Assembly: GCF_017426725.1 (NCBI RefSeq) | Contig: NZ_JAERMS010000010.1 | Coordinates: 1-64,000, forward strand | Reading direction: 5' to 3' | Origin: Prevotella illustrans | Lineage (GTDB): Bacteria; Bacteroidota; Bacteroidia; Bacteroidales; Bacteroidaceae | Length of the DNA stretch: 64,000 nucleotides | In this document: piece by piece, positions 1-64,000 of the stretch | Position numbering within the stretch: position 1 is the stretch's first letter | Layout of the letters: the number at the start of each line of letters is the position of its first letter | Notes under the pieces: model-generated | The model's database searches: none | What the model was told of the DNA's origin: nothing | What the model saw: only the letters and a program-made list of their open reading frames with translations | Made by a program: the position numbers and the translations under genes

Positions 1-201
1 TGACATGTTGCGGAAGTGTTAAAATCAGGTAGTTTTTTCTGACAAAATCACGGAAGCGCTGAATCAATGAGGACGGGGTTACAAATGATGAAGCCGGAGA
101 GGGGGTATGTGCTCTTTACCGTTGGAACAAAGTTGCATCAAATCAAATGATTTGATGCAACTTTGTATGCGTTTTCACAAAAATTATTTAGGACACTATT
201 G
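1..201. repeat. Dispersed repeat, right-hand part of a MITE-like element (copy 1)
   Basis: This stretch is closely similar to 39796-40003. Both begin TGACATGTTGCGGAAGTG and both end TTATTTAGGACACTATTG. The left part of this copy, if present, lies outside the window. It stops about 11 bp before the stop codon of the GH31 gene. Unlike the second copy it contains a perfect 19-bp hairpin (127-166). The outer end matches the terminal inverted repeat of the complete element at 39408-40003. No transposase is visible. Confidence 0.8.
127..166. repeat. Perfect 19-bp inverted repeat with 2-nt loop
   Basis: The arms are 127-145 and 148-166, each reading ACAAAGTTGCATCAAATCA or its complement, with AA between. 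It lies just downstream of the GH31 stop codon for minus-strand transcripts, so it could stop or protect the end of the polysaccharide-locus mRNA. There is no T-run after the stem, so it is not a standard intrinsic terminator. Only the right arm is conserved in the copy near 39950. Confidence 0.75.
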
Positions 202-212
202 GGTTTAGCTAC

Positions 213-1796
213 CTATTTCAGCCGCTCAAAATAGGGGAGACGGTCGAGTGGGACAGCCTGTGTGACGGTACGTCCGCCACGCAGAATGCGACCTTGGTCG
301 TCTTTCCATCGTCCGGGAGGCAGGATGATGGTGCGTGAGGTGCCACGTGTGGTCATCGGTGCCACGAGCAGTCGGCTGCCTATCATGAATTCATCCTTTA
401 CATCGGTATAGCCCCGGTGCGGAAATTCGTACTCAAGACTGCGTACGATGGGTTCGCCCGTAGATGCAGACCGGCGTGCGCATTCAAGGATGTAGGGGGC
501 TTTCAGCATGTGCAGGTGGGCCGCAGAGCGGATGATATCCATGTTCCGTGCGCTTAGGATGCGCCATGGCGCCACGGAGAACTGCATCATCGGCATGAGC
601 GCGTGCACCTGCGCGGAGCGCACGATGAGTTCTTGGTCGAACTTGTCAGTCTCTATCTGGAGAAACGATTCAAACGAACCGCCGCCTATCATATCGGGGC
701 AGGCGTAGGCATAGCCCAGCAGGCCGGCGGCCATCATGTCGGGAATGAGTCGTCGCACGGCATCCCAAGAGTATTCCTTGTCGCCCAACCGCTGCACGAG
801 CGGGCGACCGCCCTTCTGCCAGCAGGCACGATATTCGTTGAAACGGAAGCGACATCCCAGTTCGGCCCAGCCCCGTGTCTGGTCGACGGAAAGCGCTTCG
901 GCACGGTGAGGGCGGAGGTCGGGCCGGTCATAGAAAGTGTTGTCGCCACCGTCGAACTTGAATCCATCAATGCCATACTGCGCCATCATGTCGCGCAGCG
1001 TGCGTTCCAGATAGTCGAGGGATGCCGGATTGGTCAGGTCGAAACAAGCGCTCTGGCCGTTCCACCAGCGTATGATGGTCGGCTGTCCCGAGGTGTCGCG
1101 CAGAAGCAGCCCCTCTTTGGCCAGCGCACGATACTCCGGACTGTCGGCTGTTACAAAGGGACTTATCCAGAGCATGACCTTAAATCCTTGGCGATGGAGG
1201 CTGTCTACCATTGCCCGTGGGTCGGGAAAACGTTCCCGTTTGAAATCGAAGTTCCCGTAGTAGCGTTGCCAGTTGTCGTCGATCATGAGAATGCCGGGCG
1301 GCAGTCCGTTGTCGCGTATCTGCCGTGCGTAAGCCAAAATGTCGTGCTGGTTCTGGTTATACATCAGCTCTATCCAAGTATTATACTGCGGGCGTGAGAA
1401 AAACAGCGTGTCGGGCAGCAGACCGTCGGGCGCGAAGTGGCGTCGTGCCATGGCGAGATAGGCTTCGCGAAGCGTGGTACCGGGCTTCTCTACCTTGACT
1501 GTTTCATAGCGTGAGTCGATGTGGATGGTATCATTGCTGACGGAGAACTTGAAAGGGCGGTCGCTCCAGAGGCAGCGCCCATGGCTGGATACGAGCAGTG
1601 ACGACACCTGGTTGTTAGCGTTCTCACATGAAAGGTCAAAGGGCTTGAGCGACGTGAAGGGCATGACTGAGCCCAATGCGGTGGCGCCGCCCCACCATGC
1701 TTCGTCGTCAGACATCGGTATGTCTGTACGATGTTGGGCGTTCACAGGCAGGTTGAGAAGCCAGACAAGCAGAAGAAAGTAAGGTTTTAAACGCAT
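213..1796 (-). CDS. GH31-family glycoside hydrolase, secreted
   Basis: A retaining alpha-glycosidase of family GH31, probably periplasmic. A signal peptide covers about residues 1-20 (ends VNA before QHRT). The nucleophile motif KFDGGD is at 280-285 with Asp282. The segment around GDK at 338-340 supplies the likely acid/base Asp339, and PDMIGG at 367-372 corresponds to the conserved GH31 D-GG loop. At 527 aa it is short for the family, lacking much of the C-terminal beta region. It is the last gene of the minus-strand polysaccharide-utilisation locus, 81 bp after the SusE/F-like gene. Whether it cleaves alpha-glucosides, alpha-galactosides or another alpha-linked sugar cannot be read from the sequence; the GH27 gene nearby makes an alpha-galactose-containing glycan plausible. 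Confidence 0.88.
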   Translation of the reverse strand: MRLKPYFLLLVWLLNLPVNAQHRTDIPMSDDEAWWGGATALGSVMPFTSLKPFDLSCENANNQVSSLLVSSHGRCLWSDRPFKFSVSNDTIHIDSRYETVKVEKPGTTLREAYLAMARRHFAPDGLLPDTLFFSRPQYNTWIELMYNQNQHDILAYARQIRDNGLPPGILMIDDNWQRYYGNFDFKRERFPDPRAMVDSLHRQGFKVMLWISPFVTADSPEYRALAKEGLLLRDTSGQPTIIRWWNGQSACFDLTNPASLDYLERTLRDMMAQYGIDGFKFDGGDNTFYDRPDLRPHRAEALSVDQTRGWAELGCRFRFNEYRACWQKGGRPLVQRLGDKEYSWDAVRRLIPDMMAAGLLGYAYACPDMIGGGSFESFLQIETDKFDQELIVRSAQVHALMPMMQFSVAPWRILSARNMDIIRSAAHLHMLKAPYILECARRSASTGEPIVRSLEYEFPHRGYTDVKDEFMIGSRLLVAPMTTRGTSRTIILPPGRWKDDQGRILRGGRTVTQAVPLDRLPYFERLK

Positions 1797-1877
1797 ATAA
1801 GAAGTACTTATGGATGAGAAATAGGCAATTGGCCGTCGATTCAGGCCAACTGCCTATAATATTTATGTCATAATCCG

Positions 1878-3632
1878 TTATTGGGCAATATAGTCGATGG
1901 TGAACTTATCGTTGCCCTTGGCCGTCACCGTACCGTCAGCGGCAACGTTGATACCGTCTTTCAGGTCGATGACCACCTTATAGTAGCCCGCGCTTGAAGG
2001 GATGAGGAAGCCGCCGGCGTTGCCACCCACATACTTTGTGAAGAACGTGTTGGGTAGACGATGGCTCGCACCCGTGGACGGATGAACTACGTAGAAGGCG
2101 ACGTCGCCTCCCCAGCCGAAATTATAGAAGGTTCCTTCATAGCGGTTGCCATTGGTTCGAACGATGGGGAGCACATTCTCGGCCGACCACACTACTGCCG
2201 TAGAGGTCGCTGTGGGAGCCCAGCTCCAACCGTCCATATAAAGTACGTCGGGATATCCGTTTAAGGGACAGGCATAGAAAGCACCGCTGAAAACATCCAT
2301 GCGTACGTAGTAGGTACCACCGTTCCCTTTCAGTGTCCAGGTCGAGTTACCGCCACCATTGAATAAATCGAGATTGCAAGTGAAGCCCGACAGGTCGAAG
2401 TCCGAATAGATTTTCTGTCCCTTCTTGAGCGTGATGGTGCCTTCGTAGATGTACGACGCGCCGGCCTTCAGGTTCAGCTTATTGCCGCAGAAGTTGATGG
2501 AAGGCGCGGCCACGGTGCCGTTGACGGTCACTTTGCCGTTGGTAAAGATAAGCGATTTACCGCTCCCGCTGATCTCTACACCGGTGCATACTCCGGCCGT
2601 GAGATTGGCCTTGATGGTGAACGCGCCGGCTGCCGTGAGCGGAAAACTCTTCGATGCGTCGTCCGTGGCCGATTGCACGATCTTCTGTCCGTCCCAAAGG
2701 ATATAGCCCTGTTGCCCTCCTTGCTTCATACGGAAAGTGCCTGCGGCCGTGCTTCCCCACATTCCTACCTCGGGGTCATCACCTTCGGGGGCCGTCCATG
2801 TGTAGTAAGTGTCGCTCTTACTTTGGAATCCGGCCATGCGCATCTTCGTGCGTTCCGTGGTGATTTCGCCGTCCTGCCAGTGTCCGGAGATGGTGCCGAG
2901 AATGTAATAGCAGTCGGTATTGGGCAGTGGCGACCAGACATGGCGCTCGCCAAAGGTAAGTTCAAAAGTACGTGGGTTGAAGCTGACCGTGAAAGACGAC
3001 TCCACATCGCCGCCAATCGTGATAGAGTCGCGTGCCATCGTGGCTATCTCGCTATTCCGGGTGCCCCAATATATGCCATTCTTTCCGGTCGTCGTGGAGA
3101 TAAGTCCTTTCACCCCGGCAGGAAAAACCTGTTCGGTGGGGGTGGTGAAGACATCCCCCGACTTCATGAGTTCGATGATGTTGCCGTTGCCGAGCACCAG
3201 GTTGAGCAACTCGAAAGTTGGAACCGATACGGCCGGCAGGTCAAACGTCTGCACAGCTTCGCCATTGCGTGTGTTGTCGAGCTTTACCACTAATCGCAAA
3301 TCGTCTGCCGAAGCGTTCTTGGGTAAGGGAATTTGGATGAAGTCGTCCATATTGAATTGCTGTCCGAGCAACATCTGGTACTTCGTAGCAAGTGTATCGC
3401 CCCGGCTGTTGAGCAGCAGCATCTCATAGTGTTCAAGGTTGCGGTCGTCGGTGAGCAGTCCTGTGACGCTCACTTTATCGCCGTATTTATAGTCGGCCGG
3501 AGTCATCACGAGGTCTATTCCCGGCTTGGGTCCCGTTTTGTCATTGGATATGTTTTCTTCATTGTTGTCGCTGCAACCGGCAAAGCCGCACATGGCAACC
3601 GACAAGGCAAGACAGTATAATTTCTTTAACAT
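1878..3632 (-). CDS. SusE/SusF-like surface glycan-binding lipoprotein
   Basis: 584 aa lipoprotein. The lipobox GFAGC places the acylated cysteine at residue 20, followed by SDNNEE, an acidic stretch typical of Bacteroidetes lipoproteins exported to the outer face of the outer membrane. The rest is beta-rich, with an N-terminal Ig-like segment (about 35-135) and several aromatic-rich modules towards the C-terminus (GWSWAP, YNFGWGG), as in SusE/SusF-type binding proteins of the DUF5016/DUF5121 kind. Its place in the locus after SusC and SusD fits a carbohydrate-binding role. The domain names are from memory of family architecture; the SusE/F-like role is the firmer part. Confidence 0.7.
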   Translation of the reverse strand: MLKKLYCLALSVAMCGFAGCSDNNEENISNDKTGPKPGIDLVMTPADYKYGDKVSVTGLLTDDRNLEHYEMLLLNSRGDTLATKYQMLLGQQFNMDDFIQIPLPKNASADDLRLVVKLDNTRNGEAVQTFDLPAVSVPTFELLNLVLGNGNIIELMKSGDVFTTPTEQVFPAGVKGLISTTTGKNGIYWGTRNSEIATMARDSITIGGDVESSFTVSFNPRTFELTFGERHVWSPLPNTDCYYILGTISGHWQDGEITTERTKMRMAGFQSKSDTYYTWTAPEGDDPEVGMWGSTAAGTFRMKQGGQQGYILWDGQKIVQSATDDASKSFPLTAAGAFTIKANLTAGVCTGVEISGSGKSLIFTNGKVTVNGTVAAPSINFCGNKLNLKAGASYIYEGTITLKKGQKIYSDFDLSGFTCNLDLFNGGGNSTWTLKGNGGTYYVRMDVFSGAFYACPLNGYPDVLYMDGWSWAPTATSTAVVWSAENVLPIVRTNGNRYEGTFYNFGWGGDVAFYVVHPSTGASHRLPNTFFTKYVGGNAGGFLIPSSAGYYKVVIDLKDGINVAADGTVTAKGNDKFTIDYIAQ

Positions 3633-3644
3633 AATAGTTTTGTT

Positions 3645-4787
3645 TTAGGCTTTGATATATATGTTCAATTTGTACATCAATCTCAGGATAAGGAGCACCC
3701 AGACTCCTTGCATGGTCGCATTGACCACAGAGTAATAGTCGCCCGTCCACTGCCTGAGACCGAAGAAGAGAGAGTCGGTGAGGGATTCGAAGTTTATGTA
3801 TTCGCCAAGGATATAGGCGGCGAGGGAGTTCATACCGTAAAACCGTAGCCACATCAGCCCCCGGCGCCAGCCCCTTACATCTATTGCGTAGTAGAAGAGT
3901 CCCATGAGTAGAAAGCAAATGCCCCCCGCAAAAAGGGTCATCGAACTCGACCAGATATGCTTGATGATCGGAATCCACGGGTGCATCATTAGCGCAATCG
4001 CTATCATCAGTATGCCGCCGCCCATGAGCCAGCCGAACTTTGTCATCGCCGGCCGCGTGCTTTTCAGGATATAACCGGCCAGTGTGCCAAGATAGACGGT
4101 CACGACGAAATTGAGCGAGCTCATGATCCAGGTATAATGATACGTAGGATCCCAAGTCCACCGGTCGTCTTGCCATATCACACCATCGCGGAAACGTCCT
4201 AAAACCTGTCGGTCAATCTCTTCGCAAATGTTGCTATCTATCGTGAAGTCGAATTGCCCCCATATAGCAAAGATGGCAATGTAGGCCGCGAACAAAAGGC
4301 TCACAGCCAGTATTTGGGTACGCAGACGGCAAAAGACAAATAGAAAAGCGACGACCACATAGCCTATGGCAATGCTCTGCAAGGTGTTGGAAAAGAGATG
4401 CAGTTGTCTTAGGTCGAATGCCAAGAGATTTCCTTGTACCACCATACCCAGTAACCAGAGTATGATGAAGCGCTTCAGAATACGTCGGAAGAAACGGCCG
4501 TCTACTCGCTCGCCACGTTTGTAGCGCGACATGGCGAAGGGTATCGTAATTCCTGACATGAACATGAACAGGGGCATGATGATATCCCAGAAGCAGAAGC
4601 CTTGCCACGGCAGATGGAGCAACTGCCCCATGATGAAATGTCCCACGGTACCTTCGGCAGGCTGCGACACTTCGAGTGTCTTGAGCAGGATAGGCTGGAT
4701 AAGAACCAGAAAGGCCAGATCGGCTCCACGCAGGATGTCGAGCGAAAGCAACCGCTGTGGTTTCTGTTGGTTGTGTGCTGTCTCCAT
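3645..4787 (-). CDS. DUF5009/NagX-type multi-pass membrane acyltransferase-like protein
   Basis: 380 aa inner-membrane protein with about ten hydrophobic segments. The start RLLSLDILRGADLAF is the signature seen in the heparan-alpha-glucosaminide N-acetyltransferase-like / DUF5009 group (LDxxRG), as are FMSGITIPFAM (about 78-88) and WLLGMV. Relatives are often encoded in loci for host or GlcNAc-containing glycans and are thought to move an acyl group across the membrane to a sugar, but no substrate is established here. It is followed after 12 bp by the SusE/F-like gene and preceded by DUF4832 with a 3-bp gap, so it is co-transcribed with the locus. Confidence 0.78.
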   Translation of the reverse strand: METAHNQQKPQRLLSLDILRGADLAFLVLIQPILLKTLEVSQPAEGTVGHFIMGQLLHLPWQGFCFWDIIMPLFMFMSGITIPFAMSRYKRGERVDGRFFRRILKRFIILWLLGMVVQGNLLAFDLRQLHLFSNTLQSIAIGYVVVAFLFVFCRLRTQILAVSLLFAAYIAIFAIWGQFDFTIDSNICEEIDRQVLGRFRDGVIWQDDRWTWDPTYHYTWIMSSLNFVVTVYLGTLAGYILKSTRPAMTKFGWLMGGGILMIAIALMMHPWIPIIKHIWSSSMTLFAGGICFLLMGLFYYAIDVRGWRRGLMWLRFYGMNSLAAYILGEYINFESLTDSLFFGLRQWTGDYYSVVNATMQGVWVLLILRLMYKLNIYIKA

Positions 4788-4790
4788 GAT

Positions 4791-6239
4791 TTACTTCTTG
4801 ATAAACCTGATACTCGAAGTGCTCTTGGGTAAAGAGCCAGTCTTGTCTACCTTGATAGTCACGCCGAGGTTGTTGTAACCTGTGGCTGCCTCCCACATGT
4901 CCTTGTTGGCCAGTCTCACGGCATAGTCGGCACGTGCGCTGATAGAGGATTCGGCGTCGGGCAGGAAGAGGAAGAGCTTGTAGTCGCCTGCCGGAAGATC
5001 GGCGGGAAGGGCGACGTCAGCGGTCAGCGTGGTTGCACGAAGCGGTTTCCAGGCCCGTGGGTCGTCACCGAGGGCGGCTACATACTCTGTCGTCCCGTCG
5101 GTGGAACGTAGTATCAGTTGTACCTTACGCGGGTTGTACATAGCCGCAAAGCCTATATTTTGGAGCGAGAGTTTCACGTTGAGCGTACTTCCCGGTATAT
5201 GTTTGGTGGAATACTCGCCGCGGGTGAGAACGATGCGGTAGCCCAGCTTCAGGCGAATTTCGGCCATCTGTCCGTCTTTCTCCCATTGCTGGAGTACCAC
5301 CTTGTCGTAGGCGTCATTGAGGAATGACCAGTGCAGATACTTTAAATCCTGTAAGGCCTCGGCTCCGTGACTGGGGGTTGCGGTGGAAGAAGTGCGGCAA
5401 GTCTCTCCGCCCACGGGGACATAGAGTCCGTCCTTGGCCAGATAGTCTTTGTCTTTAGTGACATCTTCATAGGTGCCCATGTTAGTCGCGTCGGCCATAA
5501 AGGCGTCGTTGTGGTGGGCGATGCGGGCCATTGGGGTGCCGTTGTAGGCCGTGGCGTCGTCGAGAGGCGTCTGTGAGCCTGTAAAATTCTTCTTGTAGGC
5601 CGGAGTGCGCACCTGTATACAGCGGTCGGATGGCAAAACCTCAAGCCACTTGGTCAGCACCTCGTTGCGCGAAGCCGTGTTGTTGAGGTCGTTGCTGGAA
5701 TAATACCATTCGCCCCAGGCACCGATAAAACCGGCCTGAACGCAGGCTATTACGTCTTTATTGTCTGTCAGCAGGGGCTTCAGTTGGTCGAGATGTTGCT
5801 TGATGACACGCATCGGCGCGTCGGGTTCGGTGGCCGATGAGGTATAGGCAAAGCGTAGGATAATCTTCAGACCTACTTTGCGGACTGTTGCCATGTCATC
5901 TTTTATTTTTCTGATATCGGCTTCAGAGAAAGCGCGGTCGCGTCGATCTTTCAGATAATAGAGTATCTGCACAAGCGATTTCTTATCGCGTTTCAGCTCG
6001 ACGAGCCGTGCCTCTGACATGGGAACGGTCATATTAGACTCTACCTCCGTATAGAAACCGCGTTCGGGATTGAAGAAGTTCTCGTCCGTGGAAGTATATC
6101 TCACGGTCTGTGTCTTCTGAGTCGTACCTCCGGAGTCGGGCCCTTCAGGTCCGGGAGCGGGATTGTCGCTTCCCCCGCCACTACAGGAAGATAGCGAAAG
6201 GGATAGTGACAAGAAGGATATGGTCAAAAACTTATTCAT
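4791..6239 (-). CDS. DUF4874/DUF4832 lipoprotein of the polysaccharide locus
   Basis: 482 aa. The signal peptide ends in a lipobox (LSSC, Cys19) followed by a Gly/Ser/Pro-rich linker to about residue 45. The segment NPERGFYTEVE (about 57-67) and the following TIM-barrel-like region with FAYTS, QAGFIGAWGEWYYSSND and the later HNDAFMADATNMGTYED are characteristic of DUF4874 (N-terminal) and DUF4832 (C-terminal). The two are nearly always fused and are frequent in Bacteroidetes carbohydrate loci. The exposed acidic and aromatic residues suggest a glycosidase-like or glycan-binding domain, but no activity is established. It lies between susD and the DUF5009 gene. Confidence 0.82.
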   Translation of the reverse strand: MNKFLTISFLSLSLSLSSCSGGGSDNPAPGPEGPDSGGTTQKTQTVRYTSTDENFFNPERGFYTEVESNMTVPMSEARLVELKRDKKSLVQILYYLKDRRDRAFSEADIRKIKDDMATVRKVGLKIILRFAYTSSATEPDAPMRVIKQHLDQLKPLLTDNKDVIACVQAGFIGAWGEWYYSSNDLNNTASRNEVLTKWLEVLPSDRCIQVRTPAYKKNFTGSQTPLDDATAYNGTPMARIAHHNDAFMADATNMGTYEDVTKDKDYLAKDGLYVPVGGETCRTSSTATPSHGAEALQDLKYLHWSFLNDAYDKVVLQQWEKDGQMAEIRLKLGYRIVLTRGEYSTKHIPGSTLNVKLSLQNIGFAAMYNPRKVQLILRSTDGTTEYVAALGDDPRAWKPLRATTLTADVALPADLPAGDYKLFLFLPDAESSISARADYAVRLANKDMWEAATGYNNLGVTIKVDKTGSLPKSTSSIRFIKK

Positions 6240-6264
6240 GAAAATGACGTTTGAAGATGATGTT

Positions 6265-7842
6265 TTATTTATAACCGGGATTTTGCTTCACCTGCCCTTT
6301 GCCGTCGGTGATGACCTCGAGCGGTAGTGGATATAATTCCTTGTACTCCTCGGCATACGGCGACTGGTTGATGGCTTTGATTAATTGCACGAGCCGATGA
6401 TAGCGAATCATGTCAGAGCGGTATTGTCCGTTCTCGCACCAGAACTCGTGCCAACGTTCCGTTAAGATGGCATCGAGTAGTTTACCGGAGTCGGTGTAGT
6501 CGGCATAATTGAGGTTGGGCAGCCCCGCACGGCTACGCACGACATTTACATTATCTACGGCCTCTTGCAAATCAGCGGCGGAAGCTCCCGGACGTTGGCA
6601 CAGGCCTTCGGCCAAAGAGAGGTAGACATCGGCGTAACGGAACAGCACGATATCTATGTCTGTGTAGCCTCCGGAACCTTTCACGCCTGTGTCGTAGCCG
6701 ATTTTGAGCGGTATCGGGCCGGCGGCTATCGGCGACTGGGAGGTGTTACGGTCTATGGTGCTGCCGTCTGAAGCAACATATGAAGTGATCAAACCGTTGC
6801 GACGGCTGTCACCCGGTTCGAAAGAATCGTAGAAATACCACGTGCTTGTCACTGTTCCCCAGCCCGATCCCATGCCGTGGTCGGCATAGTTGGTGGGGAA
6901 AACCATCATGTGCCATTGGTTGAGTGACGGCCCTTCATAAGAACAGGGGAGGGCGAAGATGATTTCCCTGTTGGCCTTCCCTTGGCCGCCAAGCGCAAAC
7001 ATGGCGTTGTAGTCGCTTTGTAAGGAGTAGCCATATTGTGCCCCTTTGAGTTCCCGGGCCAATGTCACCACCTTATTATAATATTCCTTGTCGCCATGGG
7101 TTAATCCTTCCGGATAGTTGTAGTCGCCTGTCTCGTGGAGATACAAGCGTATGAGCAACATTTTGGCAAGTCCACGACTGAACCGTCCGTATTCTGTCGA
7201 TGCGGGTAGGGGTAGATGTTCGCCTGCAAAGAGAAGGTCGTCTTCAATGAACTTCACCATCTCGGCGCGCGACAGACGGGGCAGTGCTTTCTCGGCAAGA
7301 GGGTTCTTCAGCGTCTCGAGGGGAGCTACCACTAACGGACCGTACATATCATAGAGCATATAGGAGAGGAAGGCGCGGGCGCAGCGCACCTCGGCTTCAT
7401 ACTTCTCCTTGGTCTTTTCGTCAAGCGCACTGTTGGCGATGCCGTCCAGTACCAGTGTGCAGCGACTGATCTTCTGTGAGTAGCCGCCCGAATATCCCTC
7501 GGTGTCACGCGTGTAATAAAACCAGGTAATACCCTTGCTTTCGGGGAAATAGTTCATCTCGGAACACATCTTCTGTTCGCCGAAGGTTCCTGTGAGAATG
7601 CCTGTCGTTGCGTCGTTGAGGAACATGATGCCGCGTTCGGAGGTGGAGAACATGCCATCCCACCAACTGCCTCGTAGCGGATAGTAACACGAGAGCACCA
7701 GTGACTGGATGTCGGCCTCGGTCTTCGGGAAGTTGGAAGGGTTGATTTCCGAGAAGTCCACGGGCTCCAAGTCTGAGCAACTGTTCAGACTCAGGCTGGC
7801 AACTGTCAGCATCAGTGCATATATAAACTTAATATTTTTCAT
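6265..7842 (-). CDS. SusD/RagB-family nutrient-binding outer membrane lipoprotein
   Basis: 525 aa, the usual SusD length. Signal peptide with lipobox LNSC (Cys22) followed by SDLEP. The N-terminal SusD-like region contains the TPR-type helices (SQKISRCTLVLDGIANSAL, RCARAFLSYMLYDMYGPLVV, the highly conserved A-RA-----L---YGP-P pattern), and the C-terminal half has LFRYADVYLSLAEGL and ERWHEFWCENGQYRSDMIRY, the classic RagB/SusD terminal motif. It caps the SusC barrel and binds the glycan. The gene follows susC by 21 bp. Confidence 0.95.
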   Translation of the reverse strand: MKNIKFIYALMLTVASLSLNSCSDLEPVDFSEINPSNFPKTEADIQSLVLSCYYPLRGSWWDGMFSTSERGIMFLNDATTGILTGTFGEQKMCSEMNYFPESKGITWFYYTRDTEGYSGGYSQKISRCTLVLDGIANSALDEKTKEKYEAEVRCARAFLSYMLYDMYGPLVVAPLETLKNPLAEKALPRLSRAEMVKFIEDDLLFAGEHLPLPASTEYGRFSRGLAKMLLIRLYLHETGDYNYPEGLTHGDKEYYNKVVTLARELKGAQYGYSLQSDYNAMFALGGQGKANREIIFALPCSYEGPSLNQWHMMVFPTNYADHGMGSGWGTVTSTWYFYDSFEPGDSRRNGLITSYVASDGSTIDRNTSQSPIAAGPIPLKIGYDTGVKGSGGYTDIDIVLFRYADVYLSLAEGLCQRPGASAADLQEAVDNVNVVRSRAGLPNLNYADYTDSGKLLDAILTERWHEFWCENGQYRSDMIRYHRLVQLIKAINQSPYAEEYKELYPLPLEVITDGKGQVKQNPGYK

Positions 7843-7863
7843 ATTTGAGATTCTTAAAAGGTT

Positions 7864-10800
7864 CTAAAATGTGATGTTCACGCCAAGACTATAAGTGCGG
7901 GCGTTGGGGTATGCAGCCGTGTAATAGTCTGTTTCCGGGTCAAGACCCTTATACGGAGTGATGCAGAAGAGGTTATTAGCGCTCAAAGAGAGATGTACAC
8001 GCGAAATGAAGTTTACCTTGCTGAGCCATGCCTTGGGCATAGACCATCCCAGTGTTACGTTGGAAAGACGCACGAACCATGCTTTCTGATAGTACCAGTC
8101 ACCATAAGTGTAGGTGGTGTTCCATCCGTTAAAGGAACAAGGATACTTGGTGGAAGGGTTGTCCCACGTCCAGCGTTTCTTGATGATACTAAGCGCGTTG
8201 TAGCCATAGCGAGCTACGTCTCCACCCCCAAGTCCGTATGTCATCTCCGTAGGATCTTGCATTATGCGGTCAAACATTCCGCTGAACTGGAAGCTAAGGT
8301 CGAAGTCCTTGTAGTTGATTGTGTTGACCATACCGGCCATCCATCCGGGATCTTGTGAGCCGATCAGTACTACGTCGGCATCATCGATGATACCGTCAGG
8401 GGCTCCCGTGAGCAAAAAACGGCCATTTTCGTCCACCATAGGCTGTCCGTTGCTATCGCGCTTATAACCGTTGAGGTCTTTAATGACGATTTCACCGGGC
8501 CTGAGTTCAGGTTGCGCCGCGGGAACGGCTTCGCCAATCTGCAGAATATGGTCGGCAATGCGTGAGTAGATGGGACGTATGGGATCGTCCGTTTTCTCAT
8601 ACACGGCAGGTTTCCAGTCTGGCGTACGCTCTTTCCAGCGGTCTTTGTACTTCGTGAAAGTGAGACTTGTTGTCCATTTGAAATCACGGGTGTTGATGTT
8701 AGTGGTATTGAGCGTAAACTCAAAGCCGGTGCTTTGGGTCTTGCCCACGTTGGCCATGACGCGTGAAACGTCGTGGTAATAGTTGAGCGGCTTATAGTTG
8801 AGCAAGTCTGAAATCACACGGTGGTAGAACTCGAAGCTCGCGAGAATACGGTTGTTGAGGAACCCGAAGTCGAAACCGAGATTCCATTCCGTGGTAGTCT
8901 CCCATTTCAGGTCGGGATTTTCCAGCTTTCCTTGGAACACGCCGATGAGTTGTGTTCCGTCCTCTTTGTTGTAGGCCGGTTGGGCATAGTAACTGGCGAA
9001 GGCGTTGGAGCCGATGTCAGAGTTTCCCGTCTGTCCCCAGCTGAGACGCACTTTGCCCATAGTTAGCCATGAGAGCGGCTTCATGAAGCTCTCTTCTGAG
9101 AATGTCCAGCCCAGAGCCGCCGACGGAAAGTAACCCCATTTATGATTCTTGGCAAACACCGAGGCTCCGTCGGCACGCAAGGTTGCCGTCAGGTAGTAGC
9201 GGTCTTGAAGGATATAGTTGGCACGGAAGAAGTAAGACTCCATCTTGTTCTTCGAGAATCCAGATCCCACAATCTTCGTTCCGGCGCCCGCGTTCATATT
9301 GTTATAGGTGAATCCGTCAGTCAGGAAATTGTTGTTGCCAAGATTCGCGACCTCCACATTGAACTGTTCGTAAGACGTTCCGGCAAGTAGGTTTACCTTG
9401 TGGATGTCGTTGAGCGTCTTGGCATAGGTAGCTGTCGCCTCCAACAGATATTGGTTGTTATCTGTCGTGTAGATATCGGCGTTTCCCTGTAGGTTTTTAC
9501 CGTAGAGTGTGGTCTTCGGCTCATAGGTCTTGCGGCTGATGTTAGCCCGGTCGATGCCCGCGTTCACGCGCAAGGAGAGTCCGTCCAGCGGATTGGCCTC
9601 CACGTAGATGTTGCCCAGGAAACGGTCGGTACGGCCTCGATCGATGTTGTTGAGCAGCGAGTAAGGGTTGGGTTGCGTGCCTAACAGAGGATTTACGGGA
9701 TAAGAGTCGGTGGCGGGATCGTAGGCCAGGATGTTCGGTCCCATCTGCACAGCTGAACGTATGATACCCGATTTCTCGTATTGGGCCGATCCCAACTGCG
9801 TATTGTTGTTATTGATACGCGTCAGTGTCATGTTCACGCCAGCTTTAAAGATGTCAAGGAAGCGCTGGTCAATGTTGCTCTTGATGGTGTATCGGCTCAT
9901 GCCCGAGTTGCGTATGATACCCTGGTTGTCATAGTAGTTCATCGAGATCATATACTGCGTGTCTTTCGAACCGCCTTGTATGCTTAGGTTGTGCTCATGC
10001 ACGTGACCGTTGCGAGTGATGAGTCCCACCCAGTCGGTACCTTTTCCGGCGGCGGCTATTTGCTCATCGGTATACGGACGGGTATAGGCTTGACCGCTCT
10101 TCGGAGCGGCCAGAGCTTCTTCGAGTGTTCTCGTACCCCACGGGGCTACGCCGTTCTCCCATATCCAGTACTCCCAAGTCGACTTGTTCTTCTCTATCAT
10201 CCAGTCGCGCAGCGACAGAACGTCGTATTCGTCGCTGTAGTGCTGATAGCTGTAGTTATAGGAATAGTTTACCACGGCCTTGCCTTTGCGCCCTCGCTTG
10301 GTCGTCACGATGACCACGCCGTTGGCCGCACGTGCGCCATAAATGGCCGTGGCCGAAGCGTCTTTCAGCACCTCTATGCTCTCTACGTCGTTCGGGTTCA
10401 AAAAGTTGAGCACTCCCTGCGTACCGGGGTCCATGCGGGCGTTCTCGCCTTTTTGCTGATCGAGTTTGGCTATGGGAAACCCATCCACGATATAGAGCGG
10501 ATCGTTGCTTGCGTTCACGGAACCCGCACCACGGATAAGGATATCAAGTCCGCCGCCCGGTTGTGCTGAGTTCTGGCGAACATAGAGACCTGCAGCCTTG
10601 CCCGCGAGCATGTGGGCAGCCGAGGCCACGCCTGCCACGGCGAGGTCTTCACCCTTTACGCTCGACACGGCACCGGTAAGGTCGCGTTTTTTCATCGTGC
10701 CATATCCCACTACCACCACTTCATCGAGCAGCGTGTTGTCTTCCGTCAACGTTATATTGTAGTTTTCGGCATTGCCTATACGAACGCTTTTGTTCTGGAA

Positions 10801-11298
10801 TCCCACATACGAATAGCGCAGACGCGTACCGGGGGCCGCTTCCAGCTGATATCTGCCATCGATATCGGTTACGGTACCATTGGGGGTACCTTCGACACTG
10901 ACGCTCACGCCTACGAGGGGTTCGCCCTTGGAATCTCTTACGACGCCTTTCACCCGCTTCTTCTGCGTCACGGGACTATCTCTTCTGACGCGCCGTGTCA
11001 GGATGATTTGCTTACCGTTTTCTATGCGGTAGGTAATGTCGGTATCCTTCAGCAAGCGACTTAAAACTTTATCTATCGTTTCATCATTTGCCGTCAGACT
11101 GACCTTTTGGCCGAGTCCTTCCAGTCCGTCGTTGTAAAAGATACTGTAGCCTGTTGCTCGTTCAAGCTGCTTCAGCACCTGTTGTATAGTCTTGTTTTGC
11201 GCCTTGAACGTGATTTGAGCGCATACCGGAATCTGTGCGAGTAGCACGAAAGCGGCGACTATACCTTTTTTCATCCAATGGGAATAATGCTTCTTCAT
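7864..11298 (-). CDS. SusC/RagA TonB-dependent outer membrane transporter with STN signalling domain
   Basis: 1144 aa. A signal peptide (to about residue 28) is followed by a secretin/TonB short N-terminal (STN) domain at about 30-102, a CarboxypepD_reg-like beta-sandwich at about 115-195 (VKGVVRDSKGEPLVGVSVSVEGT), the SusC signature EVVVVGYGTMKKRDLTGAV near 193-211, a plug, and a 22-strand barrel ending in NARTYSLGVNITF with a terminal Phe. It imports oligosaccharides with the SusD protein encoded next. The STN domain is found only in receptors that signal to a FecR anti-sigma factor, and FecR is encoded 57 bp upstream, so substrate passage probably induces the operon. Confidence 0.95.
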   Translation of the reverse strand: MKKHYSHWMKKGIVAAFVLLAQIPVCAQITFKAQNKTIQQVLKQLERATGYSIFYNDGLEGLGQKVSLTANDETIDKVLSRLLKDTDITYRIENGKQIILTRRVRRDSPVTQKKRVKGVVRDSKGEPLVGVSVSVEGTPNGTVTDIDGRYQLEAAPGTRLRYSYVGFQNKSVRIGNAENYNITLTEDNTLLDEVVVVGYGTMKKRDLTGAVSSVKGEDLAVAGVASAAHMLAGKAAGLYVRQNSAQPGGGLDILIRGAGSVNASNDPLYIVDGFPIAKLDQQKGENARMDPGTQGVLNFLNPNDVESIEVLKDASATAIYGARAANGVVIVTTKRGRKGKAVVNYSYNYSYQHYSDEYDVLSLRDWMIEKNKSTWEYWIWENGVAPWGTRTLEEALAAPKSGQAYTRPYTDEQIAAAGKGTDWVGLITRNGHVHEHNLSIQGGSKDTQYMISMNYYDNQGIIRNSGMSRYTIKSNIDQRFLDIFKAGVNMTLTRINNNNTQLGSAQYEKSGIIRSAVQMGPNILAYDPATDSYPVNPLLGTQPNPYSLLNNIDRGRTDRFLGNIYVEANPLDGLSLRVNAGIDRANISRKTYEPKTTLYGKNLQGNADIYTTDNNQYLLEATATYAKTLNDIHKVNLLAGTSYEQFNVEVANLGNNNFLTDGFTYNNMNAGAGTKIVGSGFSKNKMESYFFRANYILQDRYYLTATLRADGASVFAKNHKWGYFPSAALGWTFSEESFMKPLSWLTMGKVRLSWGQTGNSDIGSNAFASYYAQPAYNKEDGTQLIGVFQGKLENPDLKWETTTEWNLGFDFGFLNNRILASFEFYHRVISDLLNYKPLNYYHDVSRVMANVGKTQSTGFEFTLNTTNINTRDFKWTTSLTFTKYKDRWKERTPDWKPAVYEKTDDPIRPIYSRIADHILQIGEAVPAAQPELRPGEIVIKDLNGYKRDSNGQPMVDENGRFLLTGAPDGIIDDADVVLIGSQDPGWMAGMVNTINYKDFDLSFQFSGMFDRIMQDPTEMTYGLGGGDVARYGYNALSIIKKRWTWDNPSTKYPCSFNGWNTTYTYGDWYYQKAWFVRLSNVTLGWSMPKAWLSKVNFISRVHLSLSANNLFCITPYKGLDPETDYYTAAYPNARTYSLGVNITF

Positions 11299-11355
11299 AA
11301 ACTAAAAAGGTTGGTTATTAAATGGTTGTGTAATCGATTTTCCGGTGAATGGCCG

Positions 11356-12342
11356 TTATCGGTGTTTTATATAGATGGTATCTTCATGGAACCGACAGGT
11401 CATCGGATAGGTCAGGCTGATGATATGGAATATGTTTTCCAGACTGTTGTTTCTGATGGTACCGGAAAAGGTTGCCCGGGCCAGATCGGTGGAGGCGAAA
11501 ACAACTTTCACGTCATACATGCGTTCTATGGTTTTCGCGATATCTCCCAATGGGGTTGAATGGAAATAGAGGATATTCTTTCGCCAGAAATCCGCCTCGT
11601 TGATATTATCCATTTCGGCAACGGCAAAGGAGTTGCCTTTCTTGTTGTAAATGAGCTGTTGATTGGGTTCGAGCGTTATACCCGATTTCTTGTCCGACAC
11701 CCTCACGCGTCCTTCCGTCAACGATGTCGTTATGGTGGAATCCAACGGGTATGCCTTGACGTCGAATGCCGTCCCCAAGGCTTCGATCTCTACTCCCTCA
11801 CATTCTACGACAAAGTGTTTATCTCGGTTTTTGGTCACTTCGAAATAGGCTTCGCCGCTCAGTTTCACTCTTCGTTCCCGTTGGTTGAACGCGCCGTCGT
11901 AGGTTAATTGGCTGAAAGAGTTGAGCCATACTTTCGTTCCGTCGGGCAAGATTACTTGGGCTTTCTGTCCCTTTTCGACCTTGGTCTCTACGACTTCGGC
12001 AAGCCGATCGGTCATATTCTTCCGTATAAAATAAGTATAAGCGCCCAATCCTATACAGAAAACGAGCAGGGCGGCGGCCGCTATCTTATAGAACGATAAC
12101 CGTTTGGAGAACTTTTCGGTCTCCGTTTCGTCCATTCGTGATTGGATGTTGGCGAACATGGCGGCTTCTACCGAATCGTTCGCGGCCGTAGGGGTGTTCA
12201 CCCAAAGCTCGTGACACATATCGTCGAAGCCCTCCTTGTCTTCGGGACTCCGGAGCCATTTGCTCAAGTCGGCGGCCTGCTTTTCCGTCAGTTGCCGCTT
12301 GAATAGTTTCTCGATCAATAACCTATATTTCTGATATTTCAT
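11356..12342 (-). CDS. FecR-family anti-sigma factor
   Basis: 328 aa from the start chosen here (MKYQKYRLLIEKLF). A longer frame begins 63 nt upstream, but its added residues (SVYLTLYYIYTIN) look like untranslated leader. The N-terminal cytoplasmic part binds the sigma factor, a transmembrane helix lies near residues 86-104 (IAAAALLVFCIGLGAYTYF), the FecR domain follows (TKVEKGQKAQVILPDGTKVWLN), and a C-terminal DUF4974-type domain at about 255-325 (NILYFHSTPLGDIAKTIERM) contacts the STN domain of the receptor. It sits between the sigma gene (69 bp upstream) and susC, completing a trans-envelope signalling unit. Confidence 0.92.
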   Translation of the reverse strand: MKYQKYRLLIEKLFKRQLTEKQAADLSKWLRSPEDKEGFDDMCHELWVNTPTAANDSVEAAMFANIQSRMDETETEKFSKRLSFYKIAAAALLVFCIGLGAYTYFIRKNMTDRLAEVVETKVEKGQKAQVILPDGTKVWLNSFSQLTYDGAFNQRERRVKLSGEAYFEVTKNRDKHFVVECEGVEIEALGTAFDVKAYPLDSTITTSLTEGRVRVSDKKSGITLEPNQQLIYNKKGNSFAVAEMDNINEADFWRKNILYFHSTPLGDIAKTIERMYDVKVVFASTDLARATFSGTIRNNSLENIFHIISLTYPMTCRFHEDTIYIKHR

Positions 12343-12411
12343 GTTGAGGCTTTTTATAGTGTTTATAGTGTATATATAATATAATGTGAGATATACGCTT
12401 CGCAACTACGG

Positions 12412-12939
12412 TCAGTCCAGCTTTGACTTCAAGAACTTTAAGGAGCGTTGTACTTGCGTGGCTACGGTTTTCTCGGAGATGGACAGCATTGTCGCTATCT
12501 CTTTATAGGTCAGTCCCGATTTCCAGTAGAGCAAGAGAATTCTTCTTCTGCTTTCGGGAAGATGGCGGGTCAGGTTCAGCAGGTAATCTTCCATCAGCGC
12601 CTTGTCAATGTCTTTCTCCGCGTTTACGCTTTCATGTACGTTTTCCATGGCTACCTCTTTCAGATAATGTTTCTTCAGCAGTTCTCTTCTGATGTATTGG
12701 TATACCGTGTTGCGGGTTATTCTGAAAAGATAGCCTTCGAAGTTGTTGTCATCATCTATGTTGCCACGGTAGTTCCACAGCTGAAGAAATACGTCCTGGG
12801 TGACATCCTGGCTGACGGCCGCGTCTTTCACAAGCGCGTAGACAAAGTTGTATATCCACCCGTTGTAAAGGTGGTAAATGGTTTCAAAATGGTTTTTGTT
12901 GCCATTTTTCAATCCGCATATCACATGTTTGTCAATCAT
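12412..12939 (-). CDS. ECF-type RNA polymerase sigma factor
   Basis: 175 aa. Sigma70 region 2 is visible at about 25-90 (FVYALVKDAAVSQDVTQDVF, then FEGYLFRITRNTVYQYIRRE) and region 4 at about 118-170 (LPESRRRILLLYWKSGLTYK, EIATMLSISEKTVATQVQRS, a helix-turn-helix). It is the first gene of the polysaccharide locus and is followed by its FecR partner, the arrangement used in Bacteroides for host-glycan loci. A -7-like element TACTTTTG (minus strand, 12988-12981) lies 41 nt upstream of the start. Confidence 0.93.
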   Translation of the reverse strand: MIDKHVICGLKNGNKNHFETIYHLYNGWIYNFVYALVKDAAVSQDVTQDVFLQLWNYRGNIDDDNNFEGYLFRITRNTVYQYIRRELLKKHYLKEVAMENVHESVNAEKDIDKALMEDYLLNLTRHLPESRRRILLLYWKSGLTYKEIATMLSISEKTVATQVQRSLKFLKSKLD

Positions 12940-12980
12940 TTAGATGCTGGTTAGCTATTGATATATAGTAATAAGGCCGA

Positions 12981-13021
12981 CAAAAGTATTACAAAGAAAT
13001 TGAAAAAAGGTAATACTTTTG
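12981..13021. promoter_or_regulatory. Perfect 12-bp inverted repeat upstream of the sigma gene; terminator and/or promoter element
   Basis: CAAAAGTATTAC (12981-12992) is mirrored by GTAATACTTTTG (13010-13021) with a 17-nt loop. It lies between the 3' end of the ABC ATPase gene (13035) and the 5' end of the ECF sigma gene (12939), both on the minus strand. The hairpin could end the ATPase transcript, although no clear T-run follows. Its distal arm contains TACTTTTG, matching the Bacteroidetes -7 box TAnnTTTG, so it may also carry the promoter of the polysaccharide locus. No good -33 box is seen. Confidence 0.55.
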
Positions 13022-13034
13022 TGGAAAAGGGCTT

Positions 13035-13814
13035 TCAAACTTCTATTGCCAGCGTCATTTCTTCGGCGTTGAATCTTACGTCAGGATGGGCTACGTAGCG
13101 GGCGAGGGTGCCGTCGGCGGTCAACTGTCGGGGTGTGCCTATGACGAGTTGGCGGCCGGACATCAGCCATAGCCGGTCGGCCAACTGCATGGAAAGCTCC
13201 AGATCGTGGGAAGAAAGAAAGATCGTCTTATCGGTTTCGCGGACCAGATGGCGAAGCAATTTCATCGTCTCTACCTTGCTTGGAAAGTCGAGAAAAGCCG
13301 TAGGCTCATCCAAGATGATGACGGGCGTCTGCTGGGCCAGGGCCTTGGCAATCATCGTCTTTTGGCGTTCGCCATCGCTGAGGTCGCTCACCATGCGGTG
13401 GGCAAGGCTTTCCATGCCCACTAAGCGCATCGCTTCGCCGACGGCCCGACGGTCGGCGGTGCGCAGACGGCCCCAGAAGTCGGTGTAGGGTGAGCGTCCC
13501 AGAGCCACGAGTTCGTCCACCCGCATGTTCTGCACCTGCGGCTTTCCCGTAAGTACCACGCTGACGAGACGGGCAAGATCGGCCTTGGAGTACGAAGAGA
13601 GGGACTGTCCATGAAGCAGAATCCGCCCGTCGAGCGGTGGCAGGAATCCGGCCAGCGTGCGCAGCAGGGTCGACTTGCCCACACCGTTGCGTCCCAACAG
13701 GCAGGTGAGGCGGCCGCTGTCTATCGACGCGTTGAGGTCGGCGGCTACGACACGGCGTGCTTTCCCCTGTTTGTAGCCGATGGACAAATGCTCAAGGCGA
13801 ATGGTTTCTTGCAT
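13035..13814 (-). CDS. ABC transporter ATP-binding protein, siderophore/haem/cobalamin (FecE/HmuV) type
   Basis: 259 aa ATPase. Walker A GRNGVGKST at 41-49, Q-loop near 93 (VSVVLTGKPQVQNMRV), signature LSDGERQK, Walker B VIILDEPTAFLD and the switch histidine in LSSHDLE. The pattern VDELVALGRSPYTDFWGRL is typical of FecE/FhuC/BtuD-type ATPases that power import of Fe(III)-siderophores, haem or cobalamin. No permease or binding protein is next to it, so its FecD-type partner must be encoded elsewhere or be lost. It points away from the esterase gene across a 144-bp intergenic space. Confidence 0.85.
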   Translation of the reverse strand: MQETIRLEHLSIGYKQGKARRVVAADLNASIDSGRLTCLLGRNGVGKSTLLRTLAGFLPPLDGRILLHGQSLSSYSKADLARLVSVVLTGKPQVQNMRVDELVALGRSPYTDFWGRLRTADRRAVGEAMRLVGMESLAHRMVSDLSDGERQKTMIAKALAQQTPVIILDEPTAFLDFPSKVETMKLLRHLVRETDKTIFLSSHDLELSMQLADRLWLMSGRQLVIGTPRQLTADGTLARYVAHPDVRFNAEEMTLAIEV

Positions 13815-13924
13815 GCGGGCAAAGATAAGTTAAAAGCTGCGAATCGCAAAATCGTTTTTTTACAATTTATTTTAAATGATGTTAGTCGGGGAGCGATGAG
13901 CTTACCTTTTCAGCTTATTTTCCG

Positions 13925-13932
13925 TAAGTTTG
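13925..13932 (+). promoter_or_regulatory. -7 promoter element of the esterase/GH27 unit
   Basis: TAAGTTTG matches the Bacteroidetes -7 consensus TAnnTTTG and lies 26 nt upstream of the esterase start codon. No clear TTTG -33 box is seen at the usual distance. Confidence 0.5.
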
Positions 13933-13958
13933 CAATATATATATAAATCTATTGAACG

Positions 13959-14762
13959 ATGAAAAAACTGATGATACTGCCGGTATTGTGCTGCGTCACG
14001 CTGACGATAAGGGCCTTCGATGGCAACTTCGAGGCGAAGCGAAACGTGACGGACGGCGGCTACAACTTCTGGATGTACACGCCGGCGGACTACGAGACCG
14101 ACATGCACCCGTTGCCCCTGATGATTTTTCTGCATGGAGCCAGCCTCTGCGGCAATAATCTTGACCGCGTGAGGCGCTATGGCGTACTCGACGCCATCGA
14201 GCGGGGCAAGCACATTCCCATGCTGGTGGCGGCACCGCAGAATCCCGGCGGCGCGTGGAACCCTGAGAAACTCAATGACATGTTGCAGTGGGTGAAGGCC
14301 AACTACCGTGTCGACACGACGCGCGTCTATGTGCTCGGCATGAGCCTGGGCGGTTATGGCACGATGGATTTCGTGGGCACCTATCCCGAGAAAGTGGCCG
14401 CCGCCATGGCCCTCTGCGGCGGTTGTTCGCTCAAGGACGTGAGCGGCTTGGGGCGGGTGCCGCTGTGGATCATACATGGCACGGCCGACCGAGCGGTCTC
14501 GATACAGCAATCGAAACGGGTGGTCAGCCAATTGGAGCAGACCGGCAACGACAGGCTGTTACGCTATTTCTGGGTGAAAGGCGCCTCGCACGGCGCGTTG
14601 GCCCGTCTATTCTATATGCAGAAAACCTACGACTGGCTCGTCGGCCATTCCACGAAAGACAATCCGCGTGACGCCGACCGCAGCTTTACCATTGACGAAA
14701 GCGACATACGGCAGTCGTATCGGGAGATGAAAGTCCTGCCCGAAGATTACGAGAAAGACTGA
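13959..14762 (+). CDS. Secreted alpha/beta-hydrolase, carboxylesterase-like
   Basis: 267 aa with a signal peptide (about 1-19). The alpha/beta-hydrolase fold shows the oxyanion strand IFLHGAS (about 56-62), nucleophile elbow GMSLGG with Ser129, acid in HGTADRAV (Asp177) and His211 in GASHG, so the catalytic triad is complete. The subgroup resembles phospholipase/carboxylesterase and feruloyl/acetyl-esterase-like enzymes of Bacteroidetes carbohydrate loci. It is followed 22 bp later by a GH27 alpha-galactosidase, so deacylation of a galactosylated polysaccharide is a reasonable guess. It might also serve the neighbouring minus-strand locus. Confidence 0.82.
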   Translation: MKKLMILPVLCCVTLTIRAFDGNFEAKRNVTDGGYNFWMYTPADYETDMHPLPLMIFLHGASLCGNNLDRVRRYGVLDAIERGKHIPMLVAAPQNPGGAWNPEKLNDMLQWVKANYRVDTTRVYVLGMSLGGYGTMDFVGTYPEKVAAAMALCGGCSLKDVSGLGRVPLWIIHGTADRAVSIQQSKRVVSQLEQTGNDRLLRYFWVKGASHGALARLFYMQKTYDWLVGHSTKDNPRDADRSFTIDESDIRQSYREMKVLPEDYEKD

Positions 14763-14784
14763 TTATTTTATATATTTACACGCT

Positions 14785-16002
14785 ATGAAGAAACGATTAT
14801 GCGCGATTTGCGCTTTATTGTTCGTGGCGGTGACGGCCGGTTATTCCGCCGACCGTGATCACCTGGCTCCGACTCCGCCGATGGGCTGGATGACTTGGAA
14901 CATGTATCAGGCTAATATCAGTGAAGAACTCATCCGCCGGGTGGCCGACCGAATGGTGGAGGATGGCTTTCTGGAAGCCGGTTACAACTACATTTTTATC
15001 GACGACCTTTGGCAGGGTGGCCGTGACAAGTACAACAACATCATTCCCGACCCCAAGAAATTTCCGTCGGGTATGAAGGCTTTGGTCGACTACGTGCATG
15101 GCAAAGGCCTGAAGCTGGGTATTTATTCGGACGCGGCGCCGTTGACTTGCGGCGGCGTGACGGGTAGTCTTGGCTTTGAGGAGCAGGACGCGAAGACCTT
15201 TGCCGCATGGGGAATCGATTATTTGAAATATGATTATTGCCACGCGCCCGCTGACAGCGCGGTGGCTCATCAGCGGTACGCGAAAATGGCAAAGGCCCTG
15301 ACCGAGAGCGGGCGTGACATCGTTTTCGGTGTCTGCGAGTGGGGACAGCTGCGTCCCGAGCTGTGGGCCCACGACGCGGGCGGCCAGCAATGGCGCACAA
15401 CCTACGACGTGCGAGACATGTGGAAAGACATCGTGCACGAGGGCGGCATGGGCATTCTGGATATCGCCGACCTGACGGCACCGCTTCATGCCTATGCCGG
15501 ACCGGGCCATTGGAACGACATGGACATGCTCGTCGTGGGTCTGGAAGGCCGTGGCGGTCCGTCGAGCGACTTGGGCGGAAAGGGCTGTAGCTACACGGAA
15601 TACCAGAGCCAGATGAGTCTGTGGGCCATGATGGCCTCGCCCTTGCAGATGAGTCACAACATCCTGCGCACGCCGGCCGAGGCCAAACGCATACTGCTGA
15701 ACAAGGAAATCATCGCCATCGACCAAGACGCGCTGGGGCAGGCGGCCCGGGAAGTGAAGCGGATGGGCGACTGCAGGGTATATCTGCGCCCATTGAGTGG
15801 CGACCGCTATGCACTGGCCGTTCTCAATGCAGGCGATAATAGGACTAAAATCAATCTGCCGTTATCCACCGTCGGACTGACAGGGAAGTATAATTTGCAT
15901 GACGTTTGGGCACACAAGAGCGTGGCCCGTAAGGCTATGAAGTGGAGCGGGAACCTGCAACCCCATGAAACAAAAGTATTCGTACTCGGGATTGTTAAAT
16001 AA
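14785..16002 (+). CDS. GH27 alpha-galactosidase, secreted
   Basis: 405 aa with a signal peptide ending near Ala22. Family GH27 is recognised by PPMGWMTWN (31-39), FIDDLWQ (71-77), the nucleophile region YLKYDYC (146-152, Asp150), the acid/base segment TYDVRDMW (206-213, Asp208) and GHWNDMDML (241-249), then a C-terminal beta-sandwich. It removes terminal alpha-galactose from oligosaccharides or galactomannan-type chains in the periplasm. It is transcribed with the esterase and is not followed by a visible terminator; an imperfect repeat array begins about 55 bp downstream. Confidence 0.93.
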   Translation: MKKRLCAICALLFVAVTAGYSADRDHLAPTPPMGWMTWNMYQANISEELIRRVADRMVEDGFLEAGYNYIFIDDLWQGGRDKYNNIIPDPKKFPSGMKALVDYVHGKGLKLGIYSDAAPLTCGGVTGSLGFEEQDAKTFAAWGIDYLKYDYCHAPADSAVAHQRYAKMAKALTESGRDIVFGVCEWGQLRPELWAHDAGGQQWRTTYDVRDMWKDIVHEGGMGILDIADLTAPLHAYAGPGHWNDMDMLVVGLEGRGGPSSDLGGKGCSYTEYQSQMSLWAMMASPLQMSHNILRTPAEAKRILLNKEIIAIDQDALGQAAREVKRMGDCRVYLRPLSGDRYALAVLNAGDNRTKINLPLSTVGLTGKYNLHDVWAHKSVARKAMKWSGNLQPHETKVFVLGIVK

Positions 16003-16055
16003 TGATTGCTGTCCGATAAACAAATTATAACGATAAATCATGCCTTTTCGCCGTC

Positions 16056-16400
16056 CCGACAAATGCCGATAGGCTTTCATGGGGTTCGGAAGACATCCCG
16101 ACAAATGCCGACAGCCTTGCCCGACTTGGGCAAACGCCACGGCAAATGCCGGCAGACTTTCCGGGCTTTCGGAAGACATCAAAGCAAAACAGATGTTAAA
16201 TGCCGGACTTCGGCAAACGCCAAGGCATAACAGATGTTAAATTCCGGAGTTCGGCAAACGTCAAGGTATAACAGGTGTTAAATGCCGGAGTTCGGCAAAC
16301 GTCAAAGTAAAACAGATGTTAAATGCCCGACTTGGGCAAACGTCCCGGCAAATGCCGACGACCTTTCCCGGCGCGTGGAAAACACCAAAGCAAAAGGAAT
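16056..16400. repeat. Imperfect tandem repeat array, 41-bp core period
   Basis: The 540 bp between the GH27 and HMA genes hold no gene. The core has four copies of a 41-bp unit starting at 16191, 16232, 16273 and 16314 (AGATGTTAAATGCCGGACTT followed by CGGCAAACG...). Related copies of AAATGCCG at 16061, 16103, 16144 and 16350 are spaced 42, 41 and less regularly. Each unit has a short palindrome (TGCCG...CGGCA) able to form a small hairpin. Unit length is not a multiple of three, and frames through it are low-complexity, so I regard it as non-coding. It resembles no CRISPR, because there are no unique spacers. Confidence 0.85.
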
Positions 16401-16470
16401 GTTTTTAGTAAGGGTTGCTATTGTCAACCCTTGGAACACTTATCGGTGAGAAAAAACCTTATTTTTAGGT

Positions 16471-16502
16471 ATTGCATGTTCTAAGGGATGTCCCTACCTT
16501 TG
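16471..16502 (+). promoter_or_regulatory. Promoter of the HMA/DUF4876/TonB/DUF6850 operon
   Basis: ATTG at 16471-16474 and TACCTTTG at 16495-16502 are separated by 20 bp, close to the Bacteroidetes consensus TTTG-N19/20-TAnnTTTG. The start codon of the HMA gene is 39 nt further. A short hairpin-forming ACCT...AGGT lies just upstream at 16456-16470; no Fur or metal-regulator operator could be recognised by eye. Confidence 0.65.
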
Positions 16503-16541
16503 CTTTCGATTTAATAACTCAACGTAGTAATAATAAAGAAT

Positions 16542-16946
16542 ATGAAAAAGATTGCAATGATGATGTTTGCCACCATGTTCGCTATGAACTTACTGGCAGA
16601 AAACGTGAAATTCAAAGTAAGCAACATGCACTGTCAAAACTGTGCAAATCGCGTGGAGAAGGCCCTGAAAGCCAATAAGGCTGTCAGCGATGTGAAGATC
16701 AATCTCGAGTGCAAGGGCGTCAGTGTAAGCTACGATGCGACGAAGACCAATGTAGAGGCACTGCAAAAAGCACTGACCGATGTCAAGTTTGACGCCAAAG
16801 TTGCCACGGAATGTGACAAGAAAGAAGGTTGCAAGCACGATGGCAAGGCTGGTGAGCATAAATGCGGCAAGAAAGAGAAGAAGCAGAACCCCGGCGAACA
16901 CAAGTGTGGAGCCGAAGGTTGCGGACACGACAAAGAGTCTAAGTAA
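16542..16946 (+). CDS. Periplasmic HMA-domain metal-binding protein with Cys/His-rich tail
   Basis: 134 aa. A signal peptide covers about 1-19 (FAMNLLA), followed by one heavy-metal-associated domain (about 22-86) with the ligand motif MHCQNC at 29-34. The last 45 residues are Lys/Gly/Glu-rich and hold five cysteines (91, 97, 108, 122, 127) and four histidines (99, 106, 120, 129) in repeating GCKHD, EHKCG and GCGHD units. HMA domains bind Cu(I), Zn or related soft metals; here the domain is exported rather than fused to a P-type ATPase. It is the first gene of an operon with a TonB receptor, so it may receive or buffer metal entering the periplasm. Confidence 0.85.
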   Translation: MKKIAMMMFATMFAMNLLAENVKFKVSNMHCQNCANRVEKALKANKAVSDVKINLECKGVSVSYDATKTNVEALQKALTDVKFDAKVATECDKKEGCKHDGKAGEHKCGKKEKKQNPGEHKCGAEGCGHDKESK

Positions 16947-16971
16947 AACAACCCTTTAATTTTGAAAAAGT

Positions 16972-18249
16972 ATGATGCGATTTTTAAAATACGCATTGGC
17001 AGCGCTCATCTGCCCGGTGCTACTCGCCTCTTGCTCTGATGACGAGGCTGAGAAGAAAATAGATGTGACGTTCAACGCCATTCCCATGGTATCAGGGACA
17101 TTGGATGTGGCTACTTTGGAAGGTACACCCGTCAAATTCACCGAGGTGCGCAGCCAAAACACAAGTCAGTTCCTGCTGAATGCCGCCGGAAAGGCGTTCG
17201 TTTCTCTGCCAATGGGCGTCTATAATATTGCGATAGACAAGGACGTTACCAACGCTGAGGGCGAGAAGGTCGTTATCTCTTTGCGCATGGAAAATGTCAA
17301 TATCAACGCTTCCGGACAGTCTATCGATGGTCATGTGAACTCGTTGCCGGCCAGCGCTCTTGGCAAGGACTTCATTTTCAGCGAGGTGTTCTTTAATGGT
17401 GAGACTAATTCGGGGCGCATGATGCATCCCGACCAGTATATCGTTTTGTTTAACCCGACGGAGAATGTGCTTTATGCTGACGGTGTTAGTATCGGTGTTA
17501 CGATGCAGATATCTTTCCAAAACAAGCAGTTGTGGTACGATAGCTACTATCCTAATCGGGTACCCATAGGCGGATTCATCACCATTCCGGGCAGTGGCAA
17601 GGATCATCCCGTGCAGCCGGGCGAGAAACTGGTGATCGCCTTTACCGCTATTAATCATTCAGAAGTGGTGAATGGAGAGATTGCCTACGACCATGCCGTG
17701 GATTTGAGCGGTGCCGACTTTGAATTATACGAAGGTCCGGACTCTAAAGACGTTGATAACCCCAAAGTTCCCAACGTACTCCTTACGGAAAACGGCGATT
17801 CTTACGGCTTCTTCCTCCATCCGCGCGGCTATGTATCACCTGTGATGTTCCGTTTGGAGAACGGTCTGCAGTCTACTGTTGACGCTTTTGTCAAGACTCA
17901 CACCACAATGTCGAAGACACATGTCAAGGCAACGAAGGACACTCCCGAAGGCGACATCGACATTCATATCCTCGCCATTGATACAGACAAGATTCTCGAC
18001 GGCATTCAGACCAGCGATGTGCCGCAGGATGTGAAGACACGCGCCGTTCCTGAGATTGTGGATCGAGGCAAGTTCCTCGTCAATGGATGCCATCGCCAAG
18101 AACTCTGTATCCGTAAGGAAATAAAAGTAGGCGATAAGATTTTCTATAAGGACACCAATAACAGTAGTGAGGACATGCAGGATGTGAATGAACGCAAGAA
18201 GGCCGGCCTCGTACAAAACGCATTCCCCATTGGTTGGAGAAAGAAGTAA
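16972..18249 (+). CDS. DUF4876-type surface lipoprotein
   Basis: 425 aa. Signal peptide with lipobox LLASC (Cys21) followed by SDDE, an acidic export signal for the outer face of the outer membrane. After an N-terminal beta-sandwich (about 30-115), the central part (FIFSEVFFNGETNSG, QYIVLFNPTENVLYADGV) has the lamin-tail-like look of DUF4876 proteins. The C-terminal part has a CHRQELC pair of cysteines. The gene starts 25 bp after the HMA gene and 21 bp before the TonB receptor gene, so it probably serves as the surface partner of that receptor, as SusD does for SusC. Ligand unknown. An alternative start is one codon downstream. Confidence 0.75.
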   Translation: MMRFLKYALAALICPVLLASCSDDEAEKKIDVTFNAIPMVSGTLDVATLEGTPVKFTEVRSQNTSQFLLNAAGKAFVSLPMGVYNIAIDKDVTNAEGEKVVISLRMENVNINASGQSIDGHVNSLPASALGKDFIFSEVFFNGETNSGRMMHPDQYIVLFNPTENVLYADGVSIGVTMQISFQNKQLWYDSYYPNRVPIGGFITIPGSGKDHPVQPGEKLVIAFTAINHSEVVNGEIAYDHAVDLSGADFELYEGPDSKDVDNPKVPNVLLTENGDSYGFFLHPRGYVSPVMFRLENGLQSTVDAFVKTHTTMSKTHVKATKDTPEGDIDIHILAIDTDKILDGIQTSDVPQDVKTRAVPEIVDRGKFLVNGCHRQELCIRKEIKVGDKIFYKDTNNSSEDMQDVNERKKAGLVQNAFPIGWRKK

Positions 18250-18270
18250 ACCGACTGCGGGAAACAATAA

Positions 18271-21045
18271 ATGAACGCATTGAAAAAGAAAATTCTTTTT
18301 TTGACTCTTTCCCTGCTATGTATGGTGACCGTTGCCGTTGGGCAGACCTGTACGGTAAAGGGAAAGATCATCACCGATCACGATGGCGAGGCTGCAAGCT
18401 TCGCCATCGTCAGTATCCGGAATCAGGAGCTTCGTACTCAGTCTGATGTCAACGGATACTTTGAACTCCGTAACGTCCCGGTGGGCAAGCATACCATCGA
18501 GGTGGAGTGCTTGGGCTATGCCAAGTTGAAACACCAGTTTACAGCAACGAAGAATGTCAGCCTGTCGCTTCAGCTGCAGAGCAGCAGTTTCATCTTACCG
18601 GAGTTTGAAGTGATGGCAAGAAAAAGCCGCAAGGGGAAGGTTGTTGTCGACGAGGCCGCTCTGGAGTACATCCAGCCCACCTCGCTGGCCGACGTGATGT
18701 TGCTGTTGCCCGGCAGTGTGTATAAAGAAAACAATCTGACGCAATTCTCACAGATCGGCAGTCGCCAAGTGGGGACCGATGCCAACACCTCGCTGGGAGT
18801 GGGAATCGTCACTGATGGCGCCCCGGTTACAAATGATGGTATCCGTTCTCAGTTGGTGGGTATTACCGCTGGCAGTGGCAGCTATGATGGTGAAGTGCGC
18901 AGTCGAACGGGTATCAATCAAGGGGCCGACATGCGAATGATTTCTACCGACCATATCCAAAGTGTGGAGTTCACGCGCGGCATATCGTCTTCCCGCTACG
19001 GCAACCTTTCGAGTGGTATGATAAGCATTTCGTCGAAGCATGGCGTAACTCCACTGCGTGTCCGCCTGAAGACTGACCTGAAGAATAAGCTCTTGTATGC
19101 GGGGAAAGGCTGGCGACTTGGAGAGAAAGCCGGTACGCTCCACGCAGGCGTCGACTATCTGCGCTCCATTGATGATATCCGTGAGGAAATGGATAAGTTC
19201 TCACGCCTGACGGGACAGCTTTATTATAATAATAAGGTAAGGCTCGGCAACTATAGTCTTGACCTCGACGGACGACTGAGCCAGACCGTCACTATCAGCA
19301 AGATGAAAAAAGACGAGCTGACCTACGAGTATGACGAGACCTACAAAGCCGACTACAGTCGTACGGCCCTGATGATGAAGGGAACGCTGACACTCGGCAA
19401 GTCATGGCTGAACCAACTGGAACTGGTCATGTCTGCCGACTATACCCACGACAAAATAAGTCGTCATCGCATGGTCATATCGGGTTCAGGTCCGATGAAC
19501 ATGCCACTGGCATACGAAGAGGGCGAGCATGAAGGTATTTACCTGCCCCGCAAATACTACAGCGACTTCTATATTGACAACCAGCCTGTGAACATCTACG
19601 CCCAGCTAAATGCCATATCACGCGTTCAGTTGGTGAAGAACACGATGCTCAACCTCCAATACGGTATCGAGTATACCAACGTGAAGAACCACGGGGCTGG
19701 TGCCGTCATCAAGGACGAGACACGTCCGCCGTTTCCTTACGACAACTCGTATATGCGCCCAAGACCAAACTGGGCTATCCCTGCCTTGGGAAATGGCGCG
19801 GCTTATGCGCAGGCCGACTTTATTTACGATGATAATAATAGAAATATCCTGCAACTCTCTATCGGAGGCCGCGCTTCTATGCTGATGAATCTGCCCCACG
19901 ATTATTATCTGCATGGCTATGTGTTGACTGACCCGCGCCTGAACCTCTCGTACATCATGGGCAAAACGCTTAAAAATACCTTTCGCGTGGGCTATGGTGA
20001 GGAGAGTAAGACACCTACGCTCGACTATCTCTATCCCGAGAAACTCTACAAGGACTTTTACATGCTCAACGCCTATACCGTCGATCCCAACTACCGCCAC
20101 CTCATTACGTATACCAATATCTACGACATGGCCAACCGCGACCTGCGTGTTAATAAGAATCGCAAGATGGAGGTCGGATGGGATATCGACTATCGTGGCT
20201 TCAGTCTCTCACTGACGGCCTTCTACGAAAAGTCGGACGCCGGTTTTGAGTATTTCACGGAATACCATCCGCTGACCTACGACCTCTATACCAAATTGAA
20301 GCCCGGTGTGAGCATCGAGGGACGCATCCCCCAGAAAAGCGATTATATACAAGAACAATACAGCATTTTCACTACGTCGCAACAGGTCAGAAACGCCAGC
20401 AAGGTTACCAAACGAGGGATAGAATATCGCCTGATACTGCCGAAAATCAAGCCGCTGTTCACGACTATAGAGATTAACGGCGCCTACTATCAGACTGACT
20501 ATGCCTCGTCGTTGCCGCTTTACTATTACCCTGCCGTGAAGATTGGTAACAAGGAGTATCCTTATGTCTGCATCTACGACAACGGTGCCAGAAACCAGTA
20601 CCGCCGTCTGAATTCCAATATCTGGCTCAACACGCATATTCCGAAGTTCAAGTTGTTTCTGACGAATTTCTTCCAGGTTGTATGGCTCAACACCTCACAG
20701 TATAAGGATAACCACGACTATATTCCCACTTCGTATATCGACATGCAAGGAAACCGTCTGCCGGTAGATGAGTTGGTCCGTGCCCACATCGCCGCTGACG
20801 ATGGCACGTTCCGCTACTTCCGACGCACGATTCTGCCCGTCAAGTACGCCCGTAACGAAAAGCCCATATCCCTTCTCTGGAATATCAAGGCCACTAAGGA
20901 GTTCAATAAAGGCACCAAGTTGTCGTTCTTCGTTAATGGTCTGCTTGATGTCAGCCCCAAGTATCTCTCCGGCAAGAAGATTACCCAGCGCGAGTGGCAC
21001 GACCCTTATTTCGGGCTTGAATTGTATTTTAATTTGAATTTATGA
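18271..21045 (+). CDS. TonB-dependent outer membrane receptor (non-SusC type)
   Basis: 924 aa. Signal peptide to about residue 24 (AVG before QTCTVKG), a CarboxypepD_reg-like beta-sandwich at about 25-105, a plug at about 120-260 (DVMLLLPGSVY, IQSVEFTRGISSSRYGNLSS) and a barrel ending in DPYFGLELYFNLNL. It lacks the SusC signature and the DUF-type SusD partner, and more resembles receptors for metal chelates or cofactors. The partners are the upstream DUF4876 lipoprotein and the downstream DUF6850 protein, whose start overlaps this stop by 4 nt (ATGA). No STN domain is present, so it does not signal through FecR. Confidence 0.9.
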   Translation: MNALKKKILFLTLSLLCMVTVAVGQTCTVKGKIITDHDGEAASFAIVSIRNQELRTQSDVNGYFELRNVPVGKHTIEVECLGYAKLKHQFTATKNVSLSLQLQSSSFILPEFEVMARKSRKGKVVVDEAALEYIQPTSLADVMLLLPGSVYKENNLTQFSQIGSRQVGTDANTSLGVGIVTDGAPVTNDGIRSQLVGITAGSGSYDGEVRSRTGINQGADMRMISTDHIQSVEFTRGISSSRYGNLSSGMISISSKHGVTPLRVRLKTDLKNKLLYAGKGWRLGEKAGTLHAGVDYLRSIDDIREEMDKFSRLTGQLYYNNKVRLGNYSLDLDGRLSQTVTISKMKKDELTYEYDETYKADYSRTALMMKGTLTLGKSWLNQLELVMSADYTHDKISRHRMVISGSGPMNMPLAYEEGEHEGIYLPRKYYSDFYIDNQPVNIYAQLNAISRVQLVKNTMLNLQYGIEYTNVKNHGAGAVIKDETRPPFPYDNSYMRPRPNWAIPALGNGAAYAQADFIYDDNNRNILQLSIGGRASMLMNLPHDYYLHGYVLTDPRLNLSYIMGKTLKNTFRVGYGEESKTPTLDYLYPEKLYKDFYMLNAYTVDPNYRHLITYTNIYDMANRDLRVNKNRKMEVGWDIDYRGFSLSLTAFYEKSDAGFEYFTEYHPLTYDLYTKLKPGVSIEGRIPQKSDYIQEQYSIFTTSQQVRNASKVTKRGIEYRLILPKIKPLFTTIEINGAYYQTDYASSLPLYYYPAVKIGNKEYPYVCIYDNGARNQYRRLNSNIWLNTHIPKFKLFLTNFFQVVWLNTSQYKDNHDYIPTSYIDMQGNRLPVDELVRAHIAADDGTFRYFRRTILPVKYARNEKPISLLWNIKATKEFNKGTKLSFFVNGLLDVSPKYLSGKKITQREWHDPYFGLELYFNLNL

Positions 21046-22709
21046 TGCGCAACATACGAATATATCTCACTGCCTTCGTCTTGGTTGCCTGCAACCAGCT
21101 TTATGCTCAAAGGTTGCTCGACCGTGTGAACCACAGTCTGTCACCATCCGAAGACCGTTATCATGTCACTCTTTCCGATTTCACGCTAACCGATGCCAAA
21201 ACCGTCTATGCGAATCCGGCCTTTACGCAATGGCACAAACAGAACGACACTACCTTGTACAAACGTTCTGCCATCGTTTACGCGGGATTGGCAGGTGCAG
21301 ACAGCAAGGGCGACTTCATCCCTTACGAGGGAAACGCTTACACAGACTATCGTATTGGGGCCTACGGCGAATACACCACCCCTCGTAGCGGTACCCTGTC
21401 GGGACGCATCCAATACGCCCAAGGCAAGCACCGCAACATCGGGTGGAGCGCCATGCGACTGCCGGAGTTGTATTTTCCTTATATCTCTACCGATTCCTGC
21501 GGCGGAGACTTTAAGTTTGATTCTTATTTTGCGGAGGGCAACTACGCGTTTACGCTCAACGAATGGACTTTGGGCGCCAAGGCCTCCTTTTATGGCGAGC
21601 AGGCTTATCGCCTGACAGACCCGCGCGCCTTGAACAACACTACCTGGCTGCGCTTCAACACCGGTGTGGCACGTCGGTTCGGGCGCAGTCTGCTGTTGCT
21701 CGATGTCGGATATGGTCGCAACAAGCAACATGTACAACTGCGCTACTGGCGCCCGGGACAACAGGACCGTTTCTTTGTTTGCTATGGTTTCGGACTTTAC
21801 GATACCCGCCAAAGCGCGGTATCTTTCGGTAAATCCCGCATGTACTATATCGACGAGTTCAATGCCCGTTTGCAATACCTTTCATCACAGACCCGATCGT
21901 TACGTCTACATGCCTCGCTGGGCTATTCCTTCGACCACATGAAGACAGAAGAGAGCGACATTTACAACCTCTACGAGTCGCGCAGTCATCAGTTGTCGCC
22001 ACTTATTCGCCTGACATTTGATCCTCGGAACGACTGGCAATTCGAACTCGGCGCCATGGGCGCCATCATCTTGCGCAAAGGTTATGAGAACATCATTGAA
22101 GAATACCTTATCGACAAGGAAAACAACATTTATGACTTCCGCACCATCGATACCCGTCAGAACTACATTCGCAATACCGGTCGGTTTTCTGCCGCGCTGA
22201 AAGCTTCCAGACGGATTGCCCGCCTTGAACTCAGCTTACAGGGAGGTGCAACAACAGAAAGTTATGAGGAGAAATACAAGGTCGACGGCCACAGAATCCG
22301 GGTTAGCACCATCACTCCCCATGTCAAGATAGGCATAGACAGGCAGGGCACTCGGGATGATATCGGCCTAAGCATACTATACGCCCGTCAGCGTGTGGTC
22401 AACAACGACTACAATGTATCTTTTCAGAACGGGCAGATTGCCCGCCTTGACTTTCAACAAGCCTTTGCTCCCTATGCCTTTCGCTGTGCCGAACTTGATA
22501 AAGTGGTGGCAAGCGTCACGTGGCAGCACCGGATGAAGAAAATAGATGTCGGTCTGAATGCTAAATTATACCTGGCCGATGGCAACCGAAAGAATGATGT
22601 TTCCTACACTGGAACCATTGGTTTTCCTTCTACGGCTCCGATGATTCGTGCAACACCGGACAAGCATCAAGAATATTGGGCGTCTCTGACGACGTTTGTC
22701 GCTTTCTGA
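21042..22709 (+). CDS. DUF6850-type outer membrane beta-barrel protein
   Basis: 555 aa. Signal peptide ending at about residue 22 (LYAQ). The rest is an alternating hydrophobic/polar pattern with many aromatic girdles and an aromatic C-terminus (WASLTTFVAF), as expected of an outer membrane barrel of about 16-20 strands. It matches what I recall of DUF6850, which is commonly encoded after a DUF4876/TonB receptor pair. It is translationally coupled to the receptor (4-nt overlap). No enzymatic or binding motif is recognisable. Confidence 0.72.
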   Translation: MMRNIRIYLTAFVLVACNQLYAQRLLDRVNHSLSPSEDRYHVTLSDFTLTDAKTVYANPAFTQWHKQNDTTLYKRSAIVYAGLAGADSKGDFIPYEGNAYTDYRIGAYGEYTTPRSGTLSGRIQYAQGKHRNIGWSAMRLPELYFPYISTDSCGGDFKFDSYFAEGNYAFTLNEWTLGAKASFYGEQAYRLTDPRALNNTTWLRFNTGVARRFGRSLLLLDVGYGRNKQHVQLRYWRPGQQDRFFVCYGFGLYDTRQSAVSFGKSRMYYIDEFNARLQYLSSQTRSLRLHASLGYSFDHMKTEESDIYNLYESRSHQLSPLIRLTFDPRNDWQFELGAMGAIILRKGYENIIEEYLIDKENNIYDFRTIDTRQNYIRNTGRFSAALKASRRIARLELSLQGGATTESYEEKYKVDGHRIRVSTITPHVKIGIDRQGTRDDIGLSILYARQRVVNNDYNVSFQNGQIARLDFQQAFAPYAFRCAELDKVVASVTWQHRMKKIDVGLNAKLYLADGNRKNDVSYTGTIGFPSTAPMIRATPDKHQEYWASLTTFVAF

Positions 22710-22738
22710 CCGCTCATCAAGCTCTTTCTTTCGTTTTG

Positions 22739-22780
22739 AGGATGTATCATAAATCATTATTTTTATGGTACATCCTTTTA
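22739..22780 (+). terminator. Intrinsic terminator after the DUF6850 gene
   Basis: A 14-bp stem with one mismatch, AGGATGTATCATAA (22739-22752) with TTATGGTACATCCT (22763-22776), followed by TTTTA. It closes the HMA-to-DUF6850 operon 30 bp after the last stop codon. Confidence 0.8.
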
Positions 22781-22801
22781 ATGTTCGCCCGGCCGAACAT
22801 T
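22780..22801. repeat. Short palindrome, possible operator or second hairpin
   Basis: AATGTTCG (22780-22787) and CGAACATT (22794-22801) form a perfect 8-bp inverted repeat around CCCGGC, right after the terminator. Function unknown. The remaining 22802-23002 of this gap holds no gene I can support. Confidence 0.5.
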
Positions 22802-23002
22802 CCTTTACGGAACGTGAGACTTCTTTTCTGAACTAATGGTGATAGGTTTTGTAAACTTTTATTCGCCGAAAAGCATCACACTTACTTATTGAATTTAGCT
22901 TGATTTAGGGCCCTTTATCCATTGTAAAAGAGTAGTTGCCGCTTGTTGAATGATGCGAAAATGCTATATAATCATTTATTTTGCTACCATTCGCGCTATG
23001 AA

Positions 23003-23112
23003 AGGTCGCTTTTAACCGCTCATAGCACAGCTTTTGTCAGCTCAAAGCTGCACTTTTAGGATGTAAAAGCATAGCTTTTGGCAATCAATAGCAGCCCTTT
23101 TAGATTTTTATC
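23003..23112. repeat. Intergenic 22-bp-period minisatellite (five units)
   Basis: Units start at 23003, 23025, 23047, 23069 and 23091, each exactly 22 bp and mostly of the form GCnnnnCTTTT followed by 11 variable bases (for example GCATAGCTTTTGGCAATCAA). Neighbouring units form small palindromes such as AAAAGCATAGCTTTT. The downstream flank (GTGGTTGATAAATAGCAAAA) resembles the flank of the array at 45682. 23113-23451 contains nothing else I can name, except an A/T-rich leader region before ftcD. Confidence 0.8.
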
Positions 23113-23451
23113 ATGTGCTAATCAAAGACTGAAAGTTTGTAAGTGGTTGATAAATAGCAAAATAATGAAAACGCAAAATACTCGCGTATTTGTCGGCAAA
23201 AAACTTTTTTTTGAAAATAATCGCTGCATTTTAAGCATGTTGTAAAGTTATTTCATAGTCGCAGAAGGAGGTTTCTCCGGATTCGGAATTTTCTCTTGAA
23301 CTTCTTGCCCGCAATAATCTCTGTCCCAGAATTGGTGAACAACCTAAATGTTTTCAATAGTTTCGGGCTAAATATTTTGTCTTTTGGCAACTTATTCGTA
23401 TATTTATGCCCGAAAATCTAAATCGCCTCAAATTTAATATCCACGATAAAT

Positions 23452-25155
23452 ATGATCCAGGAAAAACAAATTATTGAGTGCGTTCCTAACTTCAGTGAAG
23501 GTCGCAACAAAGAAGTAATCAAGCAAATTACCGACGAAGTAGAGCGTGTAAAAGGTGTCAAACTGCTTGACGTTGACCCGGGCGAGGCCACAAACCGTAC
23601 CGTTGTTACCTTTGTAGGTGAGCCGCAGCAGGTGGTTGAGGCCGCTTTCCGCTGTGTAAAGAAGGCGGCGCAGCTCATCGACATGCGCCAGCACCATGGT
23701 GCCCACCCCCGTATGGGCGCTACCGACGTATGTCCGCTCATCCCCGTGGCCGGAATCACGCTCGAAGAATGCGCACGGCTGGCCCGCCAGTTGGCAGAAC
23801 GCATTGCTGCCGAGCTGAAAGTGCCTTGCTATTGCTATGAGGCTGCCGCCGCAACGCTCGAGAGAAAGAATCTTGCCGTGTGTCGGAAAGGTGAATACGA
23901 GGGACTTCCGGAGCGCATGACAGCCCAAGCGGAAGCACCCGACTATGGTGCCCGTGCGTGGGATGAGCAACTGGCACGAACGGGTTGCACCGCCGTTGGC
24001 GCGCGCGACTTCCTGATTGCCACCAACTTCAACCTTAATACCACTTCCACACGCCGTGCCAATGCCATTGCTTTCGACGTGCGCGAGAAAGGACGCCCAC
24101 AACGTGAGGGCGGTTCGCCCGTGGGCAAGCCGATGAAGGATGCCGACGGAAATCCGATTATGATTCCCGGCACGCTGAAAAGTACGAAAGCCATCGGATG
24201 GTTTATCGACGAATACGGCATTGCGCAGGTGTCGATGAACATCACCGATATCAATGTCACACCGCTCCATGTGGCCTTTGACGAGGTATGTCGTTGCGCG
24301 CAGAACCGTGGCATACGTGTGACGGGCACCGAAATTGTGGGTCTTATACCGAAGCGGACGCTCCTTGAGGCGGGTATTTATTTCCTGAAAAAACAGAACC
24401 GCTCAACGGGTATCCCGGAAGAAGATATCTTGAAAATCGCCATCAAGTCGATGGGGCTCGATGACTTGAAACCGTTCAACCCCCGCGAGAAGGTTATAGA
24501 GTATCTGTTGGAGGACGAACAAAAGACCGTCAAACTCATTGATCTGACCGTAAAAGGCTTTGCTGACGAGACATCACGTGAATCTCCGGCACCGGGAGGT
24601 GGTACCATATCGGCTTATATGGGCGCGCTCGGCGCCGCACTCGGAACAATGGTCGCCAATCTCTCCAGTCACAAGGCCGGATGGGACGCACGATGGGAAG
24701 AGTTCAGCACATGGGCCGGTCGCGGACAGGCTATACAGGCAGAACTGATGGTGCTCGTTGATGAAGACACCGAGGCTTTCAACCGTATCATGGCGGCCTT
24801 CGGACTACCTAAGAGTACGGACGAGGAGAAGGCTGCTCGCACGGCTGCCATTCAGGAAGCCACTTTGTTTGCCACGGAAGTGCCTTTGCATACGATGCAG
24901 GCCGCATTTAAAGTCTTTGAACTCTGCCGTGCCATGGCCGAAGAAGGCAATCCCAACAGTGTTTCCGATGCGGGAGTGGGCGTCTTGGCTGCCCGTGCGG
25001 CCGTCTTGGGAGCCGGACTTAACGTAAAAATCAACGCCGCCGGACTGAAAGATAGAACCACTGCCGATCGGTTGGTTGGTCAGGCGAATACGCTGATAGC
25101 CCAAGCTAACACGGCAGAAGCCGAGATTATGAAGATAGTTGAGGCTAAATTATGA
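23452..25155 (+). CDS. ftcD: Glutamate formimidoyltransferase/formiminotetrahydrofolate cyclodeaminase (bifunctional)
   Basis: 567 aa. The formiminotransferase N-terminal subdomain (about 1-180) starts with IECVPNFSEGRN and contains HHGAHPRMGATDVCP; its C-terminal subdomain (about 181-300) contains VREKGRP. A linker to about 355 is followed by the cyclodeaminase domain (about 360-567) with PAPGGGTISAYMGALGAAL. It transfers the formimino group of N-formimino-glutamate to tetrahydrofolate, releasing glutamate, and then forms 5,10-methenyl-THF with loss of ammonia. It is the last step of histidine degradation, and the other three steps follow downstream. The bifunctional fusion replaces separate hutG or fchA genes. 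Confidence 0.93.
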   Translation: MIQEKQIIECVPNFSEGRNKEVIKQITDEVERVKGVKLLDVDPGEATNRTVVTFVGEPQQVVEAAFRCVKKAAQLIDMRQHHGAHPRMGATDVCPLIPVAGITLEECARLARQLAERIAAELKVPCYCYEAAAATLERKNLAVCRKGEYEGLPERMTAQAEAPDYGARAWDEQLARTGCTAVGARDFLIATNFNLNTTSTRRANAIAFDVREKGRPQREGGSPVGKPMKDADGNPIMIPGTLKSTKAIGWFIDEYGIAQVSMNITDINVTPLHVAFDEVCRCAQNRGIRVTGTEIVGLIPKRTLLEAGIYFLKKQNRSTGIPEEDILKIAIKSMGLDDLKPFNPREKVIEYLLEDEQKTVKLIDLTVKGFADETSRESPAPGGGTISAYMGALGAALGTMVANLSSHKAGWDARWEEFSTWAGRGQAIQAELMVLVDEDTEAFNRIMAAFGLPKSTDEEKAARTAAIQEATLFATEVPLHTMQAAFKVFELCRAMAEEGNPNSVSDAGVGVLAARAAVLGAGLNVKINAAGLKDRTTADRLVGQANTLIAQANTAEAEIMKIVEAKL

Positions 25156-25159
25156 AGTA

Positions 25160-25383
25160 AAGGAGATGTAGAAAGGAGTTATATCAAGGAGTTATATCAA
25201 GGAGATATAGAAAGGAGTTAAGGAGTTAAGGAGTTAAGGAGTTAAAGGGAGTTAAGACAATAGCTTGGTAGTATATTATATATGGTCGTTCGTAACAGAT
25301 AAGAATCATTACAACCAGAAAACATTTGTCTTAACTCCTCAGCGAGCGTAGCGAGCGATAACTCCCTTTAACTCCTTAACTCC
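25160..25383. repeat. AGGAGTTA-rich repeats and a perfect 24-bp inverted repeat between ftcD and hutU
   Basis: The 320-bp gap has no gene. 25160-25254 is built from AGGAGTTATATCA and AGGAGTTA repeats with 9- and 15-bp spacing. 25230-25253 is exactly complementary to 25360-25383 (24 bp), separated by 106 bp. The right arm is preceded by GCGAGCGTAGCGAGCG. Transcribed through, this would form a long stem between two genes of the hut pathway; alternatively it marks a small insertion element. Confidence 0.8.
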
Positions 25384-25475
25384 CCAAAGATACTCCTTAT
25401 CTCCCCCAGAACCTCCTTTCACCCTAAATAAAATAACCATATACCCATCTTCAATGAACTAAAACCTAAACAAAT

Positions 25476-27485
25476 ATGAACAAAGATGCTTTTATAGCCG
25501 ACATCCGTGCCGGCATTCCCGAGATTTTACCAGAACCACAGGCCTATGATACCACCATCAATCATGCGCCCAAGCGTAAGGATATACTTACGCCCGAAGA
25601 AAAGAAGCTGGCTCTTCGCAACGCGTTGCGCTATTTCCCTAAGAAGTTTCACGCAGTGTTGGCTCCAGAGTTTGCCGAAGAACTGCGCCTGTATGGTCGT
25701 ATCTATATGTATCGTTTCCGTCCTACCTATGAGATGTACGCCCGTCCGATCGACGAATATCCGCATCAGTCGCGGCAGGCAGCTGCTATCATGATGATGA
25801 TTCAGAACAATCTCGATAAGGCAGTGGCGCAACATCCGCACGAACTGATTACTTATGGCGGCAATGGCGCGGTGTTCCAGAACTGGGCGCAGTATCGCCT
25901 GACGATGAAATACCTGAGTGATATGACCGATGAGCAGACACTCGTCATGTATTCGGGCCATCCGCTCGGCCTGTTTCCTTCCCATCGGAATGCGCCACGT
26001 GTCGTGGTGACCAACGGAATGGTCATTCCTAACTACTCGAAGCCCGACGACTGGGAACGCTACAACGCCCTCGGGGTCAGTCAGTACGGCCAGATGACAG
26101 CCGGTTCATACATGTATATCGGTCCGCAGGGCATCGTTCACGGCACGACGATTACCGTTCTGAATGCCGCGCGCAAACGACTGAAGGCCGGTGAGACCAG
26201 TATCAAGGGCATGCTCTTCGTCACTTCCGGACTGGGAGGGATGTCGGGCGCGCAACCCAAGGCCGGAAACATCGCCGGAGTGGTCAGCATTACCGCTGAA
26301 ATCAACCCACTGGCAGCGCGAAAGCGTTACGACCAAGGGTGGGTAGATGAGCTTCATACTTCGCTCGACGAACTTATTCCGGCCGCGTTGAAGGCTGTTG
26401 AGGAGAAGCGCACGGTGTCTATGGCATACGTGGGCAACGTGGTTGACCTTTGGGAACGGCTGGCGGAGGAGAATATACGTGTGGACTTGGGCAGTGATCA
26501 GACCTCGCTCCACAATCCGTGGGCCGGCGGTTATTATCCTGTAGGCCTCACGTTGGAAGAGTCTAAGCGCATGATGGCGGAAGAACCGGCGCTGTTCAAG
26601 GAGAAGGTTCAGGAATCGTTGCGCCGTCAGGTGGCTGCCATCAACCGGTTGACGGCTCGTGGTATGTACTTCTTTGATTATGGAAACGCTTTCCTTTTAG
26701 AGTCAAGTCGTGCGGGAGCAGCCATCGTTAAGGACGACGGAACGTTCCTTTATCCGTCATACGTGCAGGATATTATGGGCCCGATGTTCTTCGATTACGG
26801 TTTCGGCCCGTTCCGTTGGGTATGCTCTTCGGGCGATCCGAAGGACTTGGAAGTTACCGATCGTCTCGCTACAGAGGTGCTGGAGGAGATTCGGAAGACT
26901 GCTACGCCCGACATTATCGGCCAACTCGACGACAACATTCACTGGATAAAGGAGGCCGGCAAGAATCATTTGGTAGTGGGTTCGCAAGCCCGTATCCTCT
27001 ACGCCGACTCCGAAGGGCGTACAAAAATAGCCTTAGCGTTCAACGAAGCGATACGTAAAGGTGAGATTTCGCGCCCTGTTGTACTCGGCAGAGATCATCA
27101 CGACGTGTCGGGTACGGACTCTCCGTTCCGTGAAACATCGAATATCTACGATGGATCACAGTTCTGTGCCGACATGGCTATTCAGAACGTAATCGGCGAT
27201 TCGTTCCGTGGCGCTACGTGGGTGTCTATCCATAATGGTGGCGGCGTAGGCTGGGGAGAGGTCATTAATGGTGGTTTCGGAATGGTGGTAGACGGCAGTG
27301 AAGACGCCGAGCGGCACATCCGACAGATGCTTCTCTGGGATGTGAATAACGGAATCGCTCGCCGTAGCTGGGCTCGCAACACAGGCTCGATGGACGCCAT
27401 TCGCCGGGAAATGGAGCGTACGCCCAATCTTTGCGTGACCCTTCCGAACCTCGTAGACGATGAAGTCATCGACACAATATTTTAA
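25476..27485 (+). CDS. hutU: Urocanate hydratase
   Basis: 669 aa, the long animal-like length class rather than the roughly 555-aa class of Pseudomonas and Bacillus. The NAD-binding and active-site regions are clear: ITYGGNGAVFQNWAQYRLTM, MYSGHPLGLFPS, GVSQYGQMTAGSYMYIGPQG, VTSGLGGMSGAQPKA, and near the C-terminus HDVSGTDSPFRETSN and WVSIHNGGGVGWGE. It converts urocanate to 4-imidazolone-5-propionate using tightly bound NAD. Second step of histidine catabolism; hutH follows 40 bp downstream. Confidence 0.96.
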   Translation: MNKDAFIADIRAGIPEILPEPQAYDTTINHAPKRKDILTPEEKKLALRNALRYFPKKFHAVLAPEFAEELRLYGRIYMYRFRPTYEMYARPIDEYPHQSRQAAAIMMMIQNNLDKAVAQHPHELITYGGNGAVFQNWAQYRLTMKYLSDMTDEQTLVMYSGHPLGLFPSHRNAPRVVVTNGMVIPNYSKPDDWERYNALGVSQYGQMTAGSYMYIGPQGIVHGTTITVLNAARKRLKAGETSIKGMLFVTSGLGGMSGAQPKAGNIAGVVSITAEINPLAARKRYDQGWVDELHTSLDELIPAALKAVEEKRTVSMAYVGNVVDLWERLAEENIRVDLGSDQTSLHNPWAGGYYPVGLTLEESKRMMAEEPALFKEKVQESLRRQVAAINRLTARGMYFFDYGNAFLLESSRAGAAIVKDDGTFLYPSYVQDIMGPMFFDYGFGPFRWVCSSGDPKDLEVTDRLATEVLEEIRKTATPDIIGQLDDNIHWIKEAGKNHLVVGSQARILYADSEGRTKIALAFNEAIRKGEISRPVVLGRDHHDVSGTDSPFRETSNIYDGSQFCADMAIQNVIGDSFRGATWVSIHNGGGVGWGEVINGGFGMVVDGSEDAERHIRQMLLWDVNNGIARRSWARNTGSMDAIRREMERTPNLCVTLPNLVDDEVIDTIF

Positions 27486-27525
27486 TAACCTTAATTTATA
27501 ATCCTAAAAATCACTTATAAGAACT

Positions 27526-29007
27526 ATGGACGAGATTCATCAAATCAGTGCCAAGCACCTTTCTATAGAACAAATAGGGGAAATCATCAAGAATGGCACA
27601 AAGCTCGAACTATCGGAAGACGCACGACAGCGCATCATTCGTTGTAGAGAATATCTCGACAACAAAATAAAAGAATCCGACAAACCGATTTATGGTGTGA
27701 CGACAGGATTCGGTTCACTCTGCAAAATATCCATCGACAAGGATCGTCTGGCCCAGTTACAGAAGAATCTGATGATGTCTCATGCCTGCGGTGTAGGCGA
27801 ACGGGTGCCTAATGAGATTGTAAAAATCATGCTGTTGCTGAAGGCTCAGTCGCTCAGCTATGGCTATTCAGGTTGCCAGTTGCAGACCGTAGAGCGATTG
27901 ATAGACTTTTTCAACAACGACATTTATCCCATCGTGTACATGCAAGGGTCTTTGGGCGCGTCGGGCGACCTTGTTCCTTTGGCCCACTTAGCATTGCCTT
28001 TGATAGGTATGGGAGAAGTGGAATACGAAGGGGAAATCGTTTCCGGCGCGAAGATTCTGGAGAAAATGAATTGGCAACCGATTCAACTTGTTTCTAAAGA
28101 AGGGCTTGCCTTGCTCAACGGAACGCAGAATATGAACGCGTTTGCCGTGTGGGCACTCCTGCAAAGCGAGCGTCTGAGCGACTGGGCGGACAAAATCGGC
28201 ACCATGTCGTTGGAAGCCTACGATGGTAGGATTGAGCCGTTCACCCATGCCGTGCATGCCGTGCGCCCTCATCAGGGACAGATTAGGACGGCCGCACGGA
28301 TTACCGAACTGCTGGAAGGTAGTGAACTGATTAGACAACCCAAGGTGAATGTGCAGGATCCTTACTCTTTCCGTTGCATGCCGCAGGTTCATGGTGCCTC
28401 GAAAGACACCATTGCCTACGTGAAAACCGTGATCGACATAGAGGTGAATGCGGCCACAGACAATCCGACGGTATGCCCCGACGAGGATCTTGTTATCTCT
28501 GCGGGAAACTTTCATGGCGAACCTATCGCACAACCGATGGATTTTCTTGCCATCGCTCTGTGCGAACTTAGCAACATTTCTGAACGTCGCACCTACAAAC
28601 TTGTATCGGGAACGCGCGACCTTCCCAGTTTCCTGGTTGCCAAACCCGGGCTAAACAGTGGTTTCATGATACCGCAATACACGGCGGCTTCTATCGTCAG
28701 TCAGAGTAAAACCCTGTGTACGCCGTCATCGGTAGACAGTATTCCTTCGTCGCAAGGGCAGGAAGATCATGTCAGTATGGGTGCCAATGCGGCCACAAAA
28801 TTGTATCAGGTGGTACTGAATACGGAGCGTGTGTTGGCCATCGAGTTGTTCAATGCCGCCCAGGCCTTGGAGTTCCGTCGGCCGTTGAAGTCTTCTCCTG
28901 CCATCGAAGCCATTCATGAGGCTTACCGCAAGGAAGTTCCCTTCATCGACAACGACGAGTTTATGGCGCCGCATATAGCCAAATCGGTAGAGTTTTTAAG
29001 AAAATAA
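27526..29007 (+). CDS. hutH: Histidine ammonia-lyase
   Basis: 493 aa. The MIO cofactor triad Ala-Ser-Gly is at 145-147 within GSLGASGDLVPLAH. Other family signatures are YGVTTGFG (56-63), the Asn-containing ALLNGTQNMNA, FRCMPQVHG and SQGQEDHVSM. It deaminates L-histidine to urocanate, the entry step of the pathway. The gene order hutU-hutH-hutI suggests co-transcription, although a strong hairpin lies after this gene. Confidence 0.96.
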   Translation: MDEIHQISAKHLSIEQIGEIIKNGTKLELSEDARQRIIRCREYLDNKIKESDKPIYGVTTGFGSLCKISIDKDRLAQLQKNLMMSHACGVGERVPNEIVKIMLLLKAQSLSYGYSGCQLQTVERLIDFFNNDIYPIVYMQGSLGASGDLVPLAHLALPLIGMGEVEYEGEIVSGAKILEKMNWQPIQLVSKEGLALLNGTQNMNAFAVWALLQSERLSDWADKIGTMSLEAYDGRIEPFTHAVHAVRPHQGQIRTAARITELLEGSELIRQPKVNVQDPYSFRCMPQVHGASKDTIAYVKTVIDIEVNAATDNPTVCPDEDLVISAGNFHGEPIAQPMDFLAIALCELSNISERRTYKLVSGTRDLPSFLVAKPGLNSGFMIPQYTAASIVSQSKTLCTPSSVDSIPSSQGQEDHVSMGANAATKLYQVVLNTERVLAIELFNAAQALEFRRPLKSSPAIEAIHEAYRKEVPFIDNDEFMAPHIAKSVEFLRK

Positions 29008-29016
29008 GTCTCTTGT

Positions 29017-29049
29017 CCCTTCCCCCTCTCCAGCGTGAGAGGGGAAGGG
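29017..29049. repeat. GC-rich intercistronic hairpin between hutH and hutI
   Basis: CCCTTCCCCCTCTC (29017-29030) pairs with GAGAGGGGAAGGG (29037-29049) with one bulged base and a 6-nt loop. It ends 19 nt before the hutI start codon and lacks a T-run. It may set the relative level of hutI by partial termination, mRNA processing or blocking initiation; it may also be a REP-like repeat. Confidence 0.75.
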
Positions 29050-29068
29050 ATGAGAAGAAAATGATGAT

Positions 29069-30331
29069 ATGAAGAAACTATTCGTAACAAACATAGGACT
29101 CCTTGCCGGTGTCGGACAGGATGGGAAACGCAGTCTGAAAGGCGAGGAGATGGCACGGCTCGACATGATCGCCAACGCTTACCTCACTATTGCGAACGGC
29201 CGGTTTGCCGACTATGGAGAGATGGCCGACTGTCCTGCTCCCACCGACGACGTGCGGGTTGTCGACGCGAAGGGGGCCGCCGTACTTCCGTCATGGTGCG
29301 ACTCTCATACGCACATCGTCTATGCCGATAGTCGCGAACAGGAATTTGTCGATAAGATTCGCGGACTCAGCTATGCCGAGATCGCTCAACGAGGCGGTGG
29401 TATTCTCAACTCTGCCGATCGACTTCACGAGATGAGCGAAGACGAGCTCTATCGGCAGGCCATAAGACGGGTGGACGAAGTGATTAGAAAGGGAACAGGC
29501 TGTATAGAAATAAAGAGCGGATACGGCCTTAATACCGCGGACGAGCTGAAAATGCTCCGTGTCATCCGTCGAATCAAGGAGACGACACGTCTGAAAGTGG
29601 TTTCGACTTTCCTTGGCGCACATGCTGTGTCGCGTGCTTATAAGGGCAGACAGGGCGACTATGTCGATCTGGTCGTCAAAGAAATGATACCGGCTGTGGG
29701 CGCTGAGAAGTTGGCGGACTTTATCGACGTGTTCTGCGACACGGGATTCTTCACCCCCGAAGAGACCGCACGTATTCTCGAAGCGGGTGCCGTCTATGGC
29801 ATGCGACCCAAGATTCATGCCGACGAATTGGCTTCATCGGGTGGGGTAGAAGTTGGCGTTCAACATCACGCGTTGTCCGTGGACCACTTGGAGAGTATGA
29901 CAGAGGAAGAAATTGACCTGCTGCTAAATAGCCGTACCATGCCGACAGCCCTTCCCGGAACATCGTTTTTCCTGAATATGCCCTTTGCTTTAGGTCGCAA
30001 GATGATAGACCGCGGACTTCCGCTCGCCCTTGCCAGCGATTACAATCCGGGTTCCACGCCATCCGGCGATATGAAGTTCATCGTCTCGCTTGCCTGTATC
30101 AAGATGCGACTGATGCCTGCCGAGGCCATCAATGCCGCCACCCTTAACGGCGCTTGCGCAATGGGATTGAGCGATGATTACGGTTCCATTACGCGAGGAA
30201 AGGTTGCCAACTTCTTCATGACCGACCCTATCCCTTCCGTTGAATTCATCCCTTATGCCTACACGACTCCCCTTATAAAGCGAGTATTCCTGCAAGGTAT
30301 CGAATACATGTCGGAAGAAATACAGGCCTAA
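29069..30331 (+). CDS. hutI: Imidazolonepropionase
   Basis: 420 aa amidohydrolase-superfamily enzyme. Metal ligands are in WCDSHTHIVYA (His80, His82), with KSGYGLN for substrate binding, a histidine in KIHADELASSGG, another in LSVDHLE, and the Asp in LALASDYNPGSTPSGDM. It hydrolyses 4-imidazolone-5-propionate to N-formimino-L-glutamate, the substrate of ftcD. It is the last plus-strand gene of the hut group and converges with the DUF4831 gene 24 bp away. Confidence 0.96.
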   Translation: MKKLFVTNIGLLAGVGQDGKRSLKGEEMARLDMIANAYLTIANGRFADYGEMADCPAPTDDVRVVDAKGAAVLPSWCDSHTHIVYADSREQEFVDKIRGLSYAEIAQRGGGILNSADRLHEMSEDELYRQAIRRVDEVIRKGTGCIEIKSGYGLNTADELKMLRVIRRIKETTRLKVVSTFLGAHAVSRAYKGRQGDYVDLVVKEMIPAVGAEKLADFIDVFCDTGFFTPEETARILEAGAVYGMRPKIHADELASSGGVEVGVQHHALSVDHLESMTEEEIDLLLNSRTMPTALPGTSFFLNMPFALGRKMIDRGLPLALASDYNPGSTPSGDMKFIVSLACIKMRLMPAEAINAATLNGACAMGLSDDYGSITRGKVANFFMTDPIPSVEFIPYAYTTPLIKRVFLQGIEYMSEEIQA

Positions 30332-30354
30332 AGTCATATTTTAAAAAAAACTTT

Positions 30355-31410
30355 CTACTTATCCAGCGGCTCCGTTTCGAGTCGCTTTACGTTGCCTGTG
30401 ACAGAATCGAGCAGCAGGTGGGTGGTGAATTTCTTACCGAAAAGCTCACCGCTGAGGGGTTCTACACGACCGAACTGGGCGGCGTAGAGCTCAAAAGAGG
30501 CACGAGGTTCGGTAACATTGAGAAGCGTTATCTTGATTTTGCCGGGAAGGTTTACGGCGATGCCGCAGTCATCTTTCGATTTTTTACCGTCATTCTCTAT
30601 CAAGGGCTTAATGGTCTGCAAGGTGTGGAGGTCCTCTACTTGGGCAAAGTAGGGCTTACCGCTCAGGTCGTCGGCATCGACAAGGCCGTAGTGCTTTGAG
30701 AAACGGAACACAAGTGACTTTTCACCGTCTTTTTGTGGAATGAAAGTAACCTCTTGTTCAAGTGTATCCAGTTGAGTCGTACCCTGGAATACCTGTAATA
30801 AGGCCTTCTCCTGTCGGGCAAGTTGGGCCAGCATAATTTTGAGTTGTTCACCGTCCTTGGGCATGAACTCCGCTTCGCCACGTGTGAGCAAGTTGCGGCT
30901 TTCACGAATGTCGGTGATTTCCTGTGCGATGAGTTCGGCCATGCGTGGCTCGTTAGCTGCGGCAAGGATATCTTCGGTAAAGAAATCGCGTGGATTGTCC
31001 GGAGCTGTTTTGGGAGCCGGTCGGAAAGGCTGCTGCGGTGTTATTCTCGCAGCTTTGTCGTTGACGGCCATGAGCACACCGTTTTCGTCACGGTCAAGAT
31101 TGATAATACTGTGTTTTTTATCAATCAATGCCGTGAATTGTTTGGTAGAATCGGGCAACCCAACGGCATAAAAGTTGATCTGAACGAGGCGGTAGTGGGT
31201 TTGCGGCTGCATACCAACGTTGCTCAGTTTCATGTAACGGCTGGCGTAATTGGCCATTTCACCGGGAGTATATGTACTTTTTTCGATCAACAATTTAAAT
31301 TTGACAGCGGTCTTCGGCAAAAAATATGTTGCGCCATTGACGGGCTCCTGTGACATGGCCGGTATGAGACCGTAGACAGCCATGAGTGTAACGATAATGA
31401 GTTTTTTCAT
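30355..31410 (-). CDS. DUF4831 family exported protein
   Basis: 351 aa with a signal peptide (about 1-20, ends AMSQ). The sequence starting ATYFLPKTAVKFKLLIEKST and containing YTPGEMANYASRYMKL is what I recognise as DUF4831, a Bacteroidales-specific family with no known function. There is no lipobox and no barrel pattern, so a soluble periplasmic location is likely. It follows the NAD(P)HX repair gene by 63 bp on the same strand and may be co-transcribed. Confidence 0.78.
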   Translation of the reverse strand: MKKLIIVTLMAVYGLIPAMSQEPVNGATYFLPKTAVKFKLLIEKSTYTPGEMANYASRYMKLSNVGMQPQTHYRLVQINFYAVGLPDSTKQFTALIDKKHSIINLDRDENGVLMAVNDKAARITPQQPFRPAPKTAPDNPRDFFTEDILAAANEPRMAELIAQEITDIRESRNLLTRGEAEFMPKDGEQLKIMLAQLARQEKALLQVFQGTTQLDTLEQEVTFIPQKDGEKSLVFRFSKHYGLVDADDLSGKPYFAQVEDLHTLQTIKPLIENDGKKSKDDCGIAVNLPGKIKITLLNVTEPRASFELYAAQFGRVEPLSGELFGKKFTTHLLLDSVTGNVKRLETEPLDK

Positions 31411-31473
31411 AAATTATGATGGTGATGTTTTCTTAATGTTCGAAAATAGATTAATGGGGTAGAAAAGGTCCCG

Positions 31474-32991
31474 TTAGTCATTGACGCGTAGAAATGCCTT
31501 GGGCAAGAATTGAATGAGGTCGCTTGCGATGAGACTCTCTTTACCCAAGTCTTTAATTGCGATGTCGCCGGCCAGTCCATGCAGATACATGCCTAAGAGA
31601 CAAGCCTCTCGTTGCTGATATCCACGGGCCAGCAAACCGGTGATTATACCGGTGAGCACATCGCCTGAGCCGGCTGTAGCCATGCCGCTGTTGCCTGTCG
31701 AATTGAAAATGATGTCTCCGTCGGGTAGACAGAGCGCGGAATAATGGCCTTTCAGAAGAATGTAGGCCTTGAAACGTTGTGCCATATCGCCGGCTTTCAT
31801 CAGTCTATCGTAACAACTATTGCTTCCTGTGCCTGTGAGTCGGTCGAATTCGGCTGCGTGTGGTGTCAGGATTATGCCTTGTGGCAATTGTTGCATCCAG
31901 GCGCGGTGGTTGGCCAAGATGTTGATCGCGTCGGCATCGAGTACCACCGGGCATTGACAGCCACGGATCTGGGCTATCATGGCGATGGCACTGTTTTCGT
32001 TCTTGCCCAGTCCGGGGCCGATTCCGAGCGCGTCGATGTCGTCAGTGTTGACGGGTTGGGAGAAGTAAGTTTCTTCCTTGTCAATACTCATGACAGCCTC
32101 GGGCACGTTCATCTGAAGAATGGAGTAATTGCATTTAGGCGTGTGGAGATACACTTTGCCTGCTCCGGAACGCAGACAGGCACGGGCGGAAAGGGTGGCG
32201 GCACCGCTCATTCCATAGCAGCCGGCGATGAGCATGGCCGATCCCATGTCACCTTTATGGACAAAATCACCTCGCGTGCGCAGCAAAGAACGGATGTCGT
32301 TTTCCTCTGTAATCGTGTAATGAGCCTTGGTTTGGCGAATATACTCGGGAGAAAGCCGGATGTCAAGCACCTTCAGTCGGCCGACATACTGCTGGTTATC
32401 AGCCATGAGCATGGACAGTTTTTTTTGTTGCAGTGTCAGTGTGAGGTCAGCCTGGATGATATTGGCTTGAATATTATAGGTGTTATCTTCGGTCATCAGG
32501 CCTGAAGGAATATCAATGCTTACAACTTTGCAAGGCGAATTGTTGATATACTTGACGAGCGAAGCAAAGCCGCCGGCTAAGGGCTTGTTGAGTCCTGAAC
32601 CGAAAAGACCATCTACGACGAGCGTATCCTTGCCGAGATGGGGTGGATCAAAGTTGAGGGTTATTTCGTTGAAGTTATGAAGCTGATGGCTGTCTATGGC
32701 CCGCTGACGATTAGTGGCACAATCCGGTGACAGTTTATTGTGAATATTAAAAAGGTAAACACTCACTTGGTAGCCTTTGTTGGCAAGCAGTCTGGCTACG
32801 GCCAAAGCGTCACCACCATTGTTGCCTGGTCCGACGAAGACTACAACAGGCATCGTTGTTGGCCATTGCTCACAAATCGCAAATGAAAGAGCTTTGGCAG
32901 CGCGTTCCATCAAGTCGATAGAGGCGATAGGTTCGTGCTCTATCGTGTAATTATCAAGCTCGTGAATCTGAGTACCGGTGAAAATCTTCAT
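31474..32991 (-). CDS. nnr: Bifunctional NAD(P)H-hydrate epimerase / ADP-dependent NAD(P)H-hydrate dehydratase
   Basis: 505 aa from the ATG at 32991 (MKIFTG, the usual family start); a TTG three codons upstream is the only longer option. The N-terminal YjeF epimerase domain (about 1-215) has VGPGNNGGDAL near 53-63 and SIDIPSG. The C-terminal kinase-like dehydratase domain (about 235-500) has GPGLG, ILTPHAAEFDRL and TAGSGDVLTGII. It repairs hydrated NADH and NADPH formed by heat or enzyme side reactions. It points away from hpt. Confidence 0.94.
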   Translation of the reverse strand: MKIFTGTQIHELDNYTIEHEPIASIDLMERAAKALSFAICEQWPTTMPVVVFVGPGNNGGDALAVARLLANKGYQVSVYLFNIHNKLSPDCATNRQRAIDSHQLHNFNEITLNFDPPHLGKDTLVVDGLFGSGLNKPLAGGFASLVKYINNSPCKVVSIDIPSGLMTEDNTYNIQANIIQADLTLTLQQKKLSMLMADNQQYVGRLKVLDIRLSPEYIRQTKAHYTITEENDIRSLLRTRGDFVHKGDMGSAMLIAGCYGMSGAATLSARACLRSGAGKVYLHTPKCNYSILQMNVPEAVMSIDKEETYFSQPVNTDDIDALGIGPGLGKNENSAIAMIAQIRGCQCPVVLDADAINILANHRAWMQQLPQGIILTPHAAEFDRLTGTGSNSCYDRLMKAGDMAQRFKAYILLKGHYSALCLPDGDIIFNSTGNSGMATAGSGDVLTGIITGLLARGYQQREACLLGMYLHGLAGDIAIKDLGKESLIASDLIQFLPKAFLRVND

Positions 32992-33048
32992 TGGTTGCAA
33001 ATTTACAAAATTAATGCAAAACGATAATGGCGTTACATAGTTTTTTCG

Positions 33049-33056
33049 TATTTTTG
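33049..33056 (+). promoter_or_regulatory. -7 promoter element of the hpt-adk-obgE operon
   Basis: TATTTTTG matches TAnnTTTG 24 nt upstream of the hpt start codon. On the other strand CAAAATTA (33006-33013, TAATTTTG when read on the minus strand) lies 14 nt before the NAD(P)HX-repair start, so this 89-bp space likely holds a divergent promoter pair. Neither has a clear -33 box. Confidence 0.5.
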
Positions 33057-33080
33057 CACCAAATTATACAATTCCCAGCT

Positions 33081-33617
33081 ATGCGTAAAATTAAAATTTT
33101 GGATAAAACGTTCAGAACGTTTATACCTGAAGAAGAAATCCAACAACGTGTGAAGGCTGTAGCCGAAAAACTCAATAAGGATATGGAAGGCAAGAATCCG
33201 TTATTATTGGCTGTGTTGAACGGTTCTTTTATTTTTGCAGCCGACCTTATGCGCAATATCACGATTCCATGTGAGATCTCTTTCGTGAAGCTGGCTTCTT
33301 ATCAAGGTACTACTTCTACAGGTAAAATAAAAGAAGTAATCGGTCTGAATGAAGACTTGACCAATCGAACCGTGGTTATCGTAGAAGATATTATCGATAC
33401 AGGTACGACAATGAAGCAAATGATAGAATCGCTGGGAACACGCAATCCTAAGTCGGTGCATATCTGTTCGTTGCTTGTAAAGCCGGGCAAACTTCAGACA
33501 CCATTGAATATTGAGTATGCCGCCATGGAAATTCCTAACGACTTCATTGTGGGCTATGGCTTGGATTATGACCAGCAGGGTCGTCAGTTGCGTGATATTT
33601 ACGTATTGGACGAATAG
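33081..33617 (+). CDS. hpt: Hypoxanthine phosphoribosyltransferase
   Basis: 178 aa from MRKIKILDK; an upstream in-frame ATG adds 18 hydrophobic residues that overlap the -7 element, so the shorter start is chosen. The PRPP-binding loop VEDIIDTGTT is at 101-110, LNGSFIF at 46-52 and SYQGTTSTG at 73-81. It salvages hypoxanthine (and usually guanine) to IMP and GMP. It is followed by adk after 20 bp. Confidence 0.95.
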   Translation: MRKIKILDKTFRTFIPEEEIQQRVKAVAEKLNKDMEGKNPLLLAVLNGSFIFAADLMRNITIPCEISFVKLASYQGTTSTGKIKEVIGLNEDLTNRTVVIVEDIIDTGTTMKQMIESLGTRNPKSVHICSLLVKPGKLQTPLNIEYAAMEIPNDFIVGYGLDYDQQGRQLRDIYVLDE

Positions 33618-33637
33618 ATTTATATTACAAATAAGAG

Positions 33638-34210
33638 ATGAAGAATATTGTTATTTTCGGAGCTCCGGGTGCCGGCAAAGGCACACAGAGCGACAAAATG
33701 ATTGAGAAGTATGGTTTGGGACATATCTCTACGGGCGACGTGTTACGTAGTGAGATTAAAAACGGTACCGAATTAGGAAAGATTGCCAAAGGATACATTG
33801 ACAACGGTCAATTGATTCCCGATGATTTGATGGTAAATATCCTGGCTAACGTTTATGACAGCTTTGGCACGGATCATAAAGGAGTTATCTTCGACGGCTT
33901 CCCGCGTACCACACCGCAGGCTGAGTCTTTGAAGAAAATGCTGGCAGAACGCGATCATAAGATTGCCGCCATGATTGAACTTTCTGTGCCGGAAGAAGAA
34001 TTGATGGCCCGTCTGATCAACCGTGGGAAGGAAAGCGGACGCAGTGACGACAATGAAGAAACGATCAAGAAGCGTCTGAATGTTTATCATACGCAGACAG
34101 CTCCACTGATTGACTGGTATAGAGGCGAAGGTGTACATTATCATGTAGAAGGTCTTGGCACGGTAGATGATATCTTCGATCGTATTTGTAAAGTAATAGA
34201 TAGTCTTTAA
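33638..34210 (+). CDS. adk: Adenylate kinase
   Basis: 190 aa. P-loop GAPGAGKGT at 8-16, AMP-binding segments HISTGDVLR and GVIFDGFPRTTPQAE, and a short LID (RLINRGKESGRSDDNEETI) without the four-cysteine zinc finger, as in the short adenylate kinases of many Bacteroidetes. It catalyses 2 ADP = ATP + AMP. Its place between hpt and obgE is common in Bacteroidales. Confidence 0.95.
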   Translation: MKNIVIFGAPGAGKGTQSDKMIEKYGLGHISTGDVLRSEIKNGTELGKIAKGYIDNGQLIPDDLMVNILANVYDSFGTDHKGVIFDGFPRTTPQAESLKKMLAERDHKIAAMIELSVPEEELMARLINRGKESGRSDDNEETIKKRLNVYHTQTAPLIDWYRGEGVHYHVEGLGTVDDIFDRICKVIDSL

Positions 34211-34224
34211 ATAGGTTTTGAGTG

Positions 34225-34274
34225 ATGGGTGTTGGTGAATAGCGTGTTTGTAAAGACTATTCATTAACACCCAT
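34225..34274. repeat. Intercistronic 18-bp hairpin between adk and obgE
   Basis: 34225-34242 (ATGGGTGTTGGTGAATAG) pairs with 34257-34274 with two mismatches and a 14-nt loop. No T-run follows, so read-through into obgE is expected; it may stabilise or cleave the mRNA. Confidence 0.65.
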
Positions 34275-34308
34275 TATCTGTTATGATTCCTCCTAATTCT
34301 CCCTATAT

Positions 34309-35469
34309 ATGGAAAGTAACTTTGTCGATTATGTGAAGATATATTGCCGCTCCGGTAAAGGCGGTAGGGGCTCCATGCATCTGCGTCATGTGAAGTATCA
34401 GTCTAATGGCGGTCCTGATGGAGGCGACGGAGGACGTGGAGGAAGCATTATTCTCAGAGGCAATCATAATTATTGGACATTGTTGCACCTGAAATACCAA
34501 CGCCATGTCTTTGCGGAGCACGGCGGAAACGGTGGACGAGATAAATGCCACGGTACGGATGGTAAGGATCAATATATCGACGTGCCTTGCGGAACGGTGG
34601 TCTACGACGCCGAAACGGGCAAATATGTTTGCGACATTACGTACGACGGCCAGGAGGTGGTGCTGTTGAAAGGCGGTCGAGGCGGCCTGGGCAATTTCCA
34701 GTTTCGCACATCTACCAACCAGGCGCCACGCTATGCTCAGCCCGGTGAGCCGATGCAGGAAATGACTATCATCATGGAACTGAAGCTGTTGGCTGATGTC
34801 GGATTGGTAGGTTTCCCCAACGCAGGTAAATCAACATTGCTATCTTCGCTGTCGAGCGCACGACCCAAGATCGCGAATTATCCTTTTACAACACTGGAAC
34901 CGTCATTAGGCATCGTGGGTTATCATGATCAGAAGAGCTTTGTGATGGCCGACATTCCCGGTATTATCGAAGGAGCCAGCGAAGGAAAAGGTTTAGGACT
35001 GCGCTTCTTGCGTCATATAGAGCGCAACTCATTGCTGCTTTTTATGGTACCCGGAGATACGGATGACATTAAAAAAGAGTATGAGATTCTGCTCAATGAG
35101 TTGAAACAGTTTAATCCCGAAATGTTGGATAAGCATAGGGTGTTGGCCATTACCAAGTGTGACTTGCTGGATGACGAACTCATTGAGATGCTGAAAGAAA
35201 CGTTGCCTCATGATTTGCCGGTTATTTTCATCTCGTCGGTAACGGGCAAGGGATTACCCGAACTGAAGGACATACTCTGGAAGGAACTGAACAGCGAGAG
35301 CAATAAGTTGCAAGAGATAACCTCAGAAGATACCCTTGTGCACAGAGATAAAGACATGTCGAGATTCTCGGAAGAACTTCTCGCCGAAGGAGCTGACGTG
35401 GAAATAGAGTTTATTGATGATGCAGAAGTAGAAGACGTAGAGGAACTTGACGACTTTGAATATGAATAA
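34309..35469 (+). CDS. obgE: Obg-family GTPase
   Basis: 386 aa. The glycine-rich Obg domain covers 1-158 ([30 protein letters not shown]). The G domain starts with GFPNAGKST at 168-176, then [16 protein letters not shown] (G3 and switch II) and TKCDLL (G4). The tail (about 353-386) is strongly acidic. It is an essential ribosome-assembly and stress-response GTPase. Its last codons overlap the start of pgeF (8 nt). Confidence 0.96.
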
Positions 35470-36241
35470 ACCGGTCGTAACATCATATCACATGGCCGAA
35501 GAAGTGGTGGCTTTCTCAACGACTCGTAAGGGTGGGGTGAGTAAAGGCAACCATGGTGAATTGAATTTGAATGAATTCAGTGGCGACAATGCACAGGACG
35601 TTCTCACCAATCGAAGACTGATGGCTGAGCGTCTGGGCATAGCCGCCACTCATCTTATTATACCTCATCAGGTTCATGGTACGGACGTTCGGTTGATTTC
35701 AAATGATTTTTTTGCGTTGTCCGAGCAAGAAAAGACCGCTTTTTTGGATAAAGTTGATGGCGTGATGACCAATCAAAAGGGCGTTTGTATTGGCGTGTCG
35801 ACCGCCGATTGCATCCCTGTTTTGCTCTATGACACCAAACAGCATGCCGTTGCGGCCGTACATGCGGGATGGCGTGGCACGGTGGCGAAGATAGTATGTC
35901 GGGCATTGTCAGACATGCACGCGGCTTTTGGTACAAACCCATCGGACATAAAGGCGGTCATAGGCCCCGGCATCAGTCTGAAGAATTTTGAAGTAGGACA
36001 AGAAGTGTACGACGCTTTCGCCCAAGCCAGCTTCGATATGAACGAGATTGCGACCATGCAAGAAAAGTGGCATATCGACTTACCGCGATGCAATCAACTG
36101 CAACTGACGCAGTCGGGCGTGAAAGAAGACCATATCCAAATGTCGTCAGTGTGTACTTATGACCAATCAAATGAGTATTTTTCGGCCAGAAAATTAGGCA
36201 TAGATTCAGGGCGAATCTATACGGCCATCATGCTAAAATGA
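35462..36241 (+). CDS. pgeF: Peptidoglycan editing factor PgeF (YfiH, laccase-like purine-nucleoside family)
   Basis: 259 aa from MNKPVV, whose ATG overlaps the end of obgE; a longer frame starts five codons earlier. The three metal/catalytic residues of the family are present: His72 in HQVHGTD, Cys117 in STADCIPV and His134 in VHAGWRGT. The C-terminal motif [14 protein letters not shown] is also present. The family removes mis-incorporated L-Ser from peptidoglycan precursors in E. coli, and homologues also act on purine nucleosides. The next gene is an M23 cell-wall protein. Confidence 0.92.
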
Positions 36242-36256
36242 CCAATTCTATAACTT

Positions 36257-37396
36257 ATGACATCTACAATTAAGACGAACCACCGAATGCGGTTTCTCTT
36301 GTCAGGCCTCTTCTTCGTTATGGTGACGTTGGCCTTTGCCCAGACAAAGAATCAGTTTACCGCAGCCGAGCAGCAGCAAATCAGTATAGAAACTCCGGGC
36401 TTGTTTGCCCGTTCTAACGCGTTTAATATTGATTTCAGTATATTAAGCGATAAAGAATATTCCTTTCCCTTACCCGTAGGAAAGGCCAAATTAATCAACA
36501 ATAACTCACAACTGGAGATTACGACGGCTTCGGGCGACGTAGTCAAGGCCATGTTTGATGGTGTTGTCAGATTATCCCGCAAGGTAGATGGTTTTGGAAA
36601 CGTAATCGTTATTCGTCATAATAATGGTTTAGAAACCGTATACAGCAACAATGCGCAGAATATGGCGCAGGTGGGCCAACGTGTGAAAGCGGGGCAGACC
36701 ATTGCCGTTGTGGGAACGGATGGCAATCAGGGTAAATTAATCTTTGCCATCATGGTAAACGGCGGACGCATTAACCCCGAAACGATCTTGGGATTCAAAA
36801 GCCATAAGTTGCGGAAGCGCACCTTGTTGTGCAAGAAAGGCAAAGGGCAACTGGTAGATATTTCGACTGTTGAGTCGACCGAAGAAGAGCCCGATATTGT
36901 AGACGACTCTTTTGAGGATACGAGTCAGCTGAAGTTGGATTTGTCGGCATTGGATCAGGAGCGATGGGCTTATCCGCTTCCGGGTGGTCATGTGATAAGT
37001 CCGTATGGTGGCAAGCGCCGTCATGCGGGTGTAGATATCAAGACCAAGGCTAACGATGGGATTGTAGCGGCATTTGATGGTATTGTTACGATGTCCGGAC
37101 CTCATTACGGCTACGGTAATTGCATTAGAATCAAGCACCGCTATGGCTTTGAAACGCTTTATAGCCATCAGTCGAAAAACTTTGTCAAAGTGGGTCAAAA
37201 GGTGAAAGCCGGCGAAGTAATTGGCTTGACAGGACGCACCGGAAGAGCCACCACAGAGCATTTGCATTTTGAAATCTCCTTTAAAGGTCGGCGTATAAAT
37301 CCCGCTGTAGTCTTCGATCATGCCAAGAAGAATCTGCAGCAAGTGACATTGACCCTTGGAAAGAATGGAAGCATAACATCGAAAAAGAGTAAATAA
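36257..37396 (+). CDS. M23/LytM-domain murein hydrolase activator, EnvC-like, with two LytM domains
   Basis: 379 aa exported protein (hydrophobic segment 12-28; start at residue 11 is also possible). The C-terminal LytM domain (about 236-355) has an intact zinc site: His256 and Asp260 in HAGVDI, His304 in YSHQS, His335 and His337 in HLHFEI. A second, degenerate LytM copy at about 70-175 repeats the layout (AMFDGVV, GFGNVIVIRHNNGLETVYSN, GQRVKAGQTIAVVGT, RINPETILGF) but has lost the ligands (YSNN for YSHQ, KLIFAIM for HLHFEI). It acts in the periplasm on, or through amidases on, septal peptidoglycan. No EnvC-type coiled coil is seen. Confidence 0.88.
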   Translation: MTSTIKTNHRMRFLLSGLFFVMVTLAFAQTKNQFTAAEQQQISIETPGLFARSNAFNIDFSILSDKEYSFPLPVGKAKLINNNSQLEITTASGDVVKAMFDGVVRLSRKVDGFGNVIVIRHNNGLETVYSNNAQNMAQVGQRVKAGQTIAVVGTDGNQGKLIFAIMVNGGRINPETILGFKSHKLRKRTLLCKKGKGQLVDISTVESTEEEPDIVDDSFEDTSQLKLDLSALDQERWAYPLPGGHVISPYGGKRRHAGVDIKTKANDGIVAAFDGIVTMSGPHYGYGNCIRIKHRYGFETLYSHQSKNFVKVGQKVKAGEVIGLTGRTGRATTEHLHFEISFKGRRINPAVVFDHAKKNLQQVTLTLGKNGSITSKKSK

Positions 37397-37410
37397 ATTC
37401 AAATATATTT

Positions 37411-38592
37411 ATGAAAGAACTGGCATTAAAGTATGGATGTAATCCAAATCAGAAACCTTCGCGAATCTTTATCGACGAGGGTGAGTTGCCCATTGAGGTT
37501 GTCAGCGGTCGTCCGGGATATATCAATTTTCTGGACGCGTTGAACGCATGGCAGCTGGTCAAGGAACTTAAAGAGGCCACAGGCCTGCCGGCTGCCGCGA
37601 GTTTTAAGCATGTTAGTCCGGCGGGAGCTGCCATCGGACTACCTCTGAGCGACACCTTGAAGCAGATTTATTTTGTAGACGACGTCGATTTTGAGCTTTC
37701 GCCTCTGGCTTGTGCTTATGCTCGGGCACGCGGAGCAGACCGCATGTGTTCGTATGGCGACTTCGTGGCGTTGAGCGATATTTGCGATGAGGCTACGGCC
37801 CTGCTGATTAAGCGTGAGGTTAGTGACGGTGTGATTGCGCCGGGATATACGCTCGAAGCGTTGGAAATATTGAAAGCCAAGCGCAAGGGTGCCTATAATG
37901 TCATACAGATTGATCCTGAGTATAAGCCAAATCCCATAGAACAGAAGCAAGTCTTTGGCATTACCTTCGAGCAAGGACGCAATGAAGTGAAACTTGATGA
38001 TGACGCTTTGTTTGAAGATATTCCGACAGCCAACAAGACTTTCACCGCAGAGGCAAAGCGTGATTTGATTATTGCGCTGATTACATTGAAATATACGCAG
38101 AGCAATTCGGTTTGCTACGTGAAGGACGGACAGGCCATTGGCATCGGCGCAGGCCAGCAGAGCCGTATTCACTGTACGCGTTTGGCAGGCAGCAAGGCCG
38201 ACGAATGGTGGTTGCGTCAGTGTCCTAAAGTGATGAATTTGCCGTTCAAGAAAGATATTCGTCGGGCCGATCGCGACAATACGATCAATATATACATCAG
38301 CGAAGAGTATGAAGATGTGTTGCAGGATGGTGTTTGGCAGCAGTTCTTTACCGAACAGCCCGCGCCATTGACACGTGAAGAGAAGAAAGCTTGGATTGCT
38401 CAGAACACGAATGTCGCATTAGGTTCGGACGCGTTCTTCCCCTTCGGCGACAATATAGAGCGTGCCCACAAGAGCGGCGTAGCGTATATTGCCCAGGCCG
38501 GCGGCAGCGTTCGTGACGATCATGTTATCGAAACCTGCGACAAATACGGTATTGCGATGGCGTTTACTCACGTGCGTTTGTTCCATCATTAA
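37411..38592 (+). CDS. Stand-alone phosphoribosylaminoimidazolecarboxamide (AICAR) formyltransferase
   Basis: 393 aa starting MKELALKYGCNPNQKPS, the sequence at which the AICAR-transformylase half of PurH begins. Typical motifs are SFKHVSPAGAAIG, YAYARARGADRMCSYGDFVA, SNSVCYVKDGQAIGIGAGQQSR, and the end AQAGGSVRDDHVIETCDKYG with the terminal HVRLFHH. The N-terminal IMP cyclohydrolase domain of the usual roughly 510-aa PurH is absent, and the frame starts cleanly, so this is a natural monofunctional enzyme, not a truncation. It makes FAICAR from AICAR and 10-formyl-THF. Confidence 0.93.
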   Translation: MKELALKYGCNPNQKPSRIFIDEGELPIEVVSGRPGYINFLDALNAWQLVKELKEATGLPAAASFKHVSPAGAAIGLPLSDTLKQIYFVDDVDFELSPLACAYARARGADRMCSYGDFVALSDICDEATALLIKREVSDGVIAPGYTLEALEILKAKRKGAYNVIQIDPEYKPNPIEQKQVFGITFEQGRNEVKLDDDALFEDIPTANKTFTAEAKRDLIIALITLKYTQSNSVCYVKDGQAIGIGAGQQSRIHCTRLAGSKADEWWLRQCPKVMNLPFKKDIRRADRDNTINIYISEEYEDVLQDGVWQQFFTEQPAPLTREEKKAWIAQNTNVALGSDAFFPFGDNIERAHKSGVAYIAQAGGSVRDDHVIETCDKYGIAMAFTHVRLFHH

Positions 38593-38613
38593 TCCATAGA
38601 ACATTATTATTAT

Positions 38614-38802
38614 ATGTCTGATAGTTTCGATGATATATTAGAAAGTGGCATTGTCTTTAGAGGAGCGCCCAAGGGTGGCTCGAAGAACGATAAAGTTAAG
38701 ACAAAGGCCAAAAAGAAGAAGTATATAACCGGCGCGCATGGTAGTGGCTCAGCCAAGCAGAAGGCCAAATACCGTGAACAACGGGCTAATCGCCATAAAT
38801 AG
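38614..38802 (+). CDS. Small basic protein of unknown function
   Basis: 62 aa, with an acidic start (SDSFDDILESG) and a very basic remainder (KVKTKAKKKKYITGAHG, KQKAKYREQRANRHK), without cysteines or membrane segments. The composition suggests an RNA- or ribosome-associated protein. It lies 21 bp after the AICAR formyltransferase gene and ends 45 bp before a bidirectional terminator. I do not recognise the family. Confidence 0.65.
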   Translation: MSDSFDDILESGIVFRGAPKGGSKNDKVKTKAKKKKYITGAHGSGSAKQKAKYREQRANRHK

Positions 38803-38846
38803 AAGTTGCTTTTGCCGGCTTATGCGTGTATTGTGAGTAATATAAA

Positions 38847-38876
38847 AAGGGATATTGCAAAAAGCAGTATCCCTTC
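38847..38876. terminator. Bidirectional terminator between the 62-aa gene and rplS
   Basis: AAGGGATAT and GTATCCCTT form a stem around TGCAAAAAGCA with A-rich and T-rich flanks (TATAAAAAGGG...CCCTTCTATTTC), serving the convergent plus and minus transcripts. Confidence 0.7.
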
Positions 38877-38907
38877 TATTTCTTTCTTGTCGAAAAGTAA
38901 CAGACGA

Positions 38908-39270
38908 TTAATCGTTTGAAGCAATAGTGCGCTTCTCCTGAATGCGTGCTGCTTTACCGGTAAGCTTACGCAGATAGTAGAGTTTTGCACGACGTACTTT
39001 ACCACGCTTGTTAACCTCGATAGAATCGATGTTAGGCGATTCAATTGGGAAAATACGCTCTACACCTACGGTACCAGACATCTTACGAACGGTGAAGCGC
39101 TTCTTGTCTCCGTGACCGGCGATCTTGATAACAACACCCCGATAGAGCTGGATACGCTCTTTGGTACCCTCGACGATTTTGTAAGCGACAGTAATTGTAT
39201 CACCAGCCTTGAATGCCGGGAACTGTTTGCCGGTTGCAAATGCTTCTTCAGCAACTTTAATTAAATCCAT
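38908..39270 (-). CDS. rplS: 50S ribosomal protein L19
   Basis: 120 aa from [11 protein letters not shown]; a longer frame upstream is leader. The family motifs are present: [48 protein letters not shown] and [12 protein letters not shown]19 sits at the 30S-50S interface. It is a monocistronic gene here, with its own promoter at 39358-39389. Confidence 0.97.
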
Positions 39271-39352
39271 TTTTTGATAATTAAATATTGTTTGTCGTTC
39301 CAACGCAACATATCCCGCAACTCATCTGCGTGAAAGCGGTTACGCCGAAAAG
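39271..39352 (-). ncRNA. Possible structured 5' leader of rplS
   Basis: Between the predicted promoter and the rplS start lies a roughly 80-nt leader with complementary runs (for example GCGTAACCGC and GCACCGC-type segments). L19 leaders that bind the protein are known in several phyla, so autoregulation is plausible, but I cannot fold or match it here. Confidence 0.3.
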
Positions 39353-39357
39353 CGGTG

Positions 39358-39389
39358 CAAAGTTACTTACTTTTTCATTATCTTCCAAA
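39358..39389 (-). promoter_or_regulatory. rplS promoter
   Basis: On the minus strand TTTG (39389-39386), 20 bp, then TAACTTTG (39365-39358): an exact Bacteroidetes -33/-7 match. The start codon is 87 nt downstream. Confidence 0.75.
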
Positions 39390-39635
39390 TTTTCAGTTAG
39401 TTACTTTCAATAGTGTCCTAAATATTTTTCAAATTAGTGGGGACAGGTTTACAGGTATCGATGATATCTGCCCACCCTGAATTATCTTTACATATACCAT
39501 CAAAAAAGTGGCATTATTTTGAAAAAGAAAAGAGAAGGACGAAAATAAGCGATTGTAGAGCAAGTTTATAAAACGCAGGTTATCAATACATTGTACTTTT
39601 AAGGGTGTTTTCTCTTCGCTTTTTCGCCCTTAATA

Positions 39636-39745
39636 GCTATGCTTTTAGGCTGTAATCGCGACCCTTTCATCGGCTAAAAGCTATGCTTTGACGGCGTAAT
39701 CGCTGTGCTTTGAGCCGATAAAAGCATAGCTTTGAGCATAAAAGA
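39636..39745. repeat. 22-bp-period minisatellite inside the MITE-like element
   Basis: Five units begin at 39636, 39658, 39680, 39702 and 39724, all 22 bp, of the type GCTATGCTTTTAGGCTGTAA + 2. Units 1 and 3 are nearly identical. The shared core GCnnnnCTTT also occurs in the arrays at 23003-23112 and 45682-45747. Confidence 0.85.
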
Positions 39746-39795
39746 GCATAAAAATCGGCAAAGCGAAGGGCTTTTTCGCCATGTCGGCACTTAGA

Positions 39796-40003
39796 TGACA
39801 TGTTGCGGAAGTGTTAAAATCTGGTAGTTTTTTCTGACAAAAATCACGGATACGCTGAATCAATATAATTGGATGGGCTTACAAGTGATGAAGCCGGAGA
39901 CTTCATCATCGGTGCGTCTCTCCCTCTCCCATAAACGATTGACAGATTTATATTTGATGCAACTTTGTATGCGTTTTCACAAAAATTATTTAGGACACTA
40001 TTG
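39796..40003. repeat. Dispersed repeat, tail of the MITE-like element (copy 2)
   Basis: Second copy of the sequence at 1-201, alike through most of its length and differing mainly in the middle (39866-39950), where the perfect hairpin of copy 1 is replaced by unrelated bases. Confidence 0.85.
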
Positions 40004-40030
40004 CTTAAAAGGATGTTTTTCCACCAAAAG

Positions 40031-40062
40031 TTTGTGGAATTAAATACGAATGACTACTTTTG
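40031..40062 (+). promoter_or_regulatory. Promoter of the thiamine uptake operon
   Basis: TTTG at 40031-40034, 20 bp, TACTTTTG at 40055-40062: exact match to the Bacteroidetes vegetative promoter. Transcription would begin about 10-20 nt before the TPP riboswitch. Confidence 0.8.
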
Positions 40063-40085
40063 CAATGTTTTCGAAGACAAATGAA

Positions 40086-40172
40086 AACAGAAAAGGGGTG
40101 CTACCGCAATTGCGGATGCTGAGAACAGACCCATGGAACCTGAAACGGATAATGCCGACGCAGGGATGATTA
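40086..40172 (+). promoter_or_regulatory. TPP (THI-element) riboswitch
   Basis: The conserved aptamer blocks are all present in order: GGGGTGCT (40095-40102), GATGCTGAGA (40115-40124), ACCC near 40129-40132, GAACCTGA (40137-40144), GGATAATGCC (40147-40156) and GCAGGGA (40160-40166). It senses thiamine pyrophosphate and would shut off the downstream receptor, PnuT and pyrophosphokinase genes when TPP is plentiful. About 110 nt separate it from the start codon, room for an expression platform; no obvious terminator hairpin is seen there, so control may be at translation or by a distal structure. Confidence 0.93.
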
Positions 40173-40280
40173 AATCAATCCACAAGTTCTTTTATAATTC
40201 CATCGCTGACGGATATTGACGTGTGGCATGCCCATTTTCTGATGATTATTACATTTACTAATGATTAAGATTTACACGAA

Positions 40281-42455
40281 ATGAAGAAAATGGTCATGGT
40301 TCTGGCGGTTGCGTCAACAGTTTTGGCAGCCAATGCCGCAGAAGAGAAGCTCGATACGCTCAGGACTTACGAATTGCAAAACGTACAGGTCGTTTCCACT
40401 CGTGCAGGACAGAAGACGCCAATGGCATTCTCCACGATGGACAAACGGCAAATCAACAAAATCAATCACGGTCATGATATTCCCTTCCTGCTGTCGCTCA
40501 CGCCGAGTGTGACGACAACCAGCGACGCAGGAAACGGCATTGGTTACTCCAGTTTGAAGGTGCGTGGCACCGATCCGAGCCGCATCAACTTCACCGCCAA
40601 CGGCATTCCCATCAACGACGCTGAGAGTTCGCAAGTGTTCTTCGTCAACATGGGCGACTTCATGTCGAGCGTACAAGACGTTCAGATACAGCGGGGTGTG
40701 GGCAGTTCGACCAACGGCAGCGCGGCTTTCGGTGCCAGTGTCAACATGCAGACCGACGCTCCTTCGCTCACACCCTACGTCCGACTCAACTTGTCGGCAG
40801 GCAGCTACGGCACGCACAAGGAGAGTCTGCTCTTCGGTTCGGGCCTGATGGCCGACCACTGGAGCTTCAACGGGCGCCTGTCGAACATTGGCAGTGACGG
40901 CTACATCGAACGAGCGTCAACCAATCTGAACTCTTACTTTCTGCAAGGCGCTTACACCGGCACCAACACGATGGTGAAACTGCTGACCTTCAACGGCATA
41001 GAGAAGACGTACATGGCCTGGGACTATGCCAGCAAAGAGCAGATGAAGAAATATGGCAGACGCTATAACCCATGCGGAGAATATACGGATGCCGACGGAA
41101 AAAAACGGTATTACAACAATCAGAAGGACAACTACCATCAGCAAAACTACCAACTCATCTGGAACCAGATACTGGGTCAAGGATTCAACTTGAATGTAGG
41201 CTTGCACTATACGGCCGGTTTCGGCTATTACGAGCAGTACAAGATGGGACAAAAACTGGCCAAGTACGGCTTTGCGGGCAGTAAGCTGAAATCAGATTTG
41301 ATACGCCGCAAGAACTTGCGCAACGACTTCGTGGGCGGCGTTTATTCGCTCAACTATGAGCAAGGACGCTGGCATGCCTCGCTGGGCGGTGCCATCAACC
41401 GGTACAGCGGACGCCATTTCGGCAACATCTTGAGCATTATCAATCCCACCGTCACTAATTACCCGGGCAAGGAATACTACCGCAACAAAGCCGTGAAAAG
41501 CGAGAACAGTGTCTATGGAAAGCTGAACGTAGACCTCTGGAAGGGGCTGAGCACCTACGTAGACTTGCAATATCGCCACATCGGCTACCGCATCCAGAAC
41601 CCCAACGACGAGTATTCCAACGCCGCAAAGAACGGCTGGCTCTACGATGAGAAGTATGATTTCTTCAATCCCAAGGCCGGTTTGTACTATCAGTTCAACC
41701 CCAACCACGCTGTCTACGCTTCGCTGGCCATCTCTCACCGTGAGCCTACGCGCAACGATTTCGAGGGCCATGATATACCGAAGCCCAAGGCCGAGCGCAT
41801 GACAGACTGGGAACTGGGCTACAAATACCAGAGCGCGACGCTGAGCGCGGGCGTCAACCTGTACCACATGAGCTATAAGGACCAGTTCGTTTTGACCGGA
41901 GAAATCAACGCCATCGGCGAGATGATCCACCGCAACGTGGGCAATTCGTATCGTCAGGGCATAGAGTTGCAAGGCGCGTGGAAGCCTTCCGACTGGTTCA
42001 GATGGGACGCCAACGCCACCTTCAGCAGGAATAGGGCCAAGGATTGGACGGTCAAGAACGGCAACGGAAAGGATGTTCGGTTCGGCACGACGCACCTGAG
42101 CTTCTCGCCGGACGTTATCTTCAACAACATCTTCACGTTCAGTTACAAAGGCTTGGAGGCCGGACTGCAAAGCCAATACATCGGCAAACAGTACATGACC
42201 AATGACGACAACAAGAATCTGACATTGGACGCCTACTTCGTAAGCAACGTCGACGTGAGTTATACCTTCAAGCTCAAATCGGTGAAGAGCATTACGGTGG
42301 GGGCCACGGTCTACAACCTGTTCTCCAAAAAGTATTTCACCAACGGCTATGCCGGTGCCGGCTATGACGACAACGGTAAAGAAACCTCAAACTGGGCTAC
42401 CTACTCTCCGCAGGCACCCATCAACTTTTTGGCACATTTAAGCATCACTTTCTAA
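40281..42455 (+). CDS. TonB-dependent receptor for thiamine (TPP-riboswitch regulated)
   Basis: 724 aa. Signal peptide ending near Ala20, then the plug (about 35-150: LQNVQVVSTRAGQKTPMAFS, YSSLKVRGTDPSRINFTANG, RGVGSSTNGSAAFGASVNMQ) and a barrel ending in PINFLAHLSITF with terminal Phe. The domain build alone does not give the ligand; the TPP riboswitch upstream and the PnuT and thiamine pyrophosphokinase genes downstream do. This matches the Bacteroidetes omr-pnuT-tnr3 thiamine salvage operon known from comparative genomics. It overlaps pnuT by one base. Confidence 0.92.
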   Translation: MKKMVMVLAVASTVLAANAAEEKLDTLRTYELQNVQVVSTRAGQKTPMAFSTMDKRQINKINHGHDIPFLLSLTPSVTTTSDAGNGIGYSSLKVRGTDPSRINFTANGIPINDAESSQVFFVNMGDFMSSVQDVQIQRGVGSSTNGSAAFGASVNMQTDAPSLTPYVRLNLSAGSYGTHKESLLFGSGLMADHWSFNGRLSNIGSDGYIERASTNLNSYFLQGAYTGTNTMVKLLTFNGIEKTYMAWDYASKEQMKKYGRRYNPCGEYTDADGKKRYYNNQKDNYHQQNYQLIWNQILGQGFNLNVGLHYTAGFGYYEQYKMGQKLAKYGFAGSKLKSDLIRRKNLRNDFVGGVYSLNYEQGRWHASLGGAINRYSGRHFGNILSIINPTVTNYPGKEYYRNKAVKSENSVYGKLNVDLWKGLSTYVDLQYRHIGYRIQNPNDEYSNAAKNGWLYDEKYDFFNPKAGLYYQFNPNHAVYASLAISHREPTRNDFEGHDIPKPKAERMTDWELGYKYQSATLSAGVNLYHMSYKDQFVLTGEINAIGEMIHRNVGNSYRQGIELQGAWKPSDWFRWDANATFSRNRAKDWTVKNGNGKDVRFGTTHLSFSPDVIFNNIFTFSYKGLEAGLQSQYIGKQYMTNDDNKNLTLDAYFVSNVDVSYTFKLKSVKSITVGATVYNLFSKKYFTNGYAGAGYDDNGKETSNWATYSPQAPINFLAHLSITF

Positions 42456-43051
42456 TGATTATTGATTATCTATCAATCCACTGGCTCGATATTCTGACCA
42501 CGATACTGGGCATTGCCTACATCGTGCTGGAATATCGAGCCAGCATTCTTTTATGGCTGGTGGGCATCATCATGCCCGCGCTTGACATCTGGCTCTACTA
42601 CAGTCACGGCCTCTATGGCGACGCGGGTATGGCTGTATATTACACGCTGGCCGCTATTTATGGCTATGCCGTCTGGAAATTCGGACGAAAACGCGGGCAG
42701 CGGGAGGGCCAGGCGCTACTCATCAGTCACATGCCCAAACGCCTTTACCTACCCGCCACGGTATTCTTCTTCGTCGCCTGGGGCGTAACCTACTGGATTC
42801 TGACCGAGTTTACCAACTCCACTGTTCCCCTACTCGACGCCTTTACCAACGCCCTCAGCTTTGTAGGGCTGTGGGCTTTGGCACGGAAGTATATGGAACA
42901 ATGGTTCTTCTGGATCGGCGTCGACCTGATTAGCTGCTATCTTTATATCAACAAGGGCATTCCTTTTAAGGCCGGACTCTACGGTCTTTACGTCATCATA
43001 GCCGTGGCAGGCTACTTCAAGTGGCAAAAGATGATGAAACAACAATTATGA
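42455..43051 (+). CDS. pnuT: PnuT-type thiamine transporter (PnuC family)
   Basis: 198 aa inner-membrane protein with about seven hydrophobic segments. PnuC-family features are YIVLEYRAS near the start, PALDIWLYYSHGLYGDAGMAV, the aromatic-rich centre (VAWGVTYWILTEFTNS, LDAFTNALSFVGLWALARKY) and the end FWIGVDLISCYLYINKG. In a TPP-riboswitch operon with thiamine pyrophosphokinase the substrate is thiamine rather than nicotinamide riboside; PnuT works by facilitated diffusion with trapping by phosphorylation. It overlaps the next gene by 4 nt. Confidence 0.92.
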   Translation: MIIDYLSIHWLDILTTILGIAYIVLEYRASILLWLVGIIMPALDIWLYYSHGLYGDAGMAVYYTLAAIYGYAVWKFGRKRGQREGQALLISHMPKRLYLPATVFFFVAWGVTYWILTEFTNSTVPLLDAFTNALSFVGLWALARKYMEQWFFWIGVDLISCYLYINKGIPFKAGLYGLYVIIAVAGYFKWQKMMKQQL

Positions 43052-43722
43052 AACATTACGAGAAGATAAACACAGAGAGCCGTTTCGACACGGTCATCGT
43101 GGCCGATGGTGCCTTCCCCAAAGGCGATGTGGCACTGAACATACTGCGCCATGCCCGGCACATCATTGCTTGCGACGGTGCCGCGAAGACGCTGTTAAAT
43201 CAAGGTTTTGAACCGACAGGAATCACGGTGATAGGCGATGGCGACAGCCTGAGCGAAGAATTGAAAGTTCAACTGCATTTTATTCAAATCGAGGAACAAG
43301 ACAGCAACGACCTGACCAAGGCCACACGCCACTACATTGCGCAACCAACGACTGTCTCCGGAAGCCGCATTGCCTTTTTAGGCGCCACCGGAAAACGGGA
43401 AGATCACACCCTCGCAAATATTTCATTAATGATGCGCTATTACCGGGAGATGAACATTCAGCCGGTGATGATAACCGATGAGGGCTATTTTATTCCATCC
43501 GATGGAGCCAGTAGCTTTACAACCTTCGTTGGACAGCAGATGAGTATCTTCAATTTCGGCTGCCGACAGCTCGAAAGCGAGGGACTTGTATGGAACGTTT
43601 TCCCATTCGATGAGCTATGGCAGGGCACTCTCAACGAGGCCGAAAAAACGACGATAAAATTTAAAGGAGACGGTTATTATCTGGTATATCTGACATTTCA
43701 GGGTAAAAGACACTGCGTCTGA
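43048..43722 (+). CDS. Thiamine pyrophosphokinase
   Basis: 224 aa from MKHYEKIN, whose ATG overlaps the pnuT stop; an earlier in-frame start lies inside pnuT. Motifs of the kinase: ACDGAAKTLL, IGDGDSLSEE, QDSNDLTKA and GATGKREDHTLANI, with the C-terminal binding region EGLVWNV. It transfers pyrophosphate from ATP to thiamine, trapping it as TPP, which in turn represses the operon. The homologue in such operons has been called Tnr3. Confidence 0.93.
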   Translation: MKHYEKINTESRFDTVIVADGAFPKGDVALNILRHARHIIACDGAAKTLLNQGFEPTGITVIGDGDSLSEELKVQLHFIQIEEQDSNDLTKATRHYIAQPTTVSGSRIAFLGATGKREDHTLANISLMMRYYREMNIQPVMITDEGYFIPSDGASSFTTFVGQQMSIFNFGCRQLESEGLVWNVFPFDELWQGTLNEAEKTTIKFKGDGYYLVYLTFQGKRHCV

Positions 43723-43770
43723 CCCCCCCACACCAAGCCTTTGAAACAGCAACTATAATCAAAACAACAT

Positions 43771-43815
43771 GAAAAAAGCGTCATTGTCTGTTCAGACTTT
43801 GACGCTTTTCTATTT
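43771..43815. terminator. Bidirectional terminator between the thiamine operon and dnaA
   Basis: AAAAGCGTCA and TGACGCTTTT form a stem around an inner GTCTG-TT-CAGAC hairpin, with A-rich left and T-rich right flanks. It serves both convergent genes. Confidence 0.8.
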
Positions 43816-43830
43816 AAAACCATAAAATAC

Positions 43831-45234
43831 TTATTTCAGATGAAAGGAGTTTTCGATTGAAACCAACTCCGACCGGAACGCCGCGTCGTACTTCAGCTTC
43901 TGCTCCACCTGCGTACAACTGTGAATAACGGTAGAGTGATCGCGGTTACCGACAAGCCGCCCGATTCGCGAAGCAGGCATTTTGGTATACTTCTGGGCCA
44001 GATACATCGACACCTGACGCGCTACGACCAAATCGCGTTTGCGACTTTTGCTGTTGACGGCAGTTGTCGTGACATTGAAATGATTGCAAACCGTGTCCAT
44101 GATATCGTCTACCGTCAGCGGCTTATCATCAATCTTCACAGCCCGCTTGATAACTCTGGTAGCCAATTTCATATCCACTTCGCAATTATAGACTACGCTA
44201 TAAGCCAACAAACTGTTGACAACACCCTGCAAATCGCGAACGCTTCCATTGGCTGTAGAGGCTATAAAGTTAACCACGTCTTCGGGAATATGCAGGCCAT
44301 CGCGTCGTATCTTGTTGTTCAGAATAGCCACACAAAGCTCTACGTTGGGTTTTTCGAGCTCGGCTATCAAGCCACATGAAAAGCGTGTCAGCAGACGGTC
44401 GTTCATTCCTTTCAAATCAACAGGAGGACGATCGCTGGCCAATATGATGCGCTTACCGTTGCGGAACAGATGATTAAAGATGTGGAAGAAGGTGTCCTGA
44501 GTCTTTGTTGCCGTCATCCACTCTTGAATATCATCGACTATCAGCATGTCAATGGTCTGATAGAAGTTGATGAAATCGTTGACCGCATTCTGTAAAACGG
44601 CATTCGTGTACTGCACCTGAAAGAGGCGGGCGCTGATATACAACACGCGCATCTGCGGATACAACTGCTTGGCATACACGCCTATGGCATTGATCAGGTG
44701 GGTCTTTCCGCAACCACTCGGCCCATAGATAAACATCGGATTGAACTGGTTATTGTTGGGATGTTCAGCGATGCTCTGGCCGACAGAGCGTGGCAATTTA
44801 TTGCAATCACCTTCTATATAATTCTTGAAAGTCTGATGAGGGTTCAGCTGTGAATCTATCTCCTGTGGACGGGCCGCGTCCAAGACGGAAGGAGGCTGGT
44901 TGCCACGCGCCTTCGCACGCTGCTTGATATCTGTATCTGCAGAATCTGCCTGAAGATCCTGCGTCAAATTGTGCTCCTTATCGGTCACGACACGATAGCC
45001 TAACTGCACTCCGTCGCCAAAAGTCTTACGTAAGACCTTGCGCAACAAGTCCAGATAGTTAGCCTCAAGATACTCATAGACAAACGGACTAGGTACCTTG
45101 AGCAACAATTGCCTCTTCTCCTGATTGAAAGAATCGAAGACAATTGGCTTAAACCATGTATTAAACTGTTCCATCCCAATGTTCTCACGGATGAGCGCAA
45201 GAGCATTGTCCCAACATGTATTGGAACGCACCAT
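43831..45234 (-). CDS. dnaA: Chromosomal replication initiator DnaA
   Basis: 467 aa. Domain I at 1-80, a variable linker (about 85-125), AAA+ domain III with Walker A GPSGCGKT at 171-178, Walker B MLIVDDIQEW, sensor 1 RIILASDRPP and box VII LLTRFSCGL, and DNA-binding domain IV ending with the signature VGNRDHSTVIHSC. ATP-bound DnaA opens oriC. No cluster of TTATCCACA-type boxes is visible in the flanking intergenic DNA, so oriC is probably not adjacent. It has its own promoter at 45333-45364. Confidence 0.97.
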   Translation of the reverse strand: MVRSNTCWDNALALIRENIGMEQFNTWFKPIVFDSFNQEKRQLLLKVPSPFVYEYLEANYLDLLRKVLRKTFGDGVQLGYRVVTDKEHNLTQDLQADSADTDIKQRAKARGNQPPSVLDAARPQEIDSQLNPHQTFKNYIEGDCNKLPRSVGQSIAEHPNNNQFNPMFIYGPSGCGKTHLINAIGVYAKQLYPQMRVLYISARLFQVQYTNAVLQNAVNDFINFYQTIDMLIVDDIQEWMTATKTQDTFFHIFNHLFRNGKRIILASDRPPVDLKGMNDRLLTRFSCGLIAELEKPNVELCVAILNNKIRRDGLHIPEDVVNFIASTANGSVRDLQGVVNSLLAYSVVYNCEVDMKLATRVIKRAVKIDDKPLTVDDIMDTVCNHFNVTTTAVNSKSRKRDLVVARQVSMYLAQKYTKMPASRIGRLVGNRDHSTVIHSCTQVEQKLKYDAAFRSELVSIENSFHLK

Positions 45235-45332
45235 ATTTAATAGTTCTATTACAATTTTTTATTAATGTCTTTCTCTAACAGCCTGTGCTTAATTCCCTCT
45301 CATAATTGAGCCTTCAGCTATAGATTACAATG

Positions 45333-45364
45333 CAAATTTAACAAAGAAATATGAAAGTTGCAAA
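45333..45364 (-). promoter_or_regulatory. dnaA promoter
   Basis: Read on the minus strand: TTTG (45364-45361), 20 bp, TAAATTTG (45340-45333), an exact consensus match, 98 nt upstream of the dnaA start. The leader is A/T-rich without recognisable DnaA boxes. Confidence 0.75.
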
Positions 45365-45660
45365 TCAACGTTTTATATATTTTTTAAGAACTTTCGCTAA
45401 CTGACTATAAATAGGCACTTTACGAAAATAAAAGAAAACAAAATTCAAAATGGCTATTGCAAATTTACAACGCCCTGTTTATCAGCGGATTACAAAAAAC
45501 GAAACAAACTTCTTCCCCACCGGTGAAACATTGGAAAAGGAACGTTAAACACGCAAGTATAAACCCAACAACAACAATCTTGGCGGCGTGAAACATCAGC
45601 CGCGTATAATTTAGACTTAATTTATTTTACAACAAAAGGGCAAGTATTAAAATAGAAAGA
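45365..45660. other. A/T-rich gene-free stretch upstream of the dnaA promoter
   Basis: No coding frame, RNA gene or clear repeat. I looked for 9-mer DnaA boxes and AT-rich 13-mers as signs of oriC and found no convincing cluster. It runs into the 22-bp array at 45682. Confidence 0.6.
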
Positions 45661-45681
45661 CTATTCTGTGGGTTTGTAAAA

Positions 45682-45747
45682 GGGCTGCTTTCAGCGTGTA
45701 AAAGCAGCCCTTTTGCATGGCAATAGCATAGCGTTTGGAAAACCGTT
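45682..45747. repeat. Intergenic 22-bp-period minisatellite (three units)
   Basis: Units at 45682, 45704 and 45726, 22 bp each, including GCAGCCCTTTTGCATGGCAA and GCATAGCGTTTGG..., related to those at 23003 and 39636. The first two units form a hairpin (AAAGGGCTGC...GCAGCCCTTT) that also lies just downstream of the MCE gene and could stop its transcript. The flank CGTTGATAAAATACAGAAAA resembles the one at the 23003 array. Confidence 0.78.
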
Positions 45748-45776
45748 GATAAAATACAGAAAAGCGGAATAATTTC

Positions 45777-46682
45777 TTATCTGTCTTTCTTGCCAAATAA
45801 AGAGAAATGGACGTAGCGCTTCGGATGCTCACGCACGTTGATCAGTAAGGAATCGGCACTCTTCATCGTCGCAGCCAGATTGTTATAAAGGGCCGGATCA
45901 CGCATCAAAAGGCCCAGGCTTCCCGAATTATGATTCAACCGGTCTGTAAATTCCTGAACATTGGCGAGCGTTTTATTCACCTGATCCATGGTCCCTTGAA
46001 CGTCTACCTGGGCCAAGTTGGCCGTCAGTCGAGTTGTGTTTTCCAATACGCCGTCGGCCTTTTGCATCAAGCCGGGCACCTGGCGATTGACCGAAGACAG
46101 CAACTGATTGAGTTCGCGGGTCGACGTTGTCAGGTCGCCTGTCACATCCCGGATATTGTGCAAGGAAGCTGCGATGGCGGGATCGGCTAATAACCGGTTG
46201 ACACTCGAAAGAATACTATCGAGTTTCGGCATCATTTTCTGCACTTCGGGAACGATATTGGCAACCTTGCCAAGCGCACCGCCATTAACTACGCCCCACA
46301 ATGTGTCGCCGGGCTCGAGCCGATTTCGAGGATCGTTGGCCATCAAGATATTCAGCTTTACATTGCCCATCAAGTCGCTTACGATCTCCGCGCTGCTTCC
46401 TTTCGGTATGCGCAAACCTTTCTCTACCTGAACCCGCACAATGATATCATCCTGACGTTTCAAGTCATAATCTATTCCTTTCACCACGCCAATTTGATAG
46501 CCGTCCGCATAAATAGGATTTGAGGACGACAAACCACTGATGTCCTTGAACTTCACATAATATATATTGTCATTCGAGAAGACAGACATTCCTTTCAGAA
46601 AATTCAATCCAAAGAAAAGAACGACAATACCCACTGTAGCCACGATGGCTATTTTCACTTCTCGTGTTAAAATTTTAGTCAT
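45777..46682 (-). CDS. MCE/MlaD-family lipid-transport protein
   Basis: 301 aa, anchored by an N-terminal transmembrane helix (about 11-30, IAIVATVGIVVLFFGLNFLK). The single MCE domain is at about 38-116 (YYVKFKDISGLSSSNPIYAD, GYQIGVV, VEKGLRIPKGSSAEIVSDLM, GNVKLNILM), followed by a helical region (about 140-290). It belongs to the substrate-binding part of phospholipid transport between the membranes (Mla-type). No MlaE/MlaF genes are next to it. It is the last gene after nrdJ, folB and the amidase on the minus strand. Confidence 0.9.
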   Translation of the reverse strand: MTKILTREVKIAIVATVGIVVLFFGLNFLKGMSVFSNDNIYYVKFKDISGLSSSNPIYADGYQIGVVKGIDYDLKRQDDIIVRVQVEKGLRIPKGSSAEIVSDLMGNVKLNILMANDPRNRLEPGDTLWGVVNGGALGKVANIVPEVQKMMPKLDSILSSVNRLLADPAIAASLHNIRDVTGDLTTSTRELNQLLSSVNRQVPGLMQKADGVLENTTRLTANLAQVDVQGTMDQVNKTLANVQEFTDRLNHNSGSLGLLMRDPALYNNLAATMKSADSLLINVREHPKRYVHFSLFGKKDR

Positions 46683-46704
46683 TGCTCTGTATATTATTTA
46701 TCTG

Positions 46705-47937
46705 CTAACGGCTTTTCTTAAACTCCTGAATAGCCGAATTTACACTAATTTTCTCTCCATTCTTGAAAGCGATAATAAACGCTTCCGGAAACTTATCAAG
46801 AATCTGTTTACGTAACTGATGGATTTCGTTATAATTATCAGAAGCTCCATAAGTGTACTTATTCATACCATTCTCTTCAAAACACTCTACCGGTTCGAGC
46901 TGCTTAAAATGCCCATCGCCCGGCCGAAGCTTACGGGAAGTGACGAGAATCTGTATTTTGAAGATCGGCTTTGCCTGATCGGTTGACACCGTTTGGGGCT
47001 CTTCCTTAATCACTTGACGAGCGGGCTTTGCCTCTACGACTTGGGCCGAAGGCTTGTTTGCCGAAGAAGAATCCCGGTCTTTACCCACTCCACGATTACC
47101 GTCGTTGTCCTTGATCAGTTGCGGAATTTCAGCGGTCTCTGCCGTTTCGGCCTTATAAGGAACAACAATTCCATTAAAATATCTATTCTTATAGCGCAGG
47201 AATCCGTGGTAAATAGCCTGTCCCATCTTGCGAATACCTTCCGGACTATTTAAGAAAGTTTCCTCTTCAGATGACGTAATAAAGCCTAATTCTATCAAAC
47301 AGCTCGGCATTGACGTTTCGCGCAATACGAGGAAACCGGCTTGATGCACTCCTTTATCGATACGCCCTGCCTCTTTGCATACACTGTTCTGAATATCCCG
47401 GGCCAGCTCTACGCTCTTTTCCATATTCTTGCCTTGGATAAATTCAAACATGATATAGCTTTCGGAAGACTTGGGATCAAAGCCTGCATAGGTCTGCTTG
47501 TAATTCTTTTCCAGCGAGATAACCGAGTTTTCACGAATCGCTACATCTAAATTATCTTTCGCACGATGCATTCCCAGTGTATAGGTTTGGAATCCCCGGG
47601 CAACCCTTCCCGCGGGAAGAGAATTGGTATGTACGGAGATAAACAAGTCGGCATTGGCACGATTGGCAATATTCGCGCGTTCGTTCAGGGCAATCTTAAC
47701 ATCGGTCTTGCGGGTATAGACGACTTTTACGTCGGGGCTGTTCTGTTCCACGTAACGGCCAAACTCAAGCGCGATATTTAGATTAATATCTTTTTCTTTT
47801 GAAAAAGCGCCCATGGCCCCGTTATCTACACCGCCATGGCCGGCGTCGATAACCAAAACAAATTTCTTATCGGCCGAAACCGACAAGGTAACAAACAAGA
47901 GAATTAGGGTAAATAAGAAAACTTTCTTGCCAATCAT
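46705..47937 (-). CDS. N-acetylmuramoyl-L-alanine amidase (Amidase_3) with C-terminal SPOR-like region
   Basis: 410 aa exported protein (signal peptide about 1-22). The zinc amidase domain (about 26-245) has His34 in VIDAGHGG, Glu48 in FSKEKD, His103 in ISVHTNS and the catalytic Glu in SCLIELGF. A low-complexity linker (about 265-325) leads to a C-terminal SPOR-like module (IFKIQILVTSRKLRPGD to the end), which would target denuded septal glycan. It cleaves the stem peptide from muramic acid. EnvC-like M23 activators for such enzymes are encoded at 36257. Confidence 0.93.
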   Translation of the reverse strand: MIGKKVFLFTLILLFVTLSVSADKKFVLVIDAGHGGVDNGAMGAFSKEKDINLNIALEFGRYVEQNSPDVKVVYTRKTDVKIALNERANIANRANADLFISVHTNSLPAGRVARGFQTYTLGMHRAKDNLDVAIRENSVISLEKNYKQTYAGFDPKSSESYIMFEFIQGKNMEKSVELARDIQNSVCKEAGRIDKGVHQAGFLVLRETSMPSCLIELGFITSSEEETFLNSPEGIRKMGQAIYHGFLRYKNRYFNGIVVPYKAETAETAEIPQLIKDNDGNRGVGKDRDSSSANKPSAQVVEAKPARQVIKEEPQTVSTDQAKPIFKIQILVTSRKLRPGDGHFKQLEPVECFEENGMNKYTYGASDNYNEIHQLRKQILDKFPEAFIIAFKNGEKISVNSAIQEFKKSR

Positions 47938-47989
47938 ACACCTACTAAATTAAGGCAAAATTACAGAATATATATTACAAAACCGAAAA

Positions 47990-48373
47990 TTAGCTTCCCG
48001 TTTTATCATTTATTAAGTGAACTTCCACACCGGCACCGTCACAATCAGCACCCATCGGGGGATTTAACTTCATGACGCGTAGCGTAAGTTCCTGTATCTG
48101 GGGGAACGAGTCAAACAGTTTTTGACCGATCCGCCCTGCCAAACACTCGAGCAAACAGACCGGTCTCTGCATTTCCACACTGACCAACTGATAGACTTCG
48201 GCGTAATTCAACGCGTGTTCAATATCATCGGTTGCCATTGCCTGCATGAAATCATAAGCGATTTCGAGGCTGACAGAATAGTCGTTACCTACCAAACGCT
48301 CCTGCGGCATCACGCCATGAAAGGCATGAAACCGCAGGTTAGACAGTAGTATTTTACTTTGTTTGATAATCAT
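47990..48373 (-). CDS. folB: Dihydroneopterin aldolase
   Basis: 127 aa, the usual size. Family pattern: ILLSNLRFHAFHGVMPQER (substrate-site His-Gly, catalytic Glu/Lys region), NDYSVSLEIAY, and CLLECLAGRIGQKLFDSFPQ with the C-terminal VMKLNPPMGADCDGAGVEV. It converts dihydroneopterin to hydroxymethyl-dihydropterin in folate synthesis. The gene starts 18 bp after nrdJ. Confidence 0.94.
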   Translation of the reverse strand: MIIKQSKILLSNLRFHAFHGVMPQERLVGNDYSVSLEIAYDFMQAMATDDIEHALNYAEVYQLVSVEMQRPVCLLECLAGRIGQKLFDSFPQIQELTLRVMKLNPPMGADCDGAGVEVHLINDKTGS

Positions 48374-48391
48374 TGCTATATTTCGCCACTT

Positions 48392-50953
48392 TTATCCGCA
48401 ACGGCTTGCGCCGCAATTCGTACAAATCAGACAGCCCTCTTGATAGACCAACGCCTCCTGTCCGCAAGACGGACATTGCTGTCCCTTGGCTGCCGTGCCA
48501 TCACTCACATACTTCTTGAGCGCCCGCTCAACACCTATTTTCCATGTATTGATATTTTCACTCTGCAACTGCAACTGGCCAACCAACTTAATGACATGCT
48601 CTATGGGCATGCGATAACGCAAAACACCGGAAATTAGCTTAGCATAGTTCCAATACTCCGGATTAAACTTCTCGCTCAATCCCTCAACCGTAGTTTTATA
48701 TCCGCGCTTATTTTCAAACTGGAAATCATAGCGTTTGGTGCCATCTTCATTGACCCGTTTGATGATCTTGCCCTTTGTGACACTCTTGGGCAGCATGATT
48801 CCTTCTTCATCATCCTGCAGACCCGTAAAGATTTCATAAGGATAGCCATTCAGTAAACCAACAAAAGCCACCCACTTTTCCTTGTTATTCTGGAAACGAA
48901 CGACGTCACATTCCAGTTCTTTCGGACGAACCTCTGTCACTTCGGGATGGTGGCATGGCGCAAGTTCCGGCTTTTTCTCATCTTCTTTCTTCTTGCCCTT
49001 CTTTGAAACGGGTATCATGACACCCGAACGACTGCCGTCTCTATAAATCGTACAGCCCTTGCAGCCGCTCTTCCAGGCCTCGACATACAGGCGATTGACC
49101 AATGCCTCGTCAACATCATTGGGCAAATTCACAGTCACACTGATACTATGATCCACCCATTTCTGAATGGCGCCCTGCATCTTCACCTTCATCAACCAGT
49201 CCACATCATTAGCCGTTGCTCTATGATAAGGCGATTTTTCGACGAGCGCGTCTATCTCTTCCTGACTATATTTCTTATCCGCGTCGTAGCCGTTTACCTG
49301 CATCCATGTTAAGAACTTGCTATGATAAACAATGTATTCCTCGAAGCTATCGCCCACCTCGTCGACAAAATCGACACGCACATCCGCATCATTGGGATTC
49401 ACCTTGCGACGACGTTTATATACGGGCATGAAAACTGGTTCAATACCGCTGGTAGTCTGTGTCATGAGCGACGTTGTTCCGGTCGGCGCAATCGTCAGAC
49501 AGGCTATATTCCGACGTCCATATTGACGGATATCGTCATAGAGTTGCGAATCAACCGCTTTGATTCTCAAAAGGAAAGGATTATGTTCTTCGCGCTTGGC
49601 GTCGAATATTTCAAAAGCGCCACGTTCCTGTGCCATCGTCACAGAGGAACGATAAGCATTCAGCGCAAGGGTCTGATGTACCAAAACGGAGAAATCCGTA
49701 GCTTCCTGTGTTCCATAACGCAGTCCCAAAGCGGCCAGCATGTCACCTTCGGCTGTGATACCCACACCGGTACGACGTCCCTGTCCGCTCTTCTTCTTGA
49801 TCTTTTCCCACAGGTGATATTCCACACTCTTCACCTCAGCGCTCTGTGGGTCCTGCTCTATCTTGCGCATAATCAGATCGATTTTCTCCATTTCAAGATC
49901 CACGATATCGTCCATCATGCGCTGGGCCAACTTCACATGCTCTTTGAATTTATCGAAATCGAAAGAGGCATGATCGGTAAACGGATCATTCACATAGCTA
50001 TATAGATTAATGCTCAACAGGCGGCAGCTGTCGTATGGACAAAGCGGTATCTCGCCACAGGGATTGGTGCTAACCGTGCGGAAGCCCAAATCGGCATAGC
50101 AATCAGGAATGCTTTCCTTCAAGATCGTATCCCAAAAGAGCACACCGGGTTCAGCACTCTGCCACGCGTTGTGAACAATTTTCGCCCAAAGTTCGCGAGC
50201 AGAAACCGTCCGTTTCACGAAAGGATGTTCCGAATTGACGGGATATTGCTGCATATACGGCCAATCTTCAACGACAGCCTGCATAAACGCGTCATCTATC
50301 TTCACCGAAACATTGGCACCCGTCACCTTGCCCTCCGTCATCTTTGCGTCAATAAAAGCCTCGCTGTCAGGATGTTGGATGCTGACACTCAACATCAATG
50401 CCCCACGACGCCCGTCCTGTGCCACTTCACGCGTAGAGTTGCTGTAGCGCTCCATAAACGGAACTAAGCCCGTAGAGGTCAGCGCGGAATTATTGACAGG
50501 ACTTCCGGCAGGACGAATATGACTCAAATCATGCCCCACACCGCCACGCCGCTTCATCAACTGCACTTGCTCTTCATCGATGCGCATGATAGCACCGTAA
50601 GAATCAGCGTCGCCGTCCAACCCTATCACAAAACAATTACTAAGACTTGCTGCTTGGTGATCATTCCCGATGCCGGTCATCGGACTGCCGGCAGGTATAA
50701 TATAACGGAAATGATCCAAAAGTTCAAATATTTGTTGAGCGGAAACCGGATTTTTATACTTCTGCTCTATTCTGGCTATTTCATTGGCAATGCGCCAATG
50801 CGTTTCAACAGGATTCTTCTCAAAAATGTTTCCGAAGCTATCCTTCATCGCATACTTGTTCACCCATACACGGGCAGCCAACTCGTCGCCATCAAAATAC
50901 TTCAACGCAGACTCAAAGGCCTCATTATAGGAATAAGCTTTACTATTTTCCAT
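48392..50953 (-). CDS. nrdJ: Adenosylcobalamin-dependent (class II) ribonucleoside-diphosphate reductase
   Basis: 853 aa. The (beta/alpha)10 barrel contains STNPCGEIPLCPYDSC with the radical/reductive cysteine, IAPTGTTSLMTQTTSGIEP, the finger loop region and ASLSNCFVIG. The C-terminal part has EAWKSGCKGCTIYRDGSR and ends in a zinc-ribbon-like CPSCG...CTNCG, a known C-terminal domain of NrdJ. It reduces ribonucleotides to deoxyribonucleotides with adenosylcobalamin and needs no NrdB subunit or oxygen. No cobalamin riboswitch is seen in the short leader. It heads the minus-strand run nrdJ, folB, amidase, MCE. Confidence 0.95.
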   Translation of the reverse strand: MENSKAYSYNEAFESALKYFDGDELAARVWVNKYAMKDSFGNIFEKNPVETHWRIANEIARIEQKYKNPVSAQQIFELLDHFRYIIPAGSPMTGIGNDHQAASLSNCFVIGLDGDADSYGAIMRIDEEQVQLMKRRGGVGHDLSHIRPAGSPVNNSALTSTGLVPFMERYSNSTREVAQDGRRGALMLSVSIQHPDSEAFIDAKMTEGKVTGANVSVKIDDAFMQAVVEDWPYMQQYPVNSEHPFVKRTVSARELWAKIVHNAWQSAEPGVLFWDTILKESIPDCYADLGFRTVSTNPCGEIPLCPYDSCRLLSINLYSYVNDPFTDHASFDFDKFKEHVKLAQRMMDDIVDLEMEKIDLIMRKIEQDPQSAEVKSVEYHLWEKIKKKSGQGRRTGVGITAEGDMLAALGLRYGTQEATDFSVLVHQTLALNAYRSSVTMAQERGAFEIFDAKREEHNPFLLRIKAVDSQLYDDIRQYGRRNIACLTIAPTGTTSLMTQTTSGIEPVFMPVYKRRRKVNPNDADVRVDFVDEVGDSFEEYIVYHSKFLTWMQVNGYDADKKYSQEEIDALVEKSPYHRATANDVDWLMKVKMQGAIQKWVDHSISVTVNLPNDVDEALVNRLYVEAWKSGCKGCTIYRDGSRSGVMIPVSKKGKKKEDEKKPELAPCHHPEVTEVRPKELECDVVRFQNNKEKWVAFVGLLNGYPYEIFTGLQDDEEGIMLPKSVTKGKIIKRVNEDGTKRYDFQFENKRGYKTTVEGLSEKFNPEYWNYAKLISGVLRYRMPIEHVIKLVGQLQLQSENINTWKIGVERALKKYVSDGTAAKGQQCPSCGQEALVYQEGCLICTNCGASRCG

Positions 50954-51071
50954 GAAACGTAAAATGGATTGATTTGGTGCAAAACTACAACTATTTTTTA
51001 ATATTACTTATTAACGAGAAATTTATTTAGGAAAAGTAATCGTTAAAACTTTCCGAAAAAGAAACTATTTT

Positions 51072-51079
51072 TATCTTTG
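51072..51079 (+). promoter_or_regulatory. -7 promoter element of the nitroreductase gene
   Basis: TATCTTTG matches TAnnTTTG, 26 nt before the start codon; the -33 region (CTTT at 51049-51052) is weak. Confidence 0.55.
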
Positions 51080-51105
51080 CACTTAAAAAAAAAGTCTCCA
51101 ACGTT

Positions 51106-51846
51106 ATGAAATCAATCATCAAACGAACAACTATTAGAAAATACACAGAGCAAAACGTTTCGGACGACATGCTCCATCAACTACTTGAGATTGCGGAACG
51201 CACTCCCACCATGGGCAATCTACAACTCTACAGCGTCGTGATTACGCGTAGTGCCGAAGGTAAGGCCGCTTTGGCCCCGGCCCACTTCAATCAACCCATG
51301 GTCGTGTCGGCACCCGTCGTGCTTACCATTTGCGCCGACTTCCACAGAACGACCGCATGGGCTAACCAAAGAAATGCGAGCCCGGGCTATGATAACTTTT
51401 TGAGTTTCCTGAACGCGGCCACCGACGCCCTGCTCTACACCCAAACGTTCTGCAACCTGGCCGAAGAAAAGGGACTTGGCACCTGCTTCCTGGGCACAAC
51501 CCTCTACAACGCGCAATCCATTATCGACACGCTCCATTTACCTCAACTTGTTTTTCCTGTAGCCACCATCACGCTCGGTTGGCCGGCCGAGCAGCCCGCG
51601 CTTACCGACCGACTTCCTTTGCGTTCCATCGTTCATACGGAAACATTCGAAGACTATACTGCTGAAAAGATTAACGATTTCTATAAAGAGAAGGAATTAC
51701 TGCCCGAAAATCAACACTTTGTTGACATCAACCATAAGGAAACACTCGCCCAAGTATTCACCGATCTTCGCTACACCAAAAACGATAACGTCGCAATGAG
51801 TAAACACCTGATAGAAGCCTTACGCCGGCAAGGCTTTATCGAATAA
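51106..51846 (+). CDS. NADPH-dependent flavin oxidoreductase/nitroreductase (NfsA/FRP-like)
   Basis: 246 aa. The start TTIRKYTEQNVSDDMLHQLL is the FMN-binding R-x-Y region of nitroreductases, ERTPTMGNLQLYSVVI the following FMN/substrate loop, and EEKGLGTCFLG with VATITLGWPAEQP the C-terminal NfsA/FRP signature. It probably binds FMN as a dimer and reduces quinones, nitro compounds or flavins. A -7-like TATCTTTG lies at 51072-51079, 26 nt upstream, so it is monocistronic. Confidence 0.9.
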   Translation: MKSIIKRTTIRKYTEQNVSDDMLHQLLEIAERTPTMGNLQLYSVVITRSAEGKAALAPAHFNQPMVVSAPVVLTICADFHRTTAWANQRNASPGYDNFLSFLNAATDALLYTQTFCNLAEEKGLGTCFLGTTLYNAQSIIDTLHLPQLVFPVATITLGWPAEQPALTDRLPLRSIVHTETFEDYTAEKINDFYKEKELLPENQHFVDINHKETLAQVFTDLRYTKNDNVAMSKHLIEALRRQGFIE

Positions 51847-52033
51847 CAAAAAAAAGGCGCGGGCCGTGTTTCACAACACAGTCCGCGCCATACTTTAGAG
51901 TTGGTAGTGGCGCTTCAAGCACAGGTTTGAGTTTCTCGATGTTCGCCTCCTCACACATCGCCGGCACGTGGGCGGCAAACCGGAAGTGCTCCATGTTCTG
52001 GAGCTGTGCCTTATTGATAGTCTTGATTTCCAT
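51836..52033 (-). pseudogene. Truncated DUF6261-family gene
   Basis: 65 codons starting MEIKTINKAQLQNMEHFRFA, which resembles the N-terminus of DUF6261 proteins (usually well over 200 aa). The similarity seems to end around LKPVL (about residue 37); the rest reads through a GC-rich hairpin to a stop inside the end of the nitroreductase gene, so the body of the gene has probably been deleted. It has an upstream array of 41-bp repeats and a terminator of its own. It could still give a short peptide. Confidence 0.55.
51848..51889 (-). terminator. Intrinsic terminator, mainly for minus-strand transcripts
   Basis: A 15-bp GC-rich stem (51856-51870 with 51875-51889, one bulge) around a short loop. 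On the minus strand it is followed by eight T residues, so it ends the DUF6261 remnant's transcript; in the plus direction (nitroreductase) the tail is weaker (TACTTT). Confidence 0.82.
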
Positions 52034-52064
52034 AGATTTTTGTTTAAAAGATTACTGATAAACT

Positions 52065-52265
52065 GCGATTTATTGGCTCCCTACAGGCAGTTTTGCTGAA
52101 AAATCGCAGTTTCTGAGTTCCCGACGGCTGTTTTTGTCAAAAACCTGCAGTTTCTGAGTTCCCGACGGCTGTTTTCATCGAAAACCTGCAGTTTCTGAGT
52201 TCCTGACGGCTGTTTCCGAAGAAAAATCGCGATTTTCTGCTCCCGAGAGAGCATTTCAACATTGA
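52065..52265. repeat. Tandem array of five 41-bp units
   Basis: Units begin at 52065, 52106, 52147, 52188 and 52229, exactly 41 bp apart. The central three read GCAGTTTCTGAGTTCCCGAC followed by GGCTGTTTT...; the outer two are diverged. Each unit contains a small hairpin such as GTTTTCATCGAAAAC. 41 is not divisible by 3 and frames through it do not look like protein. It lies 5' to the truncated DUF6261 gene. Confidence 0.88.
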
Positions 52266-52317
52266 CCACACGACGAAAAACGGAAAATCCCGGCCGGCGG
52301 TTTGCGGGAAAACAACC

Positions 52318-52351
52318 GTCCCACGCTCTCGGACGATGCGGAGCGTGGGAC
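52318..52351 (-). terminator. Hairpin after the 57-residue gene, probable terminator
   Basis: GTCCCACGCTC (52318-52328) and GAGCGTGGGAC (52341-52351) are a perfect 11-bp inverted repeat with a 12-nt loop, 29 bp after the stop codon of the small gene on the minus strand, followed by GGTTGTTTTCC. Confidence 0.7.
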
Positions 52352-52380
52352 GAAAAGGGATATTGCGGCGAAAGCCTGTT

Positions 52381-52554
52381 TCATTCACTTTTTGCGAGTT
52401 CCTTTGCAGAAACAGTCGTAACCAGCCCGTTTTCATCGGCTATCACGATGTCTTCGCCTTTGAGCACTTTCTCGTGAATCATCTTCTGACGCGCGATTTT
52501 CATGCCATCTATCATCTTGCGTGCAAATTCGCTGTATCGTTCCTTATTTTCCAT
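52381..52554 (-). CDS. Small conserved-looking hypothetical protein (57 aa)
   Basis: A complete 57-codon frame starting MENKERYSEFARKMIDGMKI and ending in VSAKELAKSE with TGA at 52383-52381. It is rich in charged residues, with an amphipathic helix (about 5-35) and a short beta-like stretch (DIVIADENGLVTTVSA), giving a small soluble cytoplasmic protein. It lies 102 bp after murF-alr on the same strand and has its own hairpin terminator. I recall similar small proteins in Prevotella and Bacteroides, with no known function. Confidence 0.65.
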   Translation of the reverse strand: MENKERYSEFARKMIDGMKIARQKMIHEKVLKGEDIVIADENGLVTTVSAKELAKSE

Positions 52555-52656
52555 AATCGCTTATTTTTGAGAATAAAGTTTCATCATATACAACCGTGTC
52601 TCTGCCTATACCGCCCTCTGCCACAACAGCCTGTGCCATATACTCAACTGATATTT

Positions 52657-55131
52657 TTAATCTTGATAATACACGCGCCTGACACGATTGCTTATCCCCG
52701 TCATCACTTCGTAAGGTATTGTTTCCAGCAAATCACTAAGGACGGTGACGGGCAATTCCGGGCCAAAGATTTCGACCATATCCCCTTCTTTACAATCTAT
52801 GCCCGTGACATCAATCATGCAGACATCCATACAGATGTTACCGACATACTGCGCTTGCTTGCCATTGACCAGACAATAGCCCTTGCGGTTGCCCAATCTA
52901 CGGTTCAGGCCGTCGGCGTAGCCGATAGGAATGGCTGCTATCAAGCTATCCTTGTCTAAAACCGTACGGCGGCTATAGCCTATACTATCGCCTGCCGGAA
53001 CATGGCGCAACTGCAAAATCGTTGTCTTCAAGGCCGAAATCGTATGTATTGTTTGGTTGTTACGCGGATTGATTCCATAAAGCCCCAGCCCCAGCCGACA
53101 CATATCCAACTGACGCTCCGGGAAATGCTCAATGCCCGCAGAGTTATCAATATGGCGCAGTATGTTATGACTAAAAGCCTGTTGGAGTTGCCGGCTTCCT
53201 TGATCGAAAAGTTCAAACTGCCGTGTGGAGAACGCGTCGAAGCCATCATCATCGCTACCAACGAAATGACTGAACACCGAGCGAGGAATAATGGCGTTCT
53301 GACGTTTCAGTCTTCGAATAAGCTCTTCCATGTCGTGCTTAGGATCAAAGCCTAAGCGATGCATGCCCGTATCAAGTTTAATATGCACCGGATAATCCGT
53401 GACACCTTCTTTCTCAGCCGCTTTCACAAGTGCTTCGAGCAATCGGAAGCTGTACACTTCCGGTTCAAGGTCGTAGTCAAACATCGTTTTAAAGGCCGAC
53501 ATCTCAGGATTCATGATCATGATATTACCGGTAATACCGTTTTTCCGCAGAGTTACGCCCTCGTCGGCCACGGCCACGGCCAAATAGTCTACCTGATGAT
53601 CCTGCAAGGTTTTGGCTATCTCAACGCTTCCGGCACCGTAAGCGTCGGCTTTTATCATGCAAACGAGTTTGGTTCCGGGCTTCATCATGTCGCGATAATA
53701 GTTCAGATTGTCGACCACGGCATTGAGATTCACCTCCAAGACCGTCTCATGCACCTTACGAACCAAGTTTTCTGTTATCCGGTCAAAGCCAAACTGCCGT
53801 GCGCCCTTGATTAAAATAACCTCATCGCGCAAGGAACGGAAGACCTCACTTTGCAGAAAACTCTCAACCGTTTTGAAGAAGAACTTCTCGCTTATCTTTA
53901 TCAAATCGGCGTGGGAAAACAAATCCGCTCCGATACCGATAAACTTTTCGACCCCTCGTTCTATCGCCAGCTTGCTCACTTCTCCATACAGGCTTTCGCC
54001 CGATTGGCCACTCTGATAGATATCGCTCAATATCAATGTGCGCCTTCGGCCTTTATGATCAGGACGGCGGTTCATAAAATCGAGCGCGATATCGAGCGAC
54101 TTGATATCCGAATTATAACTATCATTAATCAAAGTACACCCGTGTTGTCCTTCTTTTACCTCTAATCGCATGGCAACAGGTTCCAATCGGGCCATCCGTT
54201 CTGCCAGCACGTCGGGCGTCACATCCAACTGCAGGGCTACCGTTGCGGCCACCACGCTGTTCTCTATCGAGGCAGAGTCAATGAACGGAATGGTGTATTG
54301 CCCCCGAAGATGGTTCTTAAACGTATAATCGACCACCGTCCGCAAGCCTTCGATATGGATATGAACATACATAGGTGCCTTATCGTCCTTGCTCGACCAC
54401 GCCAGCAACTCGCCTTTCAGCGTGGATTCCGACACACAACGACGAATCGTATCATCGTCCATGCAATAGACAATGACATCCGATTCATAAAACAAACGCA
54501 GTTTTTCTTTGCATTTGGCTTCTTTCGATGCAAAATTTTCCTGATGAGCACTTCCCACATTGGTCAGCACCCCGATTGTCGGCTGAATGATTGTCTGCAA
54601 GGCCGGCATTTCACCGGGCCGGCTGATGCCTGCCTCAAATATGCCCACCTGCGTGTCTTCCTTCAACAGCCAGACGCTCAAAGGCACACCAATCTGTGAA
54701 TTGTAGCTACGCGGACTTCTGATAACGATTTTATCCGGAGAAATCAACTGGTAGAGCCATTCCTTTACGACGGTCTTACCATTGCTCCCTGTTATACCTA
54801 CAATCGGGATATCATACTCGTCGCGATGACGCTCGGCCAGCCGTTGCAAAGCCTTCAGCGTATCGGCTACTCTCAGAAAATTAGCCTCCGGATAATTCAC
54901 TTCATAAGAAAGAGGAACCTGTTCTACGACAAAGTTCCTCACTCCACGCCGATAAAGATCGGCTATATAATTATGTCCGTCATTACGTTCTGATGTCAAC
55001 GCAAAAAACAAAGTTTCTTCGGGGAAACACAGAGAGCGGCTATCTGTCAACAAAAAGGCTATATTAGCGTCTCTATGTCCAAAACGACGCGCACCGACAA
55101 GTGTGGTGATTTTTTCAATCGTATATGTCAT
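52657..55131 (-). CDS. murF-alr: Bifunctional MurF (UDP-MurNAc-tripeptide:D-Ala-D-Ala ligase)/alanine racemase
   Basis: 824 aa fusion. The MurF half (about 1-455) has the ATP-binding loop GSNGKT at 115-120, GTNVGSAH-like VLTNVGSAHQENF and LINDSYNSDIKSLDIALDFM. The racemase half (about 460-824) has the PLP lysine Lys494 in CMIKADAYG, KLDTGMHRLGF, and C-terminal YADGLNR and NICMDVCMIDVTG. The fusion makes D-Ala and joins D-Ala-D-Ala to the peptidoglycan precursor; it is common in Bacteroidetes. Promoter at 55221-55252. Confidence 0.95.
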   Translation of the reverse strand: MTYTIEKITTLVGARRFGHRDANIAFLLTDSRSLCFPEETLFFALTSERNDGHNYIADLYRRGVRNFVVEQVPLSYEVNYPEANFLRVADTLKALQRLAERHRDEYDIPIVGITGSNGKTVVKEWLYQLISPDKIVIRSPRSYNSQIGVPLSVWLLKEDTQVGIFEAGISRPGEMPALQTIIQPTIGVLTNVGSAHQENFASKEAKCKEKLRLFYESDVIVYCMDDDTIRRCVSESTLKGELLAWSSKDDKAPMYVHIHIEGLRTVVDYTFKNHLRGQYTIPFIDSASIENSVVAATVALQLDVTPDVLAERMARLEPVAMRLEVKEGQHGCTLINDSYNSDIKSLDIALDFMNRRPDHKGRRRTLILSDIYQSGQSGESLYGEVSKLAIERGVEKFIGIGADLFSHADLIKISEKFFFKTVESFLQSEVFRSLRDEVILIKGARQFGFDRITENLVRKVHETVLEVNLNAVVDNLNYYRDMMKPGTKLVCMIKADAYGAGSVEIAKTLQDHQVDYLAVAVADEGVTLRKNGITGNIMIMNPEMSAFKTMFDYDLEPEVYSFRLLEALVKAAEKEGVTDYPVHIKLDTGMHRLGFDPKHDMEELIRRLKRQNAIIPRSVFSHFVGSDDDGFDAFSTRQFELFDQGSRQLQQAFSHNILRHIDNSAGIEHFPERQLDMCRLGLGLYGINPRNNQTIHTISALKTTILQLRHVPAGDSIGYSRRTVLDKDSLIAAIPIGYADGLNRRLGNRKGYCLVNGKQAQYVGNICMDVCMIDVTGIDCKEGDMVEIFGPELPVTVLSDLLETIPYEVMTGISNRVRRVYYQD

Positions 55132-55220
55132 CGTTCTATCATGTTAAATATCGTAAGCGGAAATAGACAGAGAAGCACGACAGGCCCCTATCCGAATAGC
55201 AAACCCTTGCTTACCACTTG

Positions 55221-55252
55221 CAAAGATACTTCAACCTAAAGAAACGACCAAA
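55221..55252 (-). promoter_or_regulatory. murF-alr promoter
   Basis: Minus strand: TTTG (55252-55249), 20 bp, TATCTTTG (55228-55221), an exact consensus match, 89 nt upstream of the start codon. It lies between the gene and the end of the 97-aa gene. Confidence 0.78.
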
Positions 55253-55273
55253 GAAATATTATAAAAATCAGAA

Positions 55274-55567
55274 TCAACTTTCGACGATACGTATATTCTT
55301 TCCTTCTACCTGAACAAACCCCGCTTCACGGGCCTTGCCCAATAAGTAAAGCGCCTTCTTATAAGAACAACCATACTTATTTTTCAAGCTCACCAAAAAT
55401 GTTGTTCTTGAAAGTTCAACGGTTTTCCGCTCCCGAAAAATGACTTCAATTCTCTTTTTCAGTTCATCGGGATGAAAGCTGATACGTTTTTGGTAAGAAT
55501 AATTGACGATGGCAATGGCCAATAACGCAATAACAGCACCGATAATCAACAAGGTAATCTGACTCAT
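55274..55567 (-). CDS. Small membrane-anchored protein of unknown function
   Basis: 97 aa. One N-terminal transmembrane helix (about 4-23, ITLLIIGAVIALLAIAIVNY), then a basic helical domain (SFHPDELKKRIEVIFRERK, FLVSLKNKYGCSYKKALYLL) that has a winged-helix-like predicted order and ends in IRIVES. I do not recognise the family. A -7-like element CAAATATA (55611-55618, TATATTTG on the minus strand) lies upstream. Confidence 0.6.
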   Translation of the reverse strand: MSQITLLIIGAVIALLAIAIVNYSYQKRISFHPDELKKRIEVIFRERKTVELSRTTFLVSLKNKYGCSYKKALYLLGKAREAGFVQVEGKNIRIVES

Positions 55568-55742
55568 AACGCTTGATTTAATAAGGTTAATAACTTAATA
55601 TAATATATCGCAAATATACAATATTTTCCAAGAGTCTGTTATTTAGATGGCCCTTTTTAATGTTTTTTCTTTAAAAAGCACTAAAAACTATCCTATTTAA
55701 ATATTACCCTCACTTTTTGGTATAACGAGTTGAATTATTCAC

Positions 55743-55750
55743 TATATTTG
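55743..55750 (+). promoter_or_regulatory. -7 promoter element of the SLC13 transporter gene
   Basis: TATATTTG fits TAnnTTTG, 38 nt before the start codon. TTTG at 55716-55719 is 23 bp upstream, a little far for the -33 box. Confidence 0.5.
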
Positions 55751-55788
55751 CTGCATCCGAATTATATCATGATTTAACTATCAAACCT

Positions 55789-57348
55789 ATGAATGACATT
55801 CAAGTAAAAAGGATCTCTCCCGAGGAGGAACAGACCACAATCAATCCCAATTCGAGATTCGACCGCAACCGCCGCTATGCCGGTGCCGTCTTCGGCCCCA
55901 TCTGCGCCTTATTAGTTTGGATAACCCCTATCAACGGTCTCACGCCCGAAGCTCACAAGCTACTGGCCGTCATGACCCTCGTCGCGCTATGGTGGATTAC
56001 CGAACCGATTCCCATTCCCGTGACCTCGTTGCTCGGCCCTACTCTCTGTGTCGTATGCGGCGTTGTCAAGATGAAAGAGGCTTTCGCCGCTTTTGCCAAC
56101 CCGATGATCTTCCTGTTCATGGGTGGCTTCATGATAGCCAAGGCCATGATGGTTCACGGGCTCGACAAGCGCATAGCCTACGGCATTATTTCCATGAAAT
56201 GGGTGGGCGACAGTCCCCGCAAGATATTCTTAGCCATAGGTTTGGCCTGTATGCTTTGTTCCGGATGGATCAGCAATACGGCCACGGCCGCCATGATGTT
56301 TCCCATTGCGCTCGGTCTGCTTGAGGCTATCCGCGAAATGATGGCTGCCAACGGCAAAGAGATAGACCTTAAAACATACAAATACGCGACCGGTCTGATG
56401 CTGATGACCGCATACGCCTGTTCCATCGGAGGGGTCTTAACACCCATCGGAACACCACCTAATATCATTATGCTCGGCTTTTTGAGCGAAATGAGCGATA
56501 TTCATATTTCATTTTTCCAATGGATGGTATGGGGATTCGTTGCCATGGTGTGCTATTTTATCATTGCCTATATCGTTCTTTCCAAGATGTTTCCCGCCGA
56601 CGTGGAGCATATTGAAGGCGCGCAAGCTTTTATCGGACAGAAGAAAAAAGAGTTGGGTCAATGGACGCAGGCGCAGAAGAACACGCTCACGGCCTTTATC
56701 GTGGCCGTTGTATTATGGGTCACTCCGGGGTTTCTCAGTATCTTTTTCGGAACGGAAAGCGATATTCTGAAAGGCTACAACAAGCTCTTCCCCGAGGCCG
56801 TCGTTGCCATGGTAGGTGCCTTGTTGCTCTTTTTCTTGCCTGTCAATCTGAAGAAAGGCTGGATGACACTGCGCTGGAAAGACGCCGTGGCGGGCGTAGA
56901 ATGGGGAACGTTATTGCTCTTCGGCGGCGGACTGGCCATGGGCGGCATGATGTATAGCACAGGTCTCTCGGCCTGGATCGGCAATCAAATCATTTCCATC
57001 ATGGGTGGCCGGCCTTCCGAACTTATCCTCGTTGCGGTGTTCTGTGTCATGGCTTTGCTACTGTCGGAGCTTACATCCCACACGGCAGCCACCAACATGA
57101 TAGGTCCGTTGGCCATCGGCGCGGCCGTCTCCGCGGGTTTCAGCCCCATTCCGGTAGCCGTCGGCGTAGCTCTTTCCGCTTCATTGGGCTTCATGCTTCC
57201 CGTCTCTACTCCACCCAACGCCATCGTCTATGCCAGTGGTTATATTCCCATCACCAAGATGATCAAGACCGGCGTCTATATCGACGTTATCGGAATAGCC
57301 GCCGTCACCATACCTGTCGTGCTCTACTTGGTCAATATGATCGTGTAG
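55789..57348 (+). CDS. SLC13/DASS-family sodium-coupled anion (dicarboxylate) transporter
   Basis: 519 aa inner-membrane protein with about 11-12 hydrophobic segments. The two sodium/substrate repeats are present: SNTATAAMM with TPIGTPPN in the first half and TSHTAATNM with PVSTPPNAI in the second, the latter being the SNT-type motif with His in place of Asn. The N-terminus has WWITEPIPIPVTSLLGP. It probably takes up succinate, malate, fumarate or related anions; the motif changes leave sulfate possible. Monocistronic. Confidence 0.92.
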   Translation: MNDIQVKRISPEEEQTTINPNSRFDRNRRYAGAVFGPICALLVWITPINGLTPEAHKLLAVMTLVALWWITEPIPIPVTSLLGPTLCVVCGVVKMKEAFAAFANPMIFLFMGGFMIAKAMMVHGLDKRIAYGIISMKWVGDSPRKIFLAIGLACMLCSGWISNTATAAMMFPIALGLLEAIREMMAANGKEIDLKTYKYATGLMLMTAYACSIGGVLTPIGTPPNIIMLGFLSEMSDIHISFFQWMVWGFVAMVCYFIIAYIVLSKMFPADVEHIEGAQAFIGQKKKELGQWTQAQKNTLTAFIVAVVLWVTPGFLSIFFGTESDILKGYNKLFPEAVVAMVGALLLFFLPVNLKKGWMTLRWKDAVAGVEWGTLLLFGGGLAMGGMMYSTGLSAWIGNQIISIMGGRPSELILVAVFCVMALLLSELTSHTAATNMIGPLAIGAAVSAGFSPIPVAVGVALSASLGFMLPVSTPPNAIVYASGYIPITKMIKTGVYIDVIGIAAVTIPVVLYLVNMIV

Positions 57349-57382
57349 CGATTCCAACTAAGGGCTTATGTCACCCCACATG

Positions 57383-57428
57383 AAAAAGGCTTACACCGTT
57401 TTCGTTTCAAAACCGTGTAAGCCTTTTC
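57383..57428. terminator. Bidirectional terminator between SLC13 and GSCFA genes
   Basis: AAAAAGGCTTACACCG pairs with CGTGTAAGCCTTTT (13 bp) around GTTTTC...AAAAC. A-rich and T-rich flanks let it serve both convergent transcripts. Confidence 0.82.
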
Positions 57429-57437
57429 TCCCATAAG

Positions 57438-58265
57438 CTATTTCCCTACCGCATACTTTGCCTCAAACGCTTTCAATCTCGATTCCGCATCCGCTCGAAA
57501 TTTTCGGTATTCCTCCGAGTCGGGATTAAAAGGCTTATGGCCCAACGCGTCCTTTATCGGTTTCCATTCGGCGATAAAAGTATTGGCCACATCGTCAAAA
57601 TAGGCCTCGGCAAAGCGTTCCCAGATATATTCTACGGCTTGGGCGGACGGATGAAGCATATCCGCGTCGTAGAAACGGTAGTCGCGCAACTCATCGCATA
57701 CAAGTTCGTAGGCGGGGAAATAGCTCACTACTTGATTATGTATAGAGAGCTTGCACAACCTGTCGACCGCCAGCAACAGCGTCGCCTTGCTCAACCGGCT
57801 TTCATGATAGCCATACTTGCGATAACGAATGGGGCTTACCGTCATCACGACCCGTACATTCGCGTTACGTTGAAGCAGTCTGTCTACAGCGGATCGCAAC
57901 GCTTCCACGCACTCATCAACCGTCAGTTCGCGTTCCGTGAAGAGCTGTTGTGGTCGCTTATTGCAGTTATCTACAATTTCGCCCGTTTCATTCAACACGT
58001 AAACATGATTTGTCCCAAGCGTTATAAACACCACATCAAACGGCGGCTGCGCTTCGTCGGCAGTCAACCGGACTATCTCATGCTGTACGCTGACCGGATT
58101 ATACATCACGCCAGAAGGATTAACTTGCACACGAAAACGCTCTTCCGAAAAACGCCGGCCGATGTTTCCCGCAAAGCAACTGCCCACAAACAACAATCGG
58201 TGGGCAGGTTTTATCTTCCAAGAAGAAACAGGAATGTCTACGATTGTTCTGAATTCCACGAGCAA
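57438..58265 (-). CDS. GSCFA-domain protein (SGNH-like)
   Basis: 275 aa. The family name motif GSCFA is at 28-32 in LLFVGSCFAGNIG, with VVFITLGTNHVYVL and VRVVMTVSPIRYRK, FYDADMLHPSAQAVEYIW, giving the Ser, Asn and Asp-x-x-His positions of an SGNH-type hydrolase. GSCFA proteins are uncharacterised but often near surface-glycan genes. It lies 18 bp after fkp on the same strand and is probably co-transcribed. Confidence 0.88.
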   Translation of the reverse strand: MLVEFRTIVDIPVSSWKIKPAHRLLFVGSCFAGNIGRRFSEERFRVQVNPSGVMYNPVSVQHEIVRLTADEAQPPFDVVFITLGTNHVYVLNETGEIVDNCNKRPQQLFTERELTVDECVEALRSAVDRLLQRNANVRVVMTVSPIRYRKYGYHESRLSKATLLLAVDRLCKLSIHNQVVSYFPAYELVCDELRDYRFYDADMLHPSAQAVEYIWERFAEAYFDDVANTFIAEWKPIKDALGHKPFNPDSEEYRKFRADAESRLKAFEAKYAVGK

Positions 58266-58283
58266 TCTCCTTTTAATAATATA

Positions 58284-61019
58284 TTAAGAACGGCTGACTT
58301 GGAGTCCGGTCTTGCTTAATTGCAAATCTACAAAACGTGCATTGGGACTCTCATGGTCGGTCTGCAGCCGTTGTTTGATACGTGCGGCCGCATCGGGATC
58401 CTTCGCAATCATGTAGAGATAACCGCCTCCGCCCGCACCCGGCAACTTATACCCTAAGCACAAATCATCTACCAAAGCCGTCAATCGGTCTACAGAAGCC
58501 GGATTCGTTCCGCTATCCAACAGCTGATTAAGCTGCCACGACTTACGGACAAGCTGTCCCATCAACGCAAAATCCTGACGAACGATGGCATCATACATAT
58601 CAAGCGCATGCTGCTTCATTACCGATAGTAATTCTAGTTGCTCATGTTGATTGAGGAACATCCTACGCACGATCTGGCTCAAGATATCCTTAGCCGTGCG
58701 AGTAATGCCCGTATAATAGAGCAAATGACAAGGCGCGTATTCCTGTCCGGTAAACATCTCCGTTGGCAGAAACTTCACCATAGGCTCTTGTGAGAATCCT
58801 TTGCCGGTCTGCAACAACTTGATTCCGGGCAGTAAACCGCCAAACTGATCTTGCCATCCACCACCCGTCGTGAGTAATTGCTCCAATACGAGCGTGCGTT
58901 GCCCTATCTCGTTCTTATCCCACGATAAGCCACAGAAATCATTGAGTGCTCCTAATACCGTAGCGGCAAGAATGGAACTCGTACCTAAACCGCTGCCCGC
59001 GGGAATCGCCGAGAGCATGGTCAACTCGATACCACAACCAAATTCCTCAAGCTGAGCTGAAAGACTGGGATAGTCTATCGAAGAGAAACCGGGCTGAAAG
59101 CCTGACAACACCAAAGCCGCTTTGGGAATGGAGAATGGGCTGCCCACTTTATTGAAGTCAGCCAGTTGCTCATAGGTAGTAATTTCTTCGGCCGAGCCCA
59201 GATCAATACTGCGCAGAATAATCTTCCGTTCTTTGCAGGGCTTCACGTATGTCTGCAATGGAGGCTGCCCGTTTAATTCAATAGCAAGATTAACAACATT
59301 ACCACCCTCCGTCAGACAATAAGGTGGCGTATCGGTCCATCCACCCGCCAAATCAATTCTCACCGGACTTCTTCCCCACACAATCTGATCTGCATATACA
59401 TTCATGTGGGGTGTTTGCTTCATTTCCAGTGCTCTACGGGTCAGCCCTTCACGCAACAAGCCGAAGGCCCGATCGGGCTCTCCTCGGAACATCGCATCGT
59501 GAATGCGTGTCAACAACGGTGCTTCTGCGGGCAGACGTTCAGGCATAGGTAGCTGGAATTGGGCAAACTCCTGTGCGGCATGTTCCAAATCCAGTTGATA
59601 GAATACACTATGTTCATAGTTGCTGGCCAGCCGCGGCCAGGCTTCCGCACGAAACCGCCTGCGTTGTGCTTCCAGTCGGCGAAGATTTGCATTTGCCGAT
59701 ATGTCCTCCGCACTTAGCTTTTCGGCTTCATCATATAGTTTGCGCGCATGCTCTGAAAGGTTTTGCTTCAACATATATTGCAGAACCTCACCCATGTCGG
59801 CCACCGAACGAACTACCGGAAATAGCTTTTGCTGTTGTAATGAGCCCGCGAATTTGTCATAATAACCATAAGGACGCACCACCCATGCGGTCTCATCCAA
59901 TGGCACAATGTCCACACATTGGCAGGGTTCTAAGTCCAACGCCCAGTCATTCTCGGGCACACCGGTAATGATATTCTCGCTTGTCAGCATCCAATGACGA
60001 CCAACAAAACTATTCTCAATCCAAAGATTACGGTTCTCGCCTGTAATGGCAGCCTCCGTAACGGCATTCTGTACAAAGATAGAAGGATGCGGTTTGCGCG
60101 AATGGTGCATGATTTCACGCTGGTCGTTCACCAGATTCTGAATGGCCAACGTTGAGGAAAGCAGTTCTCTACTCGTACCAAAATGATAAAACTCACCGCC
60201 CGGCAAAGGCAGAACTGCCACTTTCAGATCGGCCATTTCAGGGTCGGGCAACGACGGATGGCTACCCAGCGCACAGCCAAAAGTGCCGTAAAGGTCGTAT
60301 TCCCGATATTCTCCCGAAGGTGTTTTCGACTTTCGGGCCAATGCCGTCATGGCCTTATCACTCAACAACCACACGCCGATATCCGTCAGATAATAATGGT
60401 CTTTCTGCAGATTGCTCAACGTTTCAACCGAAGGCTTCTGCAACATACACTCCATTTCAGTAGGGTGCTCACGCGACGACACGAAGACGCCATGATTTTG
60501 TGCAATCTCCGGCCCCAGCCAAAGTCCGTAACACACGATGTCCACATCGTCAGGGATAGGCTGTAAAGGCTGTGTGGCCCGTATATATACATCGCCACTG
60601 ACAATCATCACGTTCAGATGACGAGGCGCCGCATTGAGAATCTTCTCGTAAAGCGGCACTTGTAACGATAACAAATTCTGCGAAAGGCGCTGCCCACGGG
60701 CCCAACGGAATACGGGAATGGGTGTCAATATTTTCCCCGAAGGTGCATACGACGGCAGTCTTCGGCTCTGTCCGCCGGCATGCAACAGCAGATAACGTTC
60801 TTCGGCAGACAGACAAGAAGTTTCATTCGTGTCACTCTTTTCTCCCGACAGCCCTTTGCGCTCTGCCAAATAGCGGTCTACCAACCATACGGAACCGCCT
60901 CCCGAACCTAGCTTTTGATTGACCGGATCGTGCGTACAGAACCACTCTTGGCGGTCGTACCCTGTAATATCATGGAAACATTCTACTAAATTAGGGGGAA
61001 GGGAAAGTAGTTTTTTCAT
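58284..61019 (-). CDS. fkp: Bifunctional L-fucokinase/GDP-L-fucose pyrophosphorylase
   Basis: 911 aa. The N-terminal nucleotidyltransferase domain (about 75-450) has HAGGQSRRLPSYAPSGKI; the middle is a beta-helix-like spacer; the C-terminal GHMP kinase domain (about 565-911) has the ATP loop IPAGSGLGTSS near residue 676, and LPGAGGGGYLY. It phosphorylates L-fucose and makes GDP-L-fucose for salvage fucosylation of surface polysaccharide and glycoproteins, as in Bacteroides fragilis. Its start overlaps the end of yfhO by 4 nt. Confidence 0.94.
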   Translation of the reverse strand: MKKLLSLPPNLVECFHDITGYDRQEWFCTHDPVNQKLGSGGGSVWLVDRYLAERKGLSGEKSDTNETSCLSAEERYLLLHAGGQSRRLPSYAPSGKILTPIPVFRWARGQRLSQNLLSLQVPLYEKILNAAPRHLNVMIVSGDVYIRATQPLQPIPDDVDIVCYGLWLGPEIAQNHGVFVSSREHPTEMECMLQKPSVETLSNLQKDHYYLTDIGVWLLSDKAMTALARKSKTPSGEYREYDLYGTFGCALGSHPSLPDPEMADLKVAVLPLPGGEFYHFGTSRELLSSTLAIQNLVNDQREIMHHSRKPHPSIFVQNAVTEAAITGENRNLWIENSFVGRHWMLTSENIITGVPENDWALDLEPCQCVDIVPLDETAWVVRPYGYYDKFAGSLQQQKLFPVVRSVADMGEVLQYMLKQNLSEHARKLYDEAEKLSAEDISANANLRRLEAQRRRFRAEAWPRLASNYEHSVFYQLDLEHAAQEFAQFQLPMPERLPAEAPLLTRIHDAMFRGEPDRAFGLLREGLTRRALEMKQTPHMNVYADQIVWGRSPVRIDLAGGWTDTPPYCLTEGGNVVNLAIELNGQPPLQTYVKPCKERKIILRSIDLGSAEEITTYEQLADFNKVGSPFSIPKAALVLSGFQPGFSSIDYPSLSAQLEEFGCGIELTMLSAIPAGSGLGTSSILAATVLGALNDFCGLSWDKNEIGQRTLVLEQLLTTGGGWQDQFGGLLPGIKLLQTGKGFSQEPMVKFLPTEMFTGQEYAPCHLLYYTGITRTAKDILSQIVRRMFLNQHEQLELLSVMKQHALDMYDAIVRQDFALMGQLVRKSWQLNQLLDSGTNPASVDRLTALVDDLCLGYKLPGAGGGGYLYMIAKDPDAAARIKQRLQTDHESPNARFVDLQLSKTGLQVSRS

Positions 61020-63505
61020 ACGGTTTTCTTTTTACGAGTCTCGAAATAAACCGATAATCCTATCATCGCAAGCAGGATAGCGTATGCTACATAAGCGATA
61101 GTTTCTGTTCCATCGACACTCTTGGGATAGAAGCTGAGCACCACCTGATGGGTTCCGGGCTGTACATTGATAGCCCGAAGAATATAATTGACGCGCCCCA
61201 GTTCAACGGGATTACCATCAATGGTGGCTTCCCAACCCGGATAATAAACCTCGGAGAACACTACGACACCACCCTTATCAGACTTCACTTGATAGGTTAG
61301 CTTATTAGGCTCATAAGCGGTGAGCTTCACCAATGCCGTTTCGTTTTCAGCCACAGCCTTGCCCAACTGCTTTTCAAACTTCCTATCGGCTACAGCATGA
61401 TGACGTAGATTGAGCTTGCCGACGCGATCCAATTCTTGATTCGCATTGTCTACATAGTCGAGGCGGTCAACAAACCAACCGTTACCATATACGTATGGAT
61501 TCTGCAAAGGCACAGTCTGTCCGGCCTGCAAAGGCAGAATAAAGTATTTGGCATTGAGCATGTTCAACACGGGAAAAATGCTATCGCCATTAATCTTCGT
61601 CATATCGCCGCCCGCTTCTTGCACCGCAGTCATCAGTTTCTGCATTTCGGGATGGATATAGGCTTCTATCACCTCCTGATAGCGACGCAACTTGGCCGCG
61701 TGATAGCCACCTATACTCTTGTGGAAATAGCTCGTTTCGTTTTCATTGAACGTATTTGAAGCCAGATTGAGCACACGATAGTTAAGACTCTTATCTAATA
61801 ATATCTGGCGATCGGTGGCTGTCATCTGCATTGGCGTTTCACGCACGCTCTTCTCCACAAACATTTCGTCGTTGAGATAGCGCTTGTCTACCTGCCACAT
61901 GTCGATGAAACACAGCACCGTTATCAAGCCGATGACATAATCGGCACGCAGTTTCTTATACTTATAAAGGAAGAGTAGCGACATTCCAAGCACGATAATC
62001 CAGAACGAGCGCCAGCAATCAGCCGTGAAAATGCTCTCGCGCATGCTATTCAGATTAGCCGTCAACGGCGCGAGATACTCACTCGGAATACTCTTAAACG
62101 CGGTTTGTTCCTGCACAGAAATGAAACTTGAGAAGAAAACACCGGGCATAAGGGCAAACAAGAGGGCCACACCGGCCGTCAACGCAAAGCTGATATAGAC
62201 ATATTTCATCTTCCGAGCCAGCACATCGGGGTTTTCAATAACCTCCTTCAGAGCCATAATGGCCAGAAGCGGAATCGTAAATTCGGCAATGACCAATATG
62301 GAAGCTACCGTTCGGAACTTGCTGTACATGGGCACATAGTCAAGGAAGAAGTCGGTAAACGGCATAAAGTTACGCCCCCATGAAAGGAGTATCGACAAGA
62401 TGGTAGCTGCCAGCAACGCCCACTTCATCGGGCCTTTGACGATAAAGAGTCCCAAAATGAAGAGCATCAACACGAAAGCGCCCACATAAACGGGGCCACT
62501 CGTGCCGGGTTGGTCACCCCAATATTGCCCTAACTGCTGATAAATCTGCATGAAATTCGGGTCGGCTTTCTCCATGGCCTTACGATTAGCAGTCAACGGA
62601 ACAGAAGCGCCGCCCTTGGTATTGGGCACCAACAGCGTCCACGTTTCGTCAATACCATAACTCCACTGCGTGATATAATCGCGATCCAAACCACTGTTGG
62701 TCTGTACCGCCGAGTTCTTTTTCACCAGTTCGCTCTTGCCGCGCATACTCTCCTGACCATACTGCCAGGTGTGATACAGGTTGGAAAGATTGATACAAAT
62801 GCCCAAAACAGCAGCGGCGGCACACACACCGACTGCTTTCCAGAACTGCTTCAGTGTCTTCTCCCGAATAGCCGTCACCAAGTAGGCGATGACCATAAAC
62901 AAGATGATGAACAAGTAATAATAAGTCATCTGCACATGGTTGGCATTCACCTCAAAGGCCGTAAAGATGGCCGTAACGATGAAACCGGGAATCAGTTTAC
63001 CTCTGAACGCCAGCACCACGCCCGCCATCATCGGCGGCAAATAGGCCAACGCCATCACCTTCCACAGGTGACCGGCCGCAATAATAATGAGAAAATAACT
63101 GGAGAAAGCCCAAATGACAGAGCCTAAGACAGCCAACGACTTTCTGAAATCGAAAGCCCGAAGCAGAATATAGAAGCCCAGCAGGTAGGCAAAAAGGAAC
63201 CATACGTTCTCAGGTAGCCACAAATGATAGGCTTTTTCGGCCTGATTGAGCACCGAACCACTTTTATAGGAGGGAGCCATCTGATAAGTTGGCATGCCGC
63301 TGAACAAGGAATTAGTCCAACGCGTGGTCTCACCGGTCTTTTCCGTGTACTGACTCATCTCAATACCGGCCCCTCTACCGGCCGAAGAATCGTGCCGATA
63401 GAGAATGCGACCATCAATATCGGCCGGGAAGAAATAAGCAAATGAGATTACAATAAATAATACGACAGCAGCAATGTCTATCAGATACTTCTTCAAAACT
63501 TTCAT
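61016..63505 (-). CDS. YfhO-family integral membrane protein
   Basis: 829 aa. An N-terminal helix, a large loop with YRHDSSAGRGAGIEMSQYTE, and about 12-14 transmembrane segments up to residue 520, followed by a soluble C-terminal domain (SRVLN... PGWEATIDGNPVEL) and a last membrane helix. The YfhO family is glycosyltransferase-like and is linked to glycosylation of lipoteichoic or surface polymers in other bacteria. It overlaps fkp, so the operon probably transfers sugar to surface polymers. A -7-like CAAAAATA (63529-63536) is 23 nt upstream. Confidence 0.88.
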   Translation of the reverse strand: MKVLKKYLIDIAAVVLFIVISFAYFFPADIDGRILYRHDSSAGRGAGIEMSQYTEKTGETTRWTNSLFSGMPTYQMAPSYKSGSVLNQAEKAYHLWLPENVWFLFAYLLGFYILLRAFDFRKSLAVLGSVIWAFSSYFLIIIAAGHLWKVMALAYLPPMMAGVVLAFRGKLIPGFIVTAIFTAFEVNANHVQMTYYYLFIILFMVIAYLVTAIREKTLKQFWKAVGVCAAAAVLGICINLSNLYHTWQYGQESMRGKSELVKKNSAVQTNSGLDRDYITQWSYGIDETWTLLVPNTKGGASVPLTANRKAMEKADPNFMQIYQQLGQYWGDQPGTSGPVYVGAFVLMLFILGLFIVKGPMKWALLAATILSILLSWGRNFMPFTDFFLDYVPMYSKFRTVASILVIAEFTIPLLAIMALKEVIENPDVLARKMKYVYISFALTAGVALLFALMPGVFFSSFISVQEQTAFKSIPSEYLAPLTANLNSMRESIFTADCWRSFWIIVLGMSLLFLYKYKKLRADYVIGLITVLCFIDMWQVDKRYLNDEMFVEKSVRETPMQMTATDRQILLDKSLNYRVLNLASNTFNENETSYFHKSIGGYHAAKLRRYQEVIEAYIHPEMQKLMTAVQEAGGDMTKINGDSIFPVLNMLNAKYFILPLQAGQTVPLQNPYVYGNGWFVDRLDYVDNANQELDRVGKLNLRHHAVADRKFEKQLGKAVAENETALVKLTAYEPNKLTYQVKSDKGGVVVFSEVYYPGWEATIDGNPVELGRVNYILRAINVQPGTHQVVLSFYPKSVDGTETIAYVAYAILLAMIGLSVYFETRKKKTV

Positions 63506-63528
63506 TTCATTATAGATTATTTACAAGG

Positions 63529-63536
63529 CAAAAATA
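63529..63536 (-). promoter_or_regulatory. -7 promoter element of the yfhO-fkp-GSCFA operon
   Basis: On the minus strand TATTTTTG, 23 nt upstream of the yfhO start; no clear -33 box. Confidence 0.5.
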
Positions 63537-63700
63537 CAAAAAATCAACCATATATCCGCCTAATCCACGATCTTTTCGCTGTTTTTGCGCTTTGAGCACG
63601 GCCGACGGCATGCTATTGAATTATTTTTACTAACAACAACAACTCCAAATCGGCCGTTTGAACAGCATAAAAGCAGCCATATCAAAAGCTTAAAGAGAAA

Positions 63701-63820
63701 TTACCAAAATGAAACCGCGTTTTGGTAATCGTATTACCACGCAGCGGTAATCATATTACCAGCCCATGGGAAGCCGTTTACCACGCAGCGGTAATCGCAT
63801 TACCACATAGCGGTAATTCC
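63701..63820. repeat. Intergenic 22-bp-period palindromic array (GGTAAT/ATTACC type)
   Basis: Units at 63724, 63746, 63768 and 63790 (22 bp each) and a partial fifth at 63812, of the form GGTAATCGTATTACCACGCAG + C. Each unit contains a GGTAAT...ATTACC palindrome. A 9-bp inverted repeat TTACCAAAA/TTTTGGTAA (63701-63728) opens the array. The period equals that of the CTTTT-type arrays but the sequence is unrelated. The rest of 63506-64000 (about 63590-63700 and 63821-64000) has no gene; 63660-63690 has faint AAAAGCAGCC-type units. Confidence 0.8.
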
Positions 63821-64000
63821 ACCATCGTGCCGTGAATCAATTTGAGATTAATGAAAATAAATAGTCCAAACAGCTATCTATTTATGCAAAAAGTACGGAG
63901 AATTGACAAAAAAGCCATATATTTGTTGTGCGGTAGCAATCTGCTGTGAGGACAAAGAGACACAAAGACTCTGTAAAATATGCGGGAAAGCGTATTTTTC

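Follow-up and report, generated by a model that had tools for sequence, protein, structure and literature searches.

The window, a stretch of 64,000 nucleotides on contig C9 of the Prevotella illustrans genome (3.09 Mb in 138 contigs, 99.3% complete), carries a four-gene operon that is probably induced by iron starvation and serves TonB-dependent uptake; it is of the DUF4876 kind, in a variant form whose first gene encodes an exported protein with a heavy metal-associated (HMA) domain. The promoter element and the HMA addition are new. Loci that combine DUF4876 with a TonB-dependent receptor (TBDR) and respond to iron starvation are known, and the suggestion in an earlier note on this DNA that the system might be undescribed is not supported: the available part of an RNA-seq study reports increases in low iron of 20.8 to 214.5 fold for PG1019-1022, 38 to 128 fold for BT3625-33 and 3.5 to 7.4 fold for BT1933-39 (PMC10434189), and the BT_1938 protein has a crystal structure (4Q1Z). 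All three loci share with the window operon the adjoining DUF4876 and TBDR genes and, as predicted for the window operon, control by low iron; in P. gingivalis, as far as the sources at hand extend, the order of the two genes (PG_1019, then PG_1020) is the same as well. They differ in that no HMA gene is named for them in the available part of that study, which places a HEAT-repeat protein in the locus of BT_1938 (PMC10434189). Since its authors deem such TonB and ABC systems worth further study, the DUF4876-TBDR locus stands there as described without a function. Elsewhere, in the accessible portions of three reports, the DUF4876 gene is among the genes changed by hemin (PMC10470040) and appears in the transcriptome of P. 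gingivalis FLL361 (PMC10101095), and the PG_1019 protein is altered in an RNA-binding-protein strain (PMC12119571).

The four genes and their products

Four plus-strand genes lie in one run, with gaps of 25, 21 and -4 bp, and encode in order the HMA protein (16542..16946, 134 aa), a DUF4876 lipoprotein (16972..18249, 425 aa), a TBDR (18271..21045, 924 aa) and a DUF6850 protein (21042..22709, 555 aa). The open reading frames and their spacing bear out the compact run described earlier, and the four genes are a real operon. Upstream, at 16462..16502 on the plus strand, is a promoter with the common element TTTTTAGGTATTG-N20-TAnnTTTG. In this region TACCTTTG occupies 16495-16502 and TATTG 16470-16474, which we take to match the Bacteroidota -7 and -33 boxes, respectively. 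A probable intrinsic terminator with a 16-pair stem and a T-rich tail follows the last gene on the same strand, at 22738..22777; the terminator scan returned 15 sites in the window against 10.4 in shuffles, so this one is plausible and unproven. The same scan found no plus-strand terminator-like site in the 25- and 21-bp gaps. The best sigma-70-like match (10/12), at 16962-16990, straddles the junction of the HMA and DUF4876 genes, in a scan that gave 22 such matches where 9.5 were expected, and a second transcription start may lie there. In Bacteroidota, sigma-70 hexamers are unreliable as promoter markers.

Two features of the surrounding DNA may be recorded here. Between an alpha-galactosidase gene and the promoter, at 16060-16390, diverged direct repeats recognized by eye fill about 330 bp. 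On the minus strand at 13035-13814 is a gene for an ABC ATPase, presumably of the FecE type, with neither a permease nor a binding protein adjoining it.

The HMA protein matches the Pfam HMA family (PF00403) at 9.1e-18, with 64.8 bits against a gathering score of 24.8. Together with its MHCQNC motif and an N-terminus that looks signal-peptide-like by eye, this match supports the earlier claim of an exported CxxC metal-binding protein. It resembles MerP (E 8.3e-13) and CopZ in having an HMA domain with CxxC, and differs from them in bearing a tail with five Cys and four His and in falling below the cut-offs of all 15 NCBIfam models listed (48.7 against 92.55 for MerP). Its solved relatives are copper ATPases, copper chaperones, MerP and one zinc ATPase, and the CxxC is kept in all 12 HMA proteins of the HMA loci described below. 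We know of no iron site in a CxxC HMA domain, a point against the iron-starvation reading. The genome has three HMA matches, namely the window gene and two on contig C76, which by eye resemble CopZ and a CopA-type ATPase. No publication linking an HMA domain, iron, Bacteroides and TonB was found in the literature searched; a search on heavy metal-associated domain, Bacteroid, TonB and iron matched only a paper whose accessible text concerns copper resistance in Bizionia.

The second protein matches DUF4876 (6.7e-25) and no other Pfam family, so that it is not a SusD-family partner of the kind found in SusCD importers. Its lipobox cysteine, Cys21, is invariant across 29 aligned rows. The C-terminal part of its model (pLDDT 86.0) has what we take to be a lamin-tail-like look, and domains of the transthyretin-like and pilin types are among the matches of its N-terminal domain. 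The model aligns over its whole chain with 4Q1Z, the solved DUF4876 protein BT_1938 (346 residues, Z 27.2, rmsd 8.9, 20% identity), to which a profile search also links the sequence (1.5e-41); the other VIA-align rows cover only the N-terminal domain. A lipoprotein paired with a TBDR, as had been proposed, is thus supported by the Pfam match, the lipobox and the presence of DUF4876 beside the receptor in all 32 loci of the scan described below. The XusABC system also has a surface lipoprotein, and differs in having DUF4374 and PepSY proteins in place of DUF4876, DUF6850 and HMA. Like the window operon, XusABC (BT2063-2065) has a TBDR, and it is a low-iron locus in the available part of the RNA-seq study (PMC10434189).

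In the receptor, Pfam recognizes CarbopepD_reg_2 (2.6e-14) and Plug (1.1e-06, 29.6 bits against a cut-off of 23.9); the barrel family is absent from the matches to its barrel region, so that Plug alone of the plug/barrel pair is recognized. At E 0.001 its sequence has a single match in the PDB, to the N-terminal domain (85 residues) of a SusC homolog. The fourth protein matches DUF6850 (4.5e-51), and its model (pLDDT 86.7) shows a barrel, for which 18 long strands were counted in the DSSP line, with a helical N-terminal part and no visible plug domain. The best 50 Foldseek rows for this model are all TBDRs, and VIA-align matches it to FhaC, CymA, porins and others with Z scores of 13.7-18 and rmsd values of 3.5-6.6 A. 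We read it as a predicted outer-membrane barrel of a generic sort and propose no closer relationship; no publication naming the DUF6850 family was found in the literature searched. Structure prediction, which the earlier note had proposed for all four proteins alone and as complexes, thus covers the DUF4876 and DUF6850 proteins modelled singly, and yields the BT_1938 match for one and the barrel for the other.

Distribution of the core and of the HMA gene

When named genomes were scanned with four aligned receptors, 32 loci came out, among them one of Hallella seregens ATCC 51272, whose receptor is 94% identical to that of the window operon. DUF4876, a TBDR and DUF6850 occur together in every one of them, including loci of Parabacteroides, Dysgonomonas and Myroides (in L048 the DUF6850 gene is truncated by the contig end). 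These three genes are a widespread Bacteroidota core, and they give a defined composition to a family of importers in this phylum that is strongly iron-regulated and still an orphan. The second barrel had been thought to be without a counterpart in TonB systems; its presence in all 32 loci means that it is not peculiar to the window operon.

The HMA gene is distributed differently. It is present in 11 of the 32 scan loci, or 12 of 33 with the window, and absent from the other 21, and so it does not belong to the core, contrary to what the first description of the operon had implied. In a tree of 35 receptors, made with a quick method, the 12 HMA rows fall on one side of a single branch (one change, SH-aLRT 94), as if the gene had been gained once, in one clade. 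Within that clade all 12 rows have it directly before DUF4876. It is missing from both of the next sister rows, which are L052 (Prevotella) and L054 (Parabacteroides massiliensis). In the latter, the place ahead of DUF4876 where relatives carry the HMA gene is taken by a Cys-rich lipoprotein of 187 residues (L054:6891-7454), which has no Pfam or NCBIfam match. As a test of linkage, then, the genomic neighbourhood fails the HMA gene across the phylum and upholds it inside the clade, where the gene is a lineage-specific addition, stable there and outside the core.

A survey of the genus matched the window DUF4876 protein in 47 of 150 genomes, and 3 of the 20 regions chosen from these matches (L024, L025 and L026) have the HMA gene. 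The copy of the HMA operon at L026:37-4608 (G126) has short DUF4876 and receptor readings and a DUF6850 in two pieces, and looks decayed. Independent cases are fewer than rows: L025 and L049 are apparently the same contig, as are L028 and L066, L024 and L047 have identical scores, and the pairs L049/L051 and L053/L056 are near-identical.

The genus also has a second type of HMA protein, encoded beside a different TBDR; 18 of 23 such loci were examined (L185-L202), and the HMA gene is present in 17 of the 18. In these loci the receptor plug bears AACCNLGESF, and several also encode, upstream, a small protein whose last residues are of the SPPR type. A tree of 30 HMA rows (74 columns, with 14 of 26 inner branches drawn open) splits the pair type from the window type with 100/100 support. 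A descent of the window-type HMA from these common TBDR-HMA pairs was considered and is unsupported by that tree. In L049 and L051, however, the receptors fall inside the HMA clade, yet a pair-type HMA gene and its own receptor lie just upstream of DUF4876. The simplest reading is that an HMA gene of the other subfamily took the place of the original, which points to a need for an exported HMA protein at that position; as the two loci are near-identical, the replacement counts as one event.

It may be that the HMA gene is a passenger, a copper-buffering gene that makes use of an iron-starvation promoter and leaves the importer untouched. The spread of the core without the gene and its apparently single gain in one clade would agree with this, but its retention directly ahead of DUF4876 throughout the clade and the refilling of the slot from the other subfamily, single event though it is, speak against it, and we consider it rather improbable. 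An HMA protein that belongs to an iron-starvation uptake operon remains the preferred reading.

M16 peptidases in sister operons

Once the HMA-class and L028-like loci are set aside, 16 loci of the genus are left as a set of sister loci (L027, L029-L043), and 14 of them (L027, L029-L041, and not L042 or L043) have an M16 peptidase gene on the same strand. It lies 7-67 bp from the core in 12 cases and beyond one further gene in 2. All 14 readings have HxxEH and N-termini that look signal-like by eye; the reading is split into several open reading frames in L032 and L036. L029:13193-16015 is an example (own genome, contig C62, in the second DUF4876 operon), and Pfam confirms the C62 copy. No M16 gene was found by phmmer around the HMA-class operons, the window operon included, or around the L028-class operons.

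A TBDR together with an M16 peptidase, a combination present in the sister operons only, resembles FusA and FusC of the Fus system; the window operon differs in having no M16 gene, and to our knowledge neither the surface lipoprotein nor DUF6850 has a Fus counterpart. FusC is described, in the available part of the source, as the M16 peptidase of the TBDR ferredoxin importer of Pectobacterium (PMC6071955). The main text of a review of importers associated with proteases, as far as it was available, names Bacteroides a single time, in connection with SusC, and does not name Prevotella (PMC6793856). Protein import may be a serious reading for the family, by this analogy, and is less so for the window operon because of its missing peptidase.

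The window operon could nevertheless be a Fus-like importer, in which a metalloprotein ligand would be cut by the M16 peptidase in the periplasm of the sister systems, while in the window operon either the HMA protein would handle the metal or the C62 peptidase would serve both operons. The peptidase with HxxEH in 14 of 16 sister loci and the part played by FusC in ferredoxin import, in the available text (PMC6071955), recommend such a model; the absence of M16 by phmmer from around the HMA-class and L028-class operons, the broken readings in L032 and L036 and a ligand that is itself a prediction make it unlikely. The generalization that DUF4876-TBDR-DUF6850 systems are Bacteroidota importers of iron-bearing proteins, with swappable periplasmic modules (M16 or HMA) and one iron-starvation element, is a doubtful one. 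For the preferred reading, the existence of two alternative accessory modules, an M16 peptidase or an HMA protein, renders the ligand of the importer testable.

The promoter element and its predicted regulon

The element was recognized by eye in an alignment of the regions upstream of the 12 HMA genes, as a block common to 7 of them. As a whole it occurs once in the window, where 0.01 occurrences are expected at up to 3 mismatches. The pattern was built from the window site and its relatives, and so the independent test is its position before other genes. It lies ahead of the run in 10 of the 12 HMA loci with 1 mismatch allowed; a single run behind one promoter, as first proposed, is supported, and the promoter is conserved. 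In L047 the gene behind the element is flavodoxin, and in L049 and L051 the element stands about 400 bp before the receptor-HMA pair; with 1 mismatch allowed, L048 and L050 have no match. A flavodoxin gene neighbours the HMA run in 4 of the 12 loci. It lies upstream in L047 and, separated by small genes, in L048; in L049 and L051 it lies downstream and has its own element. Among the 21 loci without the HMA gene, the element is near DUF4876 in 8 (in L060 it is inside the longest open reading frame) and absent in 13.

In the window's own genome, with no more than 1 mismatch allowed, the 14-base core matches at 11 sites and the reversed control at 1. Six of these precede a gene, namely the window operon, the C62 operon (TBDR-DUF4876-DUF6850), a flavodoxin gene, a TetR gene followed by two ABC genes and one MMPL-like gene (by eye), an enolase gene and an outer-membrane-type gene; the other 5 are inside a gene or without a clear gene. 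The best match at a further DUF4876 operon, on contig C51, has 5 mismatches. The gene after this operon was considered as a C25 peptidase and ruled out, as Pfam gives HEAT_2 only.

Of 60 genomes examined in the genus, 49 contain the two-part element, with 94 matches in all, and the reversed control gave 0; the spacing is uniform in 90 of the 94 matches, with 13 spacings allowed. The exact element is lacking in 11 of the 60. There are 47 flavodoxin genes in 44 of these genomes, and for 29 of the 47 the element lies no more than 500 bp upstream (no more than 61 bp for 26 of these), the other 18 being without an exact copy. Apart from those 29 matches, 4 precede DUF4876 operons, the window included, 3 odd-spaced matches were left out and 58 remain; 7 of the 58 have no downstream open reading frame of 100 aa, and the first genes behind the other 51 were scanned. 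Among the families listed (25 of 28), these genes include 17 with a TBDR plug, 2 HmuY, 2 Calycin_like and 2 enolase genes, and 1 each with PepSY_TM, hemerythrin and LuxR domains. A porin-like family, recognized by eye, accounts for 14 of the 51. In one genus, then, the element predicts a regulon for the importer. It is nearly confined to that genus: order-wide, the exact element is present in 5 of 119 genomes, the window's own included, with the copy in G258 lying 45 bp ahead of a flavodoxin gene. Gene homology is thus the only link to P. gingivalis and B. thetaiotaomicron. No published description of the element was found in the literature searched, and the relevant places of a paper retrieved in a search for hmuY and flavodoxin promoter motifs, itself available in part, contain no such DNA element (PMC4222909).

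An element common to flavodoxin and other iron-starvation gene kinds points to iron starvation and not primarily to copper or zinc. In the available part of the RNA-seq study, flavodoxin and hmu are up in low iron in all three species tested, TetR-ABC-MMPL operons are up in low iron in P. intermedia, and a hemerythrin regulator (BT0519-20, CdhR) is named in a colitis comparison (PMC10434189). The likely metal thus shifts from copper or zinc to iron, and of the metal capture envisaged in the earlier note the surface TonB system and the exported HMA protein stand, while copper or zinc as the main metal does not. Import of a copper or zinc complex by the receptor, with the HMA protein as periplasmic acceptor, is very unlikely: the CxxC and Cys/His tail, the solved relatives of the HMA protein and the presence of the other HMA type beside a different TBDR in 17 of the 18 loci examined would suit such a role, but the promoter element is common to flavodoxin and other iron-starvation gene kinds, 21 of the 33 loci with the same core lack the HMA gene, and the other TBDR-HMA pairs (L185-L202) are without the element in the correct layout at up to 2 mismatches, which places the window HMA gene under different control.

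In the iron-starvation uptake operon that we favour, scarce iron would cause the promoter with the common element to fire, as the shared promoters suggest. The DUF4876 lipoprotein, on the cell surface, would offer the ligand to the TBDR, a step consistent with the lipobox, the co-conservation of the two and known TBDR-lipoprotein pairs, and the ligand, perhaps a protein or a complex that carries iron, would be driven into the periplasm by TonB. The co-conserved DUF6850 barrel is predicted to play an accessory part in this system at the outer membrane. The HMA protein, probably soluble in the periplasm, may bind Cu(I) or Zn(II) that accompanies the iron ligand or competes with it, and so clear or buffer these metals; this is the weakest step. 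The near-confinement of the element to one genus, the flavodoxin genes, genomes and DUF4876 loci without a copy, the own-genome matches that precede no clear gene and the copies before enolase and porin-like genes weigh against this model.

Two observations concern other copies of the element. Enolase genes have it in L088 (with one mismatch), L126 and L146. A perfect copy in the window's own genome, at C41:54953-54993 (L084, L133), has no convincing downstream gene and possibly serves a short protein or an RNA.
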